From positions 1 through 64,000 of the forward strand of contig NZ_VRTS01000003.1 in assembly GCF_008017755.1 (NCBI RefSeq): 64,000 nt of DNA, written 5' to 3'. Below the pieces are notes generated by a model. That model saw nothing but the letters and a program-made list of their open reading frames with translations. It did no database searches and was not told where the DNA came from. This document shows, in pieces, positions 1-64,000 of this stretch. Source of the stretch: Alkalisalibacterium limincola. GTDB taxonomy: Bacteria; Pseudomonadota; Gammaproteobacteria; Xanthomonadales; Xanthomonadaceae. Both the position numbers and the translations under genes were made by a program. Within the stretch, counting starts at the first letter, position 1. The number at the start of each line of letters is the position of its first letter.

Positions 1-8
1 GTCGGCAA

Positions 9-36
9 GTGCCTTGCCCGGGCACGAGTATTTTTT
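9..36 (+). terminator. Possible intrinsic terminator of an off-window gene
   Basis: A five-base stem (GTGCC/GGCAC) with a seven-base loop is followed after a few bases by a run of six T. It could end a plus-strand gene lying left of the window and would sit just beyond the stop of the minus-strand TetR gene. The stem is short, so this is a weak call. Confidence 0.3.
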
Positions 37-67
37 CGTGAGACCCGCAGCCCCGGGGGGAGGCGGG

Positions 68-667
68 CTAGTCCTTCGAGTCGTCCGGGCAGTCGGGGAT
101 GCGCGCGCCATGCTTTCGGGCGGCAGCCAGTATTTCCGCGGAAAGCGGGCTGTCGCCAGATGCCCGCGAGAGCACCATCGCGCCGACCATCATCGACACC
201 AGGGCGAGCGCCTCGCTGCGGCGCTCCGGCCCCTTGCCCATGGCCTCGTGCAGCAGGGCGGCGCGTTTTTCGATGGCATCACTGAAGACCTGCCGGCACC
301 GCGGGTCCGTCCTGGCGGCCTCGACCCCAACCGCGGCGATCGCACAACCACGTTCGGCATGGTCGCGGTGGGTGAGCGAGAGGTACGAATCCAGCACGGC
401 GCCTACGCGCTCCATGGGGTCCTCCGACGTGCTGGCAGCCTCGCTCAGGCGAGTCGCGTAGGTCTGCTCGAGCGCGTGCTCGAGGGCAGCCAACAGCACA
501 TCCTCCTTGGACTTGAAGTGTGCATAGAAGCCCCCGTGGGTCAGCCCCGCATCGGACATCAGGCCCGCGATGGACACCTGATCGATGCCGTCCCGGCAGA
601 AATTCCGTGCGGCGCGGTCGATGATCCTCTCCCGCGTCTTTTGCTTGTGTTCGGGTGAGTAGCGCAT
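68..667 (-). CDS. TetR/AcrR family transcriptional regulator
   Basis: A 199-residue one-domain repressor of normal TetR length. The N-terminal helix-turn-helix is clear: RERIIDRAARNF, then VSIAGLMSDAGLTHGGFYAHF followed by SKEDVL, the usual recognition helix and YxHFxSKxxL signature. The C-terminal ligand domain is unassigned. The start is set at the ATG giving MRYSPEHKQ, because the upstream in-frame extension has no helix-turn-helix content. It is divergent from the alpha/beta hydrolase gene, so it probably controls itself and that gene. The ligand cannot be read from the sequence. Confidence 0.88.
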   Translation of the reverse strand: MRYSPEHKQKTRERIIDRAARNFCRDGIDQVSIAGLMSDAGLTHGGFYAHFKSKEDVLLAALEHALEQTYATRLSEAASTSEDPMERVGAVLDSYLSLTHRDHAERGCAIAAVGVEAARTDPRCRQVFSDAIEKRAALLHEAMGKGPERRSEALALVSMMVGAMVLSRASGDSPLSAEILAAARKHGARIPDCPDDSKD

Positions 668-920
668 GGCGGCCCTCCAGGACGTCGATGCCATGATACC
701 TCTCATTCAAAGGCGGGGACCGGGAGGCCGTGGCGGAGGGCCCCCGGCAGCGACACTTGCACATGGAATTATGAGCATCATACTATGCAGCCCTGGTCAG
801 CGCATCCCCATTGGCCCGCACCAGGGCTGGCATGTCCGCCTTCGGGTGCCAGTTGCGTCACTACAACGCCCACTCCCCCAGCCTCGAAACGGAAGCGCCC
901 GCAGTGAACTGGAGCCACCG
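668..920. promoter_or_regulatory. Divergent intergenic region between TetR regulator and hydrolase
   Basis: This 253-base gap separates the divergent regulator and hydrolase genes and should carry both promoters. An AT-rich patch contains a 13-base inverted repeat, TATGA-GCA-TCATA, at 770-782. A palindrome there is a plausible TetR-type operator, but the arms are only five bases and no clear -35/-10 pair was found. Confidence 0.3.
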
Positions 921-1799
921 ATGAAATCTCCCACGCTGTACCGGCACGTCAATCGCGTGCTCGGGCCCGTTCTCCCGCAAGTCATGGGTCGGCTAGCCGC
1001 CCACATGCTGCTCACTGCACGCCCCCCTCGGAATTCGCCCCCGCCCAAGGATGCAGAGCGCTCGGTCGACCTTGGAGCTGGCGCCCGCGCCTGGGTATAC
1101 GGCCGCGGGCCCGCCGTCTTCCTGCTGCATGGATGGTCCTCCGGGCCCATGGCGCTGGGAAGCCTGGTTCCTTCCCTGGTGGCCATGGGCCTCCAGGCGG
1201 TGTGCCTGCGTGCGCCGGGCCACGATCCGGACGATCCGGCGGCGTCGCACCCGGCTGCCTTCGTGGATGTACTGCTGCGCGCGCGCGACGAACTCGGTAC
1301 CCCGGCGGCCGTGGTGGGGCACTCGATGGGTGCCGGTACGGCACTGGTGGCCCAGTCCGAGGGCTTGCGGGCCGGCAGCCTGGTCCTGATCGCAGGGCCA
1401 GCCTCCGTCACCGGTGTGCTGGACCGGTTCGTCTTTGAAACCGGCCTGCCGGACCGGGCTGCCCGGGCATTCCGGCAGCGCGTGATCCATGCCGGGGGAA
1501 AGTCGGAAGGCTTCTTCGACAGCCAGCGCTTCGCCCGCGACATCGACGCCACCGTGCTGCTGGTGCATGACCACGATGATGCGGAAGTGCCCTTCGAGGA
1601 GGCAGAACAGCTGCATGAGCGTCTGCCCAACTCGCGCCTCTTCGCCACCTCCACGCTCGGCCACCGCCGGATCCTGAAGGACCGCCGCGTGCTGACCGAG
1701 GTCGCAACGTTCCTGGTCAAACATGCCAGGACGCCTCGCGAGGACAGTGCCATGGCAACATCCCGCAGTGCGGGTTCCCTGAGCGTGGAGATGACGTGA
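921..1799 (+). CDS. Alpha/beta fold hydrolase
   Basis: A 292-residue hydrolase with the expected order of motifs: an oxyanion HG (VFLLHGWSS, about residue 70), nucleophile elbow GHSMG with Ser135, an acidic loop HDHDDAEVP with Asp219/Asp220, and a late histidine in TLGHRR (His248). The ATG at 921 (MKSPTLYRHV) is preferred to longer upstream starts because it begins the conserved fold. It overlaps the DUF4442 gene by four bases (GTGA) and is divergent from a TetR regulator. The substrate is unknown; an acyl ester or thioester would suit the neighbour, but this is inference. Confidence 0.85.
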   Translation: MKSPTLYRHVNRVLGPVLPQVMGRLAAHMLLTARPPRNSPPPKDAERSVDLGAGARAWVYGRGPAVFLLHGWSSGPMALGSLVPSLVAMGLQAVCLRAPGHDPDDPAASHPAAFVDVLLRARDELGTPAAVVGHSMGAGTALVAQSEGLRAGSLVLIAGPASVTGVLDRFVFETGLPDRAARAFRQRVIHAGGKSEGFFDSQRFARDIDATVLLVHDHDDAEVPFEEAEQLHERLPNSRLFATSTLGHRRILKDRRVLTEVATFLVKHARTPREDSAMATSRSAGSLSVEMT

Positions 1800-2305
1800 G
1801 CAGCAGCACGCTGAACATCTGGAAGCGGCTTGCCTCCAAGCCGGGCGGCAAGTGGGCCTTCTCGCGCCTCGTGTGTCTCAAGGCGCCTTATTTCGGCAGC
1901 ATTCGCCCGCGGTTCGAAGAACTGCGGCCCCAATATTGCGCAGTGCGAATGCGCAAGCGGCGGGCCGTGCTCAATCACATCGGCACCGTGCATGCGGTTG
2001 CCATGTGCAACCTGGCGGAGCTTGCAGGCGGAACGATGACCGAGGTCACGATCCCGGCGACGCATCGCTGGATCCCCAAGGGCATGACGGTGGAATACCT
2101 CAAGAAGGCCACAACGGATCTGGTCGCTGTCGCCACACCCCGTTCGCAGATCGACTGGTCGGTGCCGGGCGAATTCAAGGTCGAAGTCGCGGTCCGCGAT
2201 CAGCAGGGGGAGCAGGTATTTGGCGCCGTCATCAGCATGTGGGTGGCACCGCGCAAGCATCGGCCGGACGAATTCCGTGCCCGGGACGATGGCGAAAGCA
2301 GCTGA
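1796..2305 (+). CDS. DUF4442 hotdog-fold protein (putative thioesterase-like)
   Basis: A 169-residue protein resembling the DUF4442 branch of the hotdog thioesterase superfamily. Visible features are the N-terminal basic helix ([12 protein letters not shown]), the RNHIGTVHA-like stretch read here as [17 protein letters not shown], and alternating beta strands to the C-terminus. The GTG start overlaps the TGA of the upstream hydrolase, which implies translational coupling. Hotdog proteins of this family are presumed to act on acyl-CoA or acyl-ACP, but no activity can be proven here. Confidence 0.75.
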
Positions 2306-2390
2306 TTGCACGGGACTTCCGGGCCGGGGAACGCCACCGCGTGGCGCGGTACAATCGAACGATTCCCGTCTCCACACACGGCCATCGTTT

Positions 2391-5300
2391 ATGAGCACCA
2401 CCGCCCACGACCATTCCGACGCCTCCGCCCAGGCCGAGCACGACAACACCCCGCTGCGCTTCGTCACCGCCGCCAGCCTGTTCGACGGCCACGATGCCGC
2501 GATCAACATCATGCGCCGGCTGATCCAGGGCCAGGGCGCGGAAGTGGTGCACCTGGGGCACAACCGCTCGGTCGAGGACGTCGTGCGCGCCGCCCTGCAG
2601 GAGGACGCCGACGGCATCGCGCTGTCGAGCTACCAGGGCGGCCACGTCGAATACTTCAAGTACATGGTCGACATGCTCAAGGAGCGTGGCGCCGAACACA
2701 TCCGCGTGTTCGGCGGCGGTGGCGGCACCATCACGCCCGAAGAGATCAAGGAGCTGCAGGACTACGGCGTCGAGCGCATCTACCACCCCAACGACGGCAT
2801 GAAGATGGGCCTGGTGGAGATGATCGAGGACGTGGTGAACCGTGCCGGTCGTGCGCGTCTGGACTCCACGGTGCCCGAGTCGACCGACCTGGACGACGAG
2901 ATCAGCATCGGCCGCATGCTCTCGGCGATCGAGGAGGGCCTGATCGAGGAGCCCGAGCTGGCCAAGCTGCGCAAGCAGTGGCAGCTGGCCGGCGCCAAGA
3001 CCCCGGTGGTCGGCCTGACCGGCACCGGCGGCGCGGGCAAGTCCAGCGTCACCGATGAACTGCTCAACCGCTTCCTGCAGGCCTTCCCGGACATGCGCGT
3101 GGCGGTGCTGGCCGTGGACCCGACCCGCCGCCGCAGTGGCGGCGCGCTGCTGGGCGACCGCATCCGCATGAACTCGCTGCGCTCCAAGCGCGTGTTCATG
3201 CGCTCCATGGCCACCCGCCGCCAGCACGTGGCCACCAATGCCGTGCTGCAGGACTGCATCGGCCTGCTCAAGGGCCTGGGCTACGACCTGGTCATCGTCG
3301 AGACCGCCGGCATCGGCCAGTCGGATTCCGAGATCGTCGACCTGGTCGAATTCCCGGTCTACGTGATGACCAGCGACTACGGCGCGGCCAGCCAGCTGGA
3401 GAAGATCGACATGGTCGACTTCGCCGACCTGATCGTACTGAACAAGTTCGACCGCCGCGGCGCCGAGGACGCGCTGCGCGACGTGCGCAAGCAGTGGAAG
3501 CGCAACCGCACCCAGTTCCAGCTGGCCGACGAGGACGTGCCGGTCTACCCGACCATCGCCAGCCAGTTCAACGACCCGGGCGTGAGCTGGATGTTCGCCA
3601 ACCTGTGCCGCCTGCTGCGCGAGAAGCTGGGCCACGACGGCGCACTGGGCAGCGAGCGCTGCAACTTCCAGCCCGAGATCGACACCAGCCTGAAGTCGCC
3701 GCGCGCCACCGTGCTGATCCCCGGTGCGCGAGTGCGCTACCTGGCCGAGATCGCCGAGCAGGGTCGCGGCATCAACCGCCACATCGAAAGCCAGTCGGAA
3801 ACCGCCAACCGCGCCCAGGCCTACTGGCAGAGCCTGCGCGACCTGGGCGACGAGCAGCTGCCCAAGGCGCTGGAACTGTTCGACGCCGACGACCTGCGCA
3901 TGCCCGGCCCGGATGGCCAGCCGGCCAGCGAATGGGACGGCGTGGAGCGCCGCAGTGGTGACGACCGCCGCGTGCCCGGCGTGCTGGGCGACCGCCGCCG
4001 CGCCAAGTTCCAGTGGGAGAAGCGCGCCAGCGGCATGCCCGACGACCACCAGGACAGCAACCAGCCCGCCACCGTCGACCGCAGCCTGATCACGCTGCGC
4101 CAGCGCTACAACGACGCCGTGCAGTCGCTCGACTCCGACGCGCTGAAGCTGCTGCGCGACTGGCCGGCGCGGCTGAAGTCGATCACCGACGAGGTGACCG
4201 AGTACGAAGTGCGCGGCAAGAAGATCAAGGTCGAGAACTACCGCGAATCGCTGAGCCACCAGCAGATCCCGAAGATCGCCGCGCCCACCTACACCAGCTG
4301 GGGCGAGCTGCTGACCTTCCTGCAGAAGGAAAACCTGCCCGGCGACTACCCCTACACCGGTGGCGTGTACCCGTACCGCCGCAGCGGCGAGGACCCGATC
4401 CGCATGTTCGCCGGCGAGGGCACGCCCGAGCGCACCAACCGCCGCTTCCACTACCTCAGCGAAGGCCTGCCGGCAGCGCGCCTGTCCACCGCCTTCGACT
4501 CGGTCACGCTGTACGGTGAAGATCCGGCCCCGCGCCCGGACATCTACGGCAAGATCGGCAACTCCGGCGTGTCGATCGCCACGCTCGACGACATGAAGAA
4601 GCTGTATTCCGGCTTCGACCTGTGCTCGCCGACCACCAGCGTGTCGATGACCATCAACGGCCCGGCGCCGATCATCCTGGCGATGTTCATGAACACCGCC
4701 GTCGACCAGCAGGTGGAGATCTACCTGAAGTCCGACGACGGGCTGTGGAAGGAGGCGCAGAAGAAGATCGACGCCTTCTTCAAGGACCGCCCGCGCCCGG
4801 AGTACAGCGGCACCCTGCCCAAGACCAACGACGGCCTGGGCCTGGCGCTGCTGGGCATCACCGGCGACCAGCTGGTGGACGCCGACACCTACGAGAAGAT
4901 CCGCGGCGCCACCATGGCCACCGTGCGCGGCACCGTGCAGGCCGACATCCTGAAGGAAGACCAGGCGCAGAACACCTGCATCTTCAGCACCGAGTTCGCG
5001 CTGCGCATGATGGGCGACATCCAGCAGAGCTTCGTGGACCGCAAGGTGCGCAACTTCTACTCGGTGTCGATCAGCGGGTACCACATCGCCGAAGCCGGGG
5101 CGAACCCGATCAGCCAGCTGGCCTTTACGCTCAGCAACGGCTTCACGATCGTGGAGTACTACCTGGCGCGGGGCATGAACATCGACGACTTCGCCCCGAA
5201 CCTGAGCTTCTTCTTCTCCAACGGCATGGACCCGGAGTACACCGTGATCGGCCGCGTGGCCCGCCGCATCTGGGCGCGCGCGATGCGCGAGCGTTATGGC

Positions 5301-6028
5301 GCCAGTGCCCGCAGCCAGATGATGAAGTACCACATCCAGACCAGCGGCCGGAGCCTGCACGCGCAGGAAATCCAGTTCAATGACATCCGCACCACGCTGC
5401 AGGCGCTGTACGCGCTGTTCGACAACTGCAACAGCCTGCACACCAACGCCTACGACGAAGCGATCACCACGCCGACCGAGGAAAGCGTGCGCCGCGCCGT
5501 GGCGATCCAGATGATCATCAACAAGGAGCTGGGGCTGAACTTCTGCGAGAACCCGTGGCAGGGCAGCTTCATCGTCGACAAGCTGACGGATATCGTGGAG
5601 GAGGCCGTGTACAAGGAGTTCGAGGCGATCAGCGAGCGTGGCGGCGTGCTGGGCGCCATGGACACCATGTACCAGCGCGGCAAGATCCAGGAAGAAAGCC
5701 TTTACTACGAGCACAAGAAGCACGACGCAGCCTGCCGCTGATCGGCGTGAACACCTTCCTGCCCAAGGAGCACGCCGGCGAAGTGGTGACCGAGATCGAA
5801 CTGATCCGGAGCACCGAGGCCGAGAAGGGCCAGCAGATCGAGAACGTGCAGCGCTACCAGGACAACCGCAACACGCTGGCCGGGGAGGGCCTAAAGCCGC
5901 TACAAGCCGCGGCGCGCGAGCGGAAGAACGTGTTCGAGGGTCTGCTGGAGGCGGTGAAGACGCATAGCCTGGGGCAGATCAGCCATGCGTTGTATGACGT
6001 CGGTGGGGAGTATCGGCGGAATATGTAG
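2391..6028 (+). CDS. icmF: Fused isobutyryl-CoA mutase IcmF (one-base frameshift near the 3' end)
   Basis: About 1212 residues once one base is restored. Order: a B12-binding domain (DGHDAA, SSYQGG, FGGGGG, roughly residues 25-150), a MeaI-type G-protein chaperone ([10 protein letters not shown] with Lys217, NKFDRRG), and the mutase TIM barrel. Two substrate-pocket positions read as isobutyryl type: Phe673 in RMFAGEG where methylmalonyl-CoA mutase has Tyr, and Gln860 in QAQNTCIF where it has Arg. The enzyme interconverts isobutyryl-CoA and n-butyryl-CoA with adenosylcobalamin. The frame breaks at about 5727 (GACGCAGC for an expected GACGGCAGC). The conserved tail, [17 protein letters not shown] and onward, continues in the next frame to 6028. 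The start is the ATG giving MSTTAHDH, with a TACAAT box 35 bases upstream. Confidence 0.9.
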
Positions 6029-6048
6029 GCGACTGCCGCATACAATCG

Positions 6049-6079
6049 AAAAAACGCCCGCGTCGCGGGCGTTTTTTTT
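6049..6079 (+). terminator. Intrinsic terminator after icmF
   Basis: A perfect eight-base stem (ACGCCCGC at 6054-6061 and GCGGGCGT at 6065-6072) has a three-base loop, is flanked by A residues on the left and ends in eight T. It sits about 20 bases after the icmF stop and marks the left edge of the AT-richer accessory island. Confidence 0.92.
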
Positions 6080-6451
6080 GGGTTATAGTTTCGCAGGTAG
6101 CGTTGACCGGGGCCGCAGTTCTTTACATGCCTGCGGGATTACAGAGGAGGCGATTCTTGAGGCGCTTCATGATCAGTTTTAGGCAAGGGTCATAGCGCGA
6201 CGTTTGCCGGCGGCATAGTACAAGTCGCGGATGTGCGTAATGCACGCTGAAGGCAATCGTGCACTAAGCATGAAATTTATTTCCATCGCGCGCGAGCAGA
6301 ATCCGCATATCGCGCAGCTTGGCGCGGCGAGCGCGCGCTTTCCCATTAAGAGTCGTCTCCATTCCTGTAACACCAGATGATCGGAAGCGTCCATGCTAGG
6401 AAAGAGCGATACAAGACGTTTCTAGCCAGCAGCATAGAACTGCGAGGGGAT
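6080..6451. other. Gene-free leader of the accessory island
   Basis: No convincing gene lies here. Base composition changes from strongly GC-rich to markedly more AT-rich. Short frames exist on both strands, for example a 36-codon frame from the ATG at 6270 and an overlapping minus-strand frame, but neither has a good ribosome site or recognisable motif. They may be shadow frames or remnants of a lost gene. The promoter for the ATPase pair should be in this stretch. Confidence 0.5.
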
Positions 6452-9022
6452 ATGAATACACTGAGTTCAACGAGTGAAAACCTGTCACGATTCAGAGAGG
6501 CGGTGGCCGCCGATCTATTCTCTCCCAGTGACATAGTAGAGTTTTCCAGTTTATCTAAGTCAGTCGAGCGGCTGCGACCAGCAGTAGATCGATTACAAGC
6601 CGTGGCCGACGGTGGTTTATCTCCACAAAGCCTTGGAAGCGCGTTCGTCGCGGACGCAGATACGTACCGACTAGTGTGCAGGTTCTTCGCAATTTCTGCC
6701 GACATTGCGCTAGAGGACCACCGGCGACTTTCGGCAAAGCCCCCCAAAAACCTAGATGAAGCAACGTACGCTGCGGCCATTATGGTTGAGTTCGGTGTAG
6801 CTAACCTTCTTGCGCCTCACGTTGACGTAGAAAAGCTCGTAATGCTCACGCTAATCGGTGACGACGCAAAAAACCGAAGATTCCGCGTAGATGCAAAAAT
6901 TCGACAGCGAATCGAATTGGCAGTTGAACGAGCTGTTGAAGCCGCAAAATCGTCTGGCTATGCCTACGAAATAGTGTCCCCATCTTCGCTTGGGGGCGTT
7001 GTAAGGCCCGTGCCAGACTATGTAATTAGCTTAGGCGGGACGCCCCGCGTGATTATTGCATCCACCTTCCAATCTCATTCTGGTGGTCGTCAGACGCGTG
7101 AGTTGACAACGCAGTATCCAATGTTGGCCAATGAGGCTAGACGCCATGGGCTTGAGTTAATACTGGTCGCTGATGGAAAGGGTATTAGAGATGCCTCGAA
7201 AAGGTCACTTTCGTTACTTTTCGAAGCCGTTCCTCTGACACTAACGATAGCCCAGGCTGAAAGCGAGCTTATGCAATCGGCTCTGCGTGAAATTGCAGAG
7301 CGCGAGCGTCTTATATCCATTGATGAAGTCGTTATAGACAAGCTTATTAGCGCTGGACTCGACCGCGAGCTAGAAATAGCTGCGGATGATCTCCCGGTGT
7401 CACCGCAGGTAGGGCGCTTCGCCCTTGCACGATACGCAAGCGCTAATTCAAATTTTGCACTCATCGTTGACCCTGGTGGGACACGCCTCCGATGGCAACA
7501 TCATGAGGTCCTCCGTGCGTTCCAAACTTTGCAACGAAAATTTGAGCATGAAAATGCTGTAGACATCGTCGCGAATTACTTAGGCGGTCGTGAAATAGTG
7601 GTAGTTGAGGGATCTGAGTATGGAGCGAAACTCTTTGACCTTAGTGAGGGCGTACATCAAATTGTCTGCATTGCAGCAAAACTCGGGACAGTGAATGTCG
7701 AGGTGCTTCAACAGGTCTCACGGCAAGCGATGCATTCCGGAGAATCCTGTCGAATTGCGGTGCTTATCGTTTCTCATGCGTTGTCAGAGCAGAATGCGAG
7801 GGTGATCAGCGATAGTCAGGTAGCATTGCCCGTCACTGTCATTACGCTGGATCTCGACACCTGTATAGCGTTCGCGAGGTCAAACCGTGACCCTTCAGAG
7901 TTATTGCAGGAGGCTCTCTTAAATCAGTCAGATCTTACTAAACTCAGCCCTTTCGTTCTGCGAGGTGTCACGCCAGAGCGAGTTTTCTTCGGTCGTGAAG
8001 AAGAAGAAGCTACCCTTCTTGCGACACTAGCGACGAACAGTGTGGCGTTATTGGGTGGTCGCAGGATCGGTAAGACTTCATTGATGCAACACTCCTTTGC
8101 GCGTTTGCGCTCCGCCAATCTGCATCCGTTTTTCGGAGATTGCCAAGTCGTAAGAACATGGACGGACTTTGGGCAACTCGTGATTCGGGAGTGGGGCGTT
8201 GAACTTGAAAAAGACTTTGTTCCCTCGGATCTCTTCTCCATTGTAAATCAGTTGCGTGCGCGCGGTTCTGAACGTGTTGTAATACTGCTCGATGAGATTG
8301 ATCAGCTACTGGACTGGGATTCTCGCCATGAAGAGGATGAGGTCCCAGAAGCCTTCTTCAGAACTTGTCGATCGATTTCGCAACAGGGGCTCGCACAATT
8401 CGTATTCTCCGGTGAGCGAACAATAGCAAAACGCATTTGGGATCCATCCTCCCCACACTGGAATTTTTGCCGGCCAATGATGTTGCGCCAGCTGACCCAG
8501 GCTGCAGCAGGTGCCTTAATATCGGAGCCGCTGGTCGGACTCGGAATCAGTATCGACAACATACCCGAAGTAGCAAAGGCAGTATGGACGACGACTGATG
8601 GTCATCCTGAACTTATTCAAGTGATTGGCGACGGAGTGATTTCTCTCGTAAATGAACGATCGCGAGATGACGTATTTGTGTCTGCTAATGATATAGAGGT
8701 TGTAACGTCTAATTATGAGTTTGCTGAGCAGTATTTAGAGACGTATTGGGGGCAGGCCAACCCTCTGGAACGGGCTGTTAGTATAATGCTGCTTTCAGTT
8801 CCCCAACCGACAACTGAGTTTCTTCGGAAGCTTTCCAATTTCGGGGTCTTCTCAAGCGAGCCTGATATTGTTTCCGCACTAAGAATGCTTGAGCTGTACG
8901 GAATCGCCGATCAGGACTCGGTTGGATATGCCGCCCGTCTTAGTTGGTTTCATACTGCCTTGCAATACTATGGTGGGAGTGACGCGGTGCTTTCTAGATT
9001 CGCGAAGGGGGCTAAAGGATGA
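6452..9022 (+). CDS. STAND/AAA-type ATPase with DpnII-like N-terminal region, candidate anti-phage protein
   Basis: About 856 residues from the ATG at 6452, which has GAGG four bases upstream; an in-frame ATG at 6377 lacks a ribosome site. In numbering from 6452, residues about 145-265 resemble the DpnII/MboI-type PD-(D/E)xK fold: VPDYVI (Asp189), a strand VIIAST, GGRQTRE, then VADGKG. The position where family members carry the catalytic Glu (IETNFY) is Ala203. Residues about 300-490 are unassigned. The ATPase begins at FFGREEE, with Walker A GGRRIGKTS (Lys541), Walker B VVILLDEID (Asp614/Glu615), a FSGERTI sensor segment and a C-terminal winged-helix-like region. The stop overlaps the next ATG by four bases. 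Codon and base usage differ from the flanks. Role in defence is inferred from architecture and neighbours. Confidence 0.75.
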   Translation: MNTLSSTSENLSRFREAVAADLFSPSDIVEFSSLSKSVERLRPAVDRLQAVADGGLSPQSLGSAFVADADTYRLVCRFFAISADIALEDHRRLSAKPPKNLDEATYAAAIMVEFGVANLLAPHVDVEKLVMLTLIGDDAKNRRFRVDAKIRQRIELAVERAVEAAKSSGYAYEIVSPSSLGGVVRPVPDYVISLGGTPRVIIASTFQSHSGGRQTRELTTQYPMLANEARRHGLELILVADGKGIRDASKRSLSLLFEAVPLTLTIAQAESELMQSALREIAERERLISIDEVVIDKLISAGLDRELEIAADDLPVSPQVGRFALARYASANSNFALIVDPGGTRLRWQHHEVLRAFQTLQRKFEHENAVDIVANYLGGREIVVVEGSEYGAKLFDLSEGVHQIVCIAAKLGTVNVEVLQQVSRQAMHSGESCRIAVLIVSHALSEQNARVISDSQVALPVTVITLDLDTCIAFARSNRDPSELLQEALLNQSDLTKLSPFVLRGVTPERVFFGREEEEATLLATLATNSVALLGGRRIGKTSLMQHSFARLRSANLHPFFGDCQVVRTWTDFGQLVIREWGVELEKDFVPSDLFSIVNQLRARGSERVVILLDEIDQLLDWDSRHEEDEVPEAFFRTCRSISQQGLAQFVFSGERTIAKRIWDPSSPHWNFCRPMMLRQLTQAAAGALISEPLVGLGISIDNIPEVAKAVWTTTDGHPELIQVIGDGVISLVNERSRDDVFVSANDIEVVTSNYEFAEQYLETYWGQANPLERAVSIMLLSVPQPTTEFLRKLSNFGVFSSEPDIVSALRMLELYGIADQDSVGYAARLSWFHTALQYYGGSDAVLSRFAKGAKG

Positions 9023-10763
9023 CCGTTGTTGCTGGCCCCGTCCCGGTTGATTCTGATCTCTATATTGAGCGCGAATTCGATAAAAAAGTGTGGGGGTCCT
9101 TGACCCGCGGAGAGTCGGTCGTACTGCTCGGCCCGCGTCAGCATGGCAAGACTTCTTCATTGTTAAGATTAAGGTTGCGCCTGAAAGAAGCGGGATTTAC
9201 GGTCGCCTTAATAGATCTTCAGAAACTACCAGCAAGCTATACTTTTAGAATTTTATTAGAGTGGGTTGCTAATGAAGTTGCGAGCGAGGTTGGCGTTACC
9301 TCATTCGTGAAGCCCCAAGGGCTCGATGCTGAATCGCTGCATAAATGGTTTGGCTGTGTAATTCCCGATGGACATAGCCGCATTGCATTTTTAATCGATG
9401 AAGCATCCGGAATTTCCGATGAAAGTATTAGAAACGCGTTTTATGCGCAAATACGCGCGTTCAACGCGGCAGCGAAGAGTAGTCCGGGTTGATCCAAGCC
9501 AGGATCGTTTTTTTGTTCTCAGGGACTTTCCGTCCTGAGTCATTAGTGGTTCCGGAAAACTCTCCTTTTAATGTTTGTCTTGAAGTAGAGTGCGAAGACC
9601 TGACTCGGCGGCAGACTGAAGAGCTAGTACGTATGGCTGGGGTTGGGCAAGCCAGAGAAGTAGCCGATGTTCTCTTCGACTGTGCCGGTGGACAGGCCCA
9701 TTTGACACAGTTGGCCGCCAGAGAGCTTCTTGAAATGGTAGGGGACAAGGTTGAAGGTGCGAAAACGATCGTGGACCGCTGGAGGCGTAACTCGAACGCT
9801 CATGCTGACAATATGTTTGCCGCGGTTTCGAGAGATCATGAGATGGGTGAAATAATTGAAGCCCTGTTACGCAGTAATGATGATGGCATTGAAATTGAAC
9901 CCGGAAATTTGTCGTTTAAGTATGCGCGTGTTGTTGGTCTTTGCAAGCGGCGAGATAATCGTATTTGCTTTCGAAGCGCGCTCTTCGAGCACTTAGCAAG
10001 GGAGCGTAATCGAATCGAAAACGAGAGATCCTCGCGTGGGGGGGGCGGCGCAAGCGGTGGATCGTGTAGGGAGCGATTGGTATCTGTGCATGGCATTCGA
10101 ACAAGCGGAACATGGCAGAAGGATCTGTCTCCGGTCGTTTCGGCTGCAGGGTTCACATACCATCCTCTAGATTACGGGTTTTTCACAGCGCTGCTATTTT
10201 TAACACCAGCCGGTCGACGACGGAAGCTACAGTGGTTTCGAAAGGCTATTGCTGACGTGCCACAAGATGCTAGGGGTCCTTCTATTGTCGCGCACAGTTT
10301 TGGATCCTATCTCGTAGCGCGGTCGTTGGAAATAGATCCGTATATTTCCTTTAGACGTGTAATTCTTTGTGGGTCAATTGTACGTACAAGGTTCCCTTGG
10401 GATCGGTTTGTGAAGGAGGGAAGAGTCGAGGCAGTTCTACATTCCTACTCAAGATTAGACGTTTGGGCTCGGATAGTCGGCTGGGTAGTTCGCGACGCTG
10501 GTCCGTCTGGTGCCATAGGGTTCGATTTGGATACAGCAAGTCTCGTTCGGCAACATGGTTTTAACGAGTTTGGGCACAGCGACTATTTTTACAGAGTCTA
10601 TTATGAGCGTAGCTGGGTACCATTTTTGCGGGGTGAGGCAGTGCCAGATGTCTCCCAGAACCCCGAGCCCTCGGATTGGAACTGGCGGTACACAATTTCT
10701 TGTTTAATCGTGATCTCGCTCACGTTAATATTAATTGGATATTTTCTGGGTATCCATCTTTAG
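9019..10763 (+). CDS. AAA_35-like ATPase fused to alpha/beta-hydrolase and C-terminal membrane helix (frameshifted)
   Basis: Read as one protein of about 581 residues. The first 157 residues carry YIEREFDKKVWGSL, Walker A GPRQHGKTS (Lys44) and Walker B IAFLIDEAS (Asp127). The frame then breaks at GGGTTGA (about 9488); restoring one G joins SSPG to LIQARIVFLFSGTFRPES, the expected sensor strand and lid. After a winged-helix-like stretch and a Gly/Ser linker comes an alpha/beta hydrolase: VHGIRTSGTW, nucleophile AHSFGS, then SRLDVWA and FGHSDYF, which supply plausible Ser-Asp-His residues. The last 25 residues form one membrane helix. Alternatively, a TTG start overlapping the TGA could give a second polypeptide, but that would split the ATPase core. 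It is coupled to the preceding ATPase gene. Confidence 0.72.
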
Positions 10764-11006
10764 ACAATGGAGTAATATCGTTCTGAGCCAGCAGCTGCAT
10801 GCGACGATGGGTATGTGCTCGAGAGACTGGCGAAGTACCGAGAATCCCTCGTCCTGGATGCGTGCGCGATACGCGCCATTGCCAGATAGAGGCCCATGAG
10901 TGCTCAGTCCCAAGCTTTCGCCGCTGAATTTAGCGCTTGAAGTTGGGTTGGCTGTGGAAGCGATCCCACAATACTTCTAGGTGAGGTAGTTTCGTGGAGT
11001 CGTGCT
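10764..11006. other. Intergenic stretch with possible coding remnant
   Basis: No intact gene is seen in 243 bases between convergent genes. One plus-strand frame at about 10785-10889 reads YVLERLAKYRESLVLDA and ends at a stop without a start codon. It looks protein-like and may be the tail of a decayed gene. The rest has no evident hairpin terminator. Confidence 0.35.
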
Positions 11007-11948
11007 TCACGAGATCTTGTCTGCGAATAACCGGTGATGGTGCTCAAGAAAGCTCGCCTGCTCCGGACGAAACGGTGCCACTCGTCGGTCAGGATCGATC
11101 GACCATCGCTCCAGGACCTCCCCAGAAAGGGACGGATGGACCCGCATTCGACCCGTCTGCTCGAACGTGATCAGGCGGTCATCGAACAGGGCATCCACGT
11201 GGGGCGAGAGCAAAAGGCCATTTAGACCACTTAGCCGTTCGGCGTTGCTGGCGTCCTTCCAAGGCTTGATGTGGCTGGCGATCAATATGCGGCGATCATC
11301 GACGCCTGTCACGCGGCAAGACTGCTCTAACAGGATGACCCGCTTGCGAAAAAGCCCTTGCCCGATACGCGCTTTGGAGAGCTGCATGCGCTGAGTTTCG
11401 GGAATGCTTTTGTCAGCTTCGATCTGGTGGATGTCCTCCAGGACCTCACCGCCCAGTTCAGCCTCGCGCGTCAGTAATCTGTTCGTTGCCGCAAGCTCTT
11501 CCGCCTCCGTTAGTGCCAGCAGAAGCAAGCCTAGGCTGTCGGGGATCGACGCCAGATAGCAGCCTTGGTTGCCGTGGCCGTTCGCCCTAATGGGGGAGTG
11601 TCTGTCTGGCAGCAGGGGAGCAATCTGACTAGCGTACTCTGCAGGACGGATTGGCCTCGGTACCGGCGAGAACTCAACACCGACTAGCCAACCCTCGTCC
11701 GACCAATAATCGCCGACGGAGCCGAACTCAACTGGCTTGGGGCTGGCAGTGGCTTCTTCCGTGACCCGGCCGATCGCTTGAATTTCGCCATTGGCGAACG
11801 AAAAGACGATGTCGCCTTCCCGTGCCATCCGCATGTTCTCGTAGGTTTGGTTGAATGCACCGTTGGCATTCCGGAACGGCGACCACAGGTAACCGCCAAG
11901 CACTTCGTGCTTGCGCGTTTGCTTGTGGTTGACCCACCAGAACGCCAT
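11007..11948 (-). CDS. HNH endonuclease with N-terminal PUA/EVE-like domain
   Basis: A 313-residue protein in two parts. Residues 1-110 (FWWVNHKQT, YLWSPFRN, REGDIVFSFANGEIQAIGRV) resemble the PUA/EVE-like fold, which in related nucleases reads modified bases. Residues about 205-265 are an HNH_2-type nuclease: CRVTG, ASHIKPW (His226) and NGLLLSPHVDALFD (Asn243, His250). This layout matches predicted HNH restriction endonucleases (COG3440 type). No methyltransferase is adjacent, so a modification-dependent or phage-specific target is likely but unproven. It is divergent from the PD-(D/E)xK gene and convergent with the ATPase operon. Confidence 0.82.
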   Translation of the reverse strand: MAFWWVNHKQTRKHEVLGGYLWSPFRNANGAFNQTYENMRMAREGDIVFSFANGEIQAIGRVTEEATASPKPVEFGSVGDYWSDEGWLVGVEFSPVPRPIRPAEYASQIAPLLPDRHSPIRANGHGNQGCYLASIPDSLGLLLLALTEAEELAATNRLLTREAELGGEVLEDIHQIEADKSIPETQRMQLSKARIGQGLFRKRVILLEQSCRVTGVDDRRILIASHIKPWKDASNAERLSGLNGLLLSPHVDALFDDRLITFEQTGRMRVHPSLSGEVLERWSIDPDRRVAPFRPEQASFLEHHHRLFADKIS

Positions 11949-12136
11949 GTCGTCGCTCCCCCGAGGTCCCCAGGTTAGAGCAGGTGGAGAATAGGTGCCA
12001 GCTGCGATGACCAGAGATTTTCTAGGGTGTATGAAGTTTCCGCGTGGTATTCATCGACTAGGGGTCATCAGACGCGAGCGCTGGCGGACTAGAGCGCGTC
12101 GCTTGCGATTCATGTTTAGACCACAAGGGGGAAGTG

Positions 12137-13522
12137 ATGGACGAAAGGCCTGAGTTTCTTGTCCGAGGCGAGCGCGCTCGGTTGTTCCCGGTGCTCGCTG
12201 ATACGTCCAAGGAAGGCCGGACGTTGTCCATTGTGTTGTCCTGCATGGAAACCGTAGAGGACTTCGGGAAAGCGCTGCTCTCCGACCTGGGGGTCAAGGC
12301 TGGAACCCGGACCCGGGTTGAGGCTTATACGGAAGTGGTTCTGCGCAAGACTGGTACTGCGAACGTGAGGCCAGACGGACTGCTGGTACTGCGCTCGGGC
12401 GGAAATCAATGGACGGCGCTGGTTGAGGCAAAGGTCGGCAACACCGATCTGACTCCGGAGCAGATGGAGGCGTACCTCGAGCTGGCAAAGCTCAATGGCG
12501 TCGATGCGCTCTTGACGATATCCAATCAGTTCGCGCCGCTGCCTGGACATCATCCGGTGCCGATAAGCGCTTCCGGAATCAAGAAAGCCAAGCTGTGGCA
12601 CTGGTCTTGGATGTACGTCCTGACACAGGCGATGTTGCACTTGGAGAACGGAGACGTTCAGGACCGCGAGCAACGCGTGATCCTCAACGAAATGATTCGG
12701 TTTCTCAGTCATCCTAGCGCGGGGGTGAAGAGCTTTGATCAGATGCCCGCGGCATGGACCAGTGTCGCGGCAGCCGTTCAAGCGGGTGGTGCGCTTTCGG
12801 CAAAGTCCAGTGACGTTCAGGAGGTTGTGGGTGCCTGGTATCAGGAAACTCGCGACCTGTGCCTGATTCTTAGCCGCCAATTGGGCGAGGAAGTTTCAGT
12901 CAAGGTGTCTCGGGCACATACATTGGACCCGAGCCTGCGGATCAAGGCGGATGCGGACCTACTGGCTCAGGAGTGCCGGCTGAGGAGCAGCTTCGCAGTC
13001 CCCAATACAGCGGCGGCCATCGAAGTGTCTGCCGACTTCAACCGGCGAGCGGTTTACGCATCAATGCGGGTGATGGCGCCGGGAGACCGCAAGTCCACCA
13101 AGGCGAGGTTGACGTGGCTGCTTCGCCAACTGGGCAAATCCAAGGCCGAGAACATTCACATCCGCTTCTATTGGCCAGGTCGCGGTGCGTTTACGCAACA
13201 TCCGCTGGCAAAGCTCAGGGAAAGCCCCGAGTTGGGAGAGGAGGCGGGTAAGGTTGTTTCGTCCTTCGAGGTTGTTTTTGCACGTGACCTTGCCGGCCGA
13301 TTTGCCCAGAGGAAGAACTTCGTCGTGGATCTCGAGCAGGCCATTCCAGACTTCTATGAGCAGGTTGGGCAGCATCTGAAAGTTTGGCAACCACAGGCCC
13401 CAAAGCTCAAGGAAGATCGATCGTCTGCAATCGATGTCGGCACCGCTGCGATGCAAAAGGAGGCTGAATCTACAGTTGCAGAAAGGAACATTCCGGCGGA
13501 GGGAGAAGGTAGCGAGCTCTAG
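12137..13522 (+). CDS. Orphan PD-(D/E)xK nuclease-like protein
   Basis: A 461-residue protein with a nuclease signature near the N-terminus: VRPDGLLVL (Asp80) followed by ALVEAKVG (Glu97, Lys99), then EQMEAYLELA and LLTISNQFAP. This D...ExK pattern and the helix after it fit the PD-(D/E)xK superfamily. The C-terminal 250 residues form an alpha/beta region of unknown fold, with an acidic, Ala-rich tail. The ATG at 12137 has AGGGGGAAG just upstream; an in-frame GTG three bases earlier is less likely. I cannot name a family. Its setting beside an HNH nuclease and a Ymh protein suggests defence. Confidence 0.7.
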   Translation: MDERPEFLVRGERARLFPVLADTSKEGRTLSIVLSCMETVEDFGKALLSDLGVKAGTRTRVEAYTEVVLRKTGTANVRPDGLLVLRSGGNQWTALVEAKVGNTDLTPEQMEAYLELAKLNGVDALLTISNQFAPLPGHHPVPISASGIKKAKLWHWSWMYVLTQAMLHLENGDVQDREQRVILNEMIRFLSHPSAGVKSFDQMPAAWTSVAAAVQAGGALSAKSSDVQEVVGAWYQETRDLCLILSRQLGEEVSVKVSRAHTLDPSLRIKADADLLAQECRLRSSFAVPNTAAAIEVSADFNRRAVYASMRVMAPGDRKSTKARLTWLLRQLGKSKAENIHIRFYWPGRGAFTQHPLAKLRESPELGEEAGKVVSSFEVVFARDLAGRFAQRKNFVVDLEQAIPDFYEQVGQHLKVWQPQAPKLKEDRSSAIDVGTAAMQKEAESTVAERNIPAEGEGSEL

Positions 13523-13784
13523 AGTTTGCCCACTTGTGCCTCTCGGCGATGCTTTCGGGCTGGGCGGGGATAGGCCGGATGCTCGTGTGTTTGTTACCGC
13601 CGTCGGAAAGTGCTACCCAGGTCGTGCGCCGTTGAGTTTCGAGTTAGTACGCCGCGCGACTCGATGCACGCGTCCTTTGCACTGCGGATTCAATTGGGCG
13701 CGCCTAGCGCTCTTGCTAGCCGAGAGGGTTGGGTCGCCTTCGGGGCTTCCACGCAAGCCGTATAGATCCGCTGACGGAGCCGCC

Positions 13785-14648
13785 ATGCGGGACTTTTCGA
13801 TGATCGGAAGCAAAAAACTTCTCGCGCAGTACCACGGGTCGAGCCTATCCACTCAATCTTGTCTGGATGCACTGGCAAGAGTGCTTGCAGCCGATGTGGC
13901 TATCGCACGAGCTCTTTTGCTCACACACGGCGACAGGCACGGCTTCTATCTGGAAGTGGAGGAGCCCGAGCCGATATTCATCCGGTGCGGCTTTGCCTCC
14001 GGATACGGAGGGGAGGGGCCCGCGGGACTTGCGATTGCGCTCCATCTCTTGCGGCGGTTTCAGATTGACGTCGACGAAGTCGCGGTGGAGCACGGTCTTT
14101 TGCAACGGCTCGATGAAGGAAATCTGAGGCGAGCTGATTTGGAAGGGATTGTGCAGGCGCGTGTGATCAGGCCGATGCGCACGTACGGCTACATGCATGC
14201 GGGGCTCGAAGGCCGCGAAACCGCAGAGCAACTTATGCGGAGGCAGTTTCCACCAAGTATTCCTTGGTGGACGCTCGACGATCGGCTAACAGACCTAGCT
14301 CTCGACGCTTCTACTAACCCGGACCGGGCCGTGTTTGAAGCCTATCGGCTACTTGAGCAACTGGTGAAGCTCCGCTGTGGAATCCACATGGATGTCTCAG
14401 GTGTCGCGGTGCTCCGTAAGGCGTTTCGAGGCCCAGGCTCGCTCCTGACCTGGACGAGCGTGTCAAATGGCGAGGCTGAGGGACGCGCCCAGTTTTTTGA
14501 GGCAGCGTTCTTGGCGCATCGGAATCCTAGGGCGCATCGTGAGGTCGAGGGAGGTGTAGCGCGTGCTTTTCGCGAATTCGCTATTGCGAACGAGCTCTTT
14601 GTATTGGAGAGCGAGGCTGTGGCACGTATCACCAAGGAAGACGCGTAG
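13785..14648 (+). CDS. Ymh/TIGR02391-family protein with unknown N-terminal domain
   Basis: A 287-residue protein. The C-terminal third matches the TIGR02391 (Ymh) domain: RAVFEAYRLLEQLVKLRCGI, then VAVLRKAF, then EGRAQFFEAAFLAHRNPRAHR (residues 246-251 RNPRAH). Such domains are HEPN-like and common in defence and phage contexts. Residues about 65-135 carry a conserved-looking block (RCGFASGYGGEGP, RPMRTYGYM) that I cannot assign. The start at 13785 has GGAG five bases upstream, whereas longer in-frame starts reach into unrelated sequence. About 260 bases before it look non-coding. It is convergent with the Mrr gene. Confidence 0.72.
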   Translation: MRDFSMIGSKKLLAQYHGSSLSTQSCLDALARVLAADVAIARALLLTHGDRHGFYLEVEEPEPIFIRCGFASGYGGEGPAGLAIALHLLRRFQIDVDEVAVEHGLLQRLDEGNLRRADLEGIVQARVIRPMRTYGYMHAGLEGRETAEQLMRRQFPPSIPWWTLDDRLTDLALDASTNPDRAVFEAYRLLEQLVKLRCGIHMDVSGVAVLRKAFRGPGSLLTWTSVSNGEAEGRAQFFEAAFLAHRNPRAHREVEGGVARAFREFAIANELFVLESEAVARITKEDA

Positions 14649-14772
14649 AGAAGCTAGGGAGTTCGGGGGTCACGGCAGCAGTGAAGAGCGAGCGATACAG
14701 CCGGTCCCGGCCACGTCAGAGCGACTCCCAGGCTGCTTGCTGGGGCTGGTAGCCACAGCTGGCTTAAGGACG

Positions 14773-15597
14773 CTAACGAATCTCGGCCGTGAAGCGGCAC
14801 CTCGGATACTGCGAGCACCCGAGAAATTCGGATCCAGTGCTCCTGTTCTTGCGAACGACCGTCTCCGACCCGCACGCTCCGCAGGGTGGAGGGCCTACTG
14901 CGCCCGGTGGCGGAGGTACCGACGTCGGATCAGCCGAAGCAAGTGGGACCGAACCGCAGCGTTCTTTCCGCAATAGGTCCACTAGCCGGTCGTCCCCAAC
15001 CAAATCGATCGGTTTGCCCACCGCGAAGCGCCGGGCATCTGCACTGAACGTGCCCGTGCAGATGATGCTCACCGCATCGGCGCCGTGGTGTTGGAGAAGG
15101 CCGAACATTTCCCTGACGGTTGAAACCGGTATCTGCCGGTTTCGCCAGTGTTTGCACTGCACCAGTGTCTTCTTTCCGTCGCGGTGAAGCACCAGATCCA
15201 CACCGCCGTCGGGGCCTCCCAACCCTGACTCAGTGACGCGGTAGCCCTGCTGTCGGAATGCCTCGCCGATGAGCATTTCGAACTGGCGCCAGTCGAGTTC
15301 ACGAATGGCGGCAAGGTCTGTTCGTGTGGCGAACAGGTGCGAGCGCTTCCTCCTTTCGACGAACGACACGAGGGCACTGATCGAGAAGACCGCCAGGAGA
15401 ATCCACGCGAACACTGGCAGCGAGTGGGTGGCGATGGCGGTGTACATCGAGCGCGAAATGGGATTCTCGATGCGTTCGGCCAAAACCGGCGCGACCCACA
15501 TCAGCGCGGCGAACACGATTGCGCCGACAAGCAGACTCACCTGCCACGGCATTGCCGCGGCGAGATCGAACAGATTGGGCTTGGATTTACGGCGCAC
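14773..15597 (-). CDS. Membrane-anchored Mrr-like restriction endonuclease with zinc ribbon
   Basis: A 274-residue protein from a GTG start giving MRRKSKPNLFDL, with GAGG upstream. Two membrane helices (about 17-36 and 62-80) precede an Mrr_cat domain: LDWRQFEMLIGEAF, GGVDLVL (Asp134) and LVQCKHW (Gln147, Lys149), the Mrr D...QxK active site. The C-terminus has a topoisomerase-type zinc ribbon, CGAC...GCSQYPRC, after a Pro-rich linker. Mrr nucleases generally cut modified or foreign DNA. The membrane anchor would place cleavage at the inner membrane face, perhaps on entering DNA. No partner methylase is seen. Confidence 0.85.
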   Translation of the reverse strand: MRRKSKPNLFDLAAAMPWQVSLLVGAIVFAALMWVAPVLAERIENPISRSMYTAIATHSLPVFAWILLAVFSISALVSFVERRKRSHLFATRTDLAAIRELDWRQFEMLIGEAFRQQGYRVTESGLGGPDGGVDLVLHRDGKKTLVQCKHWRNRQIPVSTVREMFGLLQHHGADAVSIICTGTFSADARRFAVGKPIDLVGDDRLVDLLRKERCGSVPLASADPTSVPPPPGAVGPPPCGACGSETVVRKNRSTGSEFLGCSQYPRCRFTAEIR

Positions 15598-15809
15598 GGC
15601 TCTGGACCTCAATGGGCGAACAACGAGCTCAGCGACATCGATCTCGTTCCAGGTTGGCAACCTGACGGTGCCGATCGAGCAAAATCTAGCGCGCCTCCGC
15701 AAACGTTTGTTGAGAAAGGTGTCGCAAAGGAGACCAGAAAATTTCTAGGTCATCGATCCGACCTCTGATCGGCAGGTACCATCGCTCAGGGGGAGCACAG
15801 GGGGTTCGT

Positions 15810-16430
15810 ATGACAGGCTTGGCAAAGACTCTTCGACGAGCGTGGAGGCGCGGGCAGCCGGTTGGCGTCCTGCTGGCCATCGTGCTCGCATCGGGCTGTG
15901 GCACGGAGGAGGCCCCTCGGGCCCCGCAAAAGGCGGGTGAACCCATGAACTCCGCCACGGTGGCTGCGCGTCTCACTGCAGCAAACGTCGGGGCCGTTAC
16001 GGGGAACGACGAGCTCTATCGCGAACAGATGGGTGCGCTGAACGAAGAGTTTCGTCGGTCGATCAAGCTGGCCGACCCGAGCCGTCCGGTCGAGCGCGAA
16101 TCCGCGAGGACTGCTGCCCGGTCCGTGGATGGCGTCCGCTCGGTAGTCTGGATCGACCAGCACAACCTGTTCGCCATCGTGGAGGAGAACGCCCATCGCA
16201 CCTACGCGACGATCGATTCGGTCTGTCTGGAGCTGGAGCCCTTGGGCGACACGCTGGGAGTGGTGGTGAACCTGCAGTCCGGTGCGGCCCGTACGGGCGA
16301 CGAACTGGAGATCCTCAGCCGCAACTGTCAGCTCGCCCCGGGCCAGCGGGCGATGTTTCAGCCAAACCGCCAAGTGGACGCGATCGACCCTGCTATCCGG
16401 CGGGCGCATAGGGCGAATCAGAACCGCTAG
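15810..16430 (+). CDS. Putative lipoprotein of unknown function
   Basis: A 206-residue protein with a basic N-terminus, a hydrophobic stretch (VGVLLAIVLA) and a lipobox LASGC, so it is probably a lipoprotein. The mature part has paired cysteines (SVCLELE, SRNCQLA) and a VDAIDPAIRRAHRANQ tail. No family recognised. It starts a run of exported proteins reading in the same direction and lies at the right edge of the defence island. Confidence 0.6.
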   Translation: MTGLAKTLRRAWRRGQPVGVLLAIVLASGCGTEEAPRAPQKAGEPMNSATVAARLTAANVGAVTGNDELYREQMGALNEEFRRSIKLADPSRPVERESARTAARSVDGVRSVVWIDQHNLFAIVEENAHRTYATIDSVCLELEPLGDTLGVVVNLQSGAARTGDELEILSRNCQLAPGQRAMFQPNRQVDAIDPAIRRAHRANQNR

Positions 16431-16494
16431 CAGCAAACGTCGCAACGAGCATGGTCCAGACTTGATCGGGGAAGCTGAATTACAGGGGAGCACG

Positions 16495-17295
16495 ATGAAT
16501 CAGTGGATTCTGGCTTCAGCACTGCTGTTGGCCGTCGGGGTGGCTGGCGCTGAAAGCGATACTTCGCCCGCTGAGGAGCACGCGGCCGCGCTCCGCGAGG
16601 CCGAGGCCGTAGGCCGGGAGCTTTTCGCCCACGAAACCGCACAGCGGGCCGCTTCCGAGTCGGCACGCCGGGTACGCGGCTTCCGCCGCGACCGAGCGGT
16701 GGCCGGGGTGTTGAGCACGCGGGTCGATGACCGCATCGAGGTCGAGTTCGTGGTGCCGGGCGACGACGGCGTACCGCAGGTGCGTTACCGCGCAATCGCC
16801 AACAGCGATGGCCAGCTGCTGGATGGCACCGAGCGCCTGGCCACGCCCGAGCCACTGCCGGCGGATCGCGCACGCGCCTTCGACGTGCGGCAACGGGCCG
16901 CCAGCTACCCCTTCGAGCGCTGTGGCGAGGATGCGGCGGTGATCGTGCTGCCCGAACCGGGTGCCGGCGAGGGCGCGCTGCGGGCCTACACGCTGGCTTC
17001 GGCGGGGCGCAATGCGGTGGCCGCCGGGGGCAACCACCGGATGGACGTGGCGGCGGACGGCAGCATCGTGGCCACCCGGAAGTTCACCAATACCTGCATC
17101 CAGCTGGGCGACGACCCGCGCGCTGTGGCGCTGACCCTGACGCATCTGCTGGATCCACACCCCACCGAGATTCACGTGTTGCTGGGATACCGGACGGGCA
17201 AGGCGCTGTACCTTTTGACCACCGAAAACGAAGCGATGTGGGCGATCGAAAACGGTGCGGTGCGGTGGGTGGACCGGGGCGGGGACGGGGAGTAG
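16495..17295 (+). CDS. Secreted protein of unknown function
   Basis: A 266-residue protein with a clear Sec signal peptide (MNQWILASALLLAVGVAGAES, cleavage after AGA). A strong CAGGGGAG ribosome site lies seven bases before the ATG, so longer upstream readings are rejected. The mature chain has an Ala/Glu/Arg-rich helix, then strand-rich sequence with two cysteines that may bond. The C-terminus EIHVLLGYRTGKALYLLT is distinctive but not recognised. It is followed after six bases by the Sel1 gene. Confidence 0.6.
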   Translation: MNQWILASALLLAVGVAGAESDTSPAEEHAAALREAEAVGRELFAHETAQRAASESARRVRGFRRDRAVAGVLSTRVDDRIEVEFVVPGDDGVPQVRYRAIANSDGQLLDGTERLATPEPLPADRARAFDVRQRAASYPFERCGEDAAVIVLPEPGAGEGALRAYTLASAGRNAVAAGGNHRMDVAADGSIVATRKFTNTCIQLGDDPRAVALTLTHLLDPHPTEIHVLLGYRTGKALYLLTTENEAMWAIENGAVRWVDRGGDGE

Positions 17296-17301
17296 GGCGC
17301 G

Positions 17302-18492
17302 ATGATCAGGACCGTGATGTCGACTGTGCTGCTGGCGGCGGCACTGCTGCCCTGGCGGGTGGAGGCCGATGATCGGCAGGCGCTGCTGGACCGGGCGGAT
17401 GCGCTGGAGAGCGAGGGGCGGGAGGCCGAGGTGCTGGCCCTGCTCGGGCCCTATGCCGGGGAGGACGACACCCGGGTGCTGGGTCGCCTGGCCAGTGCGG
17501 CCTTGCTGGTGGCCACAAACGGGGGCGAGGGCGCGCCAGTGACGGGGGCATCGATCCGGCCCGCCATCGACTACGCCCGCCGCGCGGCGGAGCTGGGTGA
17601 AGCGATCGGCTGGAACCTGCTGTGGGTCATCTACTCCAACGGCATGGGCGTGGAGGTGGATGTGCCGCGGGCCGCGGGCTATCTGCGCGCCGGGGCCGAT
17701 GCCGGGGATCCGGGGGCGCTGCTGAATCTGTTGGGGCAGCTCTACGGCGGCTCGCCCTTCTTCGAGCCGGACGTCGCCGAGGCCTGCGCGGTCTACGACC
17801 GTCTGGTGGCCACCGGAATCGATCTGCCGGATCCGGTTGCGTTCACGCGTGCGGAGATGCGCATCCGGGGCCACTGCGGCCTCGAGGCGGACCCGGATGC
17901 GGGCTTCGCCGAATGGCGCGCCCTGGCCGAGGGCGGCTTTGTCGACGCGCAGCGGCTGGTCGGGCTGGCCCTTGTCCGGGGCTGGTTTTCCGAGCCCGCG
18001 CATGCCGAGGCGATCGAGTGGTTCGAGAAGGCGGCCGCACAGGGCGATGGCGAGGCGATGTGGGAGTTGGGCAGTGTCTACGTGAAGGGCCACGGGGTGG
18101 ATCCCGACCCGGCCCGGGCGGTGCACTGGTTCCAGCAGGGTGCCGATGTGCACCATCCGAATTCCGTCACCTCCCTCGCGGTGATGTATGCCACCGGATC
18201 CGGCGTGGCCCAGGACTTCGCGCGGGCAAAGCGCTTGTACGAGCAGGCAGCGCAGCTGGGCGACACGCACGCGCTGAGGAACCTGGCCGTGATGAACGTG
18301 CTGGGCCAGGGCACACCCCCGGATCCGGTGCAGGGGCGGGTGTACTACCTGCAGCACCTGCACGCGGGGCATGAGCCCCATCCCCCGTTCGAGGCGCTGC
18401 TAGACAACGCGCTCGATCCGGCGGGGCGGGCCGAGTCCGAGCAGCGCTTCCAGGATTGGCTGGTGCTGCAGGACATCCTGGACGCGCAATGA
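17302..18492 (+). CDS. Secreted Sel1-like repeat protein
   Basis: A 396-residue protein with a signal peptide ending near WRVEA. It has several Sel1/TPR-like repeats; the clearest are AIEWFEKAAAQGDGEAMWEL, AVHWFQQGADVHHPNSV and AKRLYEQAAQLGDTHALRNL, each with the AxxxLGxxYxxGxGV pattern, and more divergent copies occur upstream. Sel1 repeats form solenoids that scaffold protein contacts, here in the periplasm. It is probably co-transcribed with the neighbouring secreted proteins; the partner is unknown. Confidence 0.8.
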   Translation: MIRTVMSTVLLAAALLPWRVEADDRQALLDRADALESEGREAEVLALLGPYAGEDDTRVLGRLASAALLVATNGGEGAPVTGASIRPAIDYARRAAELGEAIGWNLLWVIYSNGMGVEVDVPRAAGYLRAGADAGDPGALLNLLGQLYGGSPFFEPDVAEACAVYDRLVATGIDLPDPVAFTRAEMRIRGHCGLEADPDAGFAEWRALAEGGFVDAQRLVGLALVRGWFSEPAHAEAIEWFEKAAAQGDGEAMWELGSVYVKGHGVDPDPARAVHWFQQGADVHHPNSVTSLAVMYATGSGVAQDFARAKRLYEQAAQLGDTHALRNLAVMNVLGQGTPPDPVQGRVYYLQHLHAGHEPHPPFEALLDNALDPAGRAESEQRFQDWLVLQDILDAQ

Positions 18493-18508
18493 CACTAAAG
18501 GAAAGTTA

Positions 18509-20401
18509 ATGAGCGACAGTCGGGGCATGGGGCGGGGCTTTGCGTGGTGCGCGGTGTGCCTGTTGCTGGTGGCCTGCGCAACACCGGGCGGCGCGCGCCT
18601 GACGGCCGAGGGGGAGCTTTCACGCTTCGGCTCCGAGGCGGCCTTTGCAGCCTGGCTGAAGGCAGAGCGGGCGAAGCATCCCGAAGGAATCGCGAGGCGA
18701 GGAACGATCGTGCAAGAGGCGCCCGTGCCCTTGAGCGCGCCGCCGCCTCCGGCACCTTCCCCCGCGGCAGGCGACTCGTCGCTGGATCGGATCGAGGTCA
18801 CTGGCGCACGCCTGGCCAGCCCGGTGGCCGGCGAATCGGTCACGAACGTCCAGGTGGCGGGGGTCGATGAAGGCGGCATCGTCAAGCGGGCCGGCGATTA
18901 CCTGGTGGTGCTGCGCGATGACGTGCTGTACACCGTTCGCCTGCGGCGCGATGGCTCGGAGGTGTTGGAGCTGGCCGACGCCCTTCCCACCGCGTTGGAG
19001 GCCGACGGCAAGGACGTGTGGTACGACGAGATCCTCGTCTCGGGTTCGAACATTGTCCTGATCGGCTTCAACTACGGACAGCGCACGGCGGTGTCGGAGC
19101 TGCTGCTGTTCTCGATCGATGCCGATGGGGCGCTGCAACGTCGCTCGCGCTTCTGGATCGAGACCGAGGACTACTTCGATACCGAAAACTACGGCGCCCG
19201 CCTGGTCGGAAATCACATCCTGATCAGCGCGCAGCTGCCGTTCGCGTGGAACGCGATTCCCGATGCTCTGCGCTGGTCGCGCCGTGACGTTGCGACCCCG
19301 CGGTGGCATGACCTGATCGATCTTGCAGAGGTGCACTTGCCGGTGTTCGCGCTGCGGAGTCCCGAGGTTCACGTGCTGTCGCTGTGTCCGGTGGAGGATC
19401 TACTGCAGGGCATGATGGACTGCCAGACCTTCGGTGTGGTGGGCGACCGGGGTTCGCAGCTTTATGTCTCGCCCTCGTCTGCTTTCCTCGCCCTGGCCCA
19501 TCCCGTTTACGACAAGAAGGGCACCGGGCCCTTGAGCAGCATCTTTCGGGTGCCGTTGCGCGACTTTCAGGCCCCCGGCTTCGCGGTGGTCAACGGCAAG
19601 GTGGACAGCCCGCTGCAGTTCTCCGAGCGAGCGAACAGCCTGTTCGTGGCCACCGCGTCGGCACCCGGCGCGGGTGCCGAGGGCGCCTATGATGTAACCC
19701 GCGTGCCTTTGGATCGGTTCGGCACCGCGATGGCGCAGGACGTTGTGCTGCCGGACTGGCTGGTTGAGCTGCCGTACCACGGCGCCCTGGTCCGGTTCGG
19801 AGAGGATGCGGTGTGGTTTGGGCGCGATGGACGTCACCGCTGGCAGTCCGAACCCGCTTCGCCGGGGCCGATGGTGGTCCAGACGCTGGACGATGCACCG
19901 CCGGCCCGCTTCGAAACCGGCATCTGGCCGCAGTTGCTGCAACCGGTGCCCGGTGGGCTGCTGGTGTTTGGCAGCGATGAGGATGAGGAGGACTTCGTGC
20001 TGGGCTACGCCGCACGCGAGGCCGACGGGGCGCGACTGGTCGACCGCTACATTCCCGGCGGCGTGGAGTTGTCGGAGATGCGCACGCACGCGGTGAACAT
20101 GGCCGGGCAGCGCGACGGCAGTTTGCTGGTCGGGTGGCCGGTGCGCGGGCGCGAGGGCTCGGAATCGGCGTTGATGTTTGCCGCCCTGCAGGGTGGCAGT
20201 CTGGCCGACCGCGGGGTGCTGGACTTCAGCGACATGCCCGAGCTGGCTCGCCAGTCCGTCGCCTGGTACGGCGAGTCGCGGGTGGTGTTCCTCGGCCACC
20301 GGGTGATTGGCCTGAGCGGTGATGCGCTGATAGAGGGGCAGCTGCAGGGTAATCGGGTCGCGCCGCTGCGCCACGCGGTGCTGGAGCGGCCGGGCCGCTA
20401 G
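18509..20401 (+). CDS. Lipoprotein with C-terminal beta-propeller domain
   Basis: A 630-residue protein with a signal sequence and lipobox LVACAT, a Pro-rich linker, then a long propeller. The sequence VAGVDEGGIVKRAGDYLVVL matches the opening of the beta-propeller family (PF09826), where the acidic VDE-IVK block is characteristic. Repeating blades of about 60-70 residues follow. Members are exported and of unknown function, possibly binding or protease-linked. AAGGAAAG lies 15 bases or less from the start. Fourth gene in the exported-protein run. Confidence 0.78.
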   Translation: MSDSRGMGRGFAWCAVCLLLVACATPGGARLTAEGELSRFGSEAAFAAWLKAERAKHPEGIARRGTIVQEAPVPLSAPPPPAPSPAAGDSSLDRIEVTGARLASPVAGESVTNVQVAGVDEGGIVKRAGDYLVVLRDDVLYTVRLRRDGSEVLELADALPTALEADGKDVWYDEILVSGSNIVLIGFNYGQRTAVSELLLFSIDADGALQRRSRFWIETEDYFDTENYGARLVGNHILISAQLPFAWNAIPDALRWSRRDVATPRWHDLIDLAEVHLPVFALRSPEVHVLSLCPVEDLLQGMMDCQTFGVVGDRGSQLYVSPSSAFLALAHPVYDKKGTGPLSSIFRVPLRDFQAPGFAVVNGKVDSPLQFSERANSLFVATASAPGAGAEGAYDVTRVPLDRFGTAMAQDVVLPDWLVELPYHGALVRFGEDAVWFGRDGRHRWQSEPASPGPMVVQTLDDAPPARFETGIWPQLLQPVPGGLLVFGSDEDEEDFVLGYAAREADGARLVDRYIPGGVELSEMRTHAVNMAGQRDGSLLVGWPVRGREGSESALMFAALQGGSLADRGVLDFSDMPELARQSVAWYGESRVVFLGHRVIGLSGDALIEGQLQGNRVAPLRHAVLERPGR

Positions 20402-20413
20402 CGCACCGAAGAC

Positions 20414-20445
20414 CGTTGCGACCCAGCCACGTGCGTGTCGCAACG
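20414..20445 (+). terminator. Hairpin after the beta-propeller gene
   Basis: A perfect nine-base inverted repeat (CGTTGCGAC and GTCGCAACG) with a 14-base loop begins 13 bases after the stop. There is no T tract, so it is a stem-loop that could stabilise the 3' end or act as a weak terminator. Confidence 0.4.
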
Positions 20446-20525
20446 CATCGGCGACGCCCTGCCGCTGCCGGGCTGCCGCACGGCTACACTTGGATGTGGT
20501 CCGGCAAACGGATGGGGGGGCGAGC

Positions 20526-21098
20526 ATGATTTGGATGATCCTGGGGTTGGTAGTGTTCCTTGGTGCGCATTCGGTGCGGGTGGCGGCACCCGCGTGGCGT
20601 CAGCGCATGATCGGGCGCGTGGGTGAGGGCACCTGGAAGGGCGTCTACAGCCTGGTGTCGATCATCGGCTTCGTGCTGATCGTCTGGGGCTACGGGCAGG
20701 CGCGGGCGGCGGGCACCACGCTGGTGTGGGTGCCGCCGGTGGGCATGCGCCACGCCGCCTCGCTGCTGACGCTGGTGGCCTTCGTGCTGCTGGTGGCCAC
20801 CTACATGCCGCGCAACCACATCCGCCGTGCCGTCGGGCATCCGATGATCATCGGCGTGGCGCTGTGGTCGGTCGCGCACCTGCTGGCCAACGGCTGGCTG
20901 CATGCCATCGTGCTGTTCGGCGCGTTCCTGCTGTGGGCGCTGGTCGACTGGGCGTCCGCGGCGCGGCGTGGGCCGGTGGTCGTTGCACCGGCCAGCGCCA
21001 TGATGACCGCGCTGACCGTGGTGGTCGGCGTGGTGGCGTGGCTGGTGTTTGCGATGTGGCTGCATCGAATGTTGATCGGGGTGGCACCTTTTGGTTGA
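20526..21098 (+). CDS. NnrU family membrane protein
   Basis: A 190-residue integral membrane protein with about five to six helices. The start (MIWMILGLVVFLGAHSVRVA) and the segment YMPRNHIRRAVGHPMIIGVALWSVAHLLANG match the NnrU/MAPEG-like family, including the conserved His in GAHS and the RxxRHP/VGHP loop. NnrU was first linked to denitrification, but most homologues, as here, are not near nitrogen genes, so the role is open. Confidence 0.82.
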   Translation: MIWMILGLVVFLGAHSVRVAAPAWRQRMIGRVGEGTWKGVYSLVSIIGFVLIVWGYGQARAAGTTLVWVPPVGMRHAASLLTLVAFVLLVATYMPRNHIRRAVGHPMIIGVALWSVAHLLANGWLHAIVLFGAFLLWALVDWASAARRGPVVVAPASAMMTALTVVVGVVAWLVFAMWLHRMLIGVAPFG

Positions 21099-21119
21099 TC
21101 CAGCAGTTCTTCAGGGGGA

Positions 21120-21905
21120 ATGAGGATGATGATGTCGGGAGCATCCGGGCGTGGCCCCGGAGGTTGGGCAGTGCTTGGTCGGGGGCTGGTGCTGTGTGTC
21201 GGTCTGGTGCTTGTGGTCGGCTGCATGCCCGCCCGGAACCTGACATTGGCGGACGTTCCACCGCCCGCCAGGCAGTTCGTGACCGATGCCACTCAACCGG
21301 ATGCCTATCCGGGGTTTGGCGCCGCGGAAGGCAACATCTACAGCTGCCGCTATGGCATTTCCCTGCAGAAGACCGAGGAGTTCAGTCCGCCCAAGGCACG
21401 CATGTTCGAGGCGCTGCTGGCCGCAGCCTGGCCGGAAGTCGAGTCGCGCGAGGTGGTGTTGCATCGCTTCGACATCTACGACAACAAGCGCTTGAGGCTG
21501 TTGTCCAACGCGGGCAACTTCATGGGCGGAGCCATCGGTGCCGCCGTCTCTTCCTCCGCAAGGCGGGCCACCGGAGATCGCGTGTTCACTGACCGCCTGG
21601 TGGTTCACGTCGACCCGGATCCGTCCTACGTGCCCGACGACGAAAACCCGATCGGGTGCAATGGTCGCGGCGAGGGGGAGTACTTCGCATCCGAGATCAG
21701 CGCCGGGCACAGCGTGATGGTGACGTGGCTGCGCTTCGACGTGGACGGCACGCCGTATCACCTGCGCACCTTCTATCCCTATCAGGAGATCACGCTCGAT
21801 GCGCTGGAGCATGCCAAGCGCGAAGCGGTGCGCCTGAGCGTGGCCGCCGCCGTCGACCTGGCGCGCGATGGTGCGGTCGCAGGGGCGCAGGAGGCGGGCT
21901 TGTAG
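21120..21905 (+). CDS. Putative lipoprotein of unknown function
   Basis: A 261-residue protein with a long N-terminus, a hydrophobic core (GLVLCVGLVLVVGC) and a lipobox VVGC. The mature part includes NIYSCRYGISLQK, a Gly-rich helix FMGGAIGAAVSSSARRA that could associate with membrane, and an alternating strand region. No family recognised. It lies 21 bases after the NnrU gene on the same strand and may be co-transcribed. Confidence 0.55.
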   Translation: MRMMMSGASGRGPGGWAVLGRGLVLCVGLVLVVGCMPARNLTLADVPPPARQFVTDATQPDAYPGFGAAEGNIYSCRYGISLQKTEEFSPPKARMFEALLAAAWPEVESREVVLHRFDIYDNKRLRLLSNAGNFMGGAIGAAVSSSARRATGDRVFTDRLVVHVDPDPSYVPDDENPIGCNGRGEGEYFASEISAGHSVMVTWLRFDVDGTPYHLRTFYPYQEITLDALEHAKREAVRLSVAAAVDLARDGAVAGAQEAGL

Positions 21906-22121
21906 CCGGGTCCGGGGTTTCAGGGTTTGGTGTGGTCGATATTCTCAGCGAGAGTGAGGATGACCGTCGTGGGGTGACCGACCATGAAAAATCCACCTAC
22001 GGCGGCGTAGAGAAGGTGGAGGATGGCCGGGAGTGGGTGCGCCTGCGGAGGGGCCTGCTGTGGAACACGCCGGTCGAATGAGGGGCCGTGTTGTCCCGCT
22101 CGACGTAGCGAGGAGCTTCGC

Positions 22122-23957
22122 TCAGCGCCGGAACCAGCTGCGCAGTCTTGCCAGCAGCAACTCCACGTCGGTCAGTTCGGCCCGCTCGGTCCGCACCCGG
22201 ACCGCTTCGGCGGGCACGTCGGTGCTGATGTCGTGCACGCCCAGGTCCATGTAGCGCGCCATCAGTACCGGGTCGTTGACGGTCCACACCTGCAGTAGGT
22301 ACCCGCGGCGGCGTGCGTCGGCCACCACCGAGGCGTCTACCCGCACGTGGTTGAGGCCCAGCATGTCGAAGTCGGTGCGGCGTGCGGTGCCCGGCAAGGC
22401 GGCATTGGCGAACAGGGCCAGTCGCGCCTGCGGAGCCACCACGCGTGCCGCGCGCACCAGGTCGGGCGACAGCGAGGCGAGGATGACGGCGTCCCAGTGG
22501 CCGCCGTCCTCGATGACCGCCACGGTGGCGTCGAGCAGGGCCTGGGCATTGCCGGGGTCGGGCTTGAGCTCCACCAGCGCCTGCGCGCGTCCGTCGAGGA
22601 AGTCGAGCGCCTCGGCCAGCGTGGGGATGCGCTCACCCGAGAACACGGGATCGAACCAGCTGCCCACGTCGATGTCGCGCATGTCCGACAGGGGTGTATC
22701 CACGACGGCCCGCGAATCGCCTGCCATGCGCCGGAAATCGCTGTCGTGGAACACGATCACGGCGCCATCGGCGCTGAGCCGCACGTCGAACTCGATCGCA
22801 TCCGCGCCGGCGTCGAGGGCGGCCTCGAAGGCGGCCAGCGTGTTTTCCGGGGCCACGGCCGATGCGCCGCGGTGGGCGGTCACGGTCACCTCGCGGCCCA
22901 GGTTCATGCTGACCACGGCGAACGTCGCCTGCACCAGCGCCACGACCAGAACGACCGCCTCGGCGCCGCCGACGAAACGTCCCGGGCGGGGCGGCACCGC
23001 GTCCGCGTCTTGGACACCAATGACACCCCCGAGCCGGTGGAACAGCGCACGCACCAGCAGCGCGTTCGCCGTGGTGCCGAGGAACAGCACACCCAGCACC
23101 GTGGCGGCGTAGAGGGTGAGGTAGCCCACCATTCCGGCGCTCACCAGCCAGCGATTCGCCGGGATCTGGTCCAGCAGTGGGGTGGCCGCGCGGTCGTACC
23201 CCAGCGTCACCAGCACCGGCAGGGCGGCGATGGCCAGCGCGACACCCACCACCAGCAGTGCGATGCGCAGGTGCCGGCCACGCGTGAGGGCGCGGCTGCG
23301 GGTAAGCGCCGCCACCGGGGACAGGCCCTCCAGCACCAGCGCGGGCGTGGCCAGCAGCCAGCGGAAGTAGAGCGTGGCGTGCAGGAACAGGCCGGCTGCC
23401 AGAACCGGCAGGAAGCCGCCGAGGAACCACCACAGCGCGGCGGGTTGCACGGTGATGACGTAGTAGGGGTCGAGGTTTCCAAGCAGCAGCCAGTACAGCC
23501 CGATGCCGACCACCAGCCAGGGCAGCGCCAGCACCGCATGCGCCAGCACCTGGCAGCCCGTCAGCGCGGCCAGCGGCGCCGCGCGCCGGAGCATGCCGCG
23601 CAATGCCGCCGCGGCGATGCGGTAGCGGCAGCCGTGGCTGGCCGACACCAGCAGCATGCCGGCCTGTTGCAGCATGACCGCGAACAGCGCGAGCGCACCG
23701 GCCAGCATCAGCCAGCCGAGCGCCAGCACGATGTCGATCAGACCGTCGAACTCGCCGGCGAGCGGGCGCTCGATCCAGTGCAGCAGCGCGGCGAGCGACC
23801 AGGTGCTCAGTGGGGCGGCGGCAACCACCGCGAAGGCAGTGAACAGCAGGTACCAGGCGAGCATCGGGCGCAGGTGGCGGCGGAGGTCCTGCCGCATGTC
23901 CTGGATGAGGATGCCGCGCAGCAGCTGGCGGTCGTCCGGGATCGTCGGGCGTTCCAT
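22122..23957 (-). CDS. Glycerophosphodiester phosphodiesterase with N-terminal membrane domain
   Basis: About 611 residues. The first 350 or so contain six to eight membrane helices of the GPDPase_memb type. The C-terminal 240 are a catalytic GDPD barrel: TAHRGASAVAPENT, EFDVRLSADG and VFHDSDF hold the His, Glu/Asp and metal residues. The enzyme releases an alcohol and glycerol 3-phosphate from glycerophosphodiesters, with the barrel probably outside the inner membrane. Two in-frame ATGs are possible (24005 or 23957). A TACAAT box at 24012-24017 on this strand favours the inner start, since the outer one would coincide with the transcript start. Confidence 0.88.
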   Translation of the reverse strand: MERPTIPDDRQLLRGILIQDMRQDLRRHLRPMLAWYLLFTAFAVVAAAPLSTWSLAALLHWIERPLAGEFDGLIDIVLALGWLMLAGALALFAVMLQQAGMLLVSASHGCRYRIAAAALRGMLRRAAPLAALTGCQVLAHAVLALPWLVVGIGLYWLLLGNLDPYYVITVQPAALWWFLGGFLPVLAAGLFLHATLYFRWLLATPALVLEGLSPVAALTRSRALTRGRHLRIALLVVGVALAIAALPVLVTLGYDRAATPLLDQIPANRWLVSAGMVGYLTLYAATVLGVLFLGTTANALLVRALFHRLGGVIGVQDADAVPPRPGRFVGGAEAVVLVVALVQATFAVVSMNLGREVTVTAHRGASAVAPENTLAAFEAALDAGADAIEFDVRLSADGAVIVFHDSDFRRMAGDSRAVVDTPLSDMRDIDVGSWFDPVFSGERIPTLAEALDFLDGRAQALVELKPDPGNAQALLDATVAVIEDGGHWDAVILASLSPDLVRAARVVAPQARLALFANAALPGTARRTDFDMLGLNHVRVDASVVADARRRGYLLQVWTVNDPVLMARYMDLGVHDISTDVPAEAVRVRTERAELTDVELLLARLRSWFRR

Positions 23958-24209
23958 CCCATCTAGTGATCCGCTTTCGATGTGCCCGCCTGGCTCGTTG
24001 TGCATCGGGCGATTGTAGACAGTGGCGGACAGGGCATCGAACTGGCGATCAACACGCTGTTCATCGCACCCGGGTAGGGGGCCCGCGCGTCGAGGAACCG
24101 GGCCCCAGCTCGAGGATTGCGGCCAATGATTCCGAGGGGGAAGTGGTTGGGCTATAGTCCCGCCGGGGGCGCCCACCGGCGCAGCAGAAAGCATCTCAGG
24201 GGACTTCAG

Positions 24210-24802
24210 ATGGAAATCTCGCAGCGGCGCAATGCGAACCGCATTCGCTTCACGTTTGGCGAAGCAAGTCTGCAGTATCAGCAGCAGGATGGTTCCGGAA
24301 GCCGAAGCTTCAGTGTCGATTACGTGGACATTTCCCGTGACCGGCAGACGCTGGTCGAGCGCAACGACTGGTTGCGCAACGTGGGCCTGCTCTGGCTGGC
24401 GATCGGCGCGGTGATGACGGCAATCAACTGGATCGGTGGCAACTGGGGAATGCCGAACTTCTGGATCTTCATCGGCGCCGGTTGCTACGCCTTCTACCAT
24501 TTCCGAAGCACGCCATTCACCATCCTGCCCACCCCGAAGGCAACCTGCTGGTGATCGACGATGCGAGTGGCGCGAAGGTTCTCGATGAGATCGCCACGCG
24601 ACGCGCGGCCGCCTACCGGGCGGAGTACGACTTCTTTCCCGATGGTGAATCCCCGGATGATTCTCGCCGCCGGTTCAAGTGGCTGCATCAGGAGGAAGCG
24701 CTGACCGATGAGCAGCTGCAGGGGCGGTTGGCCCAGGTGGATGCGATGGAGGTTGCTCCGACCGCGCTCGAACCCGCAGCCGCCAGGCCACTGCTCAACT
24801 GA
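24210..24802 (+). CDS. Small membrane protein of unknown function (frameshifted)
   Basis: The ATG at 24210 (MEISQRRNANRIRF) has CAGGGGAC upstream. Two membrane helices (NVGLLWLAIGAVMTAI and FWIFIGAGCYAFYHF) are followed by a break at about 24532-24536, where the first frame ends as PTPKATCW. Restoring one base in the CCCCG run gives LPTPEGNLLVIDDASGAKVL and a soluble tail to 24802, about 197 residues in all. The tail reads DEIATRRAAAYRAEYDF and KWLHQEEALTDEQL. No family recognised. Confidence 0.6.
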
Positions 24803-24867
24803 ACCGACTTCGGGATCCAGGGGCGCGCCGGCTCAAGTCCGGTGCGCGTGCGGCGCCGATCAGGCGA

Positions 24868-25461
24868 CTACCGCTGGTCCAGCTCGTGATGGATCAGCAC
24901 CACGCATTGCGACGCGAACAGCATCGTCCTGCCCAGCGTGATGCGCTTCGCGCCCAGGCGGTCGAGGCTGTTGAAGGTCTTCTTCGGCATCGGAATGTGG
25001 TCGGTGAGCAGGAAGCAGGGGTTGCCCTGGAACATCTGCTCACGCATCGGCGTGCCTTTCGGGTCCATCACGAACAGCTCATGGCCCTCGGCCAGTTGCT
25101 TCACCAGCGCCTCGAAGCTCTGCGTGTGCACGGTGACGCCTGATTCCACCGGTCGCGTCTCGTCCTTGCCCATGCCCCGGGACGCATCCAGCGCCCGGGC
25201 GACCTTGCCCAGCAGCGCCCGCTCGTTGAAGCCGCCGATGTCATGCATGGCGTTGGCCTCGAAGCGGATCGTGCGCGAGTAGTCCTGCGTGCTTTCCAGC
25301 ACAAGGTAGACCACCACGTCGGGGCGGTGCGACTGGGCCACGAAGATCGCGTTCATCAGCGTGTGCGCCAGGATCTCCGTATGCGCCTGGGTGCCCACGC
25401 CGGCCAGCAGGTTGGCGCTGTCGGTGGGCGCGGCGCGCGCCCTCAGTACGAAGGTGCGCAT
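24868..25461 (-). CDS. trmY: TrmY-family SPOUT methyltransferase
   Basis: A 197-residue SPOUT protein of the DUF358/TrmY family. The opening RTFVLRARAAPT, the central SRTIRFEANAMHDIGGFNER, and the C-terminal knot segment FLLTDHIPMP...LGAKRITLGRTMLFASQCVVLIHHELD match the family. Archaeal TrmY methylates pseudouridine 54 of tRNA on N1; the bacterial target is less certain. It follows the RIO kinase gene by four bases, so the two are almost certainly one transcript. Confidence 0.85.
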   Translation of the reverse strand: MRTFVLRARAAPTDSANLLAGVGTQAHTEILAHTLMNAIFVAQSHRPDVVVYLVLESTQDYSRTIRFEANAMHDIGGFNERALLGKVARALDASRGMGKDETRPVESGVTVHTQSFEALVKQLAEGHELFVMDPKGTPMREQMFQGNPCFLLTDHIPMPKKTFNSLDRLGAKRITLGRTMLFASQCVVLIHHELDQR

Positions 25462-25465
25462 CGGC

Positions 25466-26323
25466 TCAATCCTCGTCGTCCTGCGCCTCGCGCCCCTGCT
25501 GGCGGATCAGCGCCACCTGGCGCGCGTCCTCGATCGCGTCGCGCACGCCGTCCAGGTCGACGGTGTGCTCATCGAAGGTGAACTCACCGGTCAGCGGCGT
25601 GTCGGGTTGCAACTGGCCGGCCTCGAAGATCGCCCACATCTCCTCGCCGTACCAGGTGTCCAGCAACTCCGGCGCCCAGCGGCCAAGCGTGGCGGTGAGG
25701 TTGTTGACGTCGCGCAGCAGCATGGTGCGCGCGGCGTTGTTGCCGGCGGCGCTGACCACCTGCGGAAAGTCGATGACCACCGGGCCCTCGGGGCCCACCA
25801 GCACGTTGTAGGCGGACAGGTCGCCGTGGATCAGGCCGCAGCACAGCATCCGCACCACCTCGCGCACCAGGATGGCGTGGAACTCGCGCGCCTTCTCCGG
25901 CGTCAGTTCCACCTCGGCCAGGCGCGGGGCGGCGAAATCGTTCGCATCGGTGATCAACTCCATCACCAGCACGCCGTGCAGGAAGCTGTAGGGCTCCGGC
26001 ACGCGAACGCCGGCGGCACGCAGCTGGAACAGCGCGTCGACCTCGGCGTTCTTCCACTCGTCCTCCTGCTGCTTGCGGCCGTAGCGACTGCCGGACGCCA
26101 CGGCGCGGGTCTCGCGGCTGCCGCGTGACTTGCGGCCTTCCTGGTACTGCACGCGCTTCTGGAAGCTGCGGTGCCCCATGTCCTTGAACACCTTGGCGCA
26201 GCGCACCTCGTTGCCGGCGCGCACCACGTACACGGCCGCTTCCTTGCCGCTCTTGAGCGGTCGCAGCACTTCGTCGATGACGCCTTCTTCGATCAGCGCC
26301 TGCAGGCTTGGTGGAGTCTTCAC
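25466..26323 (-). CDS. RIO-family atypical serine kinase
   Basis: A 285-residue bacterial RIO kinase. It shows the ATP-binding start KSGKEAAVYVV, Lys44 in CAKVFK, the RIO-specific insert KSRGSRETRAVASGSRYGRK, the catalytic loop HGDLSAYN (Asp168) and metal motif VVIDFPQ (Asp185). RIO enzymes act as kinases or ATPases; in archaea and eukaryotes they mature the small ribosomal subunit, but the bacterial role is not settled. It lies downstream of the two-component pair and immediately upstream of trmY. Confidence 0.92.
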   Translation of the reverse strand: MKTPPSLQALIEEGVIDEVLRPLKSGKEAAVYVVRAGNEVRCAKVFKDMGHRSFQKRVQYQEGRKSRGSRETRAVASGSRYGRKQQEDEWKNAEVDALFQLRAAGVRVPEPYSFLHGVLVMELITDANDFAAPRLAEVELTPEKAREFHAILVREVVRMLCCGLIHGDLSAYNVLVGPEGPVVIDFPQVVSAAGNNAARTMLLRDVNNLTATLGRWAPELLDTWYGEEMWAIFEAGQLQPDTPLTGEFTFDEHTVDLDGVRDAIEDARQVALIRQQGREAQDDED

Positions 26324-26371
26324 GGGGTCCCGGGGATGGGTCGCGCGGCGGAACGGCGCGACGGGGGCGCA

Positions 26372-27562
26372 TTATCGCCGAAATTTCACCTGCACCTCGA
26401 CCGCATCAGGGCGATGGTTGTGGCTGAGCGATCCGCCAAAGCGCTGCACGAGGCGCGAAACAAGCTCCAGGCCCAGGCCGAAGCCCGCCGTGCGGGAGTC
26501 CTCGGCGTACGGGTTCACCACGGACAGCCCGTCGGAATCGGCGTTCACCTCGATGATGCCGGGTCCGCCGTGCTGGATCGCATTCATCAGCAGGTTGGCT
26601 GCAATCGTTTCGATCACCTCCGCCGGCCACGGCCAGCACAGCCCGGGCGGCGCGTTCGCATGCAGGGCCTGCCGGCGGCTGTGTGCGAGTGGTGCGAACT
26701 CCTCGTCGAGTGCCGCCAGCAGCGTGTCCGCCGGGGTCGGAGGGGCCGAGGAGCGCACGCTGTCGCGTTCCAGCCAGAGGATGGCCTGGCTGGCACGGAC
26801 AAGGCGCTGGTGGGCACGTCGCAGGCGCATCCACGCGGCGCCGTCATGGCGGTCCTCCTGCAGTGCGTCCAGGCTCGTGCGTGCCGATTGAAGCGGTGTC
26901 CTGAGTTCGTGGCCCAGGAAGGCGAGGGTTTCACGCTCGCGCTCCAGGGCGGTCAGCCGGGCGTCCCACGCGTCGGCACTGCGATGGGCGAGAAGGGCGA
27001 ACTCTTCGATCGGCTCGTCGCGGGCCAGCTGGCGCAGGCTGGTGGTGTCCCCGGGCTCGCCGAGCGCATGCACCAGGGCATCCGCGCGGCGCGCCAACGT
27101 GCCGACGAAGCGATGCGCCAGCACCCAGGCCGCCAGGGTCAGCAGTGCCGCGATCGCCAACAGCCAGGGCCAGCCCGTGCGCAGCGCGGCGTTGACGTAG
27201 AGCTGGTCAGTGACGTCATAGACCAGCAGGAAGTCGCGCCCCCCCTGGTCGCGCCCCGCCAGCACATGGACGTATGGGCCATCGGGCAACCGCAGTTCCC
27301 TGATCGCGCCGGGCCGGTGGGCCTGGAACGCGGCCAGGACCGCCGGCGGGGCATCCTGCGACCCATACCGGGTGAAGCCGGTCGGCAGGTGGACGGCGCC
27401 CTCCACGACGGTTTGACCCACGTCGCGCAGGCGGCGGTCGATGAACTGGTCTTCCAGCAGGAACAGCAGCAGGAGCGCCATCGCCGCAAAGCCGGCGAAC
27501 AGCGTCACGCCAAACGTGATCCATTGCCGCGCCAGCACACTTCGCAGGCGCAGGCGCCTCAT
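26372..27562 (-). CDS. Membrane sensor histidine kinase
   Basis: A 396-residue kinase with two membrane helices (about 16-36 and 131-148) flanking a periplasmic sensor of about 95 residues, then a HAMP-like linker. The H box is FLGHELRTPLQ with His218, and the ATPase has N (NLLMNAIQHGG) and G (FGLGLELV) boxes. It is short in the catalytic part but complete. The ATG overlaps the response-regulator TGA by four bases, which fixes the start. Signal unknown. Confidence 0.88.
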   Translation of the reverse strand: MRRLRLRSVLARQWITFGVTLFAGFAAMALLLLFLLEDQFIDRRLRDVGQTVVEGAVHLPTGFTRYGSQDAPPAVLAAFQAHRPGAIRELRLPDGPYVHVLAGRDQGGRDFLLVYDVTDQLYVNAALRTGWPWLLAIAALLTLAAWVLAHRFVGTLARRADALVHALGEPGDTTSLRQLARDEPIEEFALLAHRSADAWDARLTALERERETLAFLGHELRTPLQSARTSLDALQEDRHDGAAWMRLRRAHQRLVRASQAILWLERDSVRSSAPPTPADTLLAALDEEFAPLAHSRRQALHANAPPGLCWPWPAEVIETIAANLLMNAIQHGGPGIIEVNADSDGLSVVNPYAEDSRTAGFGLGLELVSRLVQRFGGSLSHNHRPDAVEVQVKFRR

Positions 27563-28263
27563 TCGCCGACCTCGAACCGGTAGCCGATGCCGCGCTCGGT
27601 GGCGATCGGCCGGGTGCCGAAGGCCGACAGCAATGCCTGCCTGAGCTGCCACACGTGTGCACGCAGCGGGTCGCTGTGCGGTGGAAGGTCTCCCCACAGG
27701 CGGTCGATCAGCTGCTGGCGCGACACGCAGGCCGGGTGGGCCTGCATCAGCTGGGCCAGGATCGCCACGCCGCTGACGTGCAGCTGCAAACGCTTGCCGC
27801 CATGGGTGAGCAGTCCGGCGGACTCGTCGAGTCGATAGTCGCCCACGCACAGGGCGGTGGATCTTGGGCCCGCCGCGACGTGGGTGGCGATCGCGCGGAT
27901 GCGCGCCAGCAGCTCGGCCGGCGCCACCGGCTTCACCAGCCAGTCCACGGCCCCGGCATCGAAGCCCTTCAGCTTGTCGTCCAAAGCGCCCCGGGCCGTC
28001 AGGAACAGCACCGGCTGGATGATCTGCTGGCGCGCCTTGAGGTCGCGGCACAGGCTGATGCCGTCCTCGCCCGGCAGGTTGACATCCAGCACCAGCACGT
28101 CGAACGCTTCCTCGCGCAGTCGGGCCCGGGCCTGGGTCGCGGAGTAGGCGAAGTCGACCGACAGTCCATGGGACTGCAGGTAGTCGCCGAAGCCGGCGGC
28201 TACGTCCAGATCGTCTTCGACCAGCAGCACGTTGATGCGTGCCGGCGACACCAGTGCGCCCAT
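27559..28263 (-). CDS. OmpR-family response regulator
   Basis: A 234-residue regulator with a receiver domain (LLVEDDLD, phospho-acceptor Asp60 in LVLDVNLPG, Lys in WLVKPV) and a C-terminal winged helix (RQQLIDRLWG, HVWQLRQALL, ERGIGYRFE). The start at 28263 has GGCGAGG close upstream; an ATG five codons earlier (28278) is an alternative. It is coupled to the histidine kinase gene that follows. The gene before it on this strand is the DJ-1 family gene. Confidence 0.9.
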   Translation of the reverse strand: MGALVSPARINVLLVEDDLDVAAGFGDYLQSHGLSVDFAYSATQARARLREEAFDVLVLDVNLPGEDGISLCRDLKARQQIIQPVLFLTARGALDDKLKGFDAGAVDWLVKPVAPAELLARIRAIATHVAAGPRSTALCVGDYRLDESAGLLTHGGKRLQLHVSGVAILAQLMQAHPACVSRQQLIDRLWGDLPPHSDPLRAHVWQLRQALLSAFGTRPIATERGIGYRFEVGE

Positions 28264-28286
28264 TGCCTCGCCGCCCATTCGTGATG

Positions 28287-29342
28287 TCACACCCGCGCCA
28301 GGCGCTGCAACTGCCAGGCGCTGCGCAATTCCCACTGCATCGCTGCCACCACCGCGTGCATCAGCAGCAGGCGCTTGTCCGCACGAGGCGCTTCGCGCTT
28401 GAGCGCGATCGCCGCGCCCAGGCCCTCGCGCCGGTACACGTGCAGCAGGCTGACACTCACTTCCTCCGGTGTCACCTCCCGGGGCAGGGGCTCGTGACCC
28501 AACACACGGATCATCGTCTCGGCGACCTCCCAAGTGGACCATGGATTCTGTCCGCTCACGAGGCGACCGTCCACGATGGTGTGGCCCAGGTACATCGGTG
28601 CCTCATGGAAGGTGGCGCCGTGGGCGATGAGTTCGTCCTGCAGCAGGAAGGGAAAGCGGTCGCGTGCCTCCGGGATCAGGAACAGCTCCTCGGCGTTCGT
28701 GAAGCCGGTCACCTGGCGATCCCGGAGCCAAGGGCTGCCGTCTTCGCGCAGCACGCCGACCAGCGCGGCCGGTCCATGGCACACGGCGCCGACAACACCG
28801 TTGCGGGCGTCGATGGCGGAAACGATGCGGGCGATGTCGGGGTTGTGCGGGAAGTCGAACATCGTGCCCTTGCCGCCGACGAAGTACACCGCGGCGTAGC
28901 GTTCCGGATCCACCTGGGCCAAGGGAAGCGTCGTGGCCAGTTTCCGGCGGATGTCGGGGTCGTTGAGGAAGGCGTAGTCGGCATCGGTGACGTCATCGCT
29001 GTCCACCACCATCTCCGGTGCGCCACCCATGGGGCTCGCCACGTCGACCTCGTAGCCGTTCACGGTGAACACCCAGTAGGCGCGTGAGAGCTCGGTCAGT
29101 TCGTAGCCTGCCCGTTTCCCGTTGTCGGGAAATCGCCCGGTGCTGGTGACGACTGCCAGGATGCGGCCGCGGCGCTCGGGAGTCTGCAGCTGCAGGTAGG
29201 GCAGTTCGGCGGCAAGCGCCAAGGGGTCGGCTCGAGGCTCTTTTTCCAGATCCAGCGTGGCGTACCAGATCCAGCCGGACAGGCCGAGGCTGGTCACCAG
29301 GGCCACCATTCCGCCCAGCAAAACCCATGTGAAAGTGCGCAT
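28287..29342 (-). CDS. DJ-1/PfpI family protein with N-terminal membrane anchor
   Basis: A 351-residue protein with an N-terminal membrane helix or uncleaved signal (WVLLGGMVALVTSLGLSGWIW). The class I glutamine-amidotransferase-like domain has Glu81 (GYELTELS), the nucleophile elbow GAVCHGPA with Cys188-His189, and YFVGGKGTMFDF. That Glu-Cys-His set is typical of the Hsp31-like/glyoxalase III branch rather than of true amidotransferases. The C-terminal 80 residues are an extra helical tail. It probably heads the minus-strand cluster with the two-component, RIO and trmY genes. Confidence 0.82.
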   Translation of the reverse strand: MRTFTWVLLGGMVALVTSLGLSGWIWYATLDLEKEPRADPLALAAELPYLQLQTPERRGRILAVVTSTGRFPDNGKRAGYELTELSRAYWVFTVNGYEVDVASPMGGAPEMVVDSDDVTDADYAFLNDPDIRRKLATTLPLAQVDPERYAAVYFVGGKGTMFDFPHNPDIARIVSAIDARNGVVGAVCHGPAALVGVLREDGSPWLRDRQVTGFTNAEELFLIPEARDRFPFLLQDELIAHGATFHEAPMYLGHTIVDGRLVSGQNPWSTWEVAETMIRVLGHEPLPREVTPEEVSVSLLHVYRREGLGAAIALKREAPRADKRLLLMHAVVAAMQWELRSAWQLQRLARV

Positions 29343-29612
29343 TGGTCCATCCCGTGCCGCCGGTTGGCGGGTTCGGGAGGGATGGTGGCTCGCCGAGGTA
29401 AAACGAATGTCCGCGACGCCCCGGGCAGGCAGGTCACGAACCAGGATGCGCCGGAGGGGCGTGTTCGGGCATTTTGCGCTGAACGTAGCCCCAGTGGCGT
29501 CGATGGAGACGTGCGCTTACACCGAAATGGCCCGTGCGCTGCACGCCCCCGTAATGCCCCTCACGTGACACTGGACTTCGGCCAAGGAGGCCGATGACCA
29601 AGGAGCTGGGAC

Positions 29613-30188
29613 ATGAACGACAGAATGGATGGGCACAACAGGACGGGTGGCCAGGACACGAAGCGCGCGCCCGACACGAAGCACGACCACGACGGTAAGC
29701 ATGACGCCAACCGGGATCCGATCACCGGAGCGCCCGGGGCCCATCCCGTCGGCACGGGCGTGGGCGCGGCTGCCGGAGGAATCGCCGCCGGTGCTGCCGC
29801 CGGCACGTTGGCCGCCGGGCCTGTCGGCACGGTGGTGGGCGCGGCAGCCGGTGCCATTGTCGGCGGGCTGGCGGGCAAGGCAGTGGGCGAGAAGATCAAC
29901 CCGACCGTTGAGAACGCGCACTGGCGGGAGAACTACAAGAACGAACCGTATTACAAGGCAGACCACGGTTACGAAGACTACGAGCCCGCCTACCAGACGG
30001 GCTACGAAGCCCGTGCGCGTCATGCGGATCGCGACTTCGACGATGTCGAGGAAGACATGCGCATGGATTACGAAAAGCGGAAGGGCAACTCGCGCCTGGG
30101 TTGGGAAGATGCCAAGCCGGCCAGTCGTGCGGCCTGGGATCGAGCCGATGGCAAAACCTCCCGGGCATCCGAGGACCGCAGTCACTGA
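29613..30188 (+). CDS. Glycine-zipper protein, probably stress-related
   Basis: A 191-residue protein: a hydrophilic His/Asp/Lys-rich head, then a glycine/alanine-zipper from about residue 48 to 95 (GVGAAAGGIAAGAAAGTLAA and AAAGAIVGGLAGKAVGEK) that could insert in or coat membranes, then an acidic/aromatic tail (YEDYEPAYQTGYEAR). No signal peptide. AAGGAG lies seven bases before the ATG. The 270 bases upstream, shared with the divergent DJ-1 gene, hold both promoters; no confident box was found. Confidence 0.7.
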   Translation: MNDRMDGHNRTGGQDTKRAPDTKHDHDGKHDANRDPITGAPGAHPVGTGVGAAAGGIAAGAAAGTLAAGPVGTVVGAAAGAIVGGLAGKAVGEKINPTVENAHWRENYKNEPYYKADHGYEDYEPAYQTGYEARARHADRDFDDVEEDMRMDYEKRKGNSRLGWEDAKPASRAAWDRADGKTSRASEDRSH

Positions 30189-30226
30189 TCCGAGCGCCTC
30201 GCGTTCACTGTTCATGTTCAACGCAC

Positions 30227-30254
30227 CCGCGGATCCCGGAGGCGGGGTCCGCGG
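30227..30254. terminator. Bidirectional hairpin between convergent genes
   Basis: A 12-base stem (CCGCGGATCCCG and CGGGGTCCGCGG, one G-U pair in RNA) with a GAGG loop lies between the ends of the glycine-zipper gene and the convergent DUF3667 gene. There is no T tract on either side, but the position suits a shared terminator. Confidence 0.55.
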
Positions 30255-30284
30255 CCCGTGCCAGTCGCGGCGGCAGGTTCCAAC

Positions 30285-31259
30285 TCAGCTGAAGGCGTAC
30301 ACCACCATGAACTGGACGGTGCGGTAGACCAGATAGTTGGTGACGCCCAGTACCAGCAGGAACGCCATGGCGGCAAGTAGCGCCCGCCACCATGGCGTGG
30401 CGTAGACGCGACGGATGGCTAGGGTGGTATAGCCCAGCACCACGATCAGCATGATCGGCCGCCAGGCGTGGAACATGGCCACGTACCAGCTGCCGCCCAG
30501 GGCATTGGCGACCAGCGAGGCCGGGCCGATGGTGAGTTCGATGAAGAGCACCAGGAAAGTGAACAGGTGCAGGGCGACGACGAAGTGCTCGGCGAAGTAG
30601 AGCCGACGGCTGCGGTACATGGCGGCCAGCGCAAGCGCCAGGAACGGCACGTGCAGGATGATCAGCAGCTTGCTGATCGCGCCGGAGCGGGCGTCGTAGT
30701 CGCGCGCATAGTCCACCATCGTGTAGCCGACGCGGCCCCCGCTGCGCTCAAGCCGATCGGCGTTGCGACGCTCCACCCGGGCGCGCACCCAGTCCGCCGT
30801 GATGGGGCTGTGGACCTGGCCCCTGAAGTTTTCGATGGTTTCGCGCGCCCTCGGACTGATCCGTTCGGGGTCATCGAAGGACTCCATGGCGATGTCGCCG
30901 GGCACCTGGTTGTAGAAGGGCAGGGTGAAGTCGGTCAGCGCCGGCGCAAGGAAGTACAGGACGTTGGCGATGACGAACAGGGTGATCGGTGGCAGCCAGT
31001 GGGTCCGTCGCCCGGCGATGTAGTCTCGCGACAGGACGCCGGGGCGAAACAGCAACGCGCGGATGCTGCGCCAGAAGCGGCTGTCCAGATCGGTCATCGC
31101 CCCGAAGAACTGCCCCAGCAGGTGTCCCAGGCGACGATCGGACTCGCGCAAACGGCGCTGCCCGCACTGGGCGCAGAACCCGCCCTGCAGGGTCGCGCCG
31201 CAGTTGCGGCACTGTGTCGAGTCCAGGCTTCCCGGCTGGACGGGCTGGTCGTCGGCCAT
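30285..31259 (-). CDS. DUF3667 membrane protein with zinc ribbon
   Basis: A 324-residue protein. It opens with a zinc ribbon (CRNCGATLQGGFCAQCGQRR, two CxxC pairs) and continues with DLDSRFWRSIRALLFRPGVLSRDYIAGRR, the DUF3667 signature, then about five membrane helices. A 110-residue loop lies between the first helix and the rest. Function unknown; the ribbon should be cytoplasmic. Confidence 0.85.
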   Translation of the reverse strand: MADDQPVQPGSLDSTQCRNCGATLQGGFCAQCGQRRLRESDRRLGHLLGQFFGAMTDLDSRFWRSIRALLFRPGVLSRDYIAGRRTHWLPPITLFVIANVLYFLAPALTDFTLPFYNQVPGDIAMESFDDPERISPRARETIENFRGQVHSPITADWVRARVERRNADRLERSGGRVGYTMVDYARDYDARSGAISKLLIILHVPFLALALAAMYRSRRLYFAEHFVVALHLFTFLVLFIELTIGPASLVANALGGSWYVAMFHAWRPIMLIVVLGYTTLAIRRVYATPWWRALLAAMAFLLVLGVTNYLVYRTVQFMVVYAFS

Positions 31260-31329
31260 GGGCGAAGCTTAGCCCAGCCTGCGACGGCCGTTTATGTCCG
31301 GGTAACCGCCGCGGAACTATCGTCGCGCC

Positions 31330-32277
31330 ATGACCTTTTCCCAGCCCGCACCGGATGCCCCGTTCTTCGTCGTCATCAATGCCGCCTCCGGCCACGTCGA
31401 TGCGGAGGAGGTCATGGCCTGCATCGGCGGCATCTTCGATGAAGCCGGACGACGCCACGAGTTCCTGCAAGTCCTCGATCCCTCCCAGCTGTCGAGCACG
31501 GCCGAAGAAGCGGTGAAGCGGGCGATCGCGCAGGGAGGCGTGGTGGTGGCCGCCGGTGGCGACGGCACGTTGAGTGCGGTAGCGCAGGCGGTGCACGGCC
31601 GCGGGCCGGCCTATGGGGTGTTGCCACAGGGCACCTTCAACTACTTCGGGCGGGTCAACGGCATTCCCCAGGAGCTGGAGAAGGCGACCCGGGCGCTGTT
31701 GCGTGCGCGGGTGCAGCCGGTGCACGTGGGTCGGGTCAACGGCCGCGCGTTCCTGGTCAATGCCAGCCTGGGGCTTTACCCGCAGGTGCTGCAGGATCGC
31801 GAGAAGGCCAAGCAGCAGCTGGGGCGCAATCGCTGGGTTGCGATCTATTCCGGGCTGCGCACGCTGGCCGGCCATGTGCGCCAGCTGAGCCTGGAGTTCG
31901 AGCAGGGCGGGAAGCGCCGCGTGCTGAAGTCACCCACGCTGTTCGTGGGCAACAACCAGCTGCAGCTGGAGCGGATCGGCATCGGCGAGGCCGCCGCGCT
32001 GGACGCCGGGCAGCTGGCGGGCATCGTCGTGCGGCCGACCTCGTTCTGGGCGCTGTTGTGGCTGGCGCTGCGTGGTGCGCTCGGCAAGCTTGGCGACTCC
32101 GACAACGTCGAGAGTTTCGCTTTCAAGCGACTTTCCGTCAGTCCGCACGGTGCGCGCCGGGCCAAGGTGGCGCTGGACGGCGAGATCCAGTGGCTGGACA
32201 CGCCCCTGGTGTTCGAGGTGCCCGAGCCGCTGCCGCTTATGCTGCCCTTGCCGGAGGATCGCGTGGAGGTCGAATGA
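31330..32277 (+). CDS. Diacylglycerol-kinase-family lipid kinase
   Basis: A 315-residue YegS-like kinase. The opening FFVVINAASG, the glycine loop VVVAAGGDGTLSAVA and GVLPQGTFNYFGR match the DAGK catalytic domain, and the C-terminal beta-sandwich includes PTLFVGNNQLQL. It would phosphorylate a lipid or sphingoid alcohol at the membrane. Its stop overlaps the ATG of the metallophosphoesterase (ATGA), so the two are translated together, suggesting opposed phosphorylation and dephosphorylation steps. Confidence 0.87.
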   Translation: MTFSQPAPDAPFFVVINAASGHVDAEEVMACIGGIFDEAGRRHEFLQVLDPSQLSSTAEEAVKRAIAQGGVVVAAGGDGTLSAVAQAVHGRGPAYGVLPQGTFNYFGRVNGIPQELEKATRALLRARVQPVHVGRVNGRAFLVNASLGLYPQVLQDREKAKQQLGRNRWVAIYSGLRTLAGHVRQLSLEFEQGGKRRVLKSPTLFVGNNQLQLERIGIGEAAALDAGQLAGIVVRPTSFWALLWLALRGALGKLGDSDNVESFAFKRLSVSPHGARRAKVALDGEIQWLDTPLVFEVPEPLPLMLPLPEDRVEVE

Positions 32278-33131
32278 GTGTGCTCTTGCAGGTGTCCGAT
32301 CCGCATTTCGGGACACAGGTCGACGAGGTGGTGGAGGCGCTGGTGGCCTTCGCGAAGGACAAGCGGCCCGACGTGTTGATGCTGTCGGGCGACATCACCC
32401 AGCGGGCGCGGCGGGAGCAGTTCCTGGCGGCGAGGGCGTTCTGCGACCGCCTCGGCATCGGCGTGGAGCTGGCGGTGCCGGGCAATCACGACATCGCGCT
32501 GTTCGATGTGTTCACCCGCGTTGTTGCCCCGTATCGCCACTATCGCGAGTCGTTCGGCAACGATCTCGAACCGGTGCTCGACACGCCCGACCTGCTGGTG
32601 ATCGGCGTGAACTGCACGCGGCCGTGGCGCCACAAGCACGGGGAAATCTCCAAGGCGCAGATCAGACGAATTTCCGACCGGTTGGCCCGGGCTGGCACCG
32701 GACAGCTGCGCGTCGTGGTGACCCATCAACCGGTGGACGTGCCGACGGGAAGCGACGAGAACAACCTGGTGCGCGGCCATGCCGATGCCGTCCACGCCTG
32801 GGTGGAGGCGGGTGCGGACATCCTGATGGGTGGGCACATCCATCTGCCCTTCATCCGCCCGCTGGCGCAGCGCTACCCGGAGCTGCGACGCGCCGCGTGG
32901 TGCGTGCAGGGCGGCACGGCGGTGTCGCACCGGGTGCGTGCTGACCGGCCGAACTCGGTCAATCTGGTGACACATGTCGCCAACTCGGGACAGGCCGTGG
33001 TGGAGCGCTGGGACTTTGCGGGCGAGGGCGGGTTCGAATGCGGCGAGCGCGTCGAACTGGTGCTGGACCGTTCCACCAATCATGGATCGGATCGCACCAG
33101 GCAGGGCGCCTACCGCGAATCGCACTCTTGA
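32274..33131 (+). CDS. Calcineurin-like metallophosphoesterase
   Basis: A 285-residue enzyme with the five metal motifs in order: SDPHFG, SGDITQ, PGNHD, VVTHQPVD and GGHIHLP. It resembles cyclic-nucleotide or phospholipid phosphodiesterases of the CpdA-like class, but the substrate is not determined by these motifs. The ATG is inside the stop of the lipid kinase gene. The mean length and intact ligands suggest an active cytoplasmic enzyme. Confidence 0.88.
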   Translation: MSVLLQVSDPHFGTQVDEVVEALVAFAKDKRPDVLMLSGDITQRARREQFLAARAFCDRLGIGVELAVPGNHDIALFDVFTRVVAPYRHYRESFGNDLEPVLDTPDLLVIGVNCTRPWRHKHGEISKAQIRRISDRLARAGTGQLRVVVTHQPVDVPTGSDENNLVRGHADAVHAWVEAGADILMGGHIHLPFIRPLAQRYPELRRAAWCVQGGTAVSHRVRADRPNSVNLVTHVANSGQAVVERWDFAGEGGFECGERVELVLDRSTNHGSDRTRQGAYRESHS

Positions 33132-33239
33132 GGGCGGCACGGGGCCTTGAGGTTCCGCTGCTGACGGGGGCCCGGTAGTGTGGGTGGTGCGCCAAGCGCC
33201 ACGTCGCACCTCGCTGCCTACGGAAAGCCTGTCGATCCG

Positions 33240-34454
33240 ATGCAGGACACGCCCACAATCCTGGTCAACACGCCCATCACGCTCGCGTTGGCGATCGTCG
33301 CTTTGTGGCTGGGTTATCACATCAACCAGCGCATCCACTTCCTGCACAAGTACAGCATTCCCCCGGCGGTGTCGGGTGGCTTGCCGATCAGCGTGGTGGT
33401 CGCCCTGGTCGAGCTGGGCAGCGGCTGGGAGATCCGCTTCGACCTCCACCTTCGCGACCTGTTGCTGATCGCGTTCTTCAGCACCATCGGCCTGTCCGCC
33501 AAGCTGCGGCAGATGCTGGAGGGCGGCCGGCTGCTGGCGATCATGCTGGGGCTGGCCGTGGTCTTCCTGGTGTTCCAGAACCTCACCGGCACGCTGCTGG
33601 CGATGTTGACGGGGCAAAGCCCGCTGTACGGCCTGATCGGTGGCAGCATTTCCCTCGCGGGCGGTCATGGCACGGCGATCACCTGGGGGCAGATGTTCGA
33701 GGAGCACTTCGGCCTGGAGAACGCCAGCGCGATGGGCATGACCTTCGCCACGGCGGGCCTGATCACCGGCGGGTTGATTGGTGGGCCGGTCGGCGGCTAC
33801 CTGATCCGCCGCCATGGCCTGACGTCGGAGGAACGCGACCCCGAGCTGCCGCATGTCGACGTGGGCAAGAAGGTGACCTACCTCATCGAGCTCAACAGCC
33901 TGCTGACCGCGGTGCTGCTCATCACGCTGTGTTTCGCGCTGGGTGCGGCCGTGTACGACTGGCTGTCGGGCTTTGGGCTGCGCCTGCCGGCGTTCCTGAC
34001 CGCGATGTTCCTGGGCATCGTGATCACCAACACGCTGGAGCTTTCCAAGGTGGAGGTGGACCACCGGCCGATCCAGCTCGTGGGCGACATGAGCCTGCAG
34101 CTGTTCCTCGGCATGAGCCTGATCAGCCTGCCCCTGCTGTCGCTGCAGGGAGCACTGGGTCTGATCAGCCTGGTGATGCTGGCGCAGGCACTGGTCATCA
34201 CCGTCTTCACTGTGTGGGTGGTCTTCCCGCTGCTGGGTCGCACCTACGATGCGGCCTGCATCAGTTCGGGCTTCATCGGCATGGGCCTGGGCGCCACCCC
34301 GGTGGGCATCGCCAACATGAATGCGCTGACCAGCCGCTTCGGGCCGAGCCCCAAGGCCTACCTGGTCATTCCCCTGCTGGGCGCGTTCTTCATCGACATC
34401 GCCAACGCCACGCTGGTGCAGATCCTGCTGGGATTCGGCTTGTTCAGCGCTTGA
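33240..34454 (+). CDS. gltS: Sodium/glutamate symporter GltS
   Basis: A 404-residue transporter with two inverted sets of about five helices. Family marks are KYSIPPAVSGGL in the first half, GGSISLAGGHGTAITWG in the first re-entrant loop and SSGFIGMGLGATPVGIANMNA in the second. GltS imports glutamate with sodium. The start at 33240 has GGAAAG upstream. The last 11 bases overlap the convergent DCC-family gene. Confidence 0.93.
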   Translation: MQDTPTILVNTPITLALAIVALWLGYHINQRIHFLHKYSIPPAVSGGLPISVVVALVELGSGWEIRFDLHLRDLLLIAFFSTIGLSAKLRQMLEGGRLLAIMLGLAVVFLVFQNLTGTLLAMLTGQSPLYGLIGGSISLAGGHGTAITWGQMFEEHFGLENASAMGMTFATAGLITGGLIGGPVGGYLIRRHGLTSEERDPELPHVDVGKKVTYLIELNSLLTAVLLITLCFALGAAVYDWLSGFGLRLPAFLTAMFLGIVITNTLELSKVEVDHRPIQLVGDMSLQLFLGMSLISLPLLSLQGALGLISLVMLAQALVITVFTVWVVFPLLGRTYDAACISSGFIGMGLGATPVGIANMNALTSRFGPSPKAYLVIPLLGAFFIDIANATLVQILLGFGLFSA

Positions 34455-34878
34455 GCGTTGGATTCACTCGCTTGCGGTGCAGCAGCTTCGACAGCACCGG
34501 TGCGAGACCCAGGCGGGAAAGCCATTTCCGGTTCCGGGCGATGAGCGGATACAGGCGGTCGAGCAACGGACGCAGGCGAGGATGCCCGAGCACCTGGGCG
34601 GTGCGACTCAGGCCGGTGGCGCCGTAGGCGAGTTCGAACACCTCCACGCCGTTGAACCACCGGCCCTGGGCGTCGCGGGCCTGGATCCGGGCCATGGCCG
34701 TGTCGACGGAGATGCCCTGCTGCTCGAGGTCGGGGTCGGCGAAACCGGGCCCGGAACAATCCACCAGTTCCAGTGCGTCGTTCTCATCGCGCGACTTCAG
34801 CCCGTGCAGCTCGGAACGGCACATCGGGCAACTGGCGTCGTAATAGATGCGCAGCGGAAAGCTGGCTTTGCTCGTCAT
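34444..34878 (-). CDS. DCC-family (DUF393) thiol-disulfide oxidoreductase-like protein
   Basis: A 144-residue protein with the family start YYDASCPMCRSELHGLKSRD, giving the DxxCPxC motif, and the C-terminal FELAYGATGLS and LYPLIARNR segments. DCC proteins are thioredoxin-like but mostly unassigned. The ATG overlaps the TGA of the upstream regulator gene by four bases, so the two form an operon behind the palindromic operator. Confidence 0.87.
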   Translation of the reverse strand: MTSKASFPLRIYYDASCPMCRSELHGLKSRDENDALELVDCSGPGFADPDLEQQGISVDTAMARIQARDAQGRWFNGVEVFELAYGATGLSRTAQVLGHPRLRPLLDRLYPLIARNRKWLSRLGLAPVLSKLLHRKRVNPTLKR

Positions 34879-35426
34879 GTCTTCTTCCCCTCCCGGACCA
34901 GTTTCTGGATGCGGCTGCCGAGCTTCATGATCTTCATCAGCGTCGCCGGCTCCAGCCTCAGCATCTCCTCGCCCCAGGACGACAGGGCGTTCATCAGCGC
35001 CAGCGTCTCGTTGATCCGCTTGCGGGCGCCGGGGTCCTCCGCGGCGAAGTCGGGGTCGTTCACGCATTCGGTGAGCATGCCGACCGTGGGGTCGAACTCG
35101 CGTGATTTGCGCTCCCGGATCACGGTACGGAACAGTTCCCATACGTCCTGCGAGGTGGAGAAGTGGTCGCGGCGGTCGCCCAGTTGGTGGACCACCTTGA
35201 CCAGGTTGAGGTTCATCAGCTCGCGCAGGCTGTTGCTGACGTTGGAGCGCGCCACCACCAGCGTTTCGGCGATCTGCTCGGCGTGCATCGGCTGGCCGGT
35301 GATGAACAGCAGGGCGTGGATCTGCGCCACGGTTCGGTTGACGCCCCAGCGCGAACCCATCTCGCCCCAGTGCATGACGAAGCGACGGCTGATCGGCGTG
35401 AGGATGTCGGTTGCGGGCGTATCCAT
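34875..35426 (-). CDS. GbsR/MarR family transcriptional regulator
   Basis: A 183-residue regulator matching the GbsR branch of MarR proteins: HWGEMGSRWGVNRTVAQIHALLF, then HAEQIAETLVVARSNVSNSL (recognition helix) and the wing HQLGDRRDHF. The C-terminal half is a coiled dimer region. It is first in an operon with the DCC gene and divergent from an NAD(P)-binding protein. A strong palindrome overlaps its own -35 box, so autoregulation is likely. Confidence 0.9.
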   Translation of the reverse strand: MDTPATDILTPISRRFVMHWGEMGSRWGVNRTVAQIHALLFITGQPMHAEQIAETLVVARSNVSNSLRELMNLNLVKVVHQLGDRRDHFSTSQDVWELFRTVIRERKSREFDPTVGMLTECVNDPDFAAEDPGARKRINETLALMNALSSWGEEMLRLEPATLMKIMKLGSRIQKLVREGKKT

Positions 35427-35453
35427 GTGCGGCTTTCCGAAGGGCTTGTGCTC

Positions 35454-35490
35454 AAGCTAGACCTGTCATACATTTCTGTCAAGACAGAAA
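35454..35490 (-). promoter_or_regulatory. Promoter and palindromic operator of the GbsR-type regulator
   Basis: The nine-base inverted repeat ATTTCTGTC-AA-GACAGAAAT (35472-35491) is perfect. On the minus strand TTGACA (35477-35482), a consensus -35, lies inside it, with a 17-base spacer to TAGCTT (35454-35459) as a weak -10. A dimer bound here would block the regulator promoter and could also affect the divergent gene, whose start is 24 to 75 bases away. Confidence 0.75.
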
Positions 35491-35564
35491 TAACTGACGG
35501 GACGGGGTGGCGCATGGACAGGCTCGGGGGAGTGGCGGAGAAGGAGCGGCACGCGGCAGGGCCG

Positions 35565-36593
35565 ATGCGTGTGCTGGTGCTTGGCGGGTCGGGTTTCATC
35601 GGGCGGCACGCCTCGGCCGCGCTGCAGGCAGCGGGATGCGATGTGGTGGTCGGAACGCGCGATCCGGCCAAGGCGCGCCGCAAGCTCCTCTCGCCCTCGC
35701 CGCAGTGTGCCTTCCGCCGGGTGCGCCTGGAGCGCCACCTTGATCCGCGAAGCTGGGAAGCGGTGCTCGAAGGCGTCGACGCGGTCGTTAACTGCGTCGG
35801 CATCCTTCGCCAGCGCGGCCGCGAAACCTACGACCGCGTGCACCATCTTGCGCCCGCGGCGCTGGCGGCGGCCTGTGCCGAGGGGGGAATCCGCCTGGTG
35901 CACGTCTCGGCATTGGGTCTGCGCGCGCCGGTACGCAGCCGCTTCCTGCATTCCAAGCGCGATGGCGAGGATGCCATCCGGGCGTGCGGGGGCGACTGGT
36001 GCATCGTCCGGCCTTCCCTGCTGGACGGGCGTGGAGGCTTCGGGGCGCGATGGATCCGCCGGGTGGCTGGCTGGCCAGTGCATGCGCTGCCCGCGAACGC
36101 CACGGGGCGCATCGCTGCGCTGGACGTGTGCGACCTGGGCGAGGCCCTGGCGCGGCTGGTCGTCGGGCCTCGCATGGATGGGCCATCCCGCGAGTTCGAG
36201 CTTGGCGGGCTGCAGGAGCGCTCCATCGGGGAGCAGCTGCGCGCGATGTCGCCAAGGACCCGCCCGCCCCTGGGCGTCAAGGTGCCCGTCTGGCTGGCGC
36301 GACTGGCAAGCCACGTGTGCGACCTTCTGCATGTCACCCCCTATTCGTTCGGGCACTACGAGCTGTTGCGCTTCGACAATTGTCCCCGGCCCAACCGCTT
36401 GCCCGAGGTGCTGGGCAGGCTGCCGCGCCCGGTTCCGGCAGCCGAGGGTGGCATCATTCGTTTTACGTCATCGCAATCGAAGGAACCCGCATGCCGCTTG
36501 TCACGCCACTGCCCGCCGACCATGACGCCGAAGTCGCTGAGCTGGCGAAGTTCTTCAACGAAACGCTCGGCTTCTGCCCCAACAGCGTGCTGA
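35565..36593 (+). CDS. NAD(P)-binding epimerase/NDUFA9-like protein
   Basis: About 342 residues. MRVLVLGGSGFIGRH is a classic dinucleotide-binding start, followed by VDAVVNCVGILRQ and LVHVSALGLRA. The family resembles NDUFA9-like atypical SDR proteins, which often lack the catalytic Tyr-Lys pair. An earlier ATG at 35514 would add 17 residues. The frame runs 103 bases into the next gene. Its end after GGIIRF no longer looks family-like, so the true stop may have been lost by another missing base. Likely controlled from the shared palindrome. Confidence 0.78.
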   Translation: MRVLVLGGSGFIGRHASAALQAAGCDVVVGTRDPAKARRKLLSPSPQCAFRRVRLERHLDPRSWEAVLEGVDAVVNCVGILRQRGRETYDRVHHLAPAALAAACAEGGIRLVHVSALGLRAPVRSRFLHSKRDGEDAIRACGGDWCIVRPSLLDGRGGFGARWIRRVAGWPVHALPANATGRIAALDVCDLGEALARLVVGPRMDGPSREFELGGLQERSIGEQLRAMSPRTRPPLGVKVPVWLARLASHVCDLLHVTPYSFGHYELLRFDNCPRPNRLPEVLGRLPRPVPAAEGGIIRFTSSQSKEPACRLSRHCPPTMTPKSLSWRSSSTKRSASAPTAC

Positions 36594-37081
36594 CGATGCA
36601 GCGCCGGCCGGCGATCGCGCGGGCGTTCATCGAGCTCAACAAGGCGGTCATGGCCAACGAGGGTCGTGTGACCGCCGAGCAGAAGCGCCTGGTCGGCTAC
36701 CTGACATCGGCCAATACCGGTTGTCGCTATTGCCAGGCGCACACGGTCCTTGCAGCGCACCGGTACGGTGGCAGCGATGCCCGCCTGGAGTCGATCTGGA
36801 GCTTCCGGGACAGCGCGCTGTACAGCGACGCCGAGAAGGCGGCGTTCGAGTTCGCGCTGGCGGCGTCCGCCGTGCCGAACGCCGTCGATGACGCGATTTC
36901 CGCCAGGATGCGCGAGCACTGGGACGAGGGCGAGATCGTGGAGATCCTGGGCGTGGTGTCACTGTTCGGCTATCTGAACCGCTGGAACGACAGCATGGGG
37001 ACCACTCTGGAGGACGGTGCACAGCAGGCCGGCGAGCGCTGGCTGGGCGCCGGGGGCTGGTCCGCTGGAAAGCACCGCTGA
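36491..37081 (+). CDS. Carboxymuconolactone decarboxylase/AhpD-family protein
   Basis: A 196-residue helical protein with the redox motif NTGCRYCQAHT (Cys78, Cys81, His84) and the upstream LTMQRRPAIARAFIELNKAVM segment typical of uncharacterised peroxidase-related members. AhpD-like proteins reduce peroxidases or act as alkylhydroperoxidases. GAAGGAA lies a few bases before the ATG. It probably shares a transcript with the NAD(P)-binding gene. Confidence 0.87.
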   Translation: MPLVTPLPADHDAEVAELAKFFNETLGFCPNSVLTMQRRPAIARAFIELNKAVMANEGRVTAEQKRLVGYLTSANTGCRYCQAHTVLAAHRYGGSDARLESIWSFRDSALYSDAEKAAFEFALAASAVPNAVDDAISARMREHWDEGEIVEILGVVSLFGYLNRWNDSMGTTLEDGAQQAGERWLGAGGWSAGKHR

Positions 37082-37108
37082 GGCTCCTTTCAAGCACTCG
37101 GGATCCAC

Positions 37109-37666
37109 ATGTCCATCGTTCTCACCGACTTCGCACGCACTCGTCTGTTTCCGCGCGAGCCGCGCCGCAATACCATCCAGGACTGCACGCCGGAAGATTT
37201 CGAGCGCCACCTCAACGACGAGCCACCGCTGAAGGTGCTCGACGGTTACGCGCCATTCTGCAAGCTGCACGTGCACCGCAACTGGACGTCGACGCGTTGC
37301 ATCGCCGTGCCGATCACCGATGTGAATCGCCACCTGCTGCGCTCGGACTACGAGGCGCGCTCGTCCGACGAACTGCCGGTGCTGGTGCGCTGGTTCGAAG
37401 GCGTGGACCCGCCGGTGGCCGGCTACCTGGTGGTGATCCTCTACGACCGCGCGCAGCTGGCGAAGGAGGGCACGAGGATAGACGCCGACTGGGGCGTGGT
37501 GGGCTGCCTTTACACCGCCGAGCCGGAAGAGATCCCCATGGCACCGATCACGATGCTGCGCAATGCACTCGGCGTGGAGGAGGGCGGCTCCGGCGTGTCG
37601 CTGGATCGCGCGGCGTATGCGCGGAGCGTGGCCTTCTGGAGCACGCACGCGAACTGGCGGGGGTGA
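37109..37666 (+). CDS. DUF3228 family protein
   Basis: A 185-residue soluble protein that resembles DUF3228: it begins SIVLTDFARTRLFPREPR and contains GYAPFCKLHVHRNWT, GYLVVILYDRAQL and WGVVGCLYTAEPEE. No catalytic motif is evident and the function is unknown. It follows the AhpD-like gene by 27 bases on the same strand. Confidence 0.7.
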   Translation: MSIVLTDFARTRLFPREPRRNTIQDCTPEDFERHLNDEPPLKVLDGYAPFCKLHVHRNWTSTRCIAVPITDVNRHLLRSDYEARSSDELPVLVRWFEGVDPPVAGYLVVILYDRAQLAKEGTRIDADWGVVGCLYTAEPEEIPMAPITMLRNALGVEEGGSGVSLDRAAYARSVAFWSTHANWRG

Positions 37667-37715
37667 GCTTCTGCCGCTGCTAGAGTAGATGGCCAATCAC
37701 AAGGAGAGGACGGGC

Positions 37716-38462
37716 ATGAAGCTTTTGTCGTGCGCAGCATTGCTTGCTTTGGGTTCCCTGGCCTTCGGGGCCCGGGCTGGCGACGTCGTGGAGCGTACCT
37801 ATTCACTGGATGTGGTGGTGTCGGCCGACGGTTCGGTGAAAAGCGCGCAGGCGCGCGAGGGTGCCCCGCCGTCGGTGGCCTCGTTCCTCGAAAGCCGTGT
37901 AGGTAGCTGGAAGTTCCAGCCCGGCAACGTGGACGGCGAGCCCGCCGAGACCGAGACCACGGTATCGGTGCGTTTGCAGGCGCGCCCCAGCTCGGATGAC
38001 CCGGAACGGGCCGAGGTTGCGGTGATCGAAGCGGCGACCGGTGCCTCCTCGCTCACCACCACGACGCCGCGCTACCCGCCCGGCGTGGCTCGCCGTGGCA
38101 TCGAAGGTGCCGTGGTCGTGGCCGTGGACATCGACGGGGAGGGTGCGGTGCTTGACGCGCGGCCTTTCGAGCATGCGCCACGCGTGGACCGCACGCTGCA
38201 GCGCGCCGTGCTGGATTCCATGGCGGACTGGACCTTCACCCCTGAGCGGGTGGCGGGCGAGGGAATGCCGGCCACGGTCGTGGTGCCGGTGTGCTTCACG
38301 ATGCATCGCATGGGTTCGCGTGGGCCAGTGGACGTTCAGACGCCGCCTTGCGAGTACTCGCTCACGGGTGAGCCTGAAGGTGAAATGCGAACCCTTTCGG
38401 TGACTTTGGACCCTGCGGCAAGGCTGCTCAGCGATCCGACCGCGGAGCCGACTGCCGACTGA
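37716..38462 (+). CDS. Secreted TonB-C-like protein
   Basis: A 248-residue protein with a signal peptide ending at ARAG. It has two TonB C-terminal-like modules: the first around VVSADGSVKSAQ...SWKFQPG and the second RYPPGVARRGIEGAVVVAVDIDGEGAVLDARP...DWTFTPE. There is no N-terminal membrane anchor of the usual TonB kind, so it is an exported relative rather than an energiser. AAGGAGAGG precedes the ATG at 37716, so the upstream ATG at 37689 is rejected. Confidence 0.75.
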   Translation: MKLLSCAALLALGSLAFGARAGDVVERTYSLDVVVSADGSVKSAQAREGAPPSVASFLESRVGSWKFQPGNVDGEPAETETTVSVRLQARPSSDDPERAEVAVIEAATGASSLTTTTPRYPPGVARRGIEGAVVVAVDIDGEGAVLDARPFEHAPRVDRTLQRAVLDSMADWTFTPERVAGEGMPATVVVPVCFTMHRMGSRGPVDVQTPPCEYSLTGEPEGEMRTLSVTLDPAARLLSDPTAEPTAD

Positions 38463-38602
38463 TCCCGCCGGTCTTCACCTCGTCGCTACCTTGCTGAATC
38501 CTCGGTGGATTGCGGACCGTGCAAGCCGCTGTTCATGTTGATCTTTGTCGTAGGGGTCGTAGGGTGGGAGTCGCCATATCAAACCTACAAGGAGGTTGAC
38601 GA

Positions 38603-39379
38603 ATGAGTACTCCCGGCGAACACGTACGCGAAACGGCGGTCGCCCCAGGCCGCCCTGCAGTAGCCACCGTCGCCGACCCCGCGACAGAGGTCTCTTCCAA
38701 CGAATCCGCGGTCTCGTGGTCGGCGATCTTCGCCGGTGCGGCTGCGGCTGCCGCGCTGTCACTGGCGCTGGTGCTTCTGGGTGTGGGCTTCGGGCTCTCC
38801 ACGGTTTCCCCATGGGCCTTTGAAGGCGTCTCTGCCGAGACATTCGGTTGGGGTGTCATCGTCTGGATCTGCCTGACCTCGATCATCGCCTCGGGAATGG
38901 GCGGCTATCTGACCGGACGGCTGCGCATCAAGTGGGTGTCGGTCCACGGGGACGAGACCTACTTCCGCGACACCGCGCATGGCTTCCTGTCCTGGGCGGT
39001 TGCCCTCCTGTTCCAGGCTGCCGTACTGACCACGGCGGTGGGCGGGATGCTCGGCACGGGTCTGCAGGCGGGCGCCCAGGCGACCGCGGGCACCGGCATG
39101 CCCGGTCAAGCGCTCGTCCAGGGCGATCAGCGCCCCGGCGCTGCTGGACAGGGCATGCAGCAGCAGGGCACACAGCCCGGCCAGCGTCCGCATGCCCGCA
39201 TGGATCAGCGGCCGCAGACCGGCGTGGGGGCGATGGGTCCCCAGACGGCGCAGGACGTCGAGGAAGCACGTCGCCTCACGGCCCGTACCGCGCTGTGGCT
39301 CTTCATCTCGATGCTGATGGGCGCGTTTGCCGCCAGCCTGATGGCCACCTTTGGTGGGCGCCAGCGCGACGACCTTTGA
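38603..39379 (+). CDS. Membrane protein with Gln-rich polar loop
   Basis: A 258-residue protein with four membrane helices: two near residues 40-65 and 83-105, one at 128-150 and one at the C-terminus. Between the third and fourth lies a low-complexity Gly/Gln/Pro-rich loop (AGQGMQQQGTQPGQRPHARM). Similar proteins are found in proteobacteria as PhnA-like or unassigned membrane proteins. AAGGAGG stands close before the ATG. The 23-residue gene follows after 29 bases. Confidence 0.65.
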   Translation: MSTPGEHVRETAVAPGRPAVATVADPATEVSSNESAVSWSAIFAGAAAAAALSLALVLLGVGFGLSTVSPWAFEGVSAETFGWGVIVWICLTSIIASGMGGYLTGRLRIKWVSVHGDETYFRDTAHGFLSWAVALLFQAAVLTTAVGGMLGTGLQAGAQATAGTGMPGQALVQGDQRPGAAGQGMQQQGTQPGQRPHARMDQRPQTGVGAMGPQTAQDVEEARRLTARTALWLFISMLMGAFAASLMATFGGRQRDDL

Positions 39380-39408
39380 TTGCCTAGTCGATACAGGAGG
39401 TATCTGAA

Positions 39409-39480
39409 ATGAAATTTCTTCTGCTTTGGTTCCTGGGAATTCCCATTCCCGTGTTGATCCTGCTCGCATTGATCTTCTGA
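39409..39480 (+). CDS. Very small (23-residue) membrane protein
   Basis: The frame reads MKFLLLWFLGIPIPVLILLALIF, short of a standard gene-size cutoff. An ideal AGGAGG lies nine bases before the ATG. The peptide is a single membrane helix with a Gly-Ile-Pro kink. A small hairpin follows the stop. It is likely co-transcribed with the preceding membrane protein and could be a small accessory subunit, which is inference. Confidence 0.65.
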   Translation: MKFLLLWFLGIPIPVLILLALIF

Positions 39481-39500
39481 TCTTTTTGCGGACGAAGCGG

Positions 39501-39522
39501 ACGGGGCCCGACAAGGCCCCGT
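39501..39522 (+). terminator. Hairpin terminator after the small membrane protein
   Basis: An eight-base perfect stem (ACGGGGCC and GGCCCCGT) with a six-base loop begins 20 bases after the stop at 39480 and is followed by TCGCGGTTT. The T tract is short, so termination strength is uncertain. Confidence 0.6.
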
Positions 39523-39567
39523 TCGCGGTTTACCATCTGCCGCTGCGAACCCGCCCGGGGAGGGCAT

Positions 39568-41037
39568 GTGGCGTCGGCAGCGGAGCGTAAATCAAAGGGG
39601 GCAGGTGAAGTATCGATGCGGGGCCGGGTCGGGCTGGTGCTCGGCCCGCTGTTGTTCGCCCTGTTCTATTTCATCCCGGCGCTGACCGGGCTTGAAGATT
39701 CGCCACGCGCGGTCCTGGCGGTGACGCTGTGGGTGGCCACGTGGTGGATCACCGAGGCGCTGCCGATCCCGGCCACGTCGTTGATGCCGATCTTCCTGTT
39801 GCCGATCACCGGCGGTGCGGACGAGCGCACCGCCTCGATGGCCTACGGCAACCCGATCGTATTCATGTACATGGGCGGCTTCACGATCGCGCTGGCGATC
39901 CAGAAGTGGGACCTGCACAAGCGCATCGCGATGGCGATCCTGACGATGGTGGGCACGGGCGGCAGCCGCATCACGCTGGGCATCATCCTGGCCACCGCCT
40001 TCCTGTCGATGTGGATCTCCAACGCGGCCACCGCGCTGATGATGCTGCCGATCGGACTGGCGCTGATCGAGGAGATCAAGCGCGAGCAGCTCTACGACGA
40101 CGAGTCGCTCGGACGGTTTGCCAAGGGCCTGCTGTTGTCGATCGCCTACGCCGCCTCGATCGGTGGCCTGGCCACGTTGATCGGGTCGGTGCCTAATGCG
40201 GTGTTCGCTGCCGTGTCGGCGCAGAACCTGGGGCGCACGGTGACCTTCGCCGACTGGTTCTTCTTCGCGGCACCTCTGACGGTGCTGATGCTGGCGGTGT
40301 TGTACGTGTACATGACGAAGTTCCGGTTCCGCGTCCGCGCGCGCCAGGACATCGGGGCGGGGTTCGCCCGCGAGCAGCTGCACCGGCTGGGCCCGATGTC
40401 GTTCGAGGAAAAGGCGGTGCTGGCGGTGTTCGCCACCGTGGGCACGCTGTGGATCGGAAGCGGCTTCCTGCCCGAGCCATTGCGGCTGTCGGACACGTCG
40501 ATCTCGATGATCGGTGCGGTCAGCCTGTTCCTGTTGCCGGCACGCAAGGGCCGCGGGCGGCTGATGGGCTGGCCGGACATGCGCAACCTGCCCTGGGGCC
40601 TGCTGTTGCTGTTCGGGGGCGGGCTGTCGCTGGCTGCCGCGTTCGAGTCCTCGGGACTCACGGTGTGGTTCGGCGGCCTTCTGGCTGGCCTGCAGGTGTT
40701 GCCCTACGTGCTGATCATCGTGTCGCTGGCCACGATCGTGCTGTTGATGACCGAGATCATGTCGAATACCGCGGTATCCAACATGCTGATACCGGTGGGC
40801 ATCGGTCTGGCGCTTGGCATCGGCGCCGATCCGCACGCGATCATGGTGGTCATCGCCTTGTCCGCCAGCTGCGCCTTCATGCTGCCGATCTCCACGCCAC
40901 CCAATGCAGCGGTGTTCGCGTCGGACTACATCACCATCGACGACATGGTGAAGGCGGGCATCGGCATGAACATCGCGGCGGTGGGACTGATCAGTGCGTT
41001 CGTGCTGCTGTGGCAGCCCATCGCGATGGGCTGCTAG
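39568..41037 (+). CDS. SLC13/DASS family dicarboxylate transporter
   Basis: A 489-residue transporter with about 12 helices. Family motifs include WWITEALPIPATSLMPIFLLP, ISNAATALMMLPIG in the first SNT-like loop, and MSNTAVSNMLIP with SCAFMLPISTPPNAAVFAS in the second. It probably imports C4 or larger dicarboxylates with sodium. The GTG at 39568 is close to GGGGAGGG; an ATG at 39616 is an alternative start with a weaker site. Confidence 0.9.
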   Translation: MASAAERKSKGAGEVSMRGRVGLVLGPLLFALFYFIPALTGLEDSPRAVLAVTLWVATWWITEALPIPATSLMPIFLLPITGGADERTASMAYGNPIVFMYMGGFTIALAIQKWDLHKRIAMAILTMVGTGGSRITLGIILATAFLSMWISNAATALMMLPIGLALIEEIKREQLYDDESLGRFAKGLLLSIAYAASIGGLATLIGSVPNAVFAAVSAQNLGRTVTFADWFFFAAPLTVLMLAVLYVYMTKFRFRVRARQDIGAGFAREQLHRLGPMSFEEKAVLAVFATVGTLWIGSGFLPEPLRLSDTSISMIGAVSLFLLPARKGRGRLMGWPDMRNLPWGLLLLFGGGLSLAAAFESSGLTVWFGGLLAGLQVLPYVLIIVSLATIVLLMTEIMSNTAVSNMLIPVGIGLALGIGADPHAIMVVIALSASCAFMLPISTPPNAAVFASDYITIDDMVKAGIGMNIAAVGLISAFVLLWQPIAMGC

Positions 41038-41166
41038 CAGGCGCCACTTGCCCTGGCTCGGGTTGGCATCGCGCATGGGCCCCGGCGATGGCCGTTGCAG
41101 GGCAGGGTTGGCGTTGCTTGAAGTGCCGGGAACCCTCTCGGTATTCCACGCCAGAAGGATCAAGCC

Positions 41167-41607
41167 ATGAAACGATTCATCGTGTTGGCTGCAGCTGTGC
41201 TTCTGCTTGCGTCAGGCTCGCTGCTTGCACAGGATTCGCGAAACTATACCGAAGGTTCCGTCACGGCCGTGACCGCTGTCCGGACGCACGACGGGCAGTT
41301 CGAGAACTACATGCGTTACCTGGGAGACCAGTACAAGCGCGTCATGGATGCGCAAAAGGAGGCGGAGAACATCCTCGACTACCAGATCTTCGCCACCATT
41401 CCACGCTCGCCGGATGATCCCGACATCTACCTGACGGTCACCTACGCCAATATGGCGGCGTTCGATGGCATGCAGGACCGCATGGACCCGGTGTCCCGCA
41501 GGGTGTCGGGGGAATCCCTGGACCAGTCGGAGCGTTCCTATGGCGAACGTGGCGAGATGCGACGGATCCTGGGCACCGAGCTGATCCGCCAGCAAATCCT
41601 CCGATAG
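41167..41607 (+). CDS. Secreted protein of unknown function, possibly ABM-fold
   Basis: A 146-residue protein with a signal peptide ending LLAQD, so the mature form is about 122 residues. The spacing of strands and the run DGQFENYMRYLGDQYKRV and DIYLTVTYANMAAFDGMQDR resemble a dimeric alpha/beta barrel of the antibiotic-biosynthesis-monooxygenase type. This is a structural impression only. AAGGA precedes the ATG and a long hairpin follows the stop. Confidence 0.6.
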   Translation: MKRFIVLAAAVLLLASGSLLAQDSRNYTEGSVTAVTAVRTHDGQFENYMRYLGDQYKRVMDAQKEAENILDYQIFATIPRSPDDPDIYLTVTYANMAAFDGMQDRMDPVSRRVSGESLDQSERSYGERGEMRRILGTELIRQQILR

Positions 41608-41614
41608 CGTTCTG

Positions 41615-41655
41615 GCCAACAGCCCGCGCCGAAATCACAGACACGGGCTGTTGGC
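41615..41655 (+). terminator. Long perfect stem-loop after the secreted-protein gene
   Basis: Twelve-base arms GCCAACAGCCCG and CGGGCTGTTGGC are exact complements with a 17-base loop. The structure starts seven bases after the stop and lies between convergent genes. There is no T tract, so it may act as an RNA-stabilising or bidirectional stop. Confidence 0.65.
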
Positions 41656-41698
41656 AGCTGTCCCACCCGGGCGGGCCACGGCGGCTGCAGTGCTCGCT

Positions 41699-42778
41699 TC
41701 AGCGTCCCTGCCGGACCACCAACGTATAGGTTCCCGGCCCCTCGGAGCCGAATGCGCGCACCCGCACCTCGTAGCGGCCCGCGGGCAGGTCCGCCTGCAG
41801 GCGCGAGTTGGTGCCTTCGCCTCCGTCGTCGTCCTCCAGCAGCAGCTCCTGCCCCTCGATCTCGATGACGGTGTCGAAGTCGTCGGAACGCAGGTCGAAC
41901 GTGTAGGGGCCGCGTGTGTCGACCTGCAGGGTGTAGGTGTTCGGGGCGCGGGGCTCGAGCCAACCGGTGAGCATGCGGTCCAGCGGAAGCGGGCCTTGGT
42001 TGACCATGCCCGTCATGTCCGGCGCCGGCTGCGATGTCACCGCCAGCGTGTACAGGCCACTCGCGCTTTCTCCGCCGAAGGCGCTTACCCGAAGCGTGTA
42101 CGTGCCGGGTTCCAGGATGGTTTCGACCAGCGAGTTGGAGCCATCGCCACCATCATCGTCCTCCCGCGACACACCGTTTCCAGTCACTTCCAGCACGGTG
42201 TCGAAGCTGTCCGATGCCAGTGCGATCGCATAGCGCGCCCGTTCGGTCACCTCCAGCGCATGGGTGGTCGCGCTGCCCTCGTGCCAGCCGCGCAGTTCGC
42301 CCGCATCCACCAGCGCGTCGGGCTGCTGCAGGTCGACCTGTTGGGCGGACAGCGTGAACGGGCCGAAGCCGCGGTGATCCTGGCCGCTGACGACCACGGT
42401 GTAGCTTCCCTCGGCGGGCGCACGGAAGCCTACCTGCGGTCGACTGCCCACGCCTGCGTCGGGCGCCTCGTGGGCCAGCAGGCCATTGTTCTCGTCGAGC
42501 ACGGTGATGCTGCCGGCGAACGGGGCTTCCAGCTCGAGCAGTAGGATTTCGGGGGCACCCAGGTCGAGCCTGAAGTGCTGGTATCGACTGCCATCCTTCA
42601 GGTTGATGGGGCTGCCGGCCCTGAGTTCGCCGCGTACGCTGTCACCGATGGCGACGCGTGGCGTGGGGGCGGCGCTGTCGCGGGTGCCAAGGTGAGGTGT
42701 CAGCACCACGCCGGCGATGAAGGAACCGCCCATCAATGCCAGCGTCGTGACCGCCCAGACACCTCTTCGACTCGCCAT
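41699..42778 (-). CDS. Exported protein with three PPC-like domains
   Basis: A 359-residue protein with an N-terminal signal or anchor (VWAVTTLALMGGSFIAGVVL). Two clear bacterial pre-peptidase C-terminal-like repeats read DSFDTVLEV...REDDDGGDGSNSLVE and DDFDTVIEI...LEDDDGGEGTNSRLQ, each with an acidic DDDGG loop. A first copy near residue 60-135 is degenerate and lacks the acidic loop. PPC domains usually end secreted proteases, but here no peptidase is attached. The DDDGG loops may bind calcium. Confidence 0.8.
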   Translation of the reverse strand: MASRRGVWAVTTLALMGGSFIAGVVLTPHLGTRDSAAPTPRVAIGDSVRGELRAGSPINLKDGSRYQHFRLDLGAPEILLLELEAPFAGSITVLDENNGLLAHEAPDAGVGSRPQVGFRAPAEGSYTVVVSGQDHRGFGPFTLSAQQVDLQQPDALVDAGELRGWHEGSATTHALEVTERARYAIALASDSFDTVLEVTGNGVSREDDDGGDGSNSLVETILEPGTYTLRVSAFGGESASGLYTLAVTSQPAPDMTGMVNQGPLPLDRMLTGWLEPRAPNTYTLQVDTRGPYTFDLRSDDFDTVIEIEGQELLLEDDDGGEGTNSRLQADLPAGRYEVRVRAFGSEGPGTYTLVVRQGR

Positions 42779-42934
42779 CTACCGATCCTTCTGCTGGTGC
42801 CCCCGCGGGAGCCGAATTTGGCGGGCCTTTCCCGGCGTGTCGCCTGAGCGGGGATTGCACACCAATCATGTGGCCTGCACAAGCACGGGTGTTCACCGTA
42901 TCCTCGTGAGCCCTCTCGATTTCGTGTGTCCGTG

Positions 42935-43858
42935 ATGTCTGAGAACACCTATCCCGTCGGTACCCCCGGCCAGCCCTGGGGAGGGGCCGAACGCGCCCTC
43001 TGGCTCTCGCGCCAGACCCGGCACCGCAGCTATGCCACCGACGTGCTGTCGGTGGTCGAGCGCCTTCGCGATCGCTTCGATGTGCAGCAGTACGGCCAGC
43101 TGGACTATGGCGAGGACAGTTACCCGCTGATGGCGGTGCGCAGCCGCGACTGGCGAGAGGACCTGCCCACCGTGCTGGTGACCGGAGGCGTTCATGGCTA
43201 CGAAACCAGCGGTGTGCACGGCGCGCTGCAGTTCCTGCAGACCGAGGCCGAACGCTACGCCGGGCGCGTGAACCTGCTGGTGGCGCCCTGCGTGAGTCCG
43301 TGGGCCTACGAGCGCATCCACCGCTGGAACGCCGACGCGGTCGATCCGAACCGCTCCTTCCGCGAGGACAGCCCTGCCGGGGAGTCCGCGGCACTGATGC
43401 GACTGGTCGCGCCGCTCGGGGACAGCATCGTGCTGCACATCGACCTGCACGAGACCACCGATACCGACGAGTCGGAGTTCCGTCCGGCCCTGGCCGCGCG
43501 CGACGGCAAGCCCTACGAGCCCGACCTGATCCCCGACGGCTTCTACCTGGTGGGCGACAGCGAGAATCCGCAGCTCGAGTTCCAGAAGGCGGTGGTCGAG
43601 GCGGTGGCCAAGGTGACGCACATCGCGCCGCCCGACGACCAGGGCGAGATCATCGGTTCCAAGGTGGTGTCCGAAGGCGTGATCCTCTACCCGTTCAAGC
43701 CCCTGGGCCTGTGTGCCGGCCTCACCAACGCCAGGTTCGCCACGACGACCGAGGTCTATCCCGACAGCCCGCGGGCCACGCCGCAGCAGTGCAACGATGC
43801 CCAAGTGACGGCGGTATGCGCGGCGATGGATTTCGCGTTGGGGCAGGCGGCCCGCTGA
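42935..43858 (+). CDS. M14-family metallocarboxypeptidase
   Basis: A 307-residue enzyme with zinc ligands in GGVHGYETSG (HxxE) and DLHETTDTDES (second His), the substrate-binding NPNRSF read here as DPNRSFRED, and a late catalytic Glu in TTTEVYPDSP. No signal peptide, so it is cytoplasmic. The fold is also close to succinylglutamate desuccinylases, but the DPNRSF block favours a peptidase. An in-frame GTG three codons upstream is possible. Confidence 0.87.
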   Translation: MSENTYPVGTPGQPWGGAERALWLSRQTRHRSYATDVLSVVERLRDRFDVQQYGQLDYGEDSYPLMAVRSRDWREDLPTVLVTGGVHGYETSGVHGALQFLQTEAERYAGRVNLLVAPCVSPWAYERIHRWNADAVDPNRSFREDSPAGESAALMRLVAPLGDSIVLHIDLHETTDTDESEFRPALAARDGKPYEPDLIPDGFYLVGDSENPQLEFQKAVVEAVAKVTHIAPPDDQGEIIGSKVVSEGVILYPFKPLGLCAGLTNARFATTTEVYPDSPRATPQQCNDAQVTAVCAAMDFALGQAAR

Positions 43859-43943
43859 GCCGGCTTCACGCGGAGGCCTACCGCGCCTGCACTAGCCTGT
43901 TGCCCTCGTGACATCGACACGCACACACCAGGGGAGACAGGCT

Positions 43944-44444
43944 ATGGAACGGATGTCCAAGGGGATGCAGGTGGCCGGCCTGGCCGGCTGGCTGGTGTTG
44001 TGCTTCCTGGCGGCGGCCATCGGCAGCGTGGGCTCGATGGAGGCGCCAAGCTTCTACGGCCAGCTGCAGCAGCCCGGCTGGGCGCCGCCACCGGCGGTGT
44101 TCGGCCCGGTGTGGACGCTGCTGTACACGCTGATGGCCATTTCCGCCTGGCTGGTGTGGCGGCAGGGCGGGTTCAAGGCGAACACGCTGGCGCTGGGGGT
44201 GTTCCTGGCCCAGCTTGCGCTCAATGCGTTGTGGAGCTGGACCTTCTTCGCGTGGCAGCAGGGCGCCCTGTCGCTGGCGAACATCGTGGTCCTGCTCGCG
44301 CTGATCGTGGCGACCATCGTGCTGTTCTGGCGCGTGCATCGATGGGCGGCGGCACTGCTGGTGCCCTACCTGCTGTGGGTCGGGTTTGCGACCGCCCTGA
44401 ATTTCACTTTGTGGCGCCTCAACCCGGGGATTCTCGGCGGCTGA
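43944..44444 (+). CDS. TspO/MBR family protein
   Basis: A 166-residue, five-helix membrane protein. The block SFYGQLQQPGWAPPPAVFGPVWTLLYTLMAIS and the later LNALWSWTFF and NFTLWRLNP match TspO, a tetrapyrrole- and sterol-binding protein with a role in oxidative and photooxidative stress. GGGGAGAC precedes the ATG. Confidence 0.93.
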   Translation: MERMSKGMQVAGLAGWLVLCFLAAAIGSVGSMEAPSFYGQLQQPGWAPPPAVFGPVWTLLYTLMAISAWLVWRQGGFKANTLALGVFLAQLALNALWSWTFFAWQQGALSLANIVVLLALIVATIVLFWRVHRWAAALLVPYLLWVGFATALNFTLWRLNPGILGG

Positions 44445-44529
44445 TCCTCCCACCCGGGCGTGGCCCGCCCCCTGGTCTTTGCGCGTTGCTTGCTTCAGGA
44501 GTGGCAGGGCCCGCAACGCAGGAGGCGTC

Positions 44530-46632
44530 ATGTCCGGTGTGGCCAGGCGCAAAGACGATTCGGGTGCGCCCGCGACATGGTGGGCCCGGCTTGCTGGCGG
44601 CATCCTTGTGTTGGTTCTGGTGTCGCTGGCGCTGGTGCGGGCGGAACTCGGCACGCGCCTGGATGGCTTCACGATCGACGAGCCGTGGCACATCGTGGCC
44701 GGGGCCAGCTACGCGCGCACCGGCGACTATCGGATCAATCCCGAGCACCCACCCCTGGTGAAACGGTGGGTGGGCGCATGGATGCCGGAGGCACTGCTGC
44801 CGCTGCCACCGCTCCAGGTGGTGCAGGACAAACCCCAGGAGCGGGAGCTGGTCGAGGCGACGGTGTTCGCCAGCCCGGACGTGGATGCCGTGCAGGAGCG
44901 CGCCCGTCGGGCCGCCATGGCGCTGAACGCACTGTTGCTGATGGCGCTGGCCCTGGTCTGCTGGCGCGCGCTCGGGTTTCCCGTCGCGGCGGTGTTGCTG
45001 GTCCTGGTTCTGGTGGAGCCGACGCTGCTGGCCCATCTTCCCCTGGTCATGACGACCTGCCGGTGGCGCTGACCTTGTTGCTGGCCGCGTTGGCCTGTGG
45101 AATGTTCGTTTGGCGCTGGCAATGGCGTTGGGCGGTAGCGCCGGTATCGCCATCGGGCTCGCGCTGGCCAGCAAGCATTCGGCCCTGCCGGGGATCGCCG
45201 CGCTGGGCGTGGCGCTGCTGGCCATGGTCCTGGTCAACCTGGTCGCCAACGGTTGGCACGCTGCGTTCCATCGGGCGGTGAAGCTGTCGGTGGTGGTGGT
45301 CGTGTCCGGCCTGGTGGTCTGGGCAGCCTATGGATTCCAGTTCACCGCCGGTCCCGACGGCAGCGACCACTACAACCGGACGCTCGAGCAGAAGCTCGAC
45401 GACCTCCAGTCGCCGGCAATGGCGCAGGGGATCCGCATCCTCGACCGATCCGGCGCGTTGCCGCGGCCCTACCTGTGGGGCTTGGCCGACACGGTGCGCG
45501 CGGCGTGGACGGGCGGGGGCAGGCCGAGCATCGCCTGTGGGGCGTGGATCACGCCGGGCGGCCGCCTGCCCATGCCTGGCCCAGCCTGGTGCTGTCGAAG
45601 CTCCCGCTGGCCTTGGTGGTGCTCCTGCTGGTGGGCGGTATCGCGCTGGCGGTGCGGTTGCCGGTTTCCTCGCGCGCGCGCAGCGCATTGGCGATGGTGC
45701 TGGTCATGGCTGCCGGCTACGCGCTTGCGTTGCTGTTGTCCAAGGGCACCTACGCCGGTATCCGCCACGCATTGCCGGTGCTGATGGCGATGCTGCTGCT
45801 GGCCGCCGTCGGACTGTCGATGCTGTGGCGCGCGGACGGGCGCGCACGGGTGCCCGGCATGGCCCTGGCGGTTGGCGCATGGGCGCTGGCGGTGGCCACG
45901 ACGCTGGGCGAGCCACGGCTTTACGAGTTCCACAACACCCTGGCGGGCGGCCATGTGGACGCGTGGCGGAACTTCCGCAACGAGAGCGTGGACCTTGGGC
46001 AGCGCATCCGCGAAGTCGCACGCTTCCACGACGAGGTGGTGGTCGGTTCGGGCCAGCCGCTGTACCTGTTCTACCGGGTCGGTGAGCCGGCCACGCGCCA
46101 CTACCTGCCCGGCGAACGCAAGCTGGTTGACTCGATCCACGATGAACACGCCTTTGGCGAGTGGGAAGGCTGGTTCGTCTTCCCCATGCCCTATACCGAG
46201 CCCGAGCCGCGTTCGGACTGGGACCCCGCCGAGATCTTCGCCAACCTCGAGCTGGTGCAGAGGTTCGGGCATGTCGGGGTGTGGCAGGGACGCCTGAACC
46301 ACCCACGCATGTGGGCGGGGTCGATGAGCGCGCGGGTGTGGGAGTACATCTACCAGCAGGGCGGCGACGACTGGGGTCTGGTCGCCCGGCGCCTGGACCA
46401 GGTGCTGGCGCTCAATCCCCACGCCTACTTCGCCGCTTTCGAGCTCGGAAACGCACGGCTCCGGCTGGGAGAGCGCGAGGCTGCGGTCGCCGCCTACCGG
46501 CGGGTGCTGGAACAGGACCGCTTCCCGATGGACCCCGACTTCGTCGCCCGGCTGTCGGCACACGTCCAGATCATCGAGCAGTCCAGCGACCTGGCCCACG
46601 TCTCGCCCATGCGCTCGCCGTTCCTTGAGTAG
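44530..46632 (+). CDS. PMT-type glycosyltransferase with C-terminal TPR (three frameshifts)
   Basis: Read across three breaks it spans about 701 residues. The first part has TIDEPWHIVAGASYARTGD and NPEHPPLVK, the acidic and PHPPL-like motifs of family 39 (ArnT/PMT) transferases, followed by many membrane helices. Frame is lost at about 45053 (VMTDLPVALTLLLAALACG resumes), near 45110 (LALAMALGGSAGIAIG resumes) and in a G run at about 45519 (GQAEHRLWGVDHAG resumes). Each fits one missing base. The C-terminus is a soluble domain with a TPR (LNPHAYFAAFELGNARLRLG). It would move a sugar from a polyprenyl donor to an acceptor outside the membrane; the substrate is unknown. Confidence 0.72.
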
Positions 46633-46697
46633 GGCCAAGGCCGGAAACAGCGCACGGAAGCAGGTAGAGTCGGGGGGCACCGCAGGGAGACGTTGTG

Positions 46698-47468
46698 ATG
46701 GGTCGACAGCAGGGCGAGGGCGCCAGGCAGGCGAGCGTGCATCGGATGGTGATGCCCGGCCACGTATGCCCCTATGGGCTCAAGGCCGTGGACCTGCTCA
46801 GGCGCAAGGGCTACCAGGTGGACGACCACCACCTCACCTCGCGCGAGCAAACCGAGGCGTTCAAGCGCGAGCATGACGTGGAGACCACGCCGCAGGTCTT
46901 CATCCAGTCGGAGCGCGTCGGGGGCTATGACGCGCTGCGCAAGCATTTCGGCCTGGAGGTGGTCGAGGAGGGCGACACCACCTACCGCCCGGTCGTGGCC
47001 CTGTTCGTCGTCGCCGCGCTGCTCGGGCTGTGCGTGAGCTGGGTGGCGTTCGGCACGGTCCTCACGATTCGCAGCGTGGAGTTCTTCGTCGCGATCGCGA
47101 TGACGCTGCTCGGGCTCCAGAAGCTCAAGGACGTCGAGTCCTTCAGCACGATGTTCCTCAACTACGACCTGCTGGCCAGGCGCTACGTGCCCTATGGCTA
47201 CTTCTATCCCTACGCGGAAACCGCCGCAGGGCTGCTGATGCTTGCAGGCGTGCTGATCTGGGTGGCGGCACCGCTTGCGCTGTTCATCGGAAGCGTAGGC
47301 GCGGTTTCGGTGTTCAAGGCGGTCTACATCGACAAGCGCGAGCTCAAGTGCGCCTGCGTGGGCGGCGACAGCCAGGTGCCGCTGGGATTCGTGTCGCTGA
47401 CCGAGAACCTGATCATGGTGGCGATGGCGGTGTGGATGCCGCTGAGGATGTTCGTGCTTTCACATTGA
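46698..47468 (+). CDS. Glutaredoxin-MauE fusion membrane protein
   Basis: A 256-residue protein. Residues 15-80 are a glutaredoxin domain with a monothiol-like HVCPYGLKAV (Cys24, Gly27 in place of a second Cys) and TPQVFI with GGYDAL for glutathione binding. Four membrane helices of the MauE/DoxX-like kind follow from about residue 95, and CACVGGDSQVPLGF adds a Cys pair near the end. It probably passes thiol reductant across the membrane. AGGGAGA precedes the ATG. The last 56 bases overlap the convergent TlpA-like gene. Confidence 0.82.
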   Translation: MGRQQGEGARQASVHRMVMPGHVCPYGLKAVDLLRRKGYQVDDHHLTSREQTEAFKREHDVETTPQVFIQSERVGGYDALRKHFGLEVVEEGDTTYRPVVALFVVAALLGLCVSWVAFGTVLTIRSVEFFVAIAMTLLGLQKLKDVESFSTMFLNYDLLARRYVPYGYFYPYAETAAGLLMLAGVLIWVAAPLALFIGSVGAVSVFKAVYIDKRELKCACVGGDSQVPLGFVSLTENLIMVAMAVWMPLRMFVLSH

Positions 47469-48267
47469 AGCGCTGCTGCAGCGTGTGGGCCAGGGCGGCC
47501 TCGGTCAGTTCGCCCATGTGTGTGTCGGCAAGGCGGCCATCGGCATGGAAAAACAGGGTCGTTGGCAGTCCCCGGGCGCCGACCTCCTGCATGACCCGCG
47601 AATACGGGTCGAGCAGCATGTTCTCGAAGGACAGTCCGGACTGCTCGAGGTAGTTTAGGACCTCGATGGGAGACTCGCCCTGGTTGACCAGCACGAAGTT
47701 CACCCCTGGGAATCGATGTTGGGCGGCGGCCAGCACCGGCATCTCGCGGCGGCACGGGGGGCACCAGGTGGCCCAGAGGTTCACCACCATCGGTCGCCCG
47801 GTGTATTCGTGCAGTTGAACGGGGGTGTGGTCCAGGAGGGACAGCTCGGCCTCGGGCATCTGGACCATTGATCGCTGCAGCATCAGTACCGTGCCCGCCA
47901 GGAGCGCCCACGCCGCGATTCCAGCCATGAAGCCGATCAGCACCGGCTTGCGCAGAACCGGCTTGGCGCGCAGGCGCCAAAAGGCGAGCGCCAGGCCGGC
48001 CACGATGCCGACCCAGGGAATGAAACCGCCGTCGCCTATTCTCAGGATCGACCAGGGAGCCTCGAGGTAGGACTGCCACCACAGCAGCACGAAGCCCACG
48101 CGTGCCGCCACCAGGCCCACCAGCAGCGCGTCGGTGACGTGCGATGCCACCTCCGACCACGGGCGGGGCACGAGGCCGCGTGCAAGGCGCGCGCCGACGG
48201 CAACGGCAATGGCCGCTGCGGCCAGGACGATGAAGAGGACGAGGGGAAGGGGACCGGCGCTGATCAC
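47413..48267 (-). CDS. TlpA-like thioredoxin fused to membrane segment
   Basis: A 284-residue protein. The first 130 residues hold about four helices with RIGDGGFIPWVGIVAG, reminiscent of a truncated Lgt-like membrane domain. The second half is a TlpA/ResA thioredoxin with NLWATWCPPCRREMP (Cys169, Cys172) and RGLPTTLFF (cis-Pro). The GTG start overlaps the TGA of the MBL-rhodanese gene (GTGA), fixing the start. It is a periplasmic thiol reductase probably serving sulfur metabolism with its neighbour. Confidence 0.83.
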   Translation of the reverse strand: MISAGPLPLVLFIVLAAAAIAVAVGARLARGLVPRPWSEVASHVTDALLVGLVAARVGFVLLWWQSYLEAPWSILRIGDGGFIPWVGIVAGLALAFWRLRAKPVLRKPVLIGFMAGIAAWALLAGTVLMLQRSMVQMPEAELSLLDHTPVQLHEYTGRPMVVNLWATWCPPCRREMPVLAAAQHRFPGVNFVLVNQGESPIEVLNYLEQSGLSFENMLLDPYSRVMQEVGARGLPTTLFFHADGRLADTHMGELTEAALAHTLQQRFNVKARTSSAASTPPSPP

Positions 48268-49643
48268 GCCTCCGAGCGGTCCAGCATCGAGCAGTCCAGC
48301 GCCTCGCACGCAGCCATCGAGCCGAAGGCATTGGCGACGTCCTCGAAGCCGTGTGCCTTGAGGATCGATGCGGCCACGATCGCGCGCTGGCCGCTGCCGC
48401 AGAAGGTGACCACGGGCATGTTGCGGTCCAGTTGGCCGATCTCATCGGGCAGATGGCCGAGGAAAACGTGCCGGGCGCCCTTGAGCCGCACTTTCCTGAA
48501 TTCAGTGATCTTGCGAACGTCCAGCAATGTGAATTCCTCGCCTTGCTCCAGCCTTGCGTTGAGTGCGCCTGCGTCGATGGCATCGACACTGCCGTAGTCG
48601 CGACCGCTGCTTTGCCAAGCGGTCAAGCCGCCCTTGGCGTAGCCGGCGATCGATTCGAACCCCATCCGGATGAGATGTCGCACGGCGAGGTCGAGCTCGG
48701 TCTGTGTGTCGGTAAGCAGGACAAGTTCCCTTCCGTACTCGAGCAGGTAGCCGCCATAGGCGGGCAGCAGGTCCAGTGGAATCGACAGGCTGCCGGGAAT
48801 GAACGAGGACGCGAACGCCTCGGGGCTGCGAAGGTCGAGCAGCAGGGCGCCGGACTCCGTGCGCTTCGCCACCTCGCCGGCACTGAGTGGGCGAGGCACG
48901 GGAAGCGGCCCGAGCAGCGGTGGGCCCTCGAGGTTGTACTCCTCCATCTTCTTGAAGTACCTGGGCTGGTAGTGGTGCTCCTCCATTTTCTTGCGGACGA
49001 AGCGCTCGCGGTCCTGCACCTGCAGCATCGGGCTGTGCGCACGCTCGTGGCCCAGCGTGGAGAACTCGCGCGAAGCCATGTTCTCTCCGCAAACCGAGCC
49101 GGCGCCGTGGGCGGGGTAGATCAGGGTCTGGTCGCCCAGCGGCAGCAGCTTGTTGAACAACGTGTCGTAGAGTGCCTCGGCCATCTCGCGCTCCCGACCC
49201 GACACGAGATCGGTGCGACCGACATCGCCGATGAAGAGGGCGTCGCCGGTGAACACGCCGACCGGGGTGTCGCCCTGGTTGCTGTCGCGCAACACCAGCG
49301 AGATGCTCTCCGGGGTGTGGCCGGGGGTTTCGAGGATCTCGAGCCTGAGTGCACCGCATTCGAAAGTGTCGCCTTCCGTGACACTGTCGCCATAGCCGAA
49401 ATCCAACGCGGCGCCATGGTGGATGCGGGCGCCGGTCAGGCGCGACAGCTCCAGGGAGCCGATGACATAGTCCTCGTTGCGGTGGGTCTCGAAGATGCGG
49501 GTGATGTGCACGCCCTGGCTTGCGGCGATGTCGACATAGACCTGGCAGTCGCGGCGCGGGTCGACGACGAAGGCCTCGTTGCCGTCGCCGAAGATCCAGG
49601 ACAGGTGTGCCAGGCCTTCGGATTTGATCTTCTTGAGGAACAT
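48264..49643 (-). CDS. MBL-fold/rhodanese fusion with altered metal motif
   Basis: A 459-residue protein like persulfide dioxygenase-rhodanese fusions. The MBL domain (1-240) keeps His109, Asp134 and His179, but the usual HxHxDH reads THRNEDY (His54, Asn56, Asp58, Tyr59), so two histidines are replaced. The first rhodanese domain (about 255-345) lacks the catalytic Cys; the second (about 355-455) has Cys415 in FCGSGQR. The start is the ATG seven bases after AAAGGAG; two earlier in-frame ATGs sit at or before that site. It may oxidise or transfer persulfide sulfur, possibly with one metal or none. Confidence 0.85.
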   Translation of the reverse strand: MFLKKIKSEGLAHLSWIFGDGNEAFVVDPRRDCQVYVDIAASQGVHITRIFETHRNEDYVIGSLELSRLTGARIHHGAALDFGYGDSVTEGDTFECGALRLEILETPGHTPESISLVLRDSNQGDTPVGVFTGDALFIGDVGRTDLVSGREREMAEALYDTLFNKLLPLGDQTLIYPAHGAGSVCGENMASREFSTLGHERAHSPMLQVQDRERFVRKKMEEHHYQPRYFKKMEEYNLEGPPLLGPLPVPRPLSAGEVAKRTESGALLLDLRSPEAFASSFIPGSLSIPLDLLPAYGGYLLEYGRELVLLTDTQTELDLAVRHLIRMGFESIAGYAKGGLTAWQSSGRDYGSVDAIDAGALNARLEQGEEFTLLDVRKITEFRKVRLKGARHVFLGHLPDEIGQLDRNMPVVTFCGSGQRAIVAASILKAHGFEDVANAFGSMAACEALDCSMLDRSEA

Positions 49644-49764
49644 GTCCATCTCCTTTGGCAACGCCGGTAAGCCAGCAGGCAGGCGGGTCCGGATCCACTT
49701 TAGCTATCGCCGGCGTTAAGCTGCTGTGGAAACCCTGGAATGCAGAACTCGGAAGGAATCCCGG

Positions 49765-50139
49765 ATGAGCACGAACGGAGGAACGGAAAAAGCCGGGGCC
49801 GACCGGACCGACCTGGCGGAAGACCGCACTCGGCTGGCCATCGAGCGCACCTTCGCAGGATGGATGAGGACCTCGATGGCGATGGTGGTGCTTGCGTTGG
49901 GCCTGCGTGCGCTGATGCGCAACTTCGAGCCGGACTGGATCCCGAAACTGGCGGGCACCGCACTGATTTTCGCGGCTGCAATCGTGGCGGTTTCCGGTTG
50001 GCGCCGCGCGATCGCCGTACTGGGCCGCCTCGAGTCCCATGTGACGGAGTCGACCCCGAACGGGTGGTTCAGCGTGGTCGCGGGGCTTGTCATCGCTTCC
50101 TACGCGGTGATTGCCGTGCTGATCTGGCTCGCGTTCTAG
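49765..50139 (+). CDS. DUF202 family membrane protein
   Basis: A 124-residue protein with the DUF202 start LAEDRTRLAIERTFAGWMRTS followed by three helices. Such YidH-like proteins are short inner-membrane proteins without assigned activity; some domains link to stress or vacuolar transport. GGAAGGA lies seven bases before the ATG. Confidence 0.85.
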   Translation: MSTNGGTEKAGADRTDLAEDRTRLAIERTFAGWMRTSMAMVVLALGLRALMRNFEPDWIPKLAGTALIFAAAIVAVSGWRRAIAVLGRLESHVTESTPNGWFSVVAGLVIASYAVIAVLIWLAF

Positions 50140-50238
50140 GCCGATCCGTCGCGTTATCCGGGGTTTCGTCGCAAACGGGGCGAAATGGCTTCCGGTGCTG
50201 GGTATGCTCGATCGCAATCCCAAGCTGGTGGCCCCATC

Positions 50239-51492
50239 GTGATCAAGAGCCTTGTCTTCGTCCTGCGCATCAGCCTCGCCTGGTTGCTGGCGGTGGTGCT
50301 GTTCTCGGCGCTGTGGTCGGAGCTGCCCGGGCTGGGCCGGCTGGAATGGCCGGTGGCGCTGGCAGGCACGCTGACGATGGCGCTGGTGGTGGCCGGCGCG
50401 ATTTCCCATCTCGGGCGCGTGCACCTGGTGGCGGGGCGCATCGACAAGGAGGCGCTGGCCAACCGGCAGCGCCGTCTGGTGGAGATTCCCCTGGAGGCCG
50501 GCGAGGCCTTCGACCTGGTGGAGGCGGCGATCCGGGAGCTGCCGGGCGTGTCCGGCGTGGAGAGCGCCCGCGACAGCCTGCAGGTGCGTGCCCTGGTGGC
50601 GCGCGAGCAGAACTACGACCGACACCCGCTGGGCCGGTGGAACCCGCTGCTGTGGTTCGGCATTCCGCGCAACCGCATCCAGGCCACGGTGACGCCGGGG
50701 GATGACAGCGGCAGCGTGACGCTGATCTGCGAGCCCGAAACCCCCGCCTGGAGCGACTGGTTCCTGGTCGATGACGCGACCAACTTCGAGAACGCCGAGG
50801 CGATCACCCGGGCGCTGAGCCGACGCGTGGCCGAGCGCCGCCGCGGCGAAAAGGCCGAGGCGGCACAGACCGCCACGGAGAAGGAGCTGACCGTGGCCAA
50901 GCTGAGCCTGCTGCATGCGCAGGTCGAACCACACTTCCTCTACAACACGCTGGCCAGCGCCCAGCTGCTGGTGCGCAGCGACCCGCCCCGCGCGGAGGAG
51001 ATGCTGGGCCACCTGATCCAGTACCTGCGCCATTCGCTGCCGCGCACCGACGACGAACTGTCCACGCTGGGCGTGGAGCTCGAACGCGCCCTGGCCTACC
51101 TGGAGATCCTCCGCATCCGCATGGGGCCCCGTCTTGCGGTGCAGGTGGACGTACCCGAGTCCCTGCGCACGACGACGCTGCCGCCGATGATGCTGCAGAC
51201 GCTGGTCGAGAACGCGATCAAGCACGGGCTGGAGCCGCGCACCGCAGGCGGCACCGTGTGGATCCGCGCCCGACGCGCAGACGGCATGGTGTCGATCACC
51301 GTGGCCGACGATGGCGAAGGCCTCAGCACGAAGAATTCCGGCACCGGCATCGGCCTGAAGAACGTGCGCGAGCGCCTGCGGCTGGTCTATGCCGGGGAGG
51401 CGTCGCTGGCCGTGGTGGCGAACTTCCCGACCGGCGTGGCCGCGACGATCATCGTGCCGGCGCACGATGCCAAGGAGACTGCACATGTCTGA
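50239..51492 (+). CDS. LytS-family sensor histidine kinase
   Basis: A 417-residue kinase from a GTG start (VIKSLVFVLRISLAW). Two membrane helices (about 7-25 and 38-58) precede a cytoplasmic region resembling a PAS-like or unique sensor. The His_kinase domain has HAQVEPHFLYNTLASAQ with His232, and the ATPase part has VENAIKHGLEP and GTGIGLKNVRERL. The next gene, its LytTR regulator, overlaps by eight bases. Signals are unknown. Confidence 0.88.
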   Translation: MIKSLVFVLRISLAWLLAVVLFSALWSELPGLGRLEWPVALAGTLTMALVVAGAISHLGRVHLVAGRIDKEALANRQRRLVEIPLEAGEAFDLVEAAIRELPGVSGVESARDSLQVRALVAREQNYDRHPLGRWNPLLWFGIPRNRIQATVTPGDDSGSVTLICEPETPAWSDWFLVDDATNFENAEAITRALSRRVAERRRGEKAEAAQTATEKELTVAKLSLLHAQVEPHFLYNTLASAQLLVRSDPPRAEEMLGHLIQYLRHSLPRTDDELSTLGVELERALAYLEILRIRMGPRLAVQVDVPESLRTTTLPPMMLQTLVENAIKHGLEPRTAGGTVWIRARRADGMVSITVADDGEGLSTKNSGTGIGLKNVRERLRLVYAGEASLAVVANFPTGVAATIIVPAHDAKETAHV

Positions 51493-52261
51493 TCCGATCC
51501 GCACCTGCGTGGTGGCCGAGGACGAGGCCCTGTTGCGCGAATCGCTGCTGGCGCAGCTGCGCACGGCGTGGCCGGCGCTGCAGGTGGTGGCCGAATGCGA
51601 GGATGGCGCCAGCGCCCTGGAGGCGATTGCCGAACACCGCCCCGACGTGGCCTTCCTCGACATCCGCATGCCCGGTTTGACCGGTCTGGAGGTGGCGGCT
51701 GGCGCGGCCGAGGCCAGTCCGTCCACACAGGTGGTGTTCGTGACGGCCTACAACCAGTACGCAGTGGATGCGTTCGAGCGCGGCGCCATCGACTACCTGC
51801 TCAAGCCGATCGCGCCTGACCGGCTGGCGGCCACCGTGCAGCGCCTGCAGGCACGCACGGGGAACCTCGATGCGGCGACCCTGGCGGCGCTGGTGGAACG
51901 CCTGGGGCCGGCGCGCAGGGCCGACGATGCGCCGCCGCCACTGACCTGGCTGACCGCGATGGCGGGCCGTGAAACCCGCCTGGTCCTGGTCGACGACGTG
52001 GCCTATTTCCGGGCCGACAACAAGTACACCACGGTGATGACCGCCGAGGGCGAGGCGCTGCTGCGCACGCCGATCAAGGAGTTGCTCGAGCGCCTGGACC
52101 CGGCGATGTTCAAGCAGATCCACCGCTCCACGATCGTCAACCTCAAGGCCGTGGCCGGCGTGGTGCGCGACGAGAGCGGTCGCGGCACCGTCCGGCTGAA
52201 GAACCGACCCGAGACACTGGCAGTCAGCCAGCCCTTCATGACCCTGTTTCGCCACATGTAG
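51485..52261 (+). CDS. LytTR-family response regulator
   Basis: A 258-residue regulator with a receiver domain (VAEDEALL, Asp59 in FLDIRMPG, Lys in YLLKPI), a Pro-rich linker, and a LytTR DNA-binding domain (VAYFRADNKYTTVMT, FKQIHRSTIVNL). The start overlaps the kinase stop and is fixed by the overlap and the SDPIRTCVVAEDE beginning. It most likely regulates its own operon and the secreted gene that follows. Confidence 0.92.
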   Translation: MSDPIRTCVVAEDEALLRESLLAQLRTAWPALQVVAECEDGASALEAIAEHRPDVAFLDIRMPGLTGLEVAAGAAEASPSTQVVFVTAYNQYAVDAFERGAIDYLLKPIAPDRLAATVQRLQARTGNLDAATLAALVERLGPARRADDAPPPLTWLTAMAGRETRLVLVDDVAYFRADNKYTTVMTAEGEALLRTPIKELLERLDPAMFKQIHRSTIVNLKAVAGVVRDESGRGTVRLKNRPETLAVSQPFMTLFRHM

Positions 52262-52305
52262 CCTTCGCCGGGCCCGGCCCGCGCAGGTCTACCGGAGAGT
52301 GACCC

Positions 52306-52698
52306 GTGAACAGATTGATCGCGCTTTTCTATTTCGTCCTGTCGCTGGTGGGCCTTGATGTCGGTGGCAGCAGCTTCGAGCATCGCGCCACCGCCAACGG
52401 CACCGACGTGCTGCTCAGCCGAGCCCACGTGCAGGCCGGGGTGGCACGCTTCGACTGCGTGCACAGCGCCAGCGGCGAATGCCACTACATCGTGCTGCCC
52501 AAGGCCTGCGCTGCGACCGATGCGGTCGACCCACCCGACGGCTGCGCGCAGGATCCCATTGCCCGCTTCACGCTGGCGCAGGGCGAAAGCCACCAGGTGA
52601 GCGGCCTGCAGAATTTCCGCCTGTGCGTGGGGCCAGCGTCCGGGCCGGCGGGCGAGCAATGCCAGTCCGCCTCGGCCGGCGCCGATCGCAACGGTTGA
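52306..52698 (+). CDS. Small secreted protein of unknown function
   Basis: A 130-residue protein with an N-terminal helix (LIALFYFVLSLVGLDVGG) and five cysteines in the mature part (FDCVHS, GECHY, KACAA, DGCAQ, LCVGP, EQCQ). The number and spacing suggest disulfides in the periplasm. Directly downstream of the LytTR regulator, so it may be a target. No family recognised. Confidence 0.6.
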   Translation: MNRLIALFYFVLSLVGLDVGGSSFEHRATANGTDVLLSRAHVQAGVARFDCVHSASGECHYIVLPKACAATDAVDPPDGCAQDPIARFTLAQGESHQVSGLQNFRLCVGPASGPAGEQCQSASAGADRNG

Positions 52699-52812
52699 AG
52701 CTGGAGCGGCGCGTCGAAGTGCCTTGGCTGTTCGTCCACGGCCGTGACCTCTGGCACTGCGTACCGGCGGGACCAGGGAGTTGGATGGGAGTTTGATCAA
52801 CGGGAGTTCGCC

Positions 52813-54162
52813 ATGCGTGCCGTCGTGCTGGTTCTTGGTCTGATGCTGGCCCCTCTCGCCGGGGCTTCCCCGATCGCCTTCACCGGTGTGAACGTGGTCC
52901 CGATGGACGAGGAGCGCCAGCTCCCCGACCACACCGTCGTGGTGGACGCCGGCAGGATCGTCGCCGTGGGTCCGGTGGGCGAGGTCGAGGTGCCTGAAGG
53001 GGCCAGGGTGGTCGATGGCCGGGGCCACTGGCTGATGCCGGGGCTGGCGGAAATGCATGGGCATGTACCGCCTGTCGCGCAGGCAGCCGCGCTGGACAAC
53101 GTGCTGGACCTCTTCCTGGCCAATGGCGTGACCACGGTGCGCGGCGTGCTCGGCGAGCCCGGCCATCTGGCGCTGCGCGATTCGCTGGCCTCCGGTGAAC
53201 GCCAGGGACCGCGCCTTCTGACCTCCGGTCCCTCGCTCAACGGCAACACGGTGGGCAGTCCGGAGCAGGCGGTGGAGCTGGTGGAGGCCCAGAAGGCGGC
53301 GGGCTATGACCTGGCGAAGCTGCATCCGGGCCTGACGCTCGAGAACTTCGACGCCATCATGGAGGCAGCGAACAGGGTTGGATTGCCCGTGGTGGGCCAC
53401 GTGCCGGCGGCAGCCGGCATCGAGCATGCCCTGTCGATGGGGATGGCCTGCATCGAGCACATGGACGACTACGTGCGCGGGCTGGTGCCCGAGGACCGGC
53501 CGGAGCGGACGGCCAGCCCGGGCTTCTTTGGCCTGGATGCCGCGATGGCTGCCGACCGCGCACGCATTCCGGTGCTGGTGGAAGCCACCCGCTCCTCCGG
53601 GGCGGCGATCAGTCCGACCGAAACGCTGATGGTGTCCATCCTCGGGTCGACACCCGCGGAGGAGATGCTGGACTGGCCCGAGATGAAGTACGTCGCCCCC
53701 GCGACGAAGGCACAGTGGCAGGCTTCGCGTGCGGGTGCGCAGTCCGCGCAAGGCTTCAGTCGCGAGCGTGCGGACCGGTTCCTGCAGTTGCGCCGGGAAT
53801 TGCTCAAGGCGCTGCACGATGGTGGCGTGCCGATCGTGCTGGGTTCGGATGCACCGCAGGTGTTCAACGTGCCGGGCTTCTCCGCGCACAGGGAAATGGC
53901 GCTGATGGTGGAAGCGGGGCTGACTCCGTTCCAGGCGCTGCGCACGGGCACGGTGGAAGTGGCGCGCCACATCGGCGCGGAAGGCCATCGCGGGGTGGTC
54001 GCGCCGGGAATGGCGGCCGACCTGGTGCTGCTCGGCGCCGACCCGCTGGCCGACATCGCCAACGCCGGCCGCATCGAGGGAGTGATGGTGGCCGGCCGCT
54101 GGTACGACCGCGCCGACCTCGATGCACGCCTGGCGCGGGTCGAGCAGGCCGTCGGCGAGTGA
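52813..54162 (+). CDS. Exported amidohydrolase (imidazolonepropionase-like)
   Basis: A 449-residue enzyme with a signal peptide (VLVLGLMLAPLAGAS). The metal centre is complete: AEMHGHVPP (HxH), AKLHPGL (bridging Lys), VVGHVPAA (His), IEHMDDY (His) and LGSDAPQV (Asp). It belongs to the large amidohydrolase superfamily near imidazolonepropionase and prolidase-like enzymes; the substrate cannot be read. Ends with MAADLVLLGADPL, the usual beta-sandwich return. Confidence 0.87.
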   Translation: MRAVVLVLGLMLAPLAGASPIAFTGVNVVPMDEERQLPDHTVVVDAGRIVAVGPVGEVEVPEGARVVDGRGHWLMPGLAEMHGHVPPVAQAAALDNVLDLFLANGVTTVRGVLGEPGHLALRDSLASGERQGPRLLTSGPSLNGNTVGSPEQAVELVEAQKAAGYDLAKLHPGLTLENFDAIMEAANRVGLPVVGHVPAAAGIEHALSMGMACIEHMDDYVRGLVPEDRPERTASPGFFGLDAAMAADRARIPVLVEATRSSGAAISPTETLMVSILGSTPAEEMLDWPEMKYVAPATKAQWQASRAGAQSAQGFSRERADRFLQLRRELLKALHDGGVPIVLGSDAPQVFNVPGFSAHREMALMVEAGLTPFQALRTGTVEVARHIGAEGHRGVVAPGMAADLVLLGADPLADIANAGRIEGVMVAGRWYDRADLDARLARVEQAVGE

Positions 54163-54305
54163 TCGCCGGTCCCGACGGCCGATGCCTCCGCAGGAGGGCA
54201 GCGAGCCGGTGGGTGCTTCCCCGAGCCTGACCGATGGCGCGCCATTGACGCCCTGCCCATGATTCCCCACGCTGGCTCAGGAGCCTGAGGACAGGGAGAC
54301 CCCGG

Positions 54306-54629
54306 ATGGGAAAGCGAGGACACATCCTTGGCGCCGCGGTGCTGGGCGTCGTGCTGGCGCTGGCCTGGGGAGGGCTTGTCGAGAGGCCCGTCCCGGGAAG
54401 CCCACCGACCCAGTGGACCCAGGCGCTTGGCAACGCGCCTGTCGCGGTGAACCAACGCCCCCGTGAAACACCGCCGACCGTAGCGCCGGCGGAACAGCGC
54501 GACCCTGCTTCGGACGAGGATGGCTGGATCGGCTGGGCCTTGCTGGTCGGCATCCCGGCGCTGATCATTGTCTGGATATTCGGTCGACGCAGGCGATTCC
54601 GCCGCGGGCCCGACCGCGACCGCGACTGA
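54306..54629 (+). CDS. Small membrane protein of unknown function
   Basis: A 107-residue protein with an N-terminal helix (ILGAAVLGVVLALAWGGLV), a Pro/Thr/Arg-rich linker, and a second helix (WIGWALLVGIPALIIVWIFG) ending in a basic RRRRFRRGP tail. Topology predicts both ends in the cytoplasm. Not recognised. It lies 28 bases before the DUF1801 gene. Confidence 0.55.
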   Translation: MGKRGHILGAAVLGVVLALAWGGLVERPVPGSPPTQWTQALGNAPVAVNQRPRETPPTVAPAEQRDPASDEDGWIGWALLVGIPALIIVWIFGRRRRFRRGPDRDRD

Positions 54630-54656
54630 ACCCCGAATTCGTCCGGAGTCACTGCC

Positions 54657-55262
54657 ATGCCGAGCACCAGCGCGAAGATCGACGCCTACATCGCGAAGTC
54701 CTCCGACTTCGCCAAACCCATACTCGAGGAGCTGCGCCAGCGGGTGCATAGCGCCTGTCCGGAGGCGGAGGAGACGCTGAAGTGGAGCGCGCCGAGCTTC
54801 ACCTACAAGGGAAAGATCCTGGCCGTGATGGCGGCCTTCAAGCAGCACGTGGCCTTCAACCTGTGGCACGGCGCGAAGGTGGTGGGCGACGACGCGCAAG
54901 CGGCCGAGGGCATGGGACAGTTCGGGCGCCTGCAATCGGTGAAGGACATCCCGGGAAAGCGCATCATGGCGGGCTACATCCGCGATGCGATGAAGCTCAT
55001 CGACGCGGGCGAAACCAAGGGCGGCACGAAGGCGGCCAAGCCCAAGCCGGCAGTCGTGCCGCCTGACGACCTGCTGTCCGCGTTGGAGGAGAATCCGGCC
55101 GCCAAGGCGACGTTCGACGCCTTCCCGCCGGGCAAGAAGCGCGACTACGTCGACTGGATCGTGGAAGCCAAGCGCGAGGACACCCGCCAGCGGCGCCTGG
55201 CCCAGGCGGTGGAATGGATGGCCGAGGGCAAGGCCCGGCACTGGAAGTACGAAAACTGTTGA
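54657..55262 (+). CDS. DUF1801/YdeI-like protein
   Basis: A 201-residue cytoplasmic protein. The DUF1801 domain covers residues 20-120 (LRQRVHSACPEAEETLKWSAPSF and HVAFNLWHGAKV). The C-terminal part is an OmdA (YdeI/OmpD-associated) domain: LLSALEENPAAKATFDAFPPGKKRDYVDWI. Homologues are linked to bacteriocin protection or are of unknown role. The ATG at 54657 begins the family-like MPSTSAKIDAYIA. Confidence 0.85.
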   Translation: MPSTSAKIDAYIAKSSDFAKPILEELRQRVHSACPEAEETLKWSAPSFTYKGKILAVMAAFKQHVAFNLWHGAKVVGDDAQAAEGMGQFGRLQSVKDIPGKRIMAGYIRDAMKLIDAGETKGGTKAAKPKPAVVPPDDLLSALEENPAAKATFDAFPPGKKRDYVDWIVEAKREDTRQRRLAQAVEWMAEGKARHWKYENC

Positions 55263-55409
55263 GCCGTCCCCAGAATGAACGGGCGGACCTGGCCCGTTCA
55301 GCCTCAAATCGCCAGCAGGGCCGGTATGATGCGGGCGGGGTGCGACGACCCTCGGGAGGGGCGTCGCAGAAGACAGGGGAACCCGCTGGAGCGGGACTTG
55401 GGGAAAATC

Positions 55410-57858
55410 ATGGGTTTGATCTGGAAGTGCGGCGTCGCGCTGCTGCTGGTCTTTTTTGCGGGCAGCGTGGAGGCACGGCTGCGCGCCGTGGCCCCGGGAC
55501 AGGTGCCCGAGCTGCGCGAGGACGAAGGGCTGGTCGTCGTGGCGGTCGACACGAACGTCGACCTGTACCGGGTGCGGCTGATGCGCAACGGCGACTCTTC
55601 GGGTCGGGCTCCATGGACGACCTCAAGGAGGGCCACAACTACGCCCTCTACATCGCCACGGCCGGCGACTACGAGTGGGTCGACCTGTGGCCGGTGCGCC
55701 AGGTGAAGTACGAACTGCGCAAGGACCCCGAGTTCCGCTTCAGCGTGGCGCCCGGTGCCATCACCTATCCGGGCGACCTGCTGTTCCGTCCGTCCTCGCT
55801 GTGGCGGGCGCAGATGCTGGTGTACAACCGCGGCCTGGCCGCGATGGACTGGCTCGACGAGCACCACCCCCAGCTGCTGGCGCGCCACGGGATGGTGTAT
55901 TCCGGCCATTACCCAGATCCGTTCCCGGCGTTCTACCTGGAAGAACGCGGCAAGCTGGGCACGCACAAGCCGGCTGCCGAGGTCACGTTCCGCGCACCGC
56001 CCGAACCCGGCGAGCTTCCGCTTGCGGTTGAAACGCTGTTCCGCCCCGACCGCATCGTCAGCGTCGAGCTCAACCCGCGCGGCGACCTGCTGGCCATCCA
56101 TGTCCGCGAGAGCGACGACGAATGGGCGATCGAGCTGGTCGACCTTCGTGCGGGGACCCTGACGGTGATGGCGACCAGCGTGCGACGCTTCGTGCGCATG
56201 CAGTGGTCGGGTGACGACAAGCTGCTGGTGGCCGCCCAGCCCCGGCGCCAGGCGCCGATCACATCGTTGATCCGGATCGAGGAAACGGCCGACGGCGGCC
56301 GCAGCTTCAGCCAGAAGCGCTTGCCGGTGGGCATGGTGGTGCATTTCCTGCCACGTGAGCCCAACCACATCCTGTATGCCTCGCAACTGCGCCGAAACAG
56401 CAGTGGAACGGGCGGCGGCATGATGGTGCATCGCATGGACATTTCCAGCGACGCGGCCATCGACGCGTTCAGGTCGACCATGAACACGCGTTTGAACGCG
56501 GGATTGCGGGACGATTCGCGCTGGCTGTTCGATGGCGAGGGCAGGCTGCGTGCGGCGGTGGTGCAGCGCGACGACGAGGCCTTCCTGGTGCACGGCCAGG
56601 AGCACGACTTCCAGGATGTGATGAAGCTGTCCGGTGACCGCGACCTCGATCCGGTGGGCCTGTCCTACGATGCCAGCAGGATCTACGGCATCACCGACCG
56701 CGACCGCGAGCAACGCGAGCTGGTGGCCTTCGACGTGGCGTCTCGTCAGATCACCGAAACCCTGTTCTCGCGCGAAGGCAGCGATGTGGTCGGCGTGCTG
56801 TGGGACGACCGGCAGGAACCGATCGGCGTGTCCTACTACGAGGGCGGTCGGCTGGTGAACGAGTATTTCACCGAGGCCGACAACACGCTGGAGCAGCGTC
56901 TGCGGCAGGCGTTTCCGGGCCGCACGGTATCGATGACGGCACGCAGCCGGGATCGGCAGCAGGTCATGCTGTGGGTCGATGGGGGTGACCAGCCGCTGCA
57001 GCTTTTCCACGTGGACGTGGCCCAGGGCCGGGCCAGCCTGGTGGCCGACGACCTGCCCTGGCTGGAGGACACGGTCTTCGCCCCGACCGAGGTGGTGTCG
57101 TTCACCTCGGCCGATGGATTGGCGATGGAGGCCTTCCTGACCTTGCCGGAGGCCGCGGGCAAGCGGCCACTGATCGTGTTTCCGCATGGTGGACCGGTGG
57201 GCGTGGCCGATACCCTCCACTTCAATCGCGAGGTCCAGTTCCTGGCTTCGCTGGGTTACGCGGTGCTGCAGGTGAACTTCCGCGGCTCGGCGGGCTACGG
57301 GCGCGCATTTCGCGAGGCGGGCATGCGCAACCACGGCACGCTGATCGAGGACGACATCGATGCCGCCATGCAGCACGTGCTGGCACGCTTTCCCCTCGAT
57401 GAGACGCGCATGTGCGCGATGGGCACCAGCTACGGTGGGTATTCGGCGCTGATTTCGTCGATCCGCTGGCCCGGGCGCTTCAAGTGCGCCATATCGATGG
57501 CCGGTGTCAGCGACCGCATCCTGTTCTATACCGCCAGCGACGGTGGCCGCAGCGAGCAGGGCCGCGAGTTGCTGGAGCGTTTCATCGGCAATCCGAAGAC
57601 GGACGAGGCCGAAATGCTGGCCGTGTCACCGCTGTACCAGTTCCGTGAACTCAACGTGCCGGTGATGCTGGTGCATGGCCGCGAGGATCGGCGCGTCGAC
57701 TTCGAACACAGCCATCGCCTGCTGCGGTTGCTGGACATGGCCGGGCGCACGCCGGTCGGCTCGTGTTCGACGAGGAGGGACACGGGTTCGGCGACGTCGA
57801 CAATGTCCATGCGATCTGGCGCGGCGTGGCCGGGTTCCTGCGCGAACACCTGGATTGA
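55410..57858 (+). CDS. S9-family serine peptidase (two frameshifts)
   Basis: About 816 residues once two bases are restored. A signal peptide (MGLIWKCGVALLLVFFAGSVEA) leads into a beta-propeller region and an S9 alpha/beta hydrolase. Frame is lost at about 55598 (RLMRNGDS then FGSGSMDDLKEGHNYALYI) and at about 57758 (RTPVG then LVFDEEGHGFGD). The catalytic set is complete only when frame is restored: GTSYGGY (Ser), HGREDRRVD (Asp) and EEGHGFG (His), with the stop at 57858. Cleaves small peptides, probably from the periplasm. Confidence 0.85.
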
Positions 57859-57911
57859 CGGCCGCTCGGGTGCCCGAGCAGGGTCGTGAGCTTCGGCCTT
57901 CGGTTGACCGG

Positions 57912-58421
57912 CTAGTGGAGCAGGTCGCCGATGTCGTTGTCTTTCCAGGGCTCGGGCAGGCTTGACTGCTCGCACAGGCGTGCGCGGACCTCCCAGCCTT
58001 CTTCGTTGGTGCGTTCGAAGCTGGTCGGGCTGGTGATCCGCCAGGTCGACTGGCTGTCGACGACCCATGCGCGTCCGCCCTCGCTGACTTCACAGCTCTC
58101 GTGCACCTGCCATGTGTCGGAGGCGATCTGCAGGACCTGCTGGAAACTGCACAGGTCGCGCGAGCCGCTGATGGCTGCGCCACGGAACAGCAGCAGCGAG
58201 GCTGCGGAGGCTTCGCCGCAGGCCACCTCGGGGTGGACGTAGAAGCCGCGCTTCAATGGAAGATGCGCGGCGCCATTCTGGCCCACGCGCGGCGCCTGCC
58301 CCTCGGGGGACCCTGCACCCCGGGGCGGATCGATGGACGCGATGGCCGAAGCGCCGGTGCCGAGGGCTGCGCCGAGGACGACGAAGGCCGCGCATTTCTT
58401 CAGCTGCTGGAAATCGCACAT
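57912..58421 (-). CDS. Secreted protein of unknown function
   Basis: A 169-residue protein with a signal-like start (CAAFVVLGAALGTGASAIAS) and four cysteines in the mature chain (VACGEAS, DLCSFQQ, ESCEVS, RLCEQS), likely in disulfides. The tail WRITSPTSFERTNEEGWEVRARLCEQ is strand-rich. No family recognised. It is convergent with the S9 peptidase gene. Confidence 0.55.
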   Translation of the reverse strand: MCDFQQLKKCAAFVVLGAALGTGASAIASIDPPRGAGSPEGQAPRVGQNGAAHLPLKRGFYVHPEVACGEASAASLLLFRGAAISGSRDLCSFQQVLQIASDTWQVHESCEVSEGGRAWVVDSQSTWRITSPTSFERTNEEGWEVRARLCEQSSLPEPWKDNDIGDLLH

Positions 58422-58508
58422 GAGCCGTCCTCCCTGGTCCTACTCCCGGAACGTACCGACCGTTGCCGGAGGGACAGCGCTGCATGCAGGAGAAGGGGCC
58501 GGAGCGGG

Positions 58509-59888
58509 CTATTGGCCGCGACGCGGTGCCCGCAGCAGCCCGAATGCCAGCCACGCGACCAGAAGGCTGCCCAGGACCAGAATGCTCCACATGACCCAGT
58601 GGCTGTAGCGCCGGGGCTCCCGCCCGGGCTCGAGCGCCGCAGCGCCTGCCAGCGCGGCGGGCACACCCAGCCTGGCTTCGCTTGCGACCCAGTCGGCGCC
58701 GTAGCGCTGGCGCTGGGCGGCCAGCATGTCGTCCATCGGGGCATCGGCACGGTAGCTCCGCGCGCTGCCCGCGACGAGCGAGTAGGGCTTTTCCCCGCGC
58801 GAAAGGAACACCAGGGTCTCCGGCGTGTAGCCGAGCCGGATCTCCGGCGCCTCGTCGATCCGACCGTCGCTGGTCAGGCGCCACTGGGTATGGCGCGTGG
58901 GCGAGCGCAGGGTGATGGCGGGCGAGTGGCTCTCGCCTTGCGCGTCGCGCAGCCGGTAAGCCACGGTGCCCGTGTCATGGGTAAGCCAGCGGTCACCGTC
59001 GCGATCGCGGCTCTGCAACTGCCAGCGCTGCGCGGTGTTGGGACGCGGCCACACCTGCACCGCACTGACCGGATAGCGGCCCGGACTGGTGAAGACCACG
59101 CTGGCCTGCCCGTCCTCTTCCACCACCCGGCCCTGCAATTCCACCCATTGCCGGTCGGGTGGGGACAGCGGCGAGGCCAGCCCCCCGCGGACCGCGCTGA
59201 TCCGCAGCGGCCTTTGGCCACCCGCGTGACGCAGGCGCAGGTAAGGCGCACTGCCGGCGCGCGAGAGTTCGATGCGCCTGCGCTCGATGCGCATGCCCTG
59301 GTTCGCCAGGTCGATGAGGCGGGCCGTCGTTCCGTCCGGCTGCCAATCGTCGAGGTCGTTGCTGTGCTCGACGACGAAGCGCGCATCGATGGGTTCCGCC
59401 TGCGGCGGCCAGTCCAGTTCGATCCAGGTCAAGGCGGCGCCGGCCTGGCTGGCGTCGATCAGCAGATCGGTCGTTTCCGGGGCGCGGGTGCCGGCCTCGA
59501 GCACTTCGGTTTCCACCTGTTGCACGCGGGCATCCGGGCCGGTGCGGGTGACCACGCGCCAGCGCTGGGAGGCGGCCGAAGCCGGTGCCGGCGGGATGGG
59601 AAACCACGGCAGCTCGACCGTGGACGCAGCGGTGTCGTCGAGCGAGCGGTGCGCGACCAGCGTGGCGGGTTGCAGGTCGCCGTCGGCATCCATGACGGAC
59701 ACGTCGCGCAAGGCGGGGTCGATCGCTGTTTCATAGACGCTCGCGTCGAGCACCACCCGGTATACGCCACTGTCCTCGCGCTCCACCGACAGCGGCCATC
59801 GCTTCGCGAACGCAGCGTCCTCCGCCATCGCGGGTGCCGCGAGCATCGCAAGCGTGATTGGGACGACCAGCCAGGCAGGTCTTTTCAC
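58509..59888 (-). CDS. DUF3999 exported protein
   Basis: A 459-residue protein with a signal peptide (VVPITLAMLAAPAMAED), a long strand-rich periplasmic part matching DUF3999 (FAKRWPLSVEREDSGVYRVVLD, VEHSNDLDDWQP, LVFLSRGEKPYSLVAGS), and one C-terminal membrane helix. The GTG start overlaps the TGA of the DUF2339 gene, so the two are coupled and likely a complex. Role unknown, perhaps in envelope integrity. Confidence 0.88.
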   Translation of the reverse strand: MKRPAWLVVPITLAMLAAPAMAEDAAFAKRWPLSVEREDSGVYRVVLDASVYETAIDPALRDVSVMDADGDLQPATLVAHRSLDDTAASTVELPWFPIPPAPASAASQRWRVVTRTGPDARVQQVETEVLEAGTRAPETTDLLIDASQAGAALTWIELDWPPQAEPIDARFVVEHSNDLDDWQPDGTTARLIDLANQGMRIERRRIELSRAGSAPYLRLRHAGGQRPLRISAVRGGLASPLSPPDRQWVELQGRVVEEDGQASVVFTSPGRYPVSAVQVWPRPNTAQRWQLQSRDRDGDRWLTHDTGTVAYRLRDAQGESHSPAITLRSPTRHTQWRLTSDGRIDEAPEIRLGYTPETLVFLSRGEKPYSLVAGSARSYRADAPMDDMLAAQRQRYGADWVASEARLGVPAALAGAAALEPGREPRRYSHWVMWSILVLGSLLVAWLAFGLLRAPRRGQ

Positions 59889-62569
59889 GAGGCCTCCGGT
59901 GCGGTGGCGGTGGGGGATGTCGGCGGCCGGGGCGGTGCCGGCGCGAAGTAGCCCACTGCCGTGCACAGCAGGCCGTAGCCGATGAACGAGGCGATGCCGG
60001 CCAGGTTGCCCAGGTGCTGGCGGTCCACCAGCACCAGCTTCACCAGCACCACGCCCATGAGGACGGCGCCGGCCAGCCAGACGGCGCGCTGGCCGCGCCG
60101 CGACCCGAGTATCCACGCGGCCACGCCCAGCACGCTCCACAGCAGCGTGAGGCTGGACTGTGCGACCGCCGTGCGCAGCATGGCTTCGCTCCACGGGATG
60201 CCGGCGAAGTGATGGACGCCGCGCAGGGTCATCATGCTGAGCGTGATGAACAGCACGGCGGGAAGGATCGCGCTGCGGCGCTCGTGCAGCGCAGGCGGGG
60301 CCAGTCCGGACCACAGCCAGGCGGCGAGCAGGCCGACCAGGCCGGCGCTGGCCAGTTCCACCGGATTGAGCAGCGGGACGTGGGGCAGGGGCTGGCTGCC
60401 ACCGGGGTGGGTCAGCAGCGAGAGCCACACGATGCCGGCGATGCCAAGCACCACCGAGGCCAGCTGCGGCTGCCACAGCGCCACGCGGTGCCGTAGCGGT
60501 ACGCCGATCCAACCAGGCGCGAACAACACGCCGGCCAGCACGGCCATCCACGGCAGGGCGAACGCCGCCGGTTGCCAGCCACTGCCTGGCGCCAGCAGCG
60601 AGGCTGCGTGCGTGAGGCCCAGCGACACCGCCAGGGCCCAGCCCAGCAACCACAGGCCCAGCGCCCAACGGACCGCCGGGGCGGGCGCGTCGCGCAATGC
60701 CGCCAGGGCAAAGACACCCAGGGCGAGATGCGCCATCCATGCCCATGCCGCATGGCCGTGGAAGGGGTGGGGCAGCAACTCCATCTGACCCAGGGTGGCC
60801 AGCACCACACCGGCCAGCAGCGCCACGGCCGTCCAGGGCAGTGGCCCGAACGTGCTGCGCCGCAGGGCGAGGCCCAGCAGCCCCAGGCCGAGTGCCAGCC
60901 AGGCAAGCCACAACGTGGCGTGATGCGGTGCCGCGGCGAAGCGGTCGATCTCCGTGGCACCAGCGAACGTCCACCAGGCCAGGCCCCACAGGTAGAACCA
61001 CAGCGCCGCGGTGTCCCGTTCGGCCTGTCGGCAGCTCCATGCGCTCGCCAGACCGGCCGCGCTCAACAGCAGGGCGCCGATGAAACCGGGGTTGAGCCAG
61101 GGCGCTTCATTCATCGTGGCACTGAAGCCGACCAGCAGGGCCAGTGCCGCCAGCATCTGCAGCGCGACGCCGGACCACAGCGGCAGGCGCCGCCCCTGGC
61201 GCAGTCCCAGCCAGACCAGCGCCGCACCCTCGAGCGCGAACACGCTGGCCGTGGCGCGCGCCGACAATGCCAGCGGTACGGCCAGCGTGGCGAAGCCCGC
61301 GCCCAGGACGGCCCAGGACTCCGCCAGTGGCGTGTAACGCTGCCTGCGAAACAGCGTCCACGCCAGGCCCACGTAGAGCAGGGCCAGGCCCAGGGCTGCG
61401 AACGCCAGTGGCATGCGCTGTCCGTCCAGCAACCCGGCCAGCAGGGCGAACGAGACCAATGGGTTGCCGAACACGAGGCAGCCGTCGACCAGGTCGCGCC
61501 GAAGCGCGCCGCGACGCCGCGCGTAGAGCAGCGGGATGACGAGATAGAGCGCGAAGAACAGGACCAGGAAAGGCAGGGTGCTGGGAAGGTGTTCGGGGCG
61601 GTAGGCCAGCACGCCCCAGGCCACGCCGATGCCGAAGGTGAACGCGAAGCCCATGAGGTTGAGTGCACGCCAGGGCCGCAGCCACGCGATCGCCAGGATG
61701 CCGAGGTTGAGCAGGGCGTAGTAGCTGAAAAGCGCGACGTGGCTGCCTTCCCCGGTCGACACCAGCACCGGTGTCAGGAAGCCGGCCAGGATCGCCAGCA
61801 CCGCCAGCGCCCTGGCGTCCTGCCGTACCGCCAGCACGCCGGTGCCGGCCACGAGGACCAGGCTGATCGCGAAGGCCGCCCCGGAGGGAATCAGCCCGAA
61901 GACGCGGAACGCGGCGAACACGGTCATCAGCAGGATGCCGATGCTGCCGCCCTGGAGGCTGAGCGCAAAGCTGCGTCGGCGTTCGCGCTGCTGCCAGCCC
62001 CATGCCAGCCCGGCGGTGGCGGCCAGGGCGATGCCGGCCAGCCTGAGCTCCAGCGGCAGCGTCATCCAGCCCTGGTCGCTGGCGTACTTCAGCAGCGCCG
62101 CGACCCCGGCGAACAGCACCAGCATGCCGATCTTCACCGGTACGTTGCCCTCGGTGAACCAGCGCCGCACGAACCGCGTCGCGGTGTCGAACATGCCCGG
62201 TTGCGACGGCCCCGAGGGCCGTTGGCGTGGCGTCGGAGCAGCCTCGGGTCCGCGAGGGGCGGCTGCGGGCGCCGGGCCTTCGGGCGTGGCAGGCGTATAG
62301 GCCGCTGAAGGGCTGGCGGCAGGGGGCGCAGGGGTCTCGCTGGTGCGGGGCGAGACACCCTCCGCGGCAACCGGACGCACGGTGGCGGGCTGAGCCCGGG
62401 GCGCGGCGGGTTCCGGTCGCGAGGCCGGGTTCGCCGCGCGCAGGCTGCGCAGCTCCAGTTCCAGCGCCCGCGTCCGCCCGCGCAGCGATCCCAGCTGCAC
62501 CAGCACCACCAGCAACAGTACCGGTACCGACACGACAGCCAATACCAGGATGACGACGATGCTTTCCAT
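59885..62569 (-). CDS. DUF2339 multi-pass membrane protein
   Basis: An 894-residue protein with an N-terminal helix, a coiled-coil and Pro/Ala-rich linker (about 30-135) and then some 25 membrane helices. It matches DUF2339: the block RRWFTEGNVPVKIGMLVLFAGVAALLKY is typical. Probably an envelope channel or flippase-like assembly, but no activity is established. First gene of an operon with the DUF3999 protein. Confidence 0.9.
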   Translation of the reverse strand: MESIVVILVLAVVSVPVLLLVVLVQLGSLRGRTRALELELRSLRAANPASRPEPAAPRAQPATVRPVAAEGVSPRTSETPAPPAASPSAAYTPATPEGPAPAAAPRGPEAAPTPRQRPSGPSQPGMFDTATRFVRRWFTEGNVPVKIGMLVLFAGVAALLKYASDQGWMTLPLELRLAGIALAATAGLAWGWQQRERRRSFALSLQGGSIGILLMTVFAAFRVFGLIPSGAAFAISLVLVAGTGVLAVRQDARALAVLAILAGFLTPVLVSTGEGSHVALFSYYALLNLGILAIAWLRPWRALNLMGFAFTFGIGVAWGVLAYRPEHLPSTLPFLVLFFALYLVIPLLYARRRGALRRDLVDGCLVFGNPLVSFALLAGLLDGQRMPLAFAALGLALLYVGLAWTLFRRQRYTPLAESWAVLGAGFATLAVPLALSARATASVFALEGAALVWLGLRQGRRLPLWSGVALQMLAALALLVGFSATMNEAPWLNPGFIGALLLSAAGLASAWSCRQAERDTAALWFYLWGLAWWTFAGATEIDRFAAAPHHATLWLAWLALGLGLLGLALRRSTFGPLPWTAVALLAGVVLATLGQMELLPHPFHGHAAWAWMAHLALGVFALAALRDAPAPAVRWALGLWLLGWALAVSLGLTHAASLLAPGSGWQPAAFALPWMAVLAGVLFAPGWIGVPLRHRVALWQPQLASVVLGIAGIVWLSLLTHPGGSQPLPHVPLLNPVELASAGLVGLLAAWLWSGLAPPALHERRSAILPAVLFITLSMMTLRGVHHFAGIPWSEAMLRTAVAQSSLTLLWSVLGVAAWILGSRRGQRAVWLAGAVLMGVVLVKLVLVDRQHLGNLAGIASFIGYGLLCTAVGYFAPAPPRPPTSPTATAPEAS

Positions 62570-62683
62570 GGGCCCCCACGCTCCGACCGCCGGCTCCCCC
62601 CGGCAGGTGAAGCTTACACAGCCGTTCCGGGCGTCGCTTGCCCCGTCGGCCGCGCATCGCGGGGGGCCGGGCGGGGTCCGGCG

Positions 62684-63532
62684 CTAGACCTCGGGCGCGG
62701 CGAAGGTGTCGCAGCGGGCCGGGTCGCCGACGTCGAAGCCGGTACGGAACCAGCGCACCCGTTGCTCGGAGCTGCCGTGGGTGAACGTATCCGGCACGAT
62801 GGTGCCCTGCGACTGCCGCTGCAGCGCGTCATCGCCGATGGCGCTGGCGGTGGCCAGGGCCTGCTCGATCTCGCCCGGCTCGAGCCAGTCGTGCCGGCGC
62901 TGCGCGTGATGCGCCCAGACGCCCGCGTAACAGTCCGCCTGCAATTCCTGCCGCACCAGCAGGCCCTGTTCGCCGGACACGTTCTGCCCGCGGCTGCGGG
63001 CCTGGTTCACGCGCTGCGATACACCGGTGAGGTTCTGCACGTGGTGACCCACCTCGTGGGCGATCACGTAGGCTTCGGCGAACTCGCCACCACCACCGAG
63101 GCGACGCTCCATCTCACGGAAGAAGCCCAGGTCGATGTAGACCTGCTGGTCGGCGGGGCAGTAGAAGGGGCCGACCGCCGCATTGGCGCTGCCGCAGGCC
63201 GACGTGACCCGGTCGTTGAACAGCACCAGCCGGGTCGGGGCATAGCGGCTGCCGTTGCGTTCGAACAGCATGGCCCAGACGTCCTCGGTTTCGCCAAGGA
63301 TGGAGGCGATGAACTCGGATGCCTCGTCGTCGATGGGAGCCGAGGTCGTGGTCGTCGACGGGCCCTGCACCTGGCTGAGCAGACCCAGCATCTCCAGCGG
63401 GTTCTTACCCAGGACGAGGCTGATGAGCACCACCACCACCACGCCGCCGATCCCGATGCCGCCGATGCTGCCGGCACTGGCCCCGCGTCGATCCACCACG
63501 TTCTCGCTCTTGCGCGCACGACGCCATTTCAT
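62684..63532 (-). CDS. Neutral zinc metallopeptidase (YpfJ family)
   Basis: A 282-residue protein with one N-terminal membrane helix (GIGIGGVVVVVLISLVLG) and the catalytic motif AYVIAHEVGHHVQ (HExxH; second Glu further on). VGPFYCPADQQVYIDLGFF and LRQELQADCYAGVWAHHA match the YpfJ/neutral zinc metallopeptidase family. The start is chosen by GGAGA seven bases upstream and the conserved MKWRRARKSENVVDRRG opening. Confidence 0.92.
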   Translation of the reverse strand: MKWRRARKSENVVDRRGASAGSIGGIGIGGVVVVVLISLVLGKNPLEMLGLLSQVQGPSTTTTSAPIDDEASEFIASILGETEDVWAMLFERNGSRYAPTRLVLFNDRVTSACGSANAAVGPFYCPADQQVYIDLGFFREMERRLGGGGEFAEAYVIAHEVGHHVQNLTGVSQRVNQARSRGQNVSGEQGLLVRQELQADCYAGVWAHHAQRRHDWLEPGEIEQALATASAIGDDALQRQSQGTIVPDTFTHGSSEQRVRWFRTGFDVGDPARCDTFAAPEV

Positions 63533-63767
63533 TGCTGGTCTCCAGGGGGCATGGCCGCCCCTCGGGGTGGCATGCAGGGTAGTCAACGTGGAATACGGAC
63601 CCGACCAGCCGTTCGGGCAGCCTGCAGGGAATTGAGGGCCCCACGCTGCATCCTGCAATGCCGGGAGGCGTCGTCGCACGGTGGAACCGGCATCCTGCGG
63701 GAGGGCTGCAGGCTGGCACGTGTGCTGCATGGTGCTTTTCGAACCAACGCTACAAGCGAGGCGCACG

Positions 63768-64000
63768 ATGTCCAGCAAGCTCGACCCGAACCAATCCGGC
63801 CAGACCCAGCCCCGCCAGCCGGGGCGCGAGTCACGGATGGATCCCGAACCGCTGACCATCCGCGGGGACTATGCGGCAAGCGGGCGCTCGAGGGAATGGT
63901 GGCGCTGATCAGCGGTGGCGACAGCGGGATCGGTCGGGCCGTCGCGGTGCACTTCGCCCGCGAGGGGGCCGACGTGGCCATCGCCTACCTCGAGGAGGAT
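63768..64000 (+). CDS. SDR-family oxidoreductase, partial and frameshifted
   Basis: The ATG at 63768 (MSSKLDPNQSGQTQPRQ) is preceded by GAGG. The long N-terminal tail and RGDYAASGRLEG are like YghA-type SDR enzymes. At about 63886 a base is missing; the next frame continues GMVALISGGDSGIGRAVAVHF, the Rossmann glycine motif, and runs off the window end at YLEEDx. Only the first 78 or so residues are visible, so the catalytic YxxxK cannot be checked. Confidence 0.8.

Follow-up and report, generated by a model that had tools for sequence, protein, structure and literature searches.

The window, the whole stretch of 64,000 nucleotides that was analysed, carries on its minus strand, at positions 34875..35426, the gene of a GbsR-type (MarR_2) transcriptional regulator of 183 aa (stop included), recognized by Pfam, PDB and fold matches. 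A gene for a DCC1-like thiol-disulfide oxidoreductase (DUF393, Pfam PF04134; 34444..34878, minus strand) is probably co-transcribed after it, because the DCC start codon overlaps the regulator stop; in 10 of 27 close loci, a DCC gene follows the regulator. On the plus strand, an atypical, NAD(P)H-binding SDR (35514..36593; PF13460, with the residues from 35514-36491 searched) is encoded. The similarity of its relatives begins near residue 13–18, and the start may be located at about 35565. The SDR frame remains open to 36593, overlapping the next gene, which encodes a carboxymuconolactone-decarboxylase/peroxidase-related protein (CMD; 36491..37081, plus strand; Pfam PF02627, with TIGR01926 below cutoff). 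From this overlap, the CMD-type gene is probably part of the same transcript as the SDR gene. The neighbours of the regulator are SDR, DCC, CMD, DUF3228 and gltS genes, and all 27 close loci share the divergent orientation of the SDR and regulator genes seen in the window. The arrangement given in the preliminary description, a palindrome between a divergent GbsR-type regulator and an NAD(P)-binding gene, was thus confirmed, with the MarR_2 regulator on the minus and the SDR on the plus strand.

Two further reading frames were observed at this locus. One is a plus strand open frame of 327 codons at 34477-35460, antisense through the DCC and regulator genes. The other is a backward extension of the SDR frame, which stays open to 35163 (35163-35513, plus strand), across the palindrome and the start of the regulator gene. 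Both are usual effects of a high G+C content and give no evidence of genes.

The regulator reached 35.3 bits with Pfam MarR_2 (cutoff 27) and qualifies as a MarR-type winged helix-turn-helix protein. Its nearest PDB sequence was Mj223/1ku9 (phmmer E 2.1e-8), which has served as the template for GbsR models, as described in the available parts of two reports (PMC6207618, PMC7396694). In Foldseek, 1ku9 was likewise first by E-value (3.6e-8, TM 0.57/0.66), with 4nb5 having the higher TM (0.65/0.80). The structural model of the regulator (pLDDT 93) has a helix at residues 60–72 and strands at 77–79/88–90; residues 60–72 constitute the predicted recognition helix (ARSNVSNSLRE at 59–69), which would be expected to read DNA. 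By its MarR_2 score, the Mj223/1ku9 match and the fold, the protein is classified as a GbsR-type member of the MarR superfamily, the label that it had been given from the letters alone. Two narrower assignments were rejected. A choline sensor of the GbsR/CudC/OpuAR subgroup is contradicted by the neighbouring genes and by the NCBIfam score, with 42.1 bits versus a cutoff of 218 for the choline-regulator equivalog NF047500. Membership in the CydE/CioR cytochrome-bd subgroup was dismissed as well: there is no cyd gene among the neighbours searched, the operator arms read TTTCTG, and the protein falls outside the clade of 11 cyd-linked regulators. In the open-licence PubMed Central literature, no paper was found on a GbsR-type subgroup beside SDR/DCC genes or on the operator strings.

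The 20-bp putative operator, ATTTCTGTC-AA-GACAGAAAT, was matched exactly at 35472..35491 and has no strand assigned. The string ATTTCTGTCAAGACAGAAAT occupies exactly these positions, with perfect 9-mer arms around a 2-base centre, and the core half-sites read ATTTCTG-N6-CAGAAAT. The minus strand TTGACA lies inside it (35482-35477), so that both the 20-base palindrome of the preliminary description and the hexamer within it were found precisely as claimed. The span of 35454-35491 given there runs from the outer end of the operator to the end of the putative minus strand −10 element TAGCTT (35459-35454).

Length was rejected as a mark of significance, as two palindromes with exact 9-base arms and a 2-base gap were seen in the window versus a mean of 0.53 expected from 60 first-order Markov sequences. 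The palindrome is also outside the 25 longest of the 135 inverted-repeat pairs in the window. It stands out only by being A+T-rich (14 of 20 bases) in a window of 65.8% G+C; for 9-base arms with gaps of 0–6 and at least 12 A/T, 0.017 palindromes were expected and two observed, the site at 35472 and one at 14249. A sequence search with the centre left free and up to three mismatches gave a single match, and none in 100 shuffles. A longer perfect palindrome, GCAGCCCATCGCGATGGGCTGC, was noticed at 41013-41034, near the 3′ end of the 39568-41037 open frame. Judged from comparisons among related sequences, evolutionary conservation and not bare symmetry is what raises the palindrome at 35472 above chance.

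This conservation was assessed in an alignment of 26 intergenic regions, consisting of the window and 25 hand-chosen close relatives with regulator identities of 66–80%; L039, whose motif lies 247 bp ahead of the matched start, and L035, a repeat of L011, were left out. Across the 26 loci, 15 of the 20 operator positions are invariant and the remaining ones are kept in 24 or 25, except for offset 8 (C in 17, A in 9), while columns outside the conserved block mostly carry 0.1–0.5 bit. TTGACA and the remaining parts of the arms show about the same degree of conservation, and in every one of the 26 loci the operator stays with the regulator gene. The symmetry may extend further outwards, to GTCA at 35465-35468 and TGAC at 35495-35498, symmetric about the palindrome centre and defining a possible extended operator at 35465..35498 (no strand assigned). 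The C/G pair at operator offset −5/24 is complementary in 25/26 loci, the next two outward pairs in 16/26 and 18/26, and the innermost pair (−4/23) in only 11/26. These outer elements may mean that the regulator dimer contacts more than the 20-bp palindrome, or that another dimer binds as well.

At the family level, the core ATTTCTGTN4ACAGAAAT was present in 23 of 198 genomes, with one copy each, and the backwards control of the core had no match in the 198. All 23 core sites are directly upstream of a regulator, which has an identity of at least 70% in 18 cases and of 54–58% (53–56% in the alignment) in five. Any relative of the regulator was matched in 47 of the 198 genomes; the strict core was absent from 24 of these, where most relatives are 42–49% identical, and from all 151 genomes without a regulator match. 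An SDR ortholog (E ≤ 1e-40, with at most 11 candidates scored per genome) was detected in 20 genomes, the same 20 that possess a regulator with at least 70% identity. The exact core is found in 18 of them, and the other two, G127 and G163, differ at one outer base. Across these family genomes, the regulator, the SDR and the putative site travel together. The genome of origin itself (95.5% complete, 20 contigs) was searched for further copies, as the preliminary description had suggested, and a single mismatch-free copy was obtained. No second convincing site appeared in it, since allowing two mismatches in the relaxed pattern adds three places and allowing three adds two, with one each in the reversed control. 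A multi-gene regulon in this genome was therefore rejected, and the single copy points to a local switch rather than a wide regulon.

The putative −35 element of the regulator promoter, TTGACA (35477..35482, minus strand), lies within the operator and is exact in 25/26 loci. It is followed after a 17-bp spacer by a putative −10 element, TAGCTT (35454..35459, minus strand), with 3/6 consensus bases in the window; at this position and with identical spacing, TA[GA]NCT was found in 16/26 loci and TAGCTT in three. On the plus strand, a putative −35 element TTGTGC (35446..35451, 3/6 consensus in the window) and a putative −10 element TACATT (35469..35474), also 17 bp apart, were assigned to the SDR promoter. 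The last three bases of this −10 element are the first three, leftmost bases of the operator. Among the 26 loci, the SDR −35 position begins with TTG in 25 (TTGC 17, TTGG 7, TTGT 1), and the −10 position reads TATATT in 21 and TACATT in three. The promoter hexamers were picked after seeing the alignment, and their mean match to the 12 consensus bases was 9.0 for the regulator promoter and 8.2 for the SDR promoter versus a background mean of 2.3. In the window itself the matches were 9/12 and 7/12, respectively, and a strict sigma-70 scan of 35300-35700 returned no promoter. In view of this negative scan and the poor −10 element in the window, the promoter assignment rests on the conserved spacing in relatives. 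The preliminary description of a consensus −35 box holds for TTGACA itself, with the poor −10 partner and the negative strict scan as reservations. On the SDR side, conservation continues past the palindrome into the −10 element (ATAT). The opposite end has no mirror image of this stretch, an asymmetry that favours a promoter element over an extension of the operator. These features suggest a second promoter, for the SDR gene, with a −10 element overlapping the other end of the operator, and hence one site over both promoters.

We consider it highly probable that the adjacent GbsR-type repressor has the palindrome as its only local operator and, bound there, would occlude both divergent promoters. 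The two ATTTCTG half-sites would be contacted by the recognition helices of a repressor dimer, which would cover the −35 element of its own promoter on the minus strand together with the −10 element of the divergent SDR promoter on the plus strand. Given the overlap with these two elements, the bound repressor would block RNA polymerase at both interleaved promoters, and the outcome would be autorepression of the regulator and DCC genes and repression of the SDR and CMD genes. An inducer, which could be a small molecule, a metal or a redox signal, would free the operator. The reading as an autoregulatory site, already proposed in the preliminary description, gains support from the retention of the putative operator with the regulator in 26 loci, from its presence upstream of 49 of 51 regulators and from its match to the footprint architecture of CydE, as far as that is given in the available part of PMC6096048.

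An alternative that we regard as rather unlikely, though the least so of those considered, is that the operator acts on the promoter of the regulator only. The SDR gene would then be driven from elsewhere or constitutively, and its presumed promoter elements would represent the flank of the operator and the region of the regulator transcript start. The weakness of the SDR promoter in the window fits this alternative, and so does the conserved GCAAG, which we read as part of the SDR −35 region; it is also near the expected start of the regulator transcript and could mark that start instead. However, the −10-like TATATT is conserved beyond the palindrome with no counterpart on the other side, the SDR and regulator genes are divergent in each of the 27 close loci, and lineages with a tandem arrangement place a second operator before SDR- or DCC-type genes (18 loci). 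The operator therefore probably controls both divergent promoters and not that of the regulator alone.

Wider relatives were covered by 60 distinct regulators, with matches spanning fewer than about 140 residues dropped. The relaxed motif.TTTC.[GA]N6[CT].GAAA. is present within 400 bp upstream of 57 of them. Because nine of the 60 (L110-L118) had entered the set through the operator pattern, we quote the count for the regulators found by protein similarity alone, which is 49 of 51. For two of the regulators missed, L089 and L090, the first site is present in degenerate form only (10/12), and for the third, L113, the same place (L126) shows an 11/12 site 42 bp upstream. The density of the motif was 58 in 23,942 upstream bases versus 15 in 570,646 other bases, and these 15 sites are all located just 3′ of the regulator, each followed by an SDR- or DCC-type gene. 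At the class level, the strict core occurred in 11 of 369 genomes, namely the genome of origin and 10 others with 14 sites, of which 13 are beside a GbsR-type, SDR or DCC gene; the backwards control gave one match in the 369 genomes (G496). The class-level protein search yielded 29 regulator matches in 28 of the 369 genomes, including that of the window. The strict motif is upstream of 19 of these regulators, and a 10–11/12 match is located 33–60 bp upstream of eight others; no motif was found upstream of the remaining two, L152 and L153. At the order level, searches of five genomes around G297 and of 57 around G278 yielded one additional genome, G590, with locus L124.

Several of the more distant loci have a tandem layout, in which the regulator is followed by DCC, DUF1731-type SDR and DUF4166 genes (L092; in L043 DCC and SDR are fused). 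In L047, an SDR carrying a DoxX domain follows it, together with DUF2269 and DCC. In some of these loci, the first operator runs into the −10 element of the regulator promoter and not into the −35 (TTGACA-N17-TATTAT in L042 and L043, TTGACA-N17-TAATTT in L116). The operator thus keeps a relation to the promoter but to no single box, which argues for its conservation as an operator in its own right.

In the distant tandem lineages, a second operator frequently precedes the enzyme genes (18 loci; L092:6830, L094:6783, L042:4566, L043:4574, L116:2080, L115:1501, L110:1501, L047:4535 and others). These 18 sites are not independent cases, with L091, L092, L094 and L095 being close kin. Fifteen come from the motif count; the other three, L124, L133 and L143, were picked up with a filter for T-runs close by and are also the only further second sites displayed. 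A run of at least five T (5–8 T) ends 8 (11 sites), 9 (one) or 11 (four) bases upstream of 16 of the 18 second operators, or 13 of the 15 from the motif count alone; of the other two, one has a T-run only 31 bases away and one is without any. Among 44 of the 60 first sites, taken as a control, a T-run within 22 bases was found in four. Adjacent hairpins are strong in L092, L094, L095, L115 and L143, by energies without a shuffle control, and in L042, L091, L114 and L117 no adjacent hairpin was found. The combination of second operator and T-run may simply be a terminator for the regulator gene ahead of a new promoter, although promoter matches at the 15 second sites scanned reached only 7–9/12. 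A more elaborate and, in our view, improbable possibility is that the T-run is the U-tract of an intrinsic terminator, where the bound repressor would stall RNA polymerase as a roadblock and so gate read-through into the enzyme genes; the divergent layout of the window would then have arisen by rearrangement, with a single site taking the place of two.

The proposed occlusion by a dimer at a local operator resembles known GbsR-type systems, described here from the available parts of the respective papers. CydE of Alishewanella sp. WH16-1 is a GbsR-type repressor of cydEAB, the footprint of which covers TATTTCAGAAATTTCTGAAAGTTCA, while a second bound stretch has a different sequence (PMC6096048). 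The protected site ATTTCAGAAATTTCTGAAAG has the same ATTTCNG-N6-CNGAAA architecture as the window site, and CydE likewise regulates its own transcription unit (PMC6096048). In contrast, both CydE arms read TTTCAG and those of the window TTTCTG. The target of CydE is cytochrome bd in one operon, whereas the likely targets in the window are the divergent SDR and the DCC protein. The putative operator is a member of a conserved family shared with CydE-type regulators. CioR of Chromobacterium violaceum, which also is a GbsR-type direct autorepressor, was reported to bind and repress its own operon by reporter, RT-qPCR and gel shift assays; it differs in controlling cioAB and in being released from DNA by zinc and iron in vitro, and no operator motif is described for it there (PMC11837568). 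In Bacillus subtilis, with the namesakes of the family, the OpcR operator overlaps −35 boxes, as we propose for the window, and for GbsR a roadblock mechanism downstream of the start site has been described (PMC7396694). Both control choline/betaine genes, whereas the window protein had 42 versus 218 bits on the CudC cutoff.

Differences in the recognition helix go along with differences in the operator between the SDR/DCC-linked and the cytochrome-bd-linked paralogues. In a clade of 11 members (support 100/100), cydA is directly downstream in all 11, the helix is SRSNVSMG and the sixth base of both ATTTCNG arms is A in 11/11. The other 49 regulators all have the helix ARSNVS[TN]S, and T is found in both of their arms in 40 cases, mixed arms in five, A in both in one (L039) and no strict site in three. 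The window helix is without the S59/M65 of the cyd-linked clade. Among the class-level matches, S59 is accompanied by S66 or V65 in some regulators, so that positions 59 and 65 serve as the more consistent markers; mixed arms are seen with two A59/T65 regulators, L137 and L141. This pattern suggests residues 59 and 65 as specificity residues; it stems from a single deep split and not from independent repeats, and their role is accordingly suggested and unproven. Both paralogue types occur together in four family genomes (G102, G127, G163 and G195).

These comparisons also bear on the reading that the palindrome is bound by a transcription factor other than the GbsR-type protein encoded next to it. 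Many families use palindromic operators, yet we judge this very unlikely: none of the 151 family genomes without a regulator match contains the strict core, which lies beside a regulator in 23/23 cases; the motif precedes 49/51 regulators and agrees with the footprint reported for a GbsR-type relative; and helix and operator types differ together between the paralogue groups. It is least credible of all that the palindrome is a chance symmetry round a strong −35 box, kept merely as a promoter: TTGACA is indeed inside it and about 0.5 such palindromes are expected per window, but the arms outside TTGACA are about equally conserved, and distant palindromes such as those of L042, L043 and L116 run into the −10, do not themselves contain TTGACA and are thus conserved independently of a −35 element.

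Binding of the adjacent repressor to its own site remains the preferred reading, and the site adds a well supported case to a known kind of genetic switch, solid and ordinary in nature. Through it, the GbsR-type subgroup beside SDR/DCC genes gains a precise putative operator and candidate targets, and the common half-site ties this subgroup to the cytochrome-bd regulators. The pairing of helix and half-site (A59 and T/N65 mostly with TTTCT, S59 and M65 with TTTCA) offers a small testable case of insulation between duplicated repressors, and the SDR, DCC, DUF4166, DUF2269 and DoxX-domain genes gain a shared regulatory handle.

Single occurrences of the exact core were also seen in other settings. 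At L119:1501 (G446), it stands without a GbsR-type, SDR or DCC match within 1.5 kb on each side. At L122:1501 (G373, contig 37), it precedes a DUF1731-type SDR gene, without a regulator match in the stretch examined, and the same genome encodes a regulator with its own site on a different contig.
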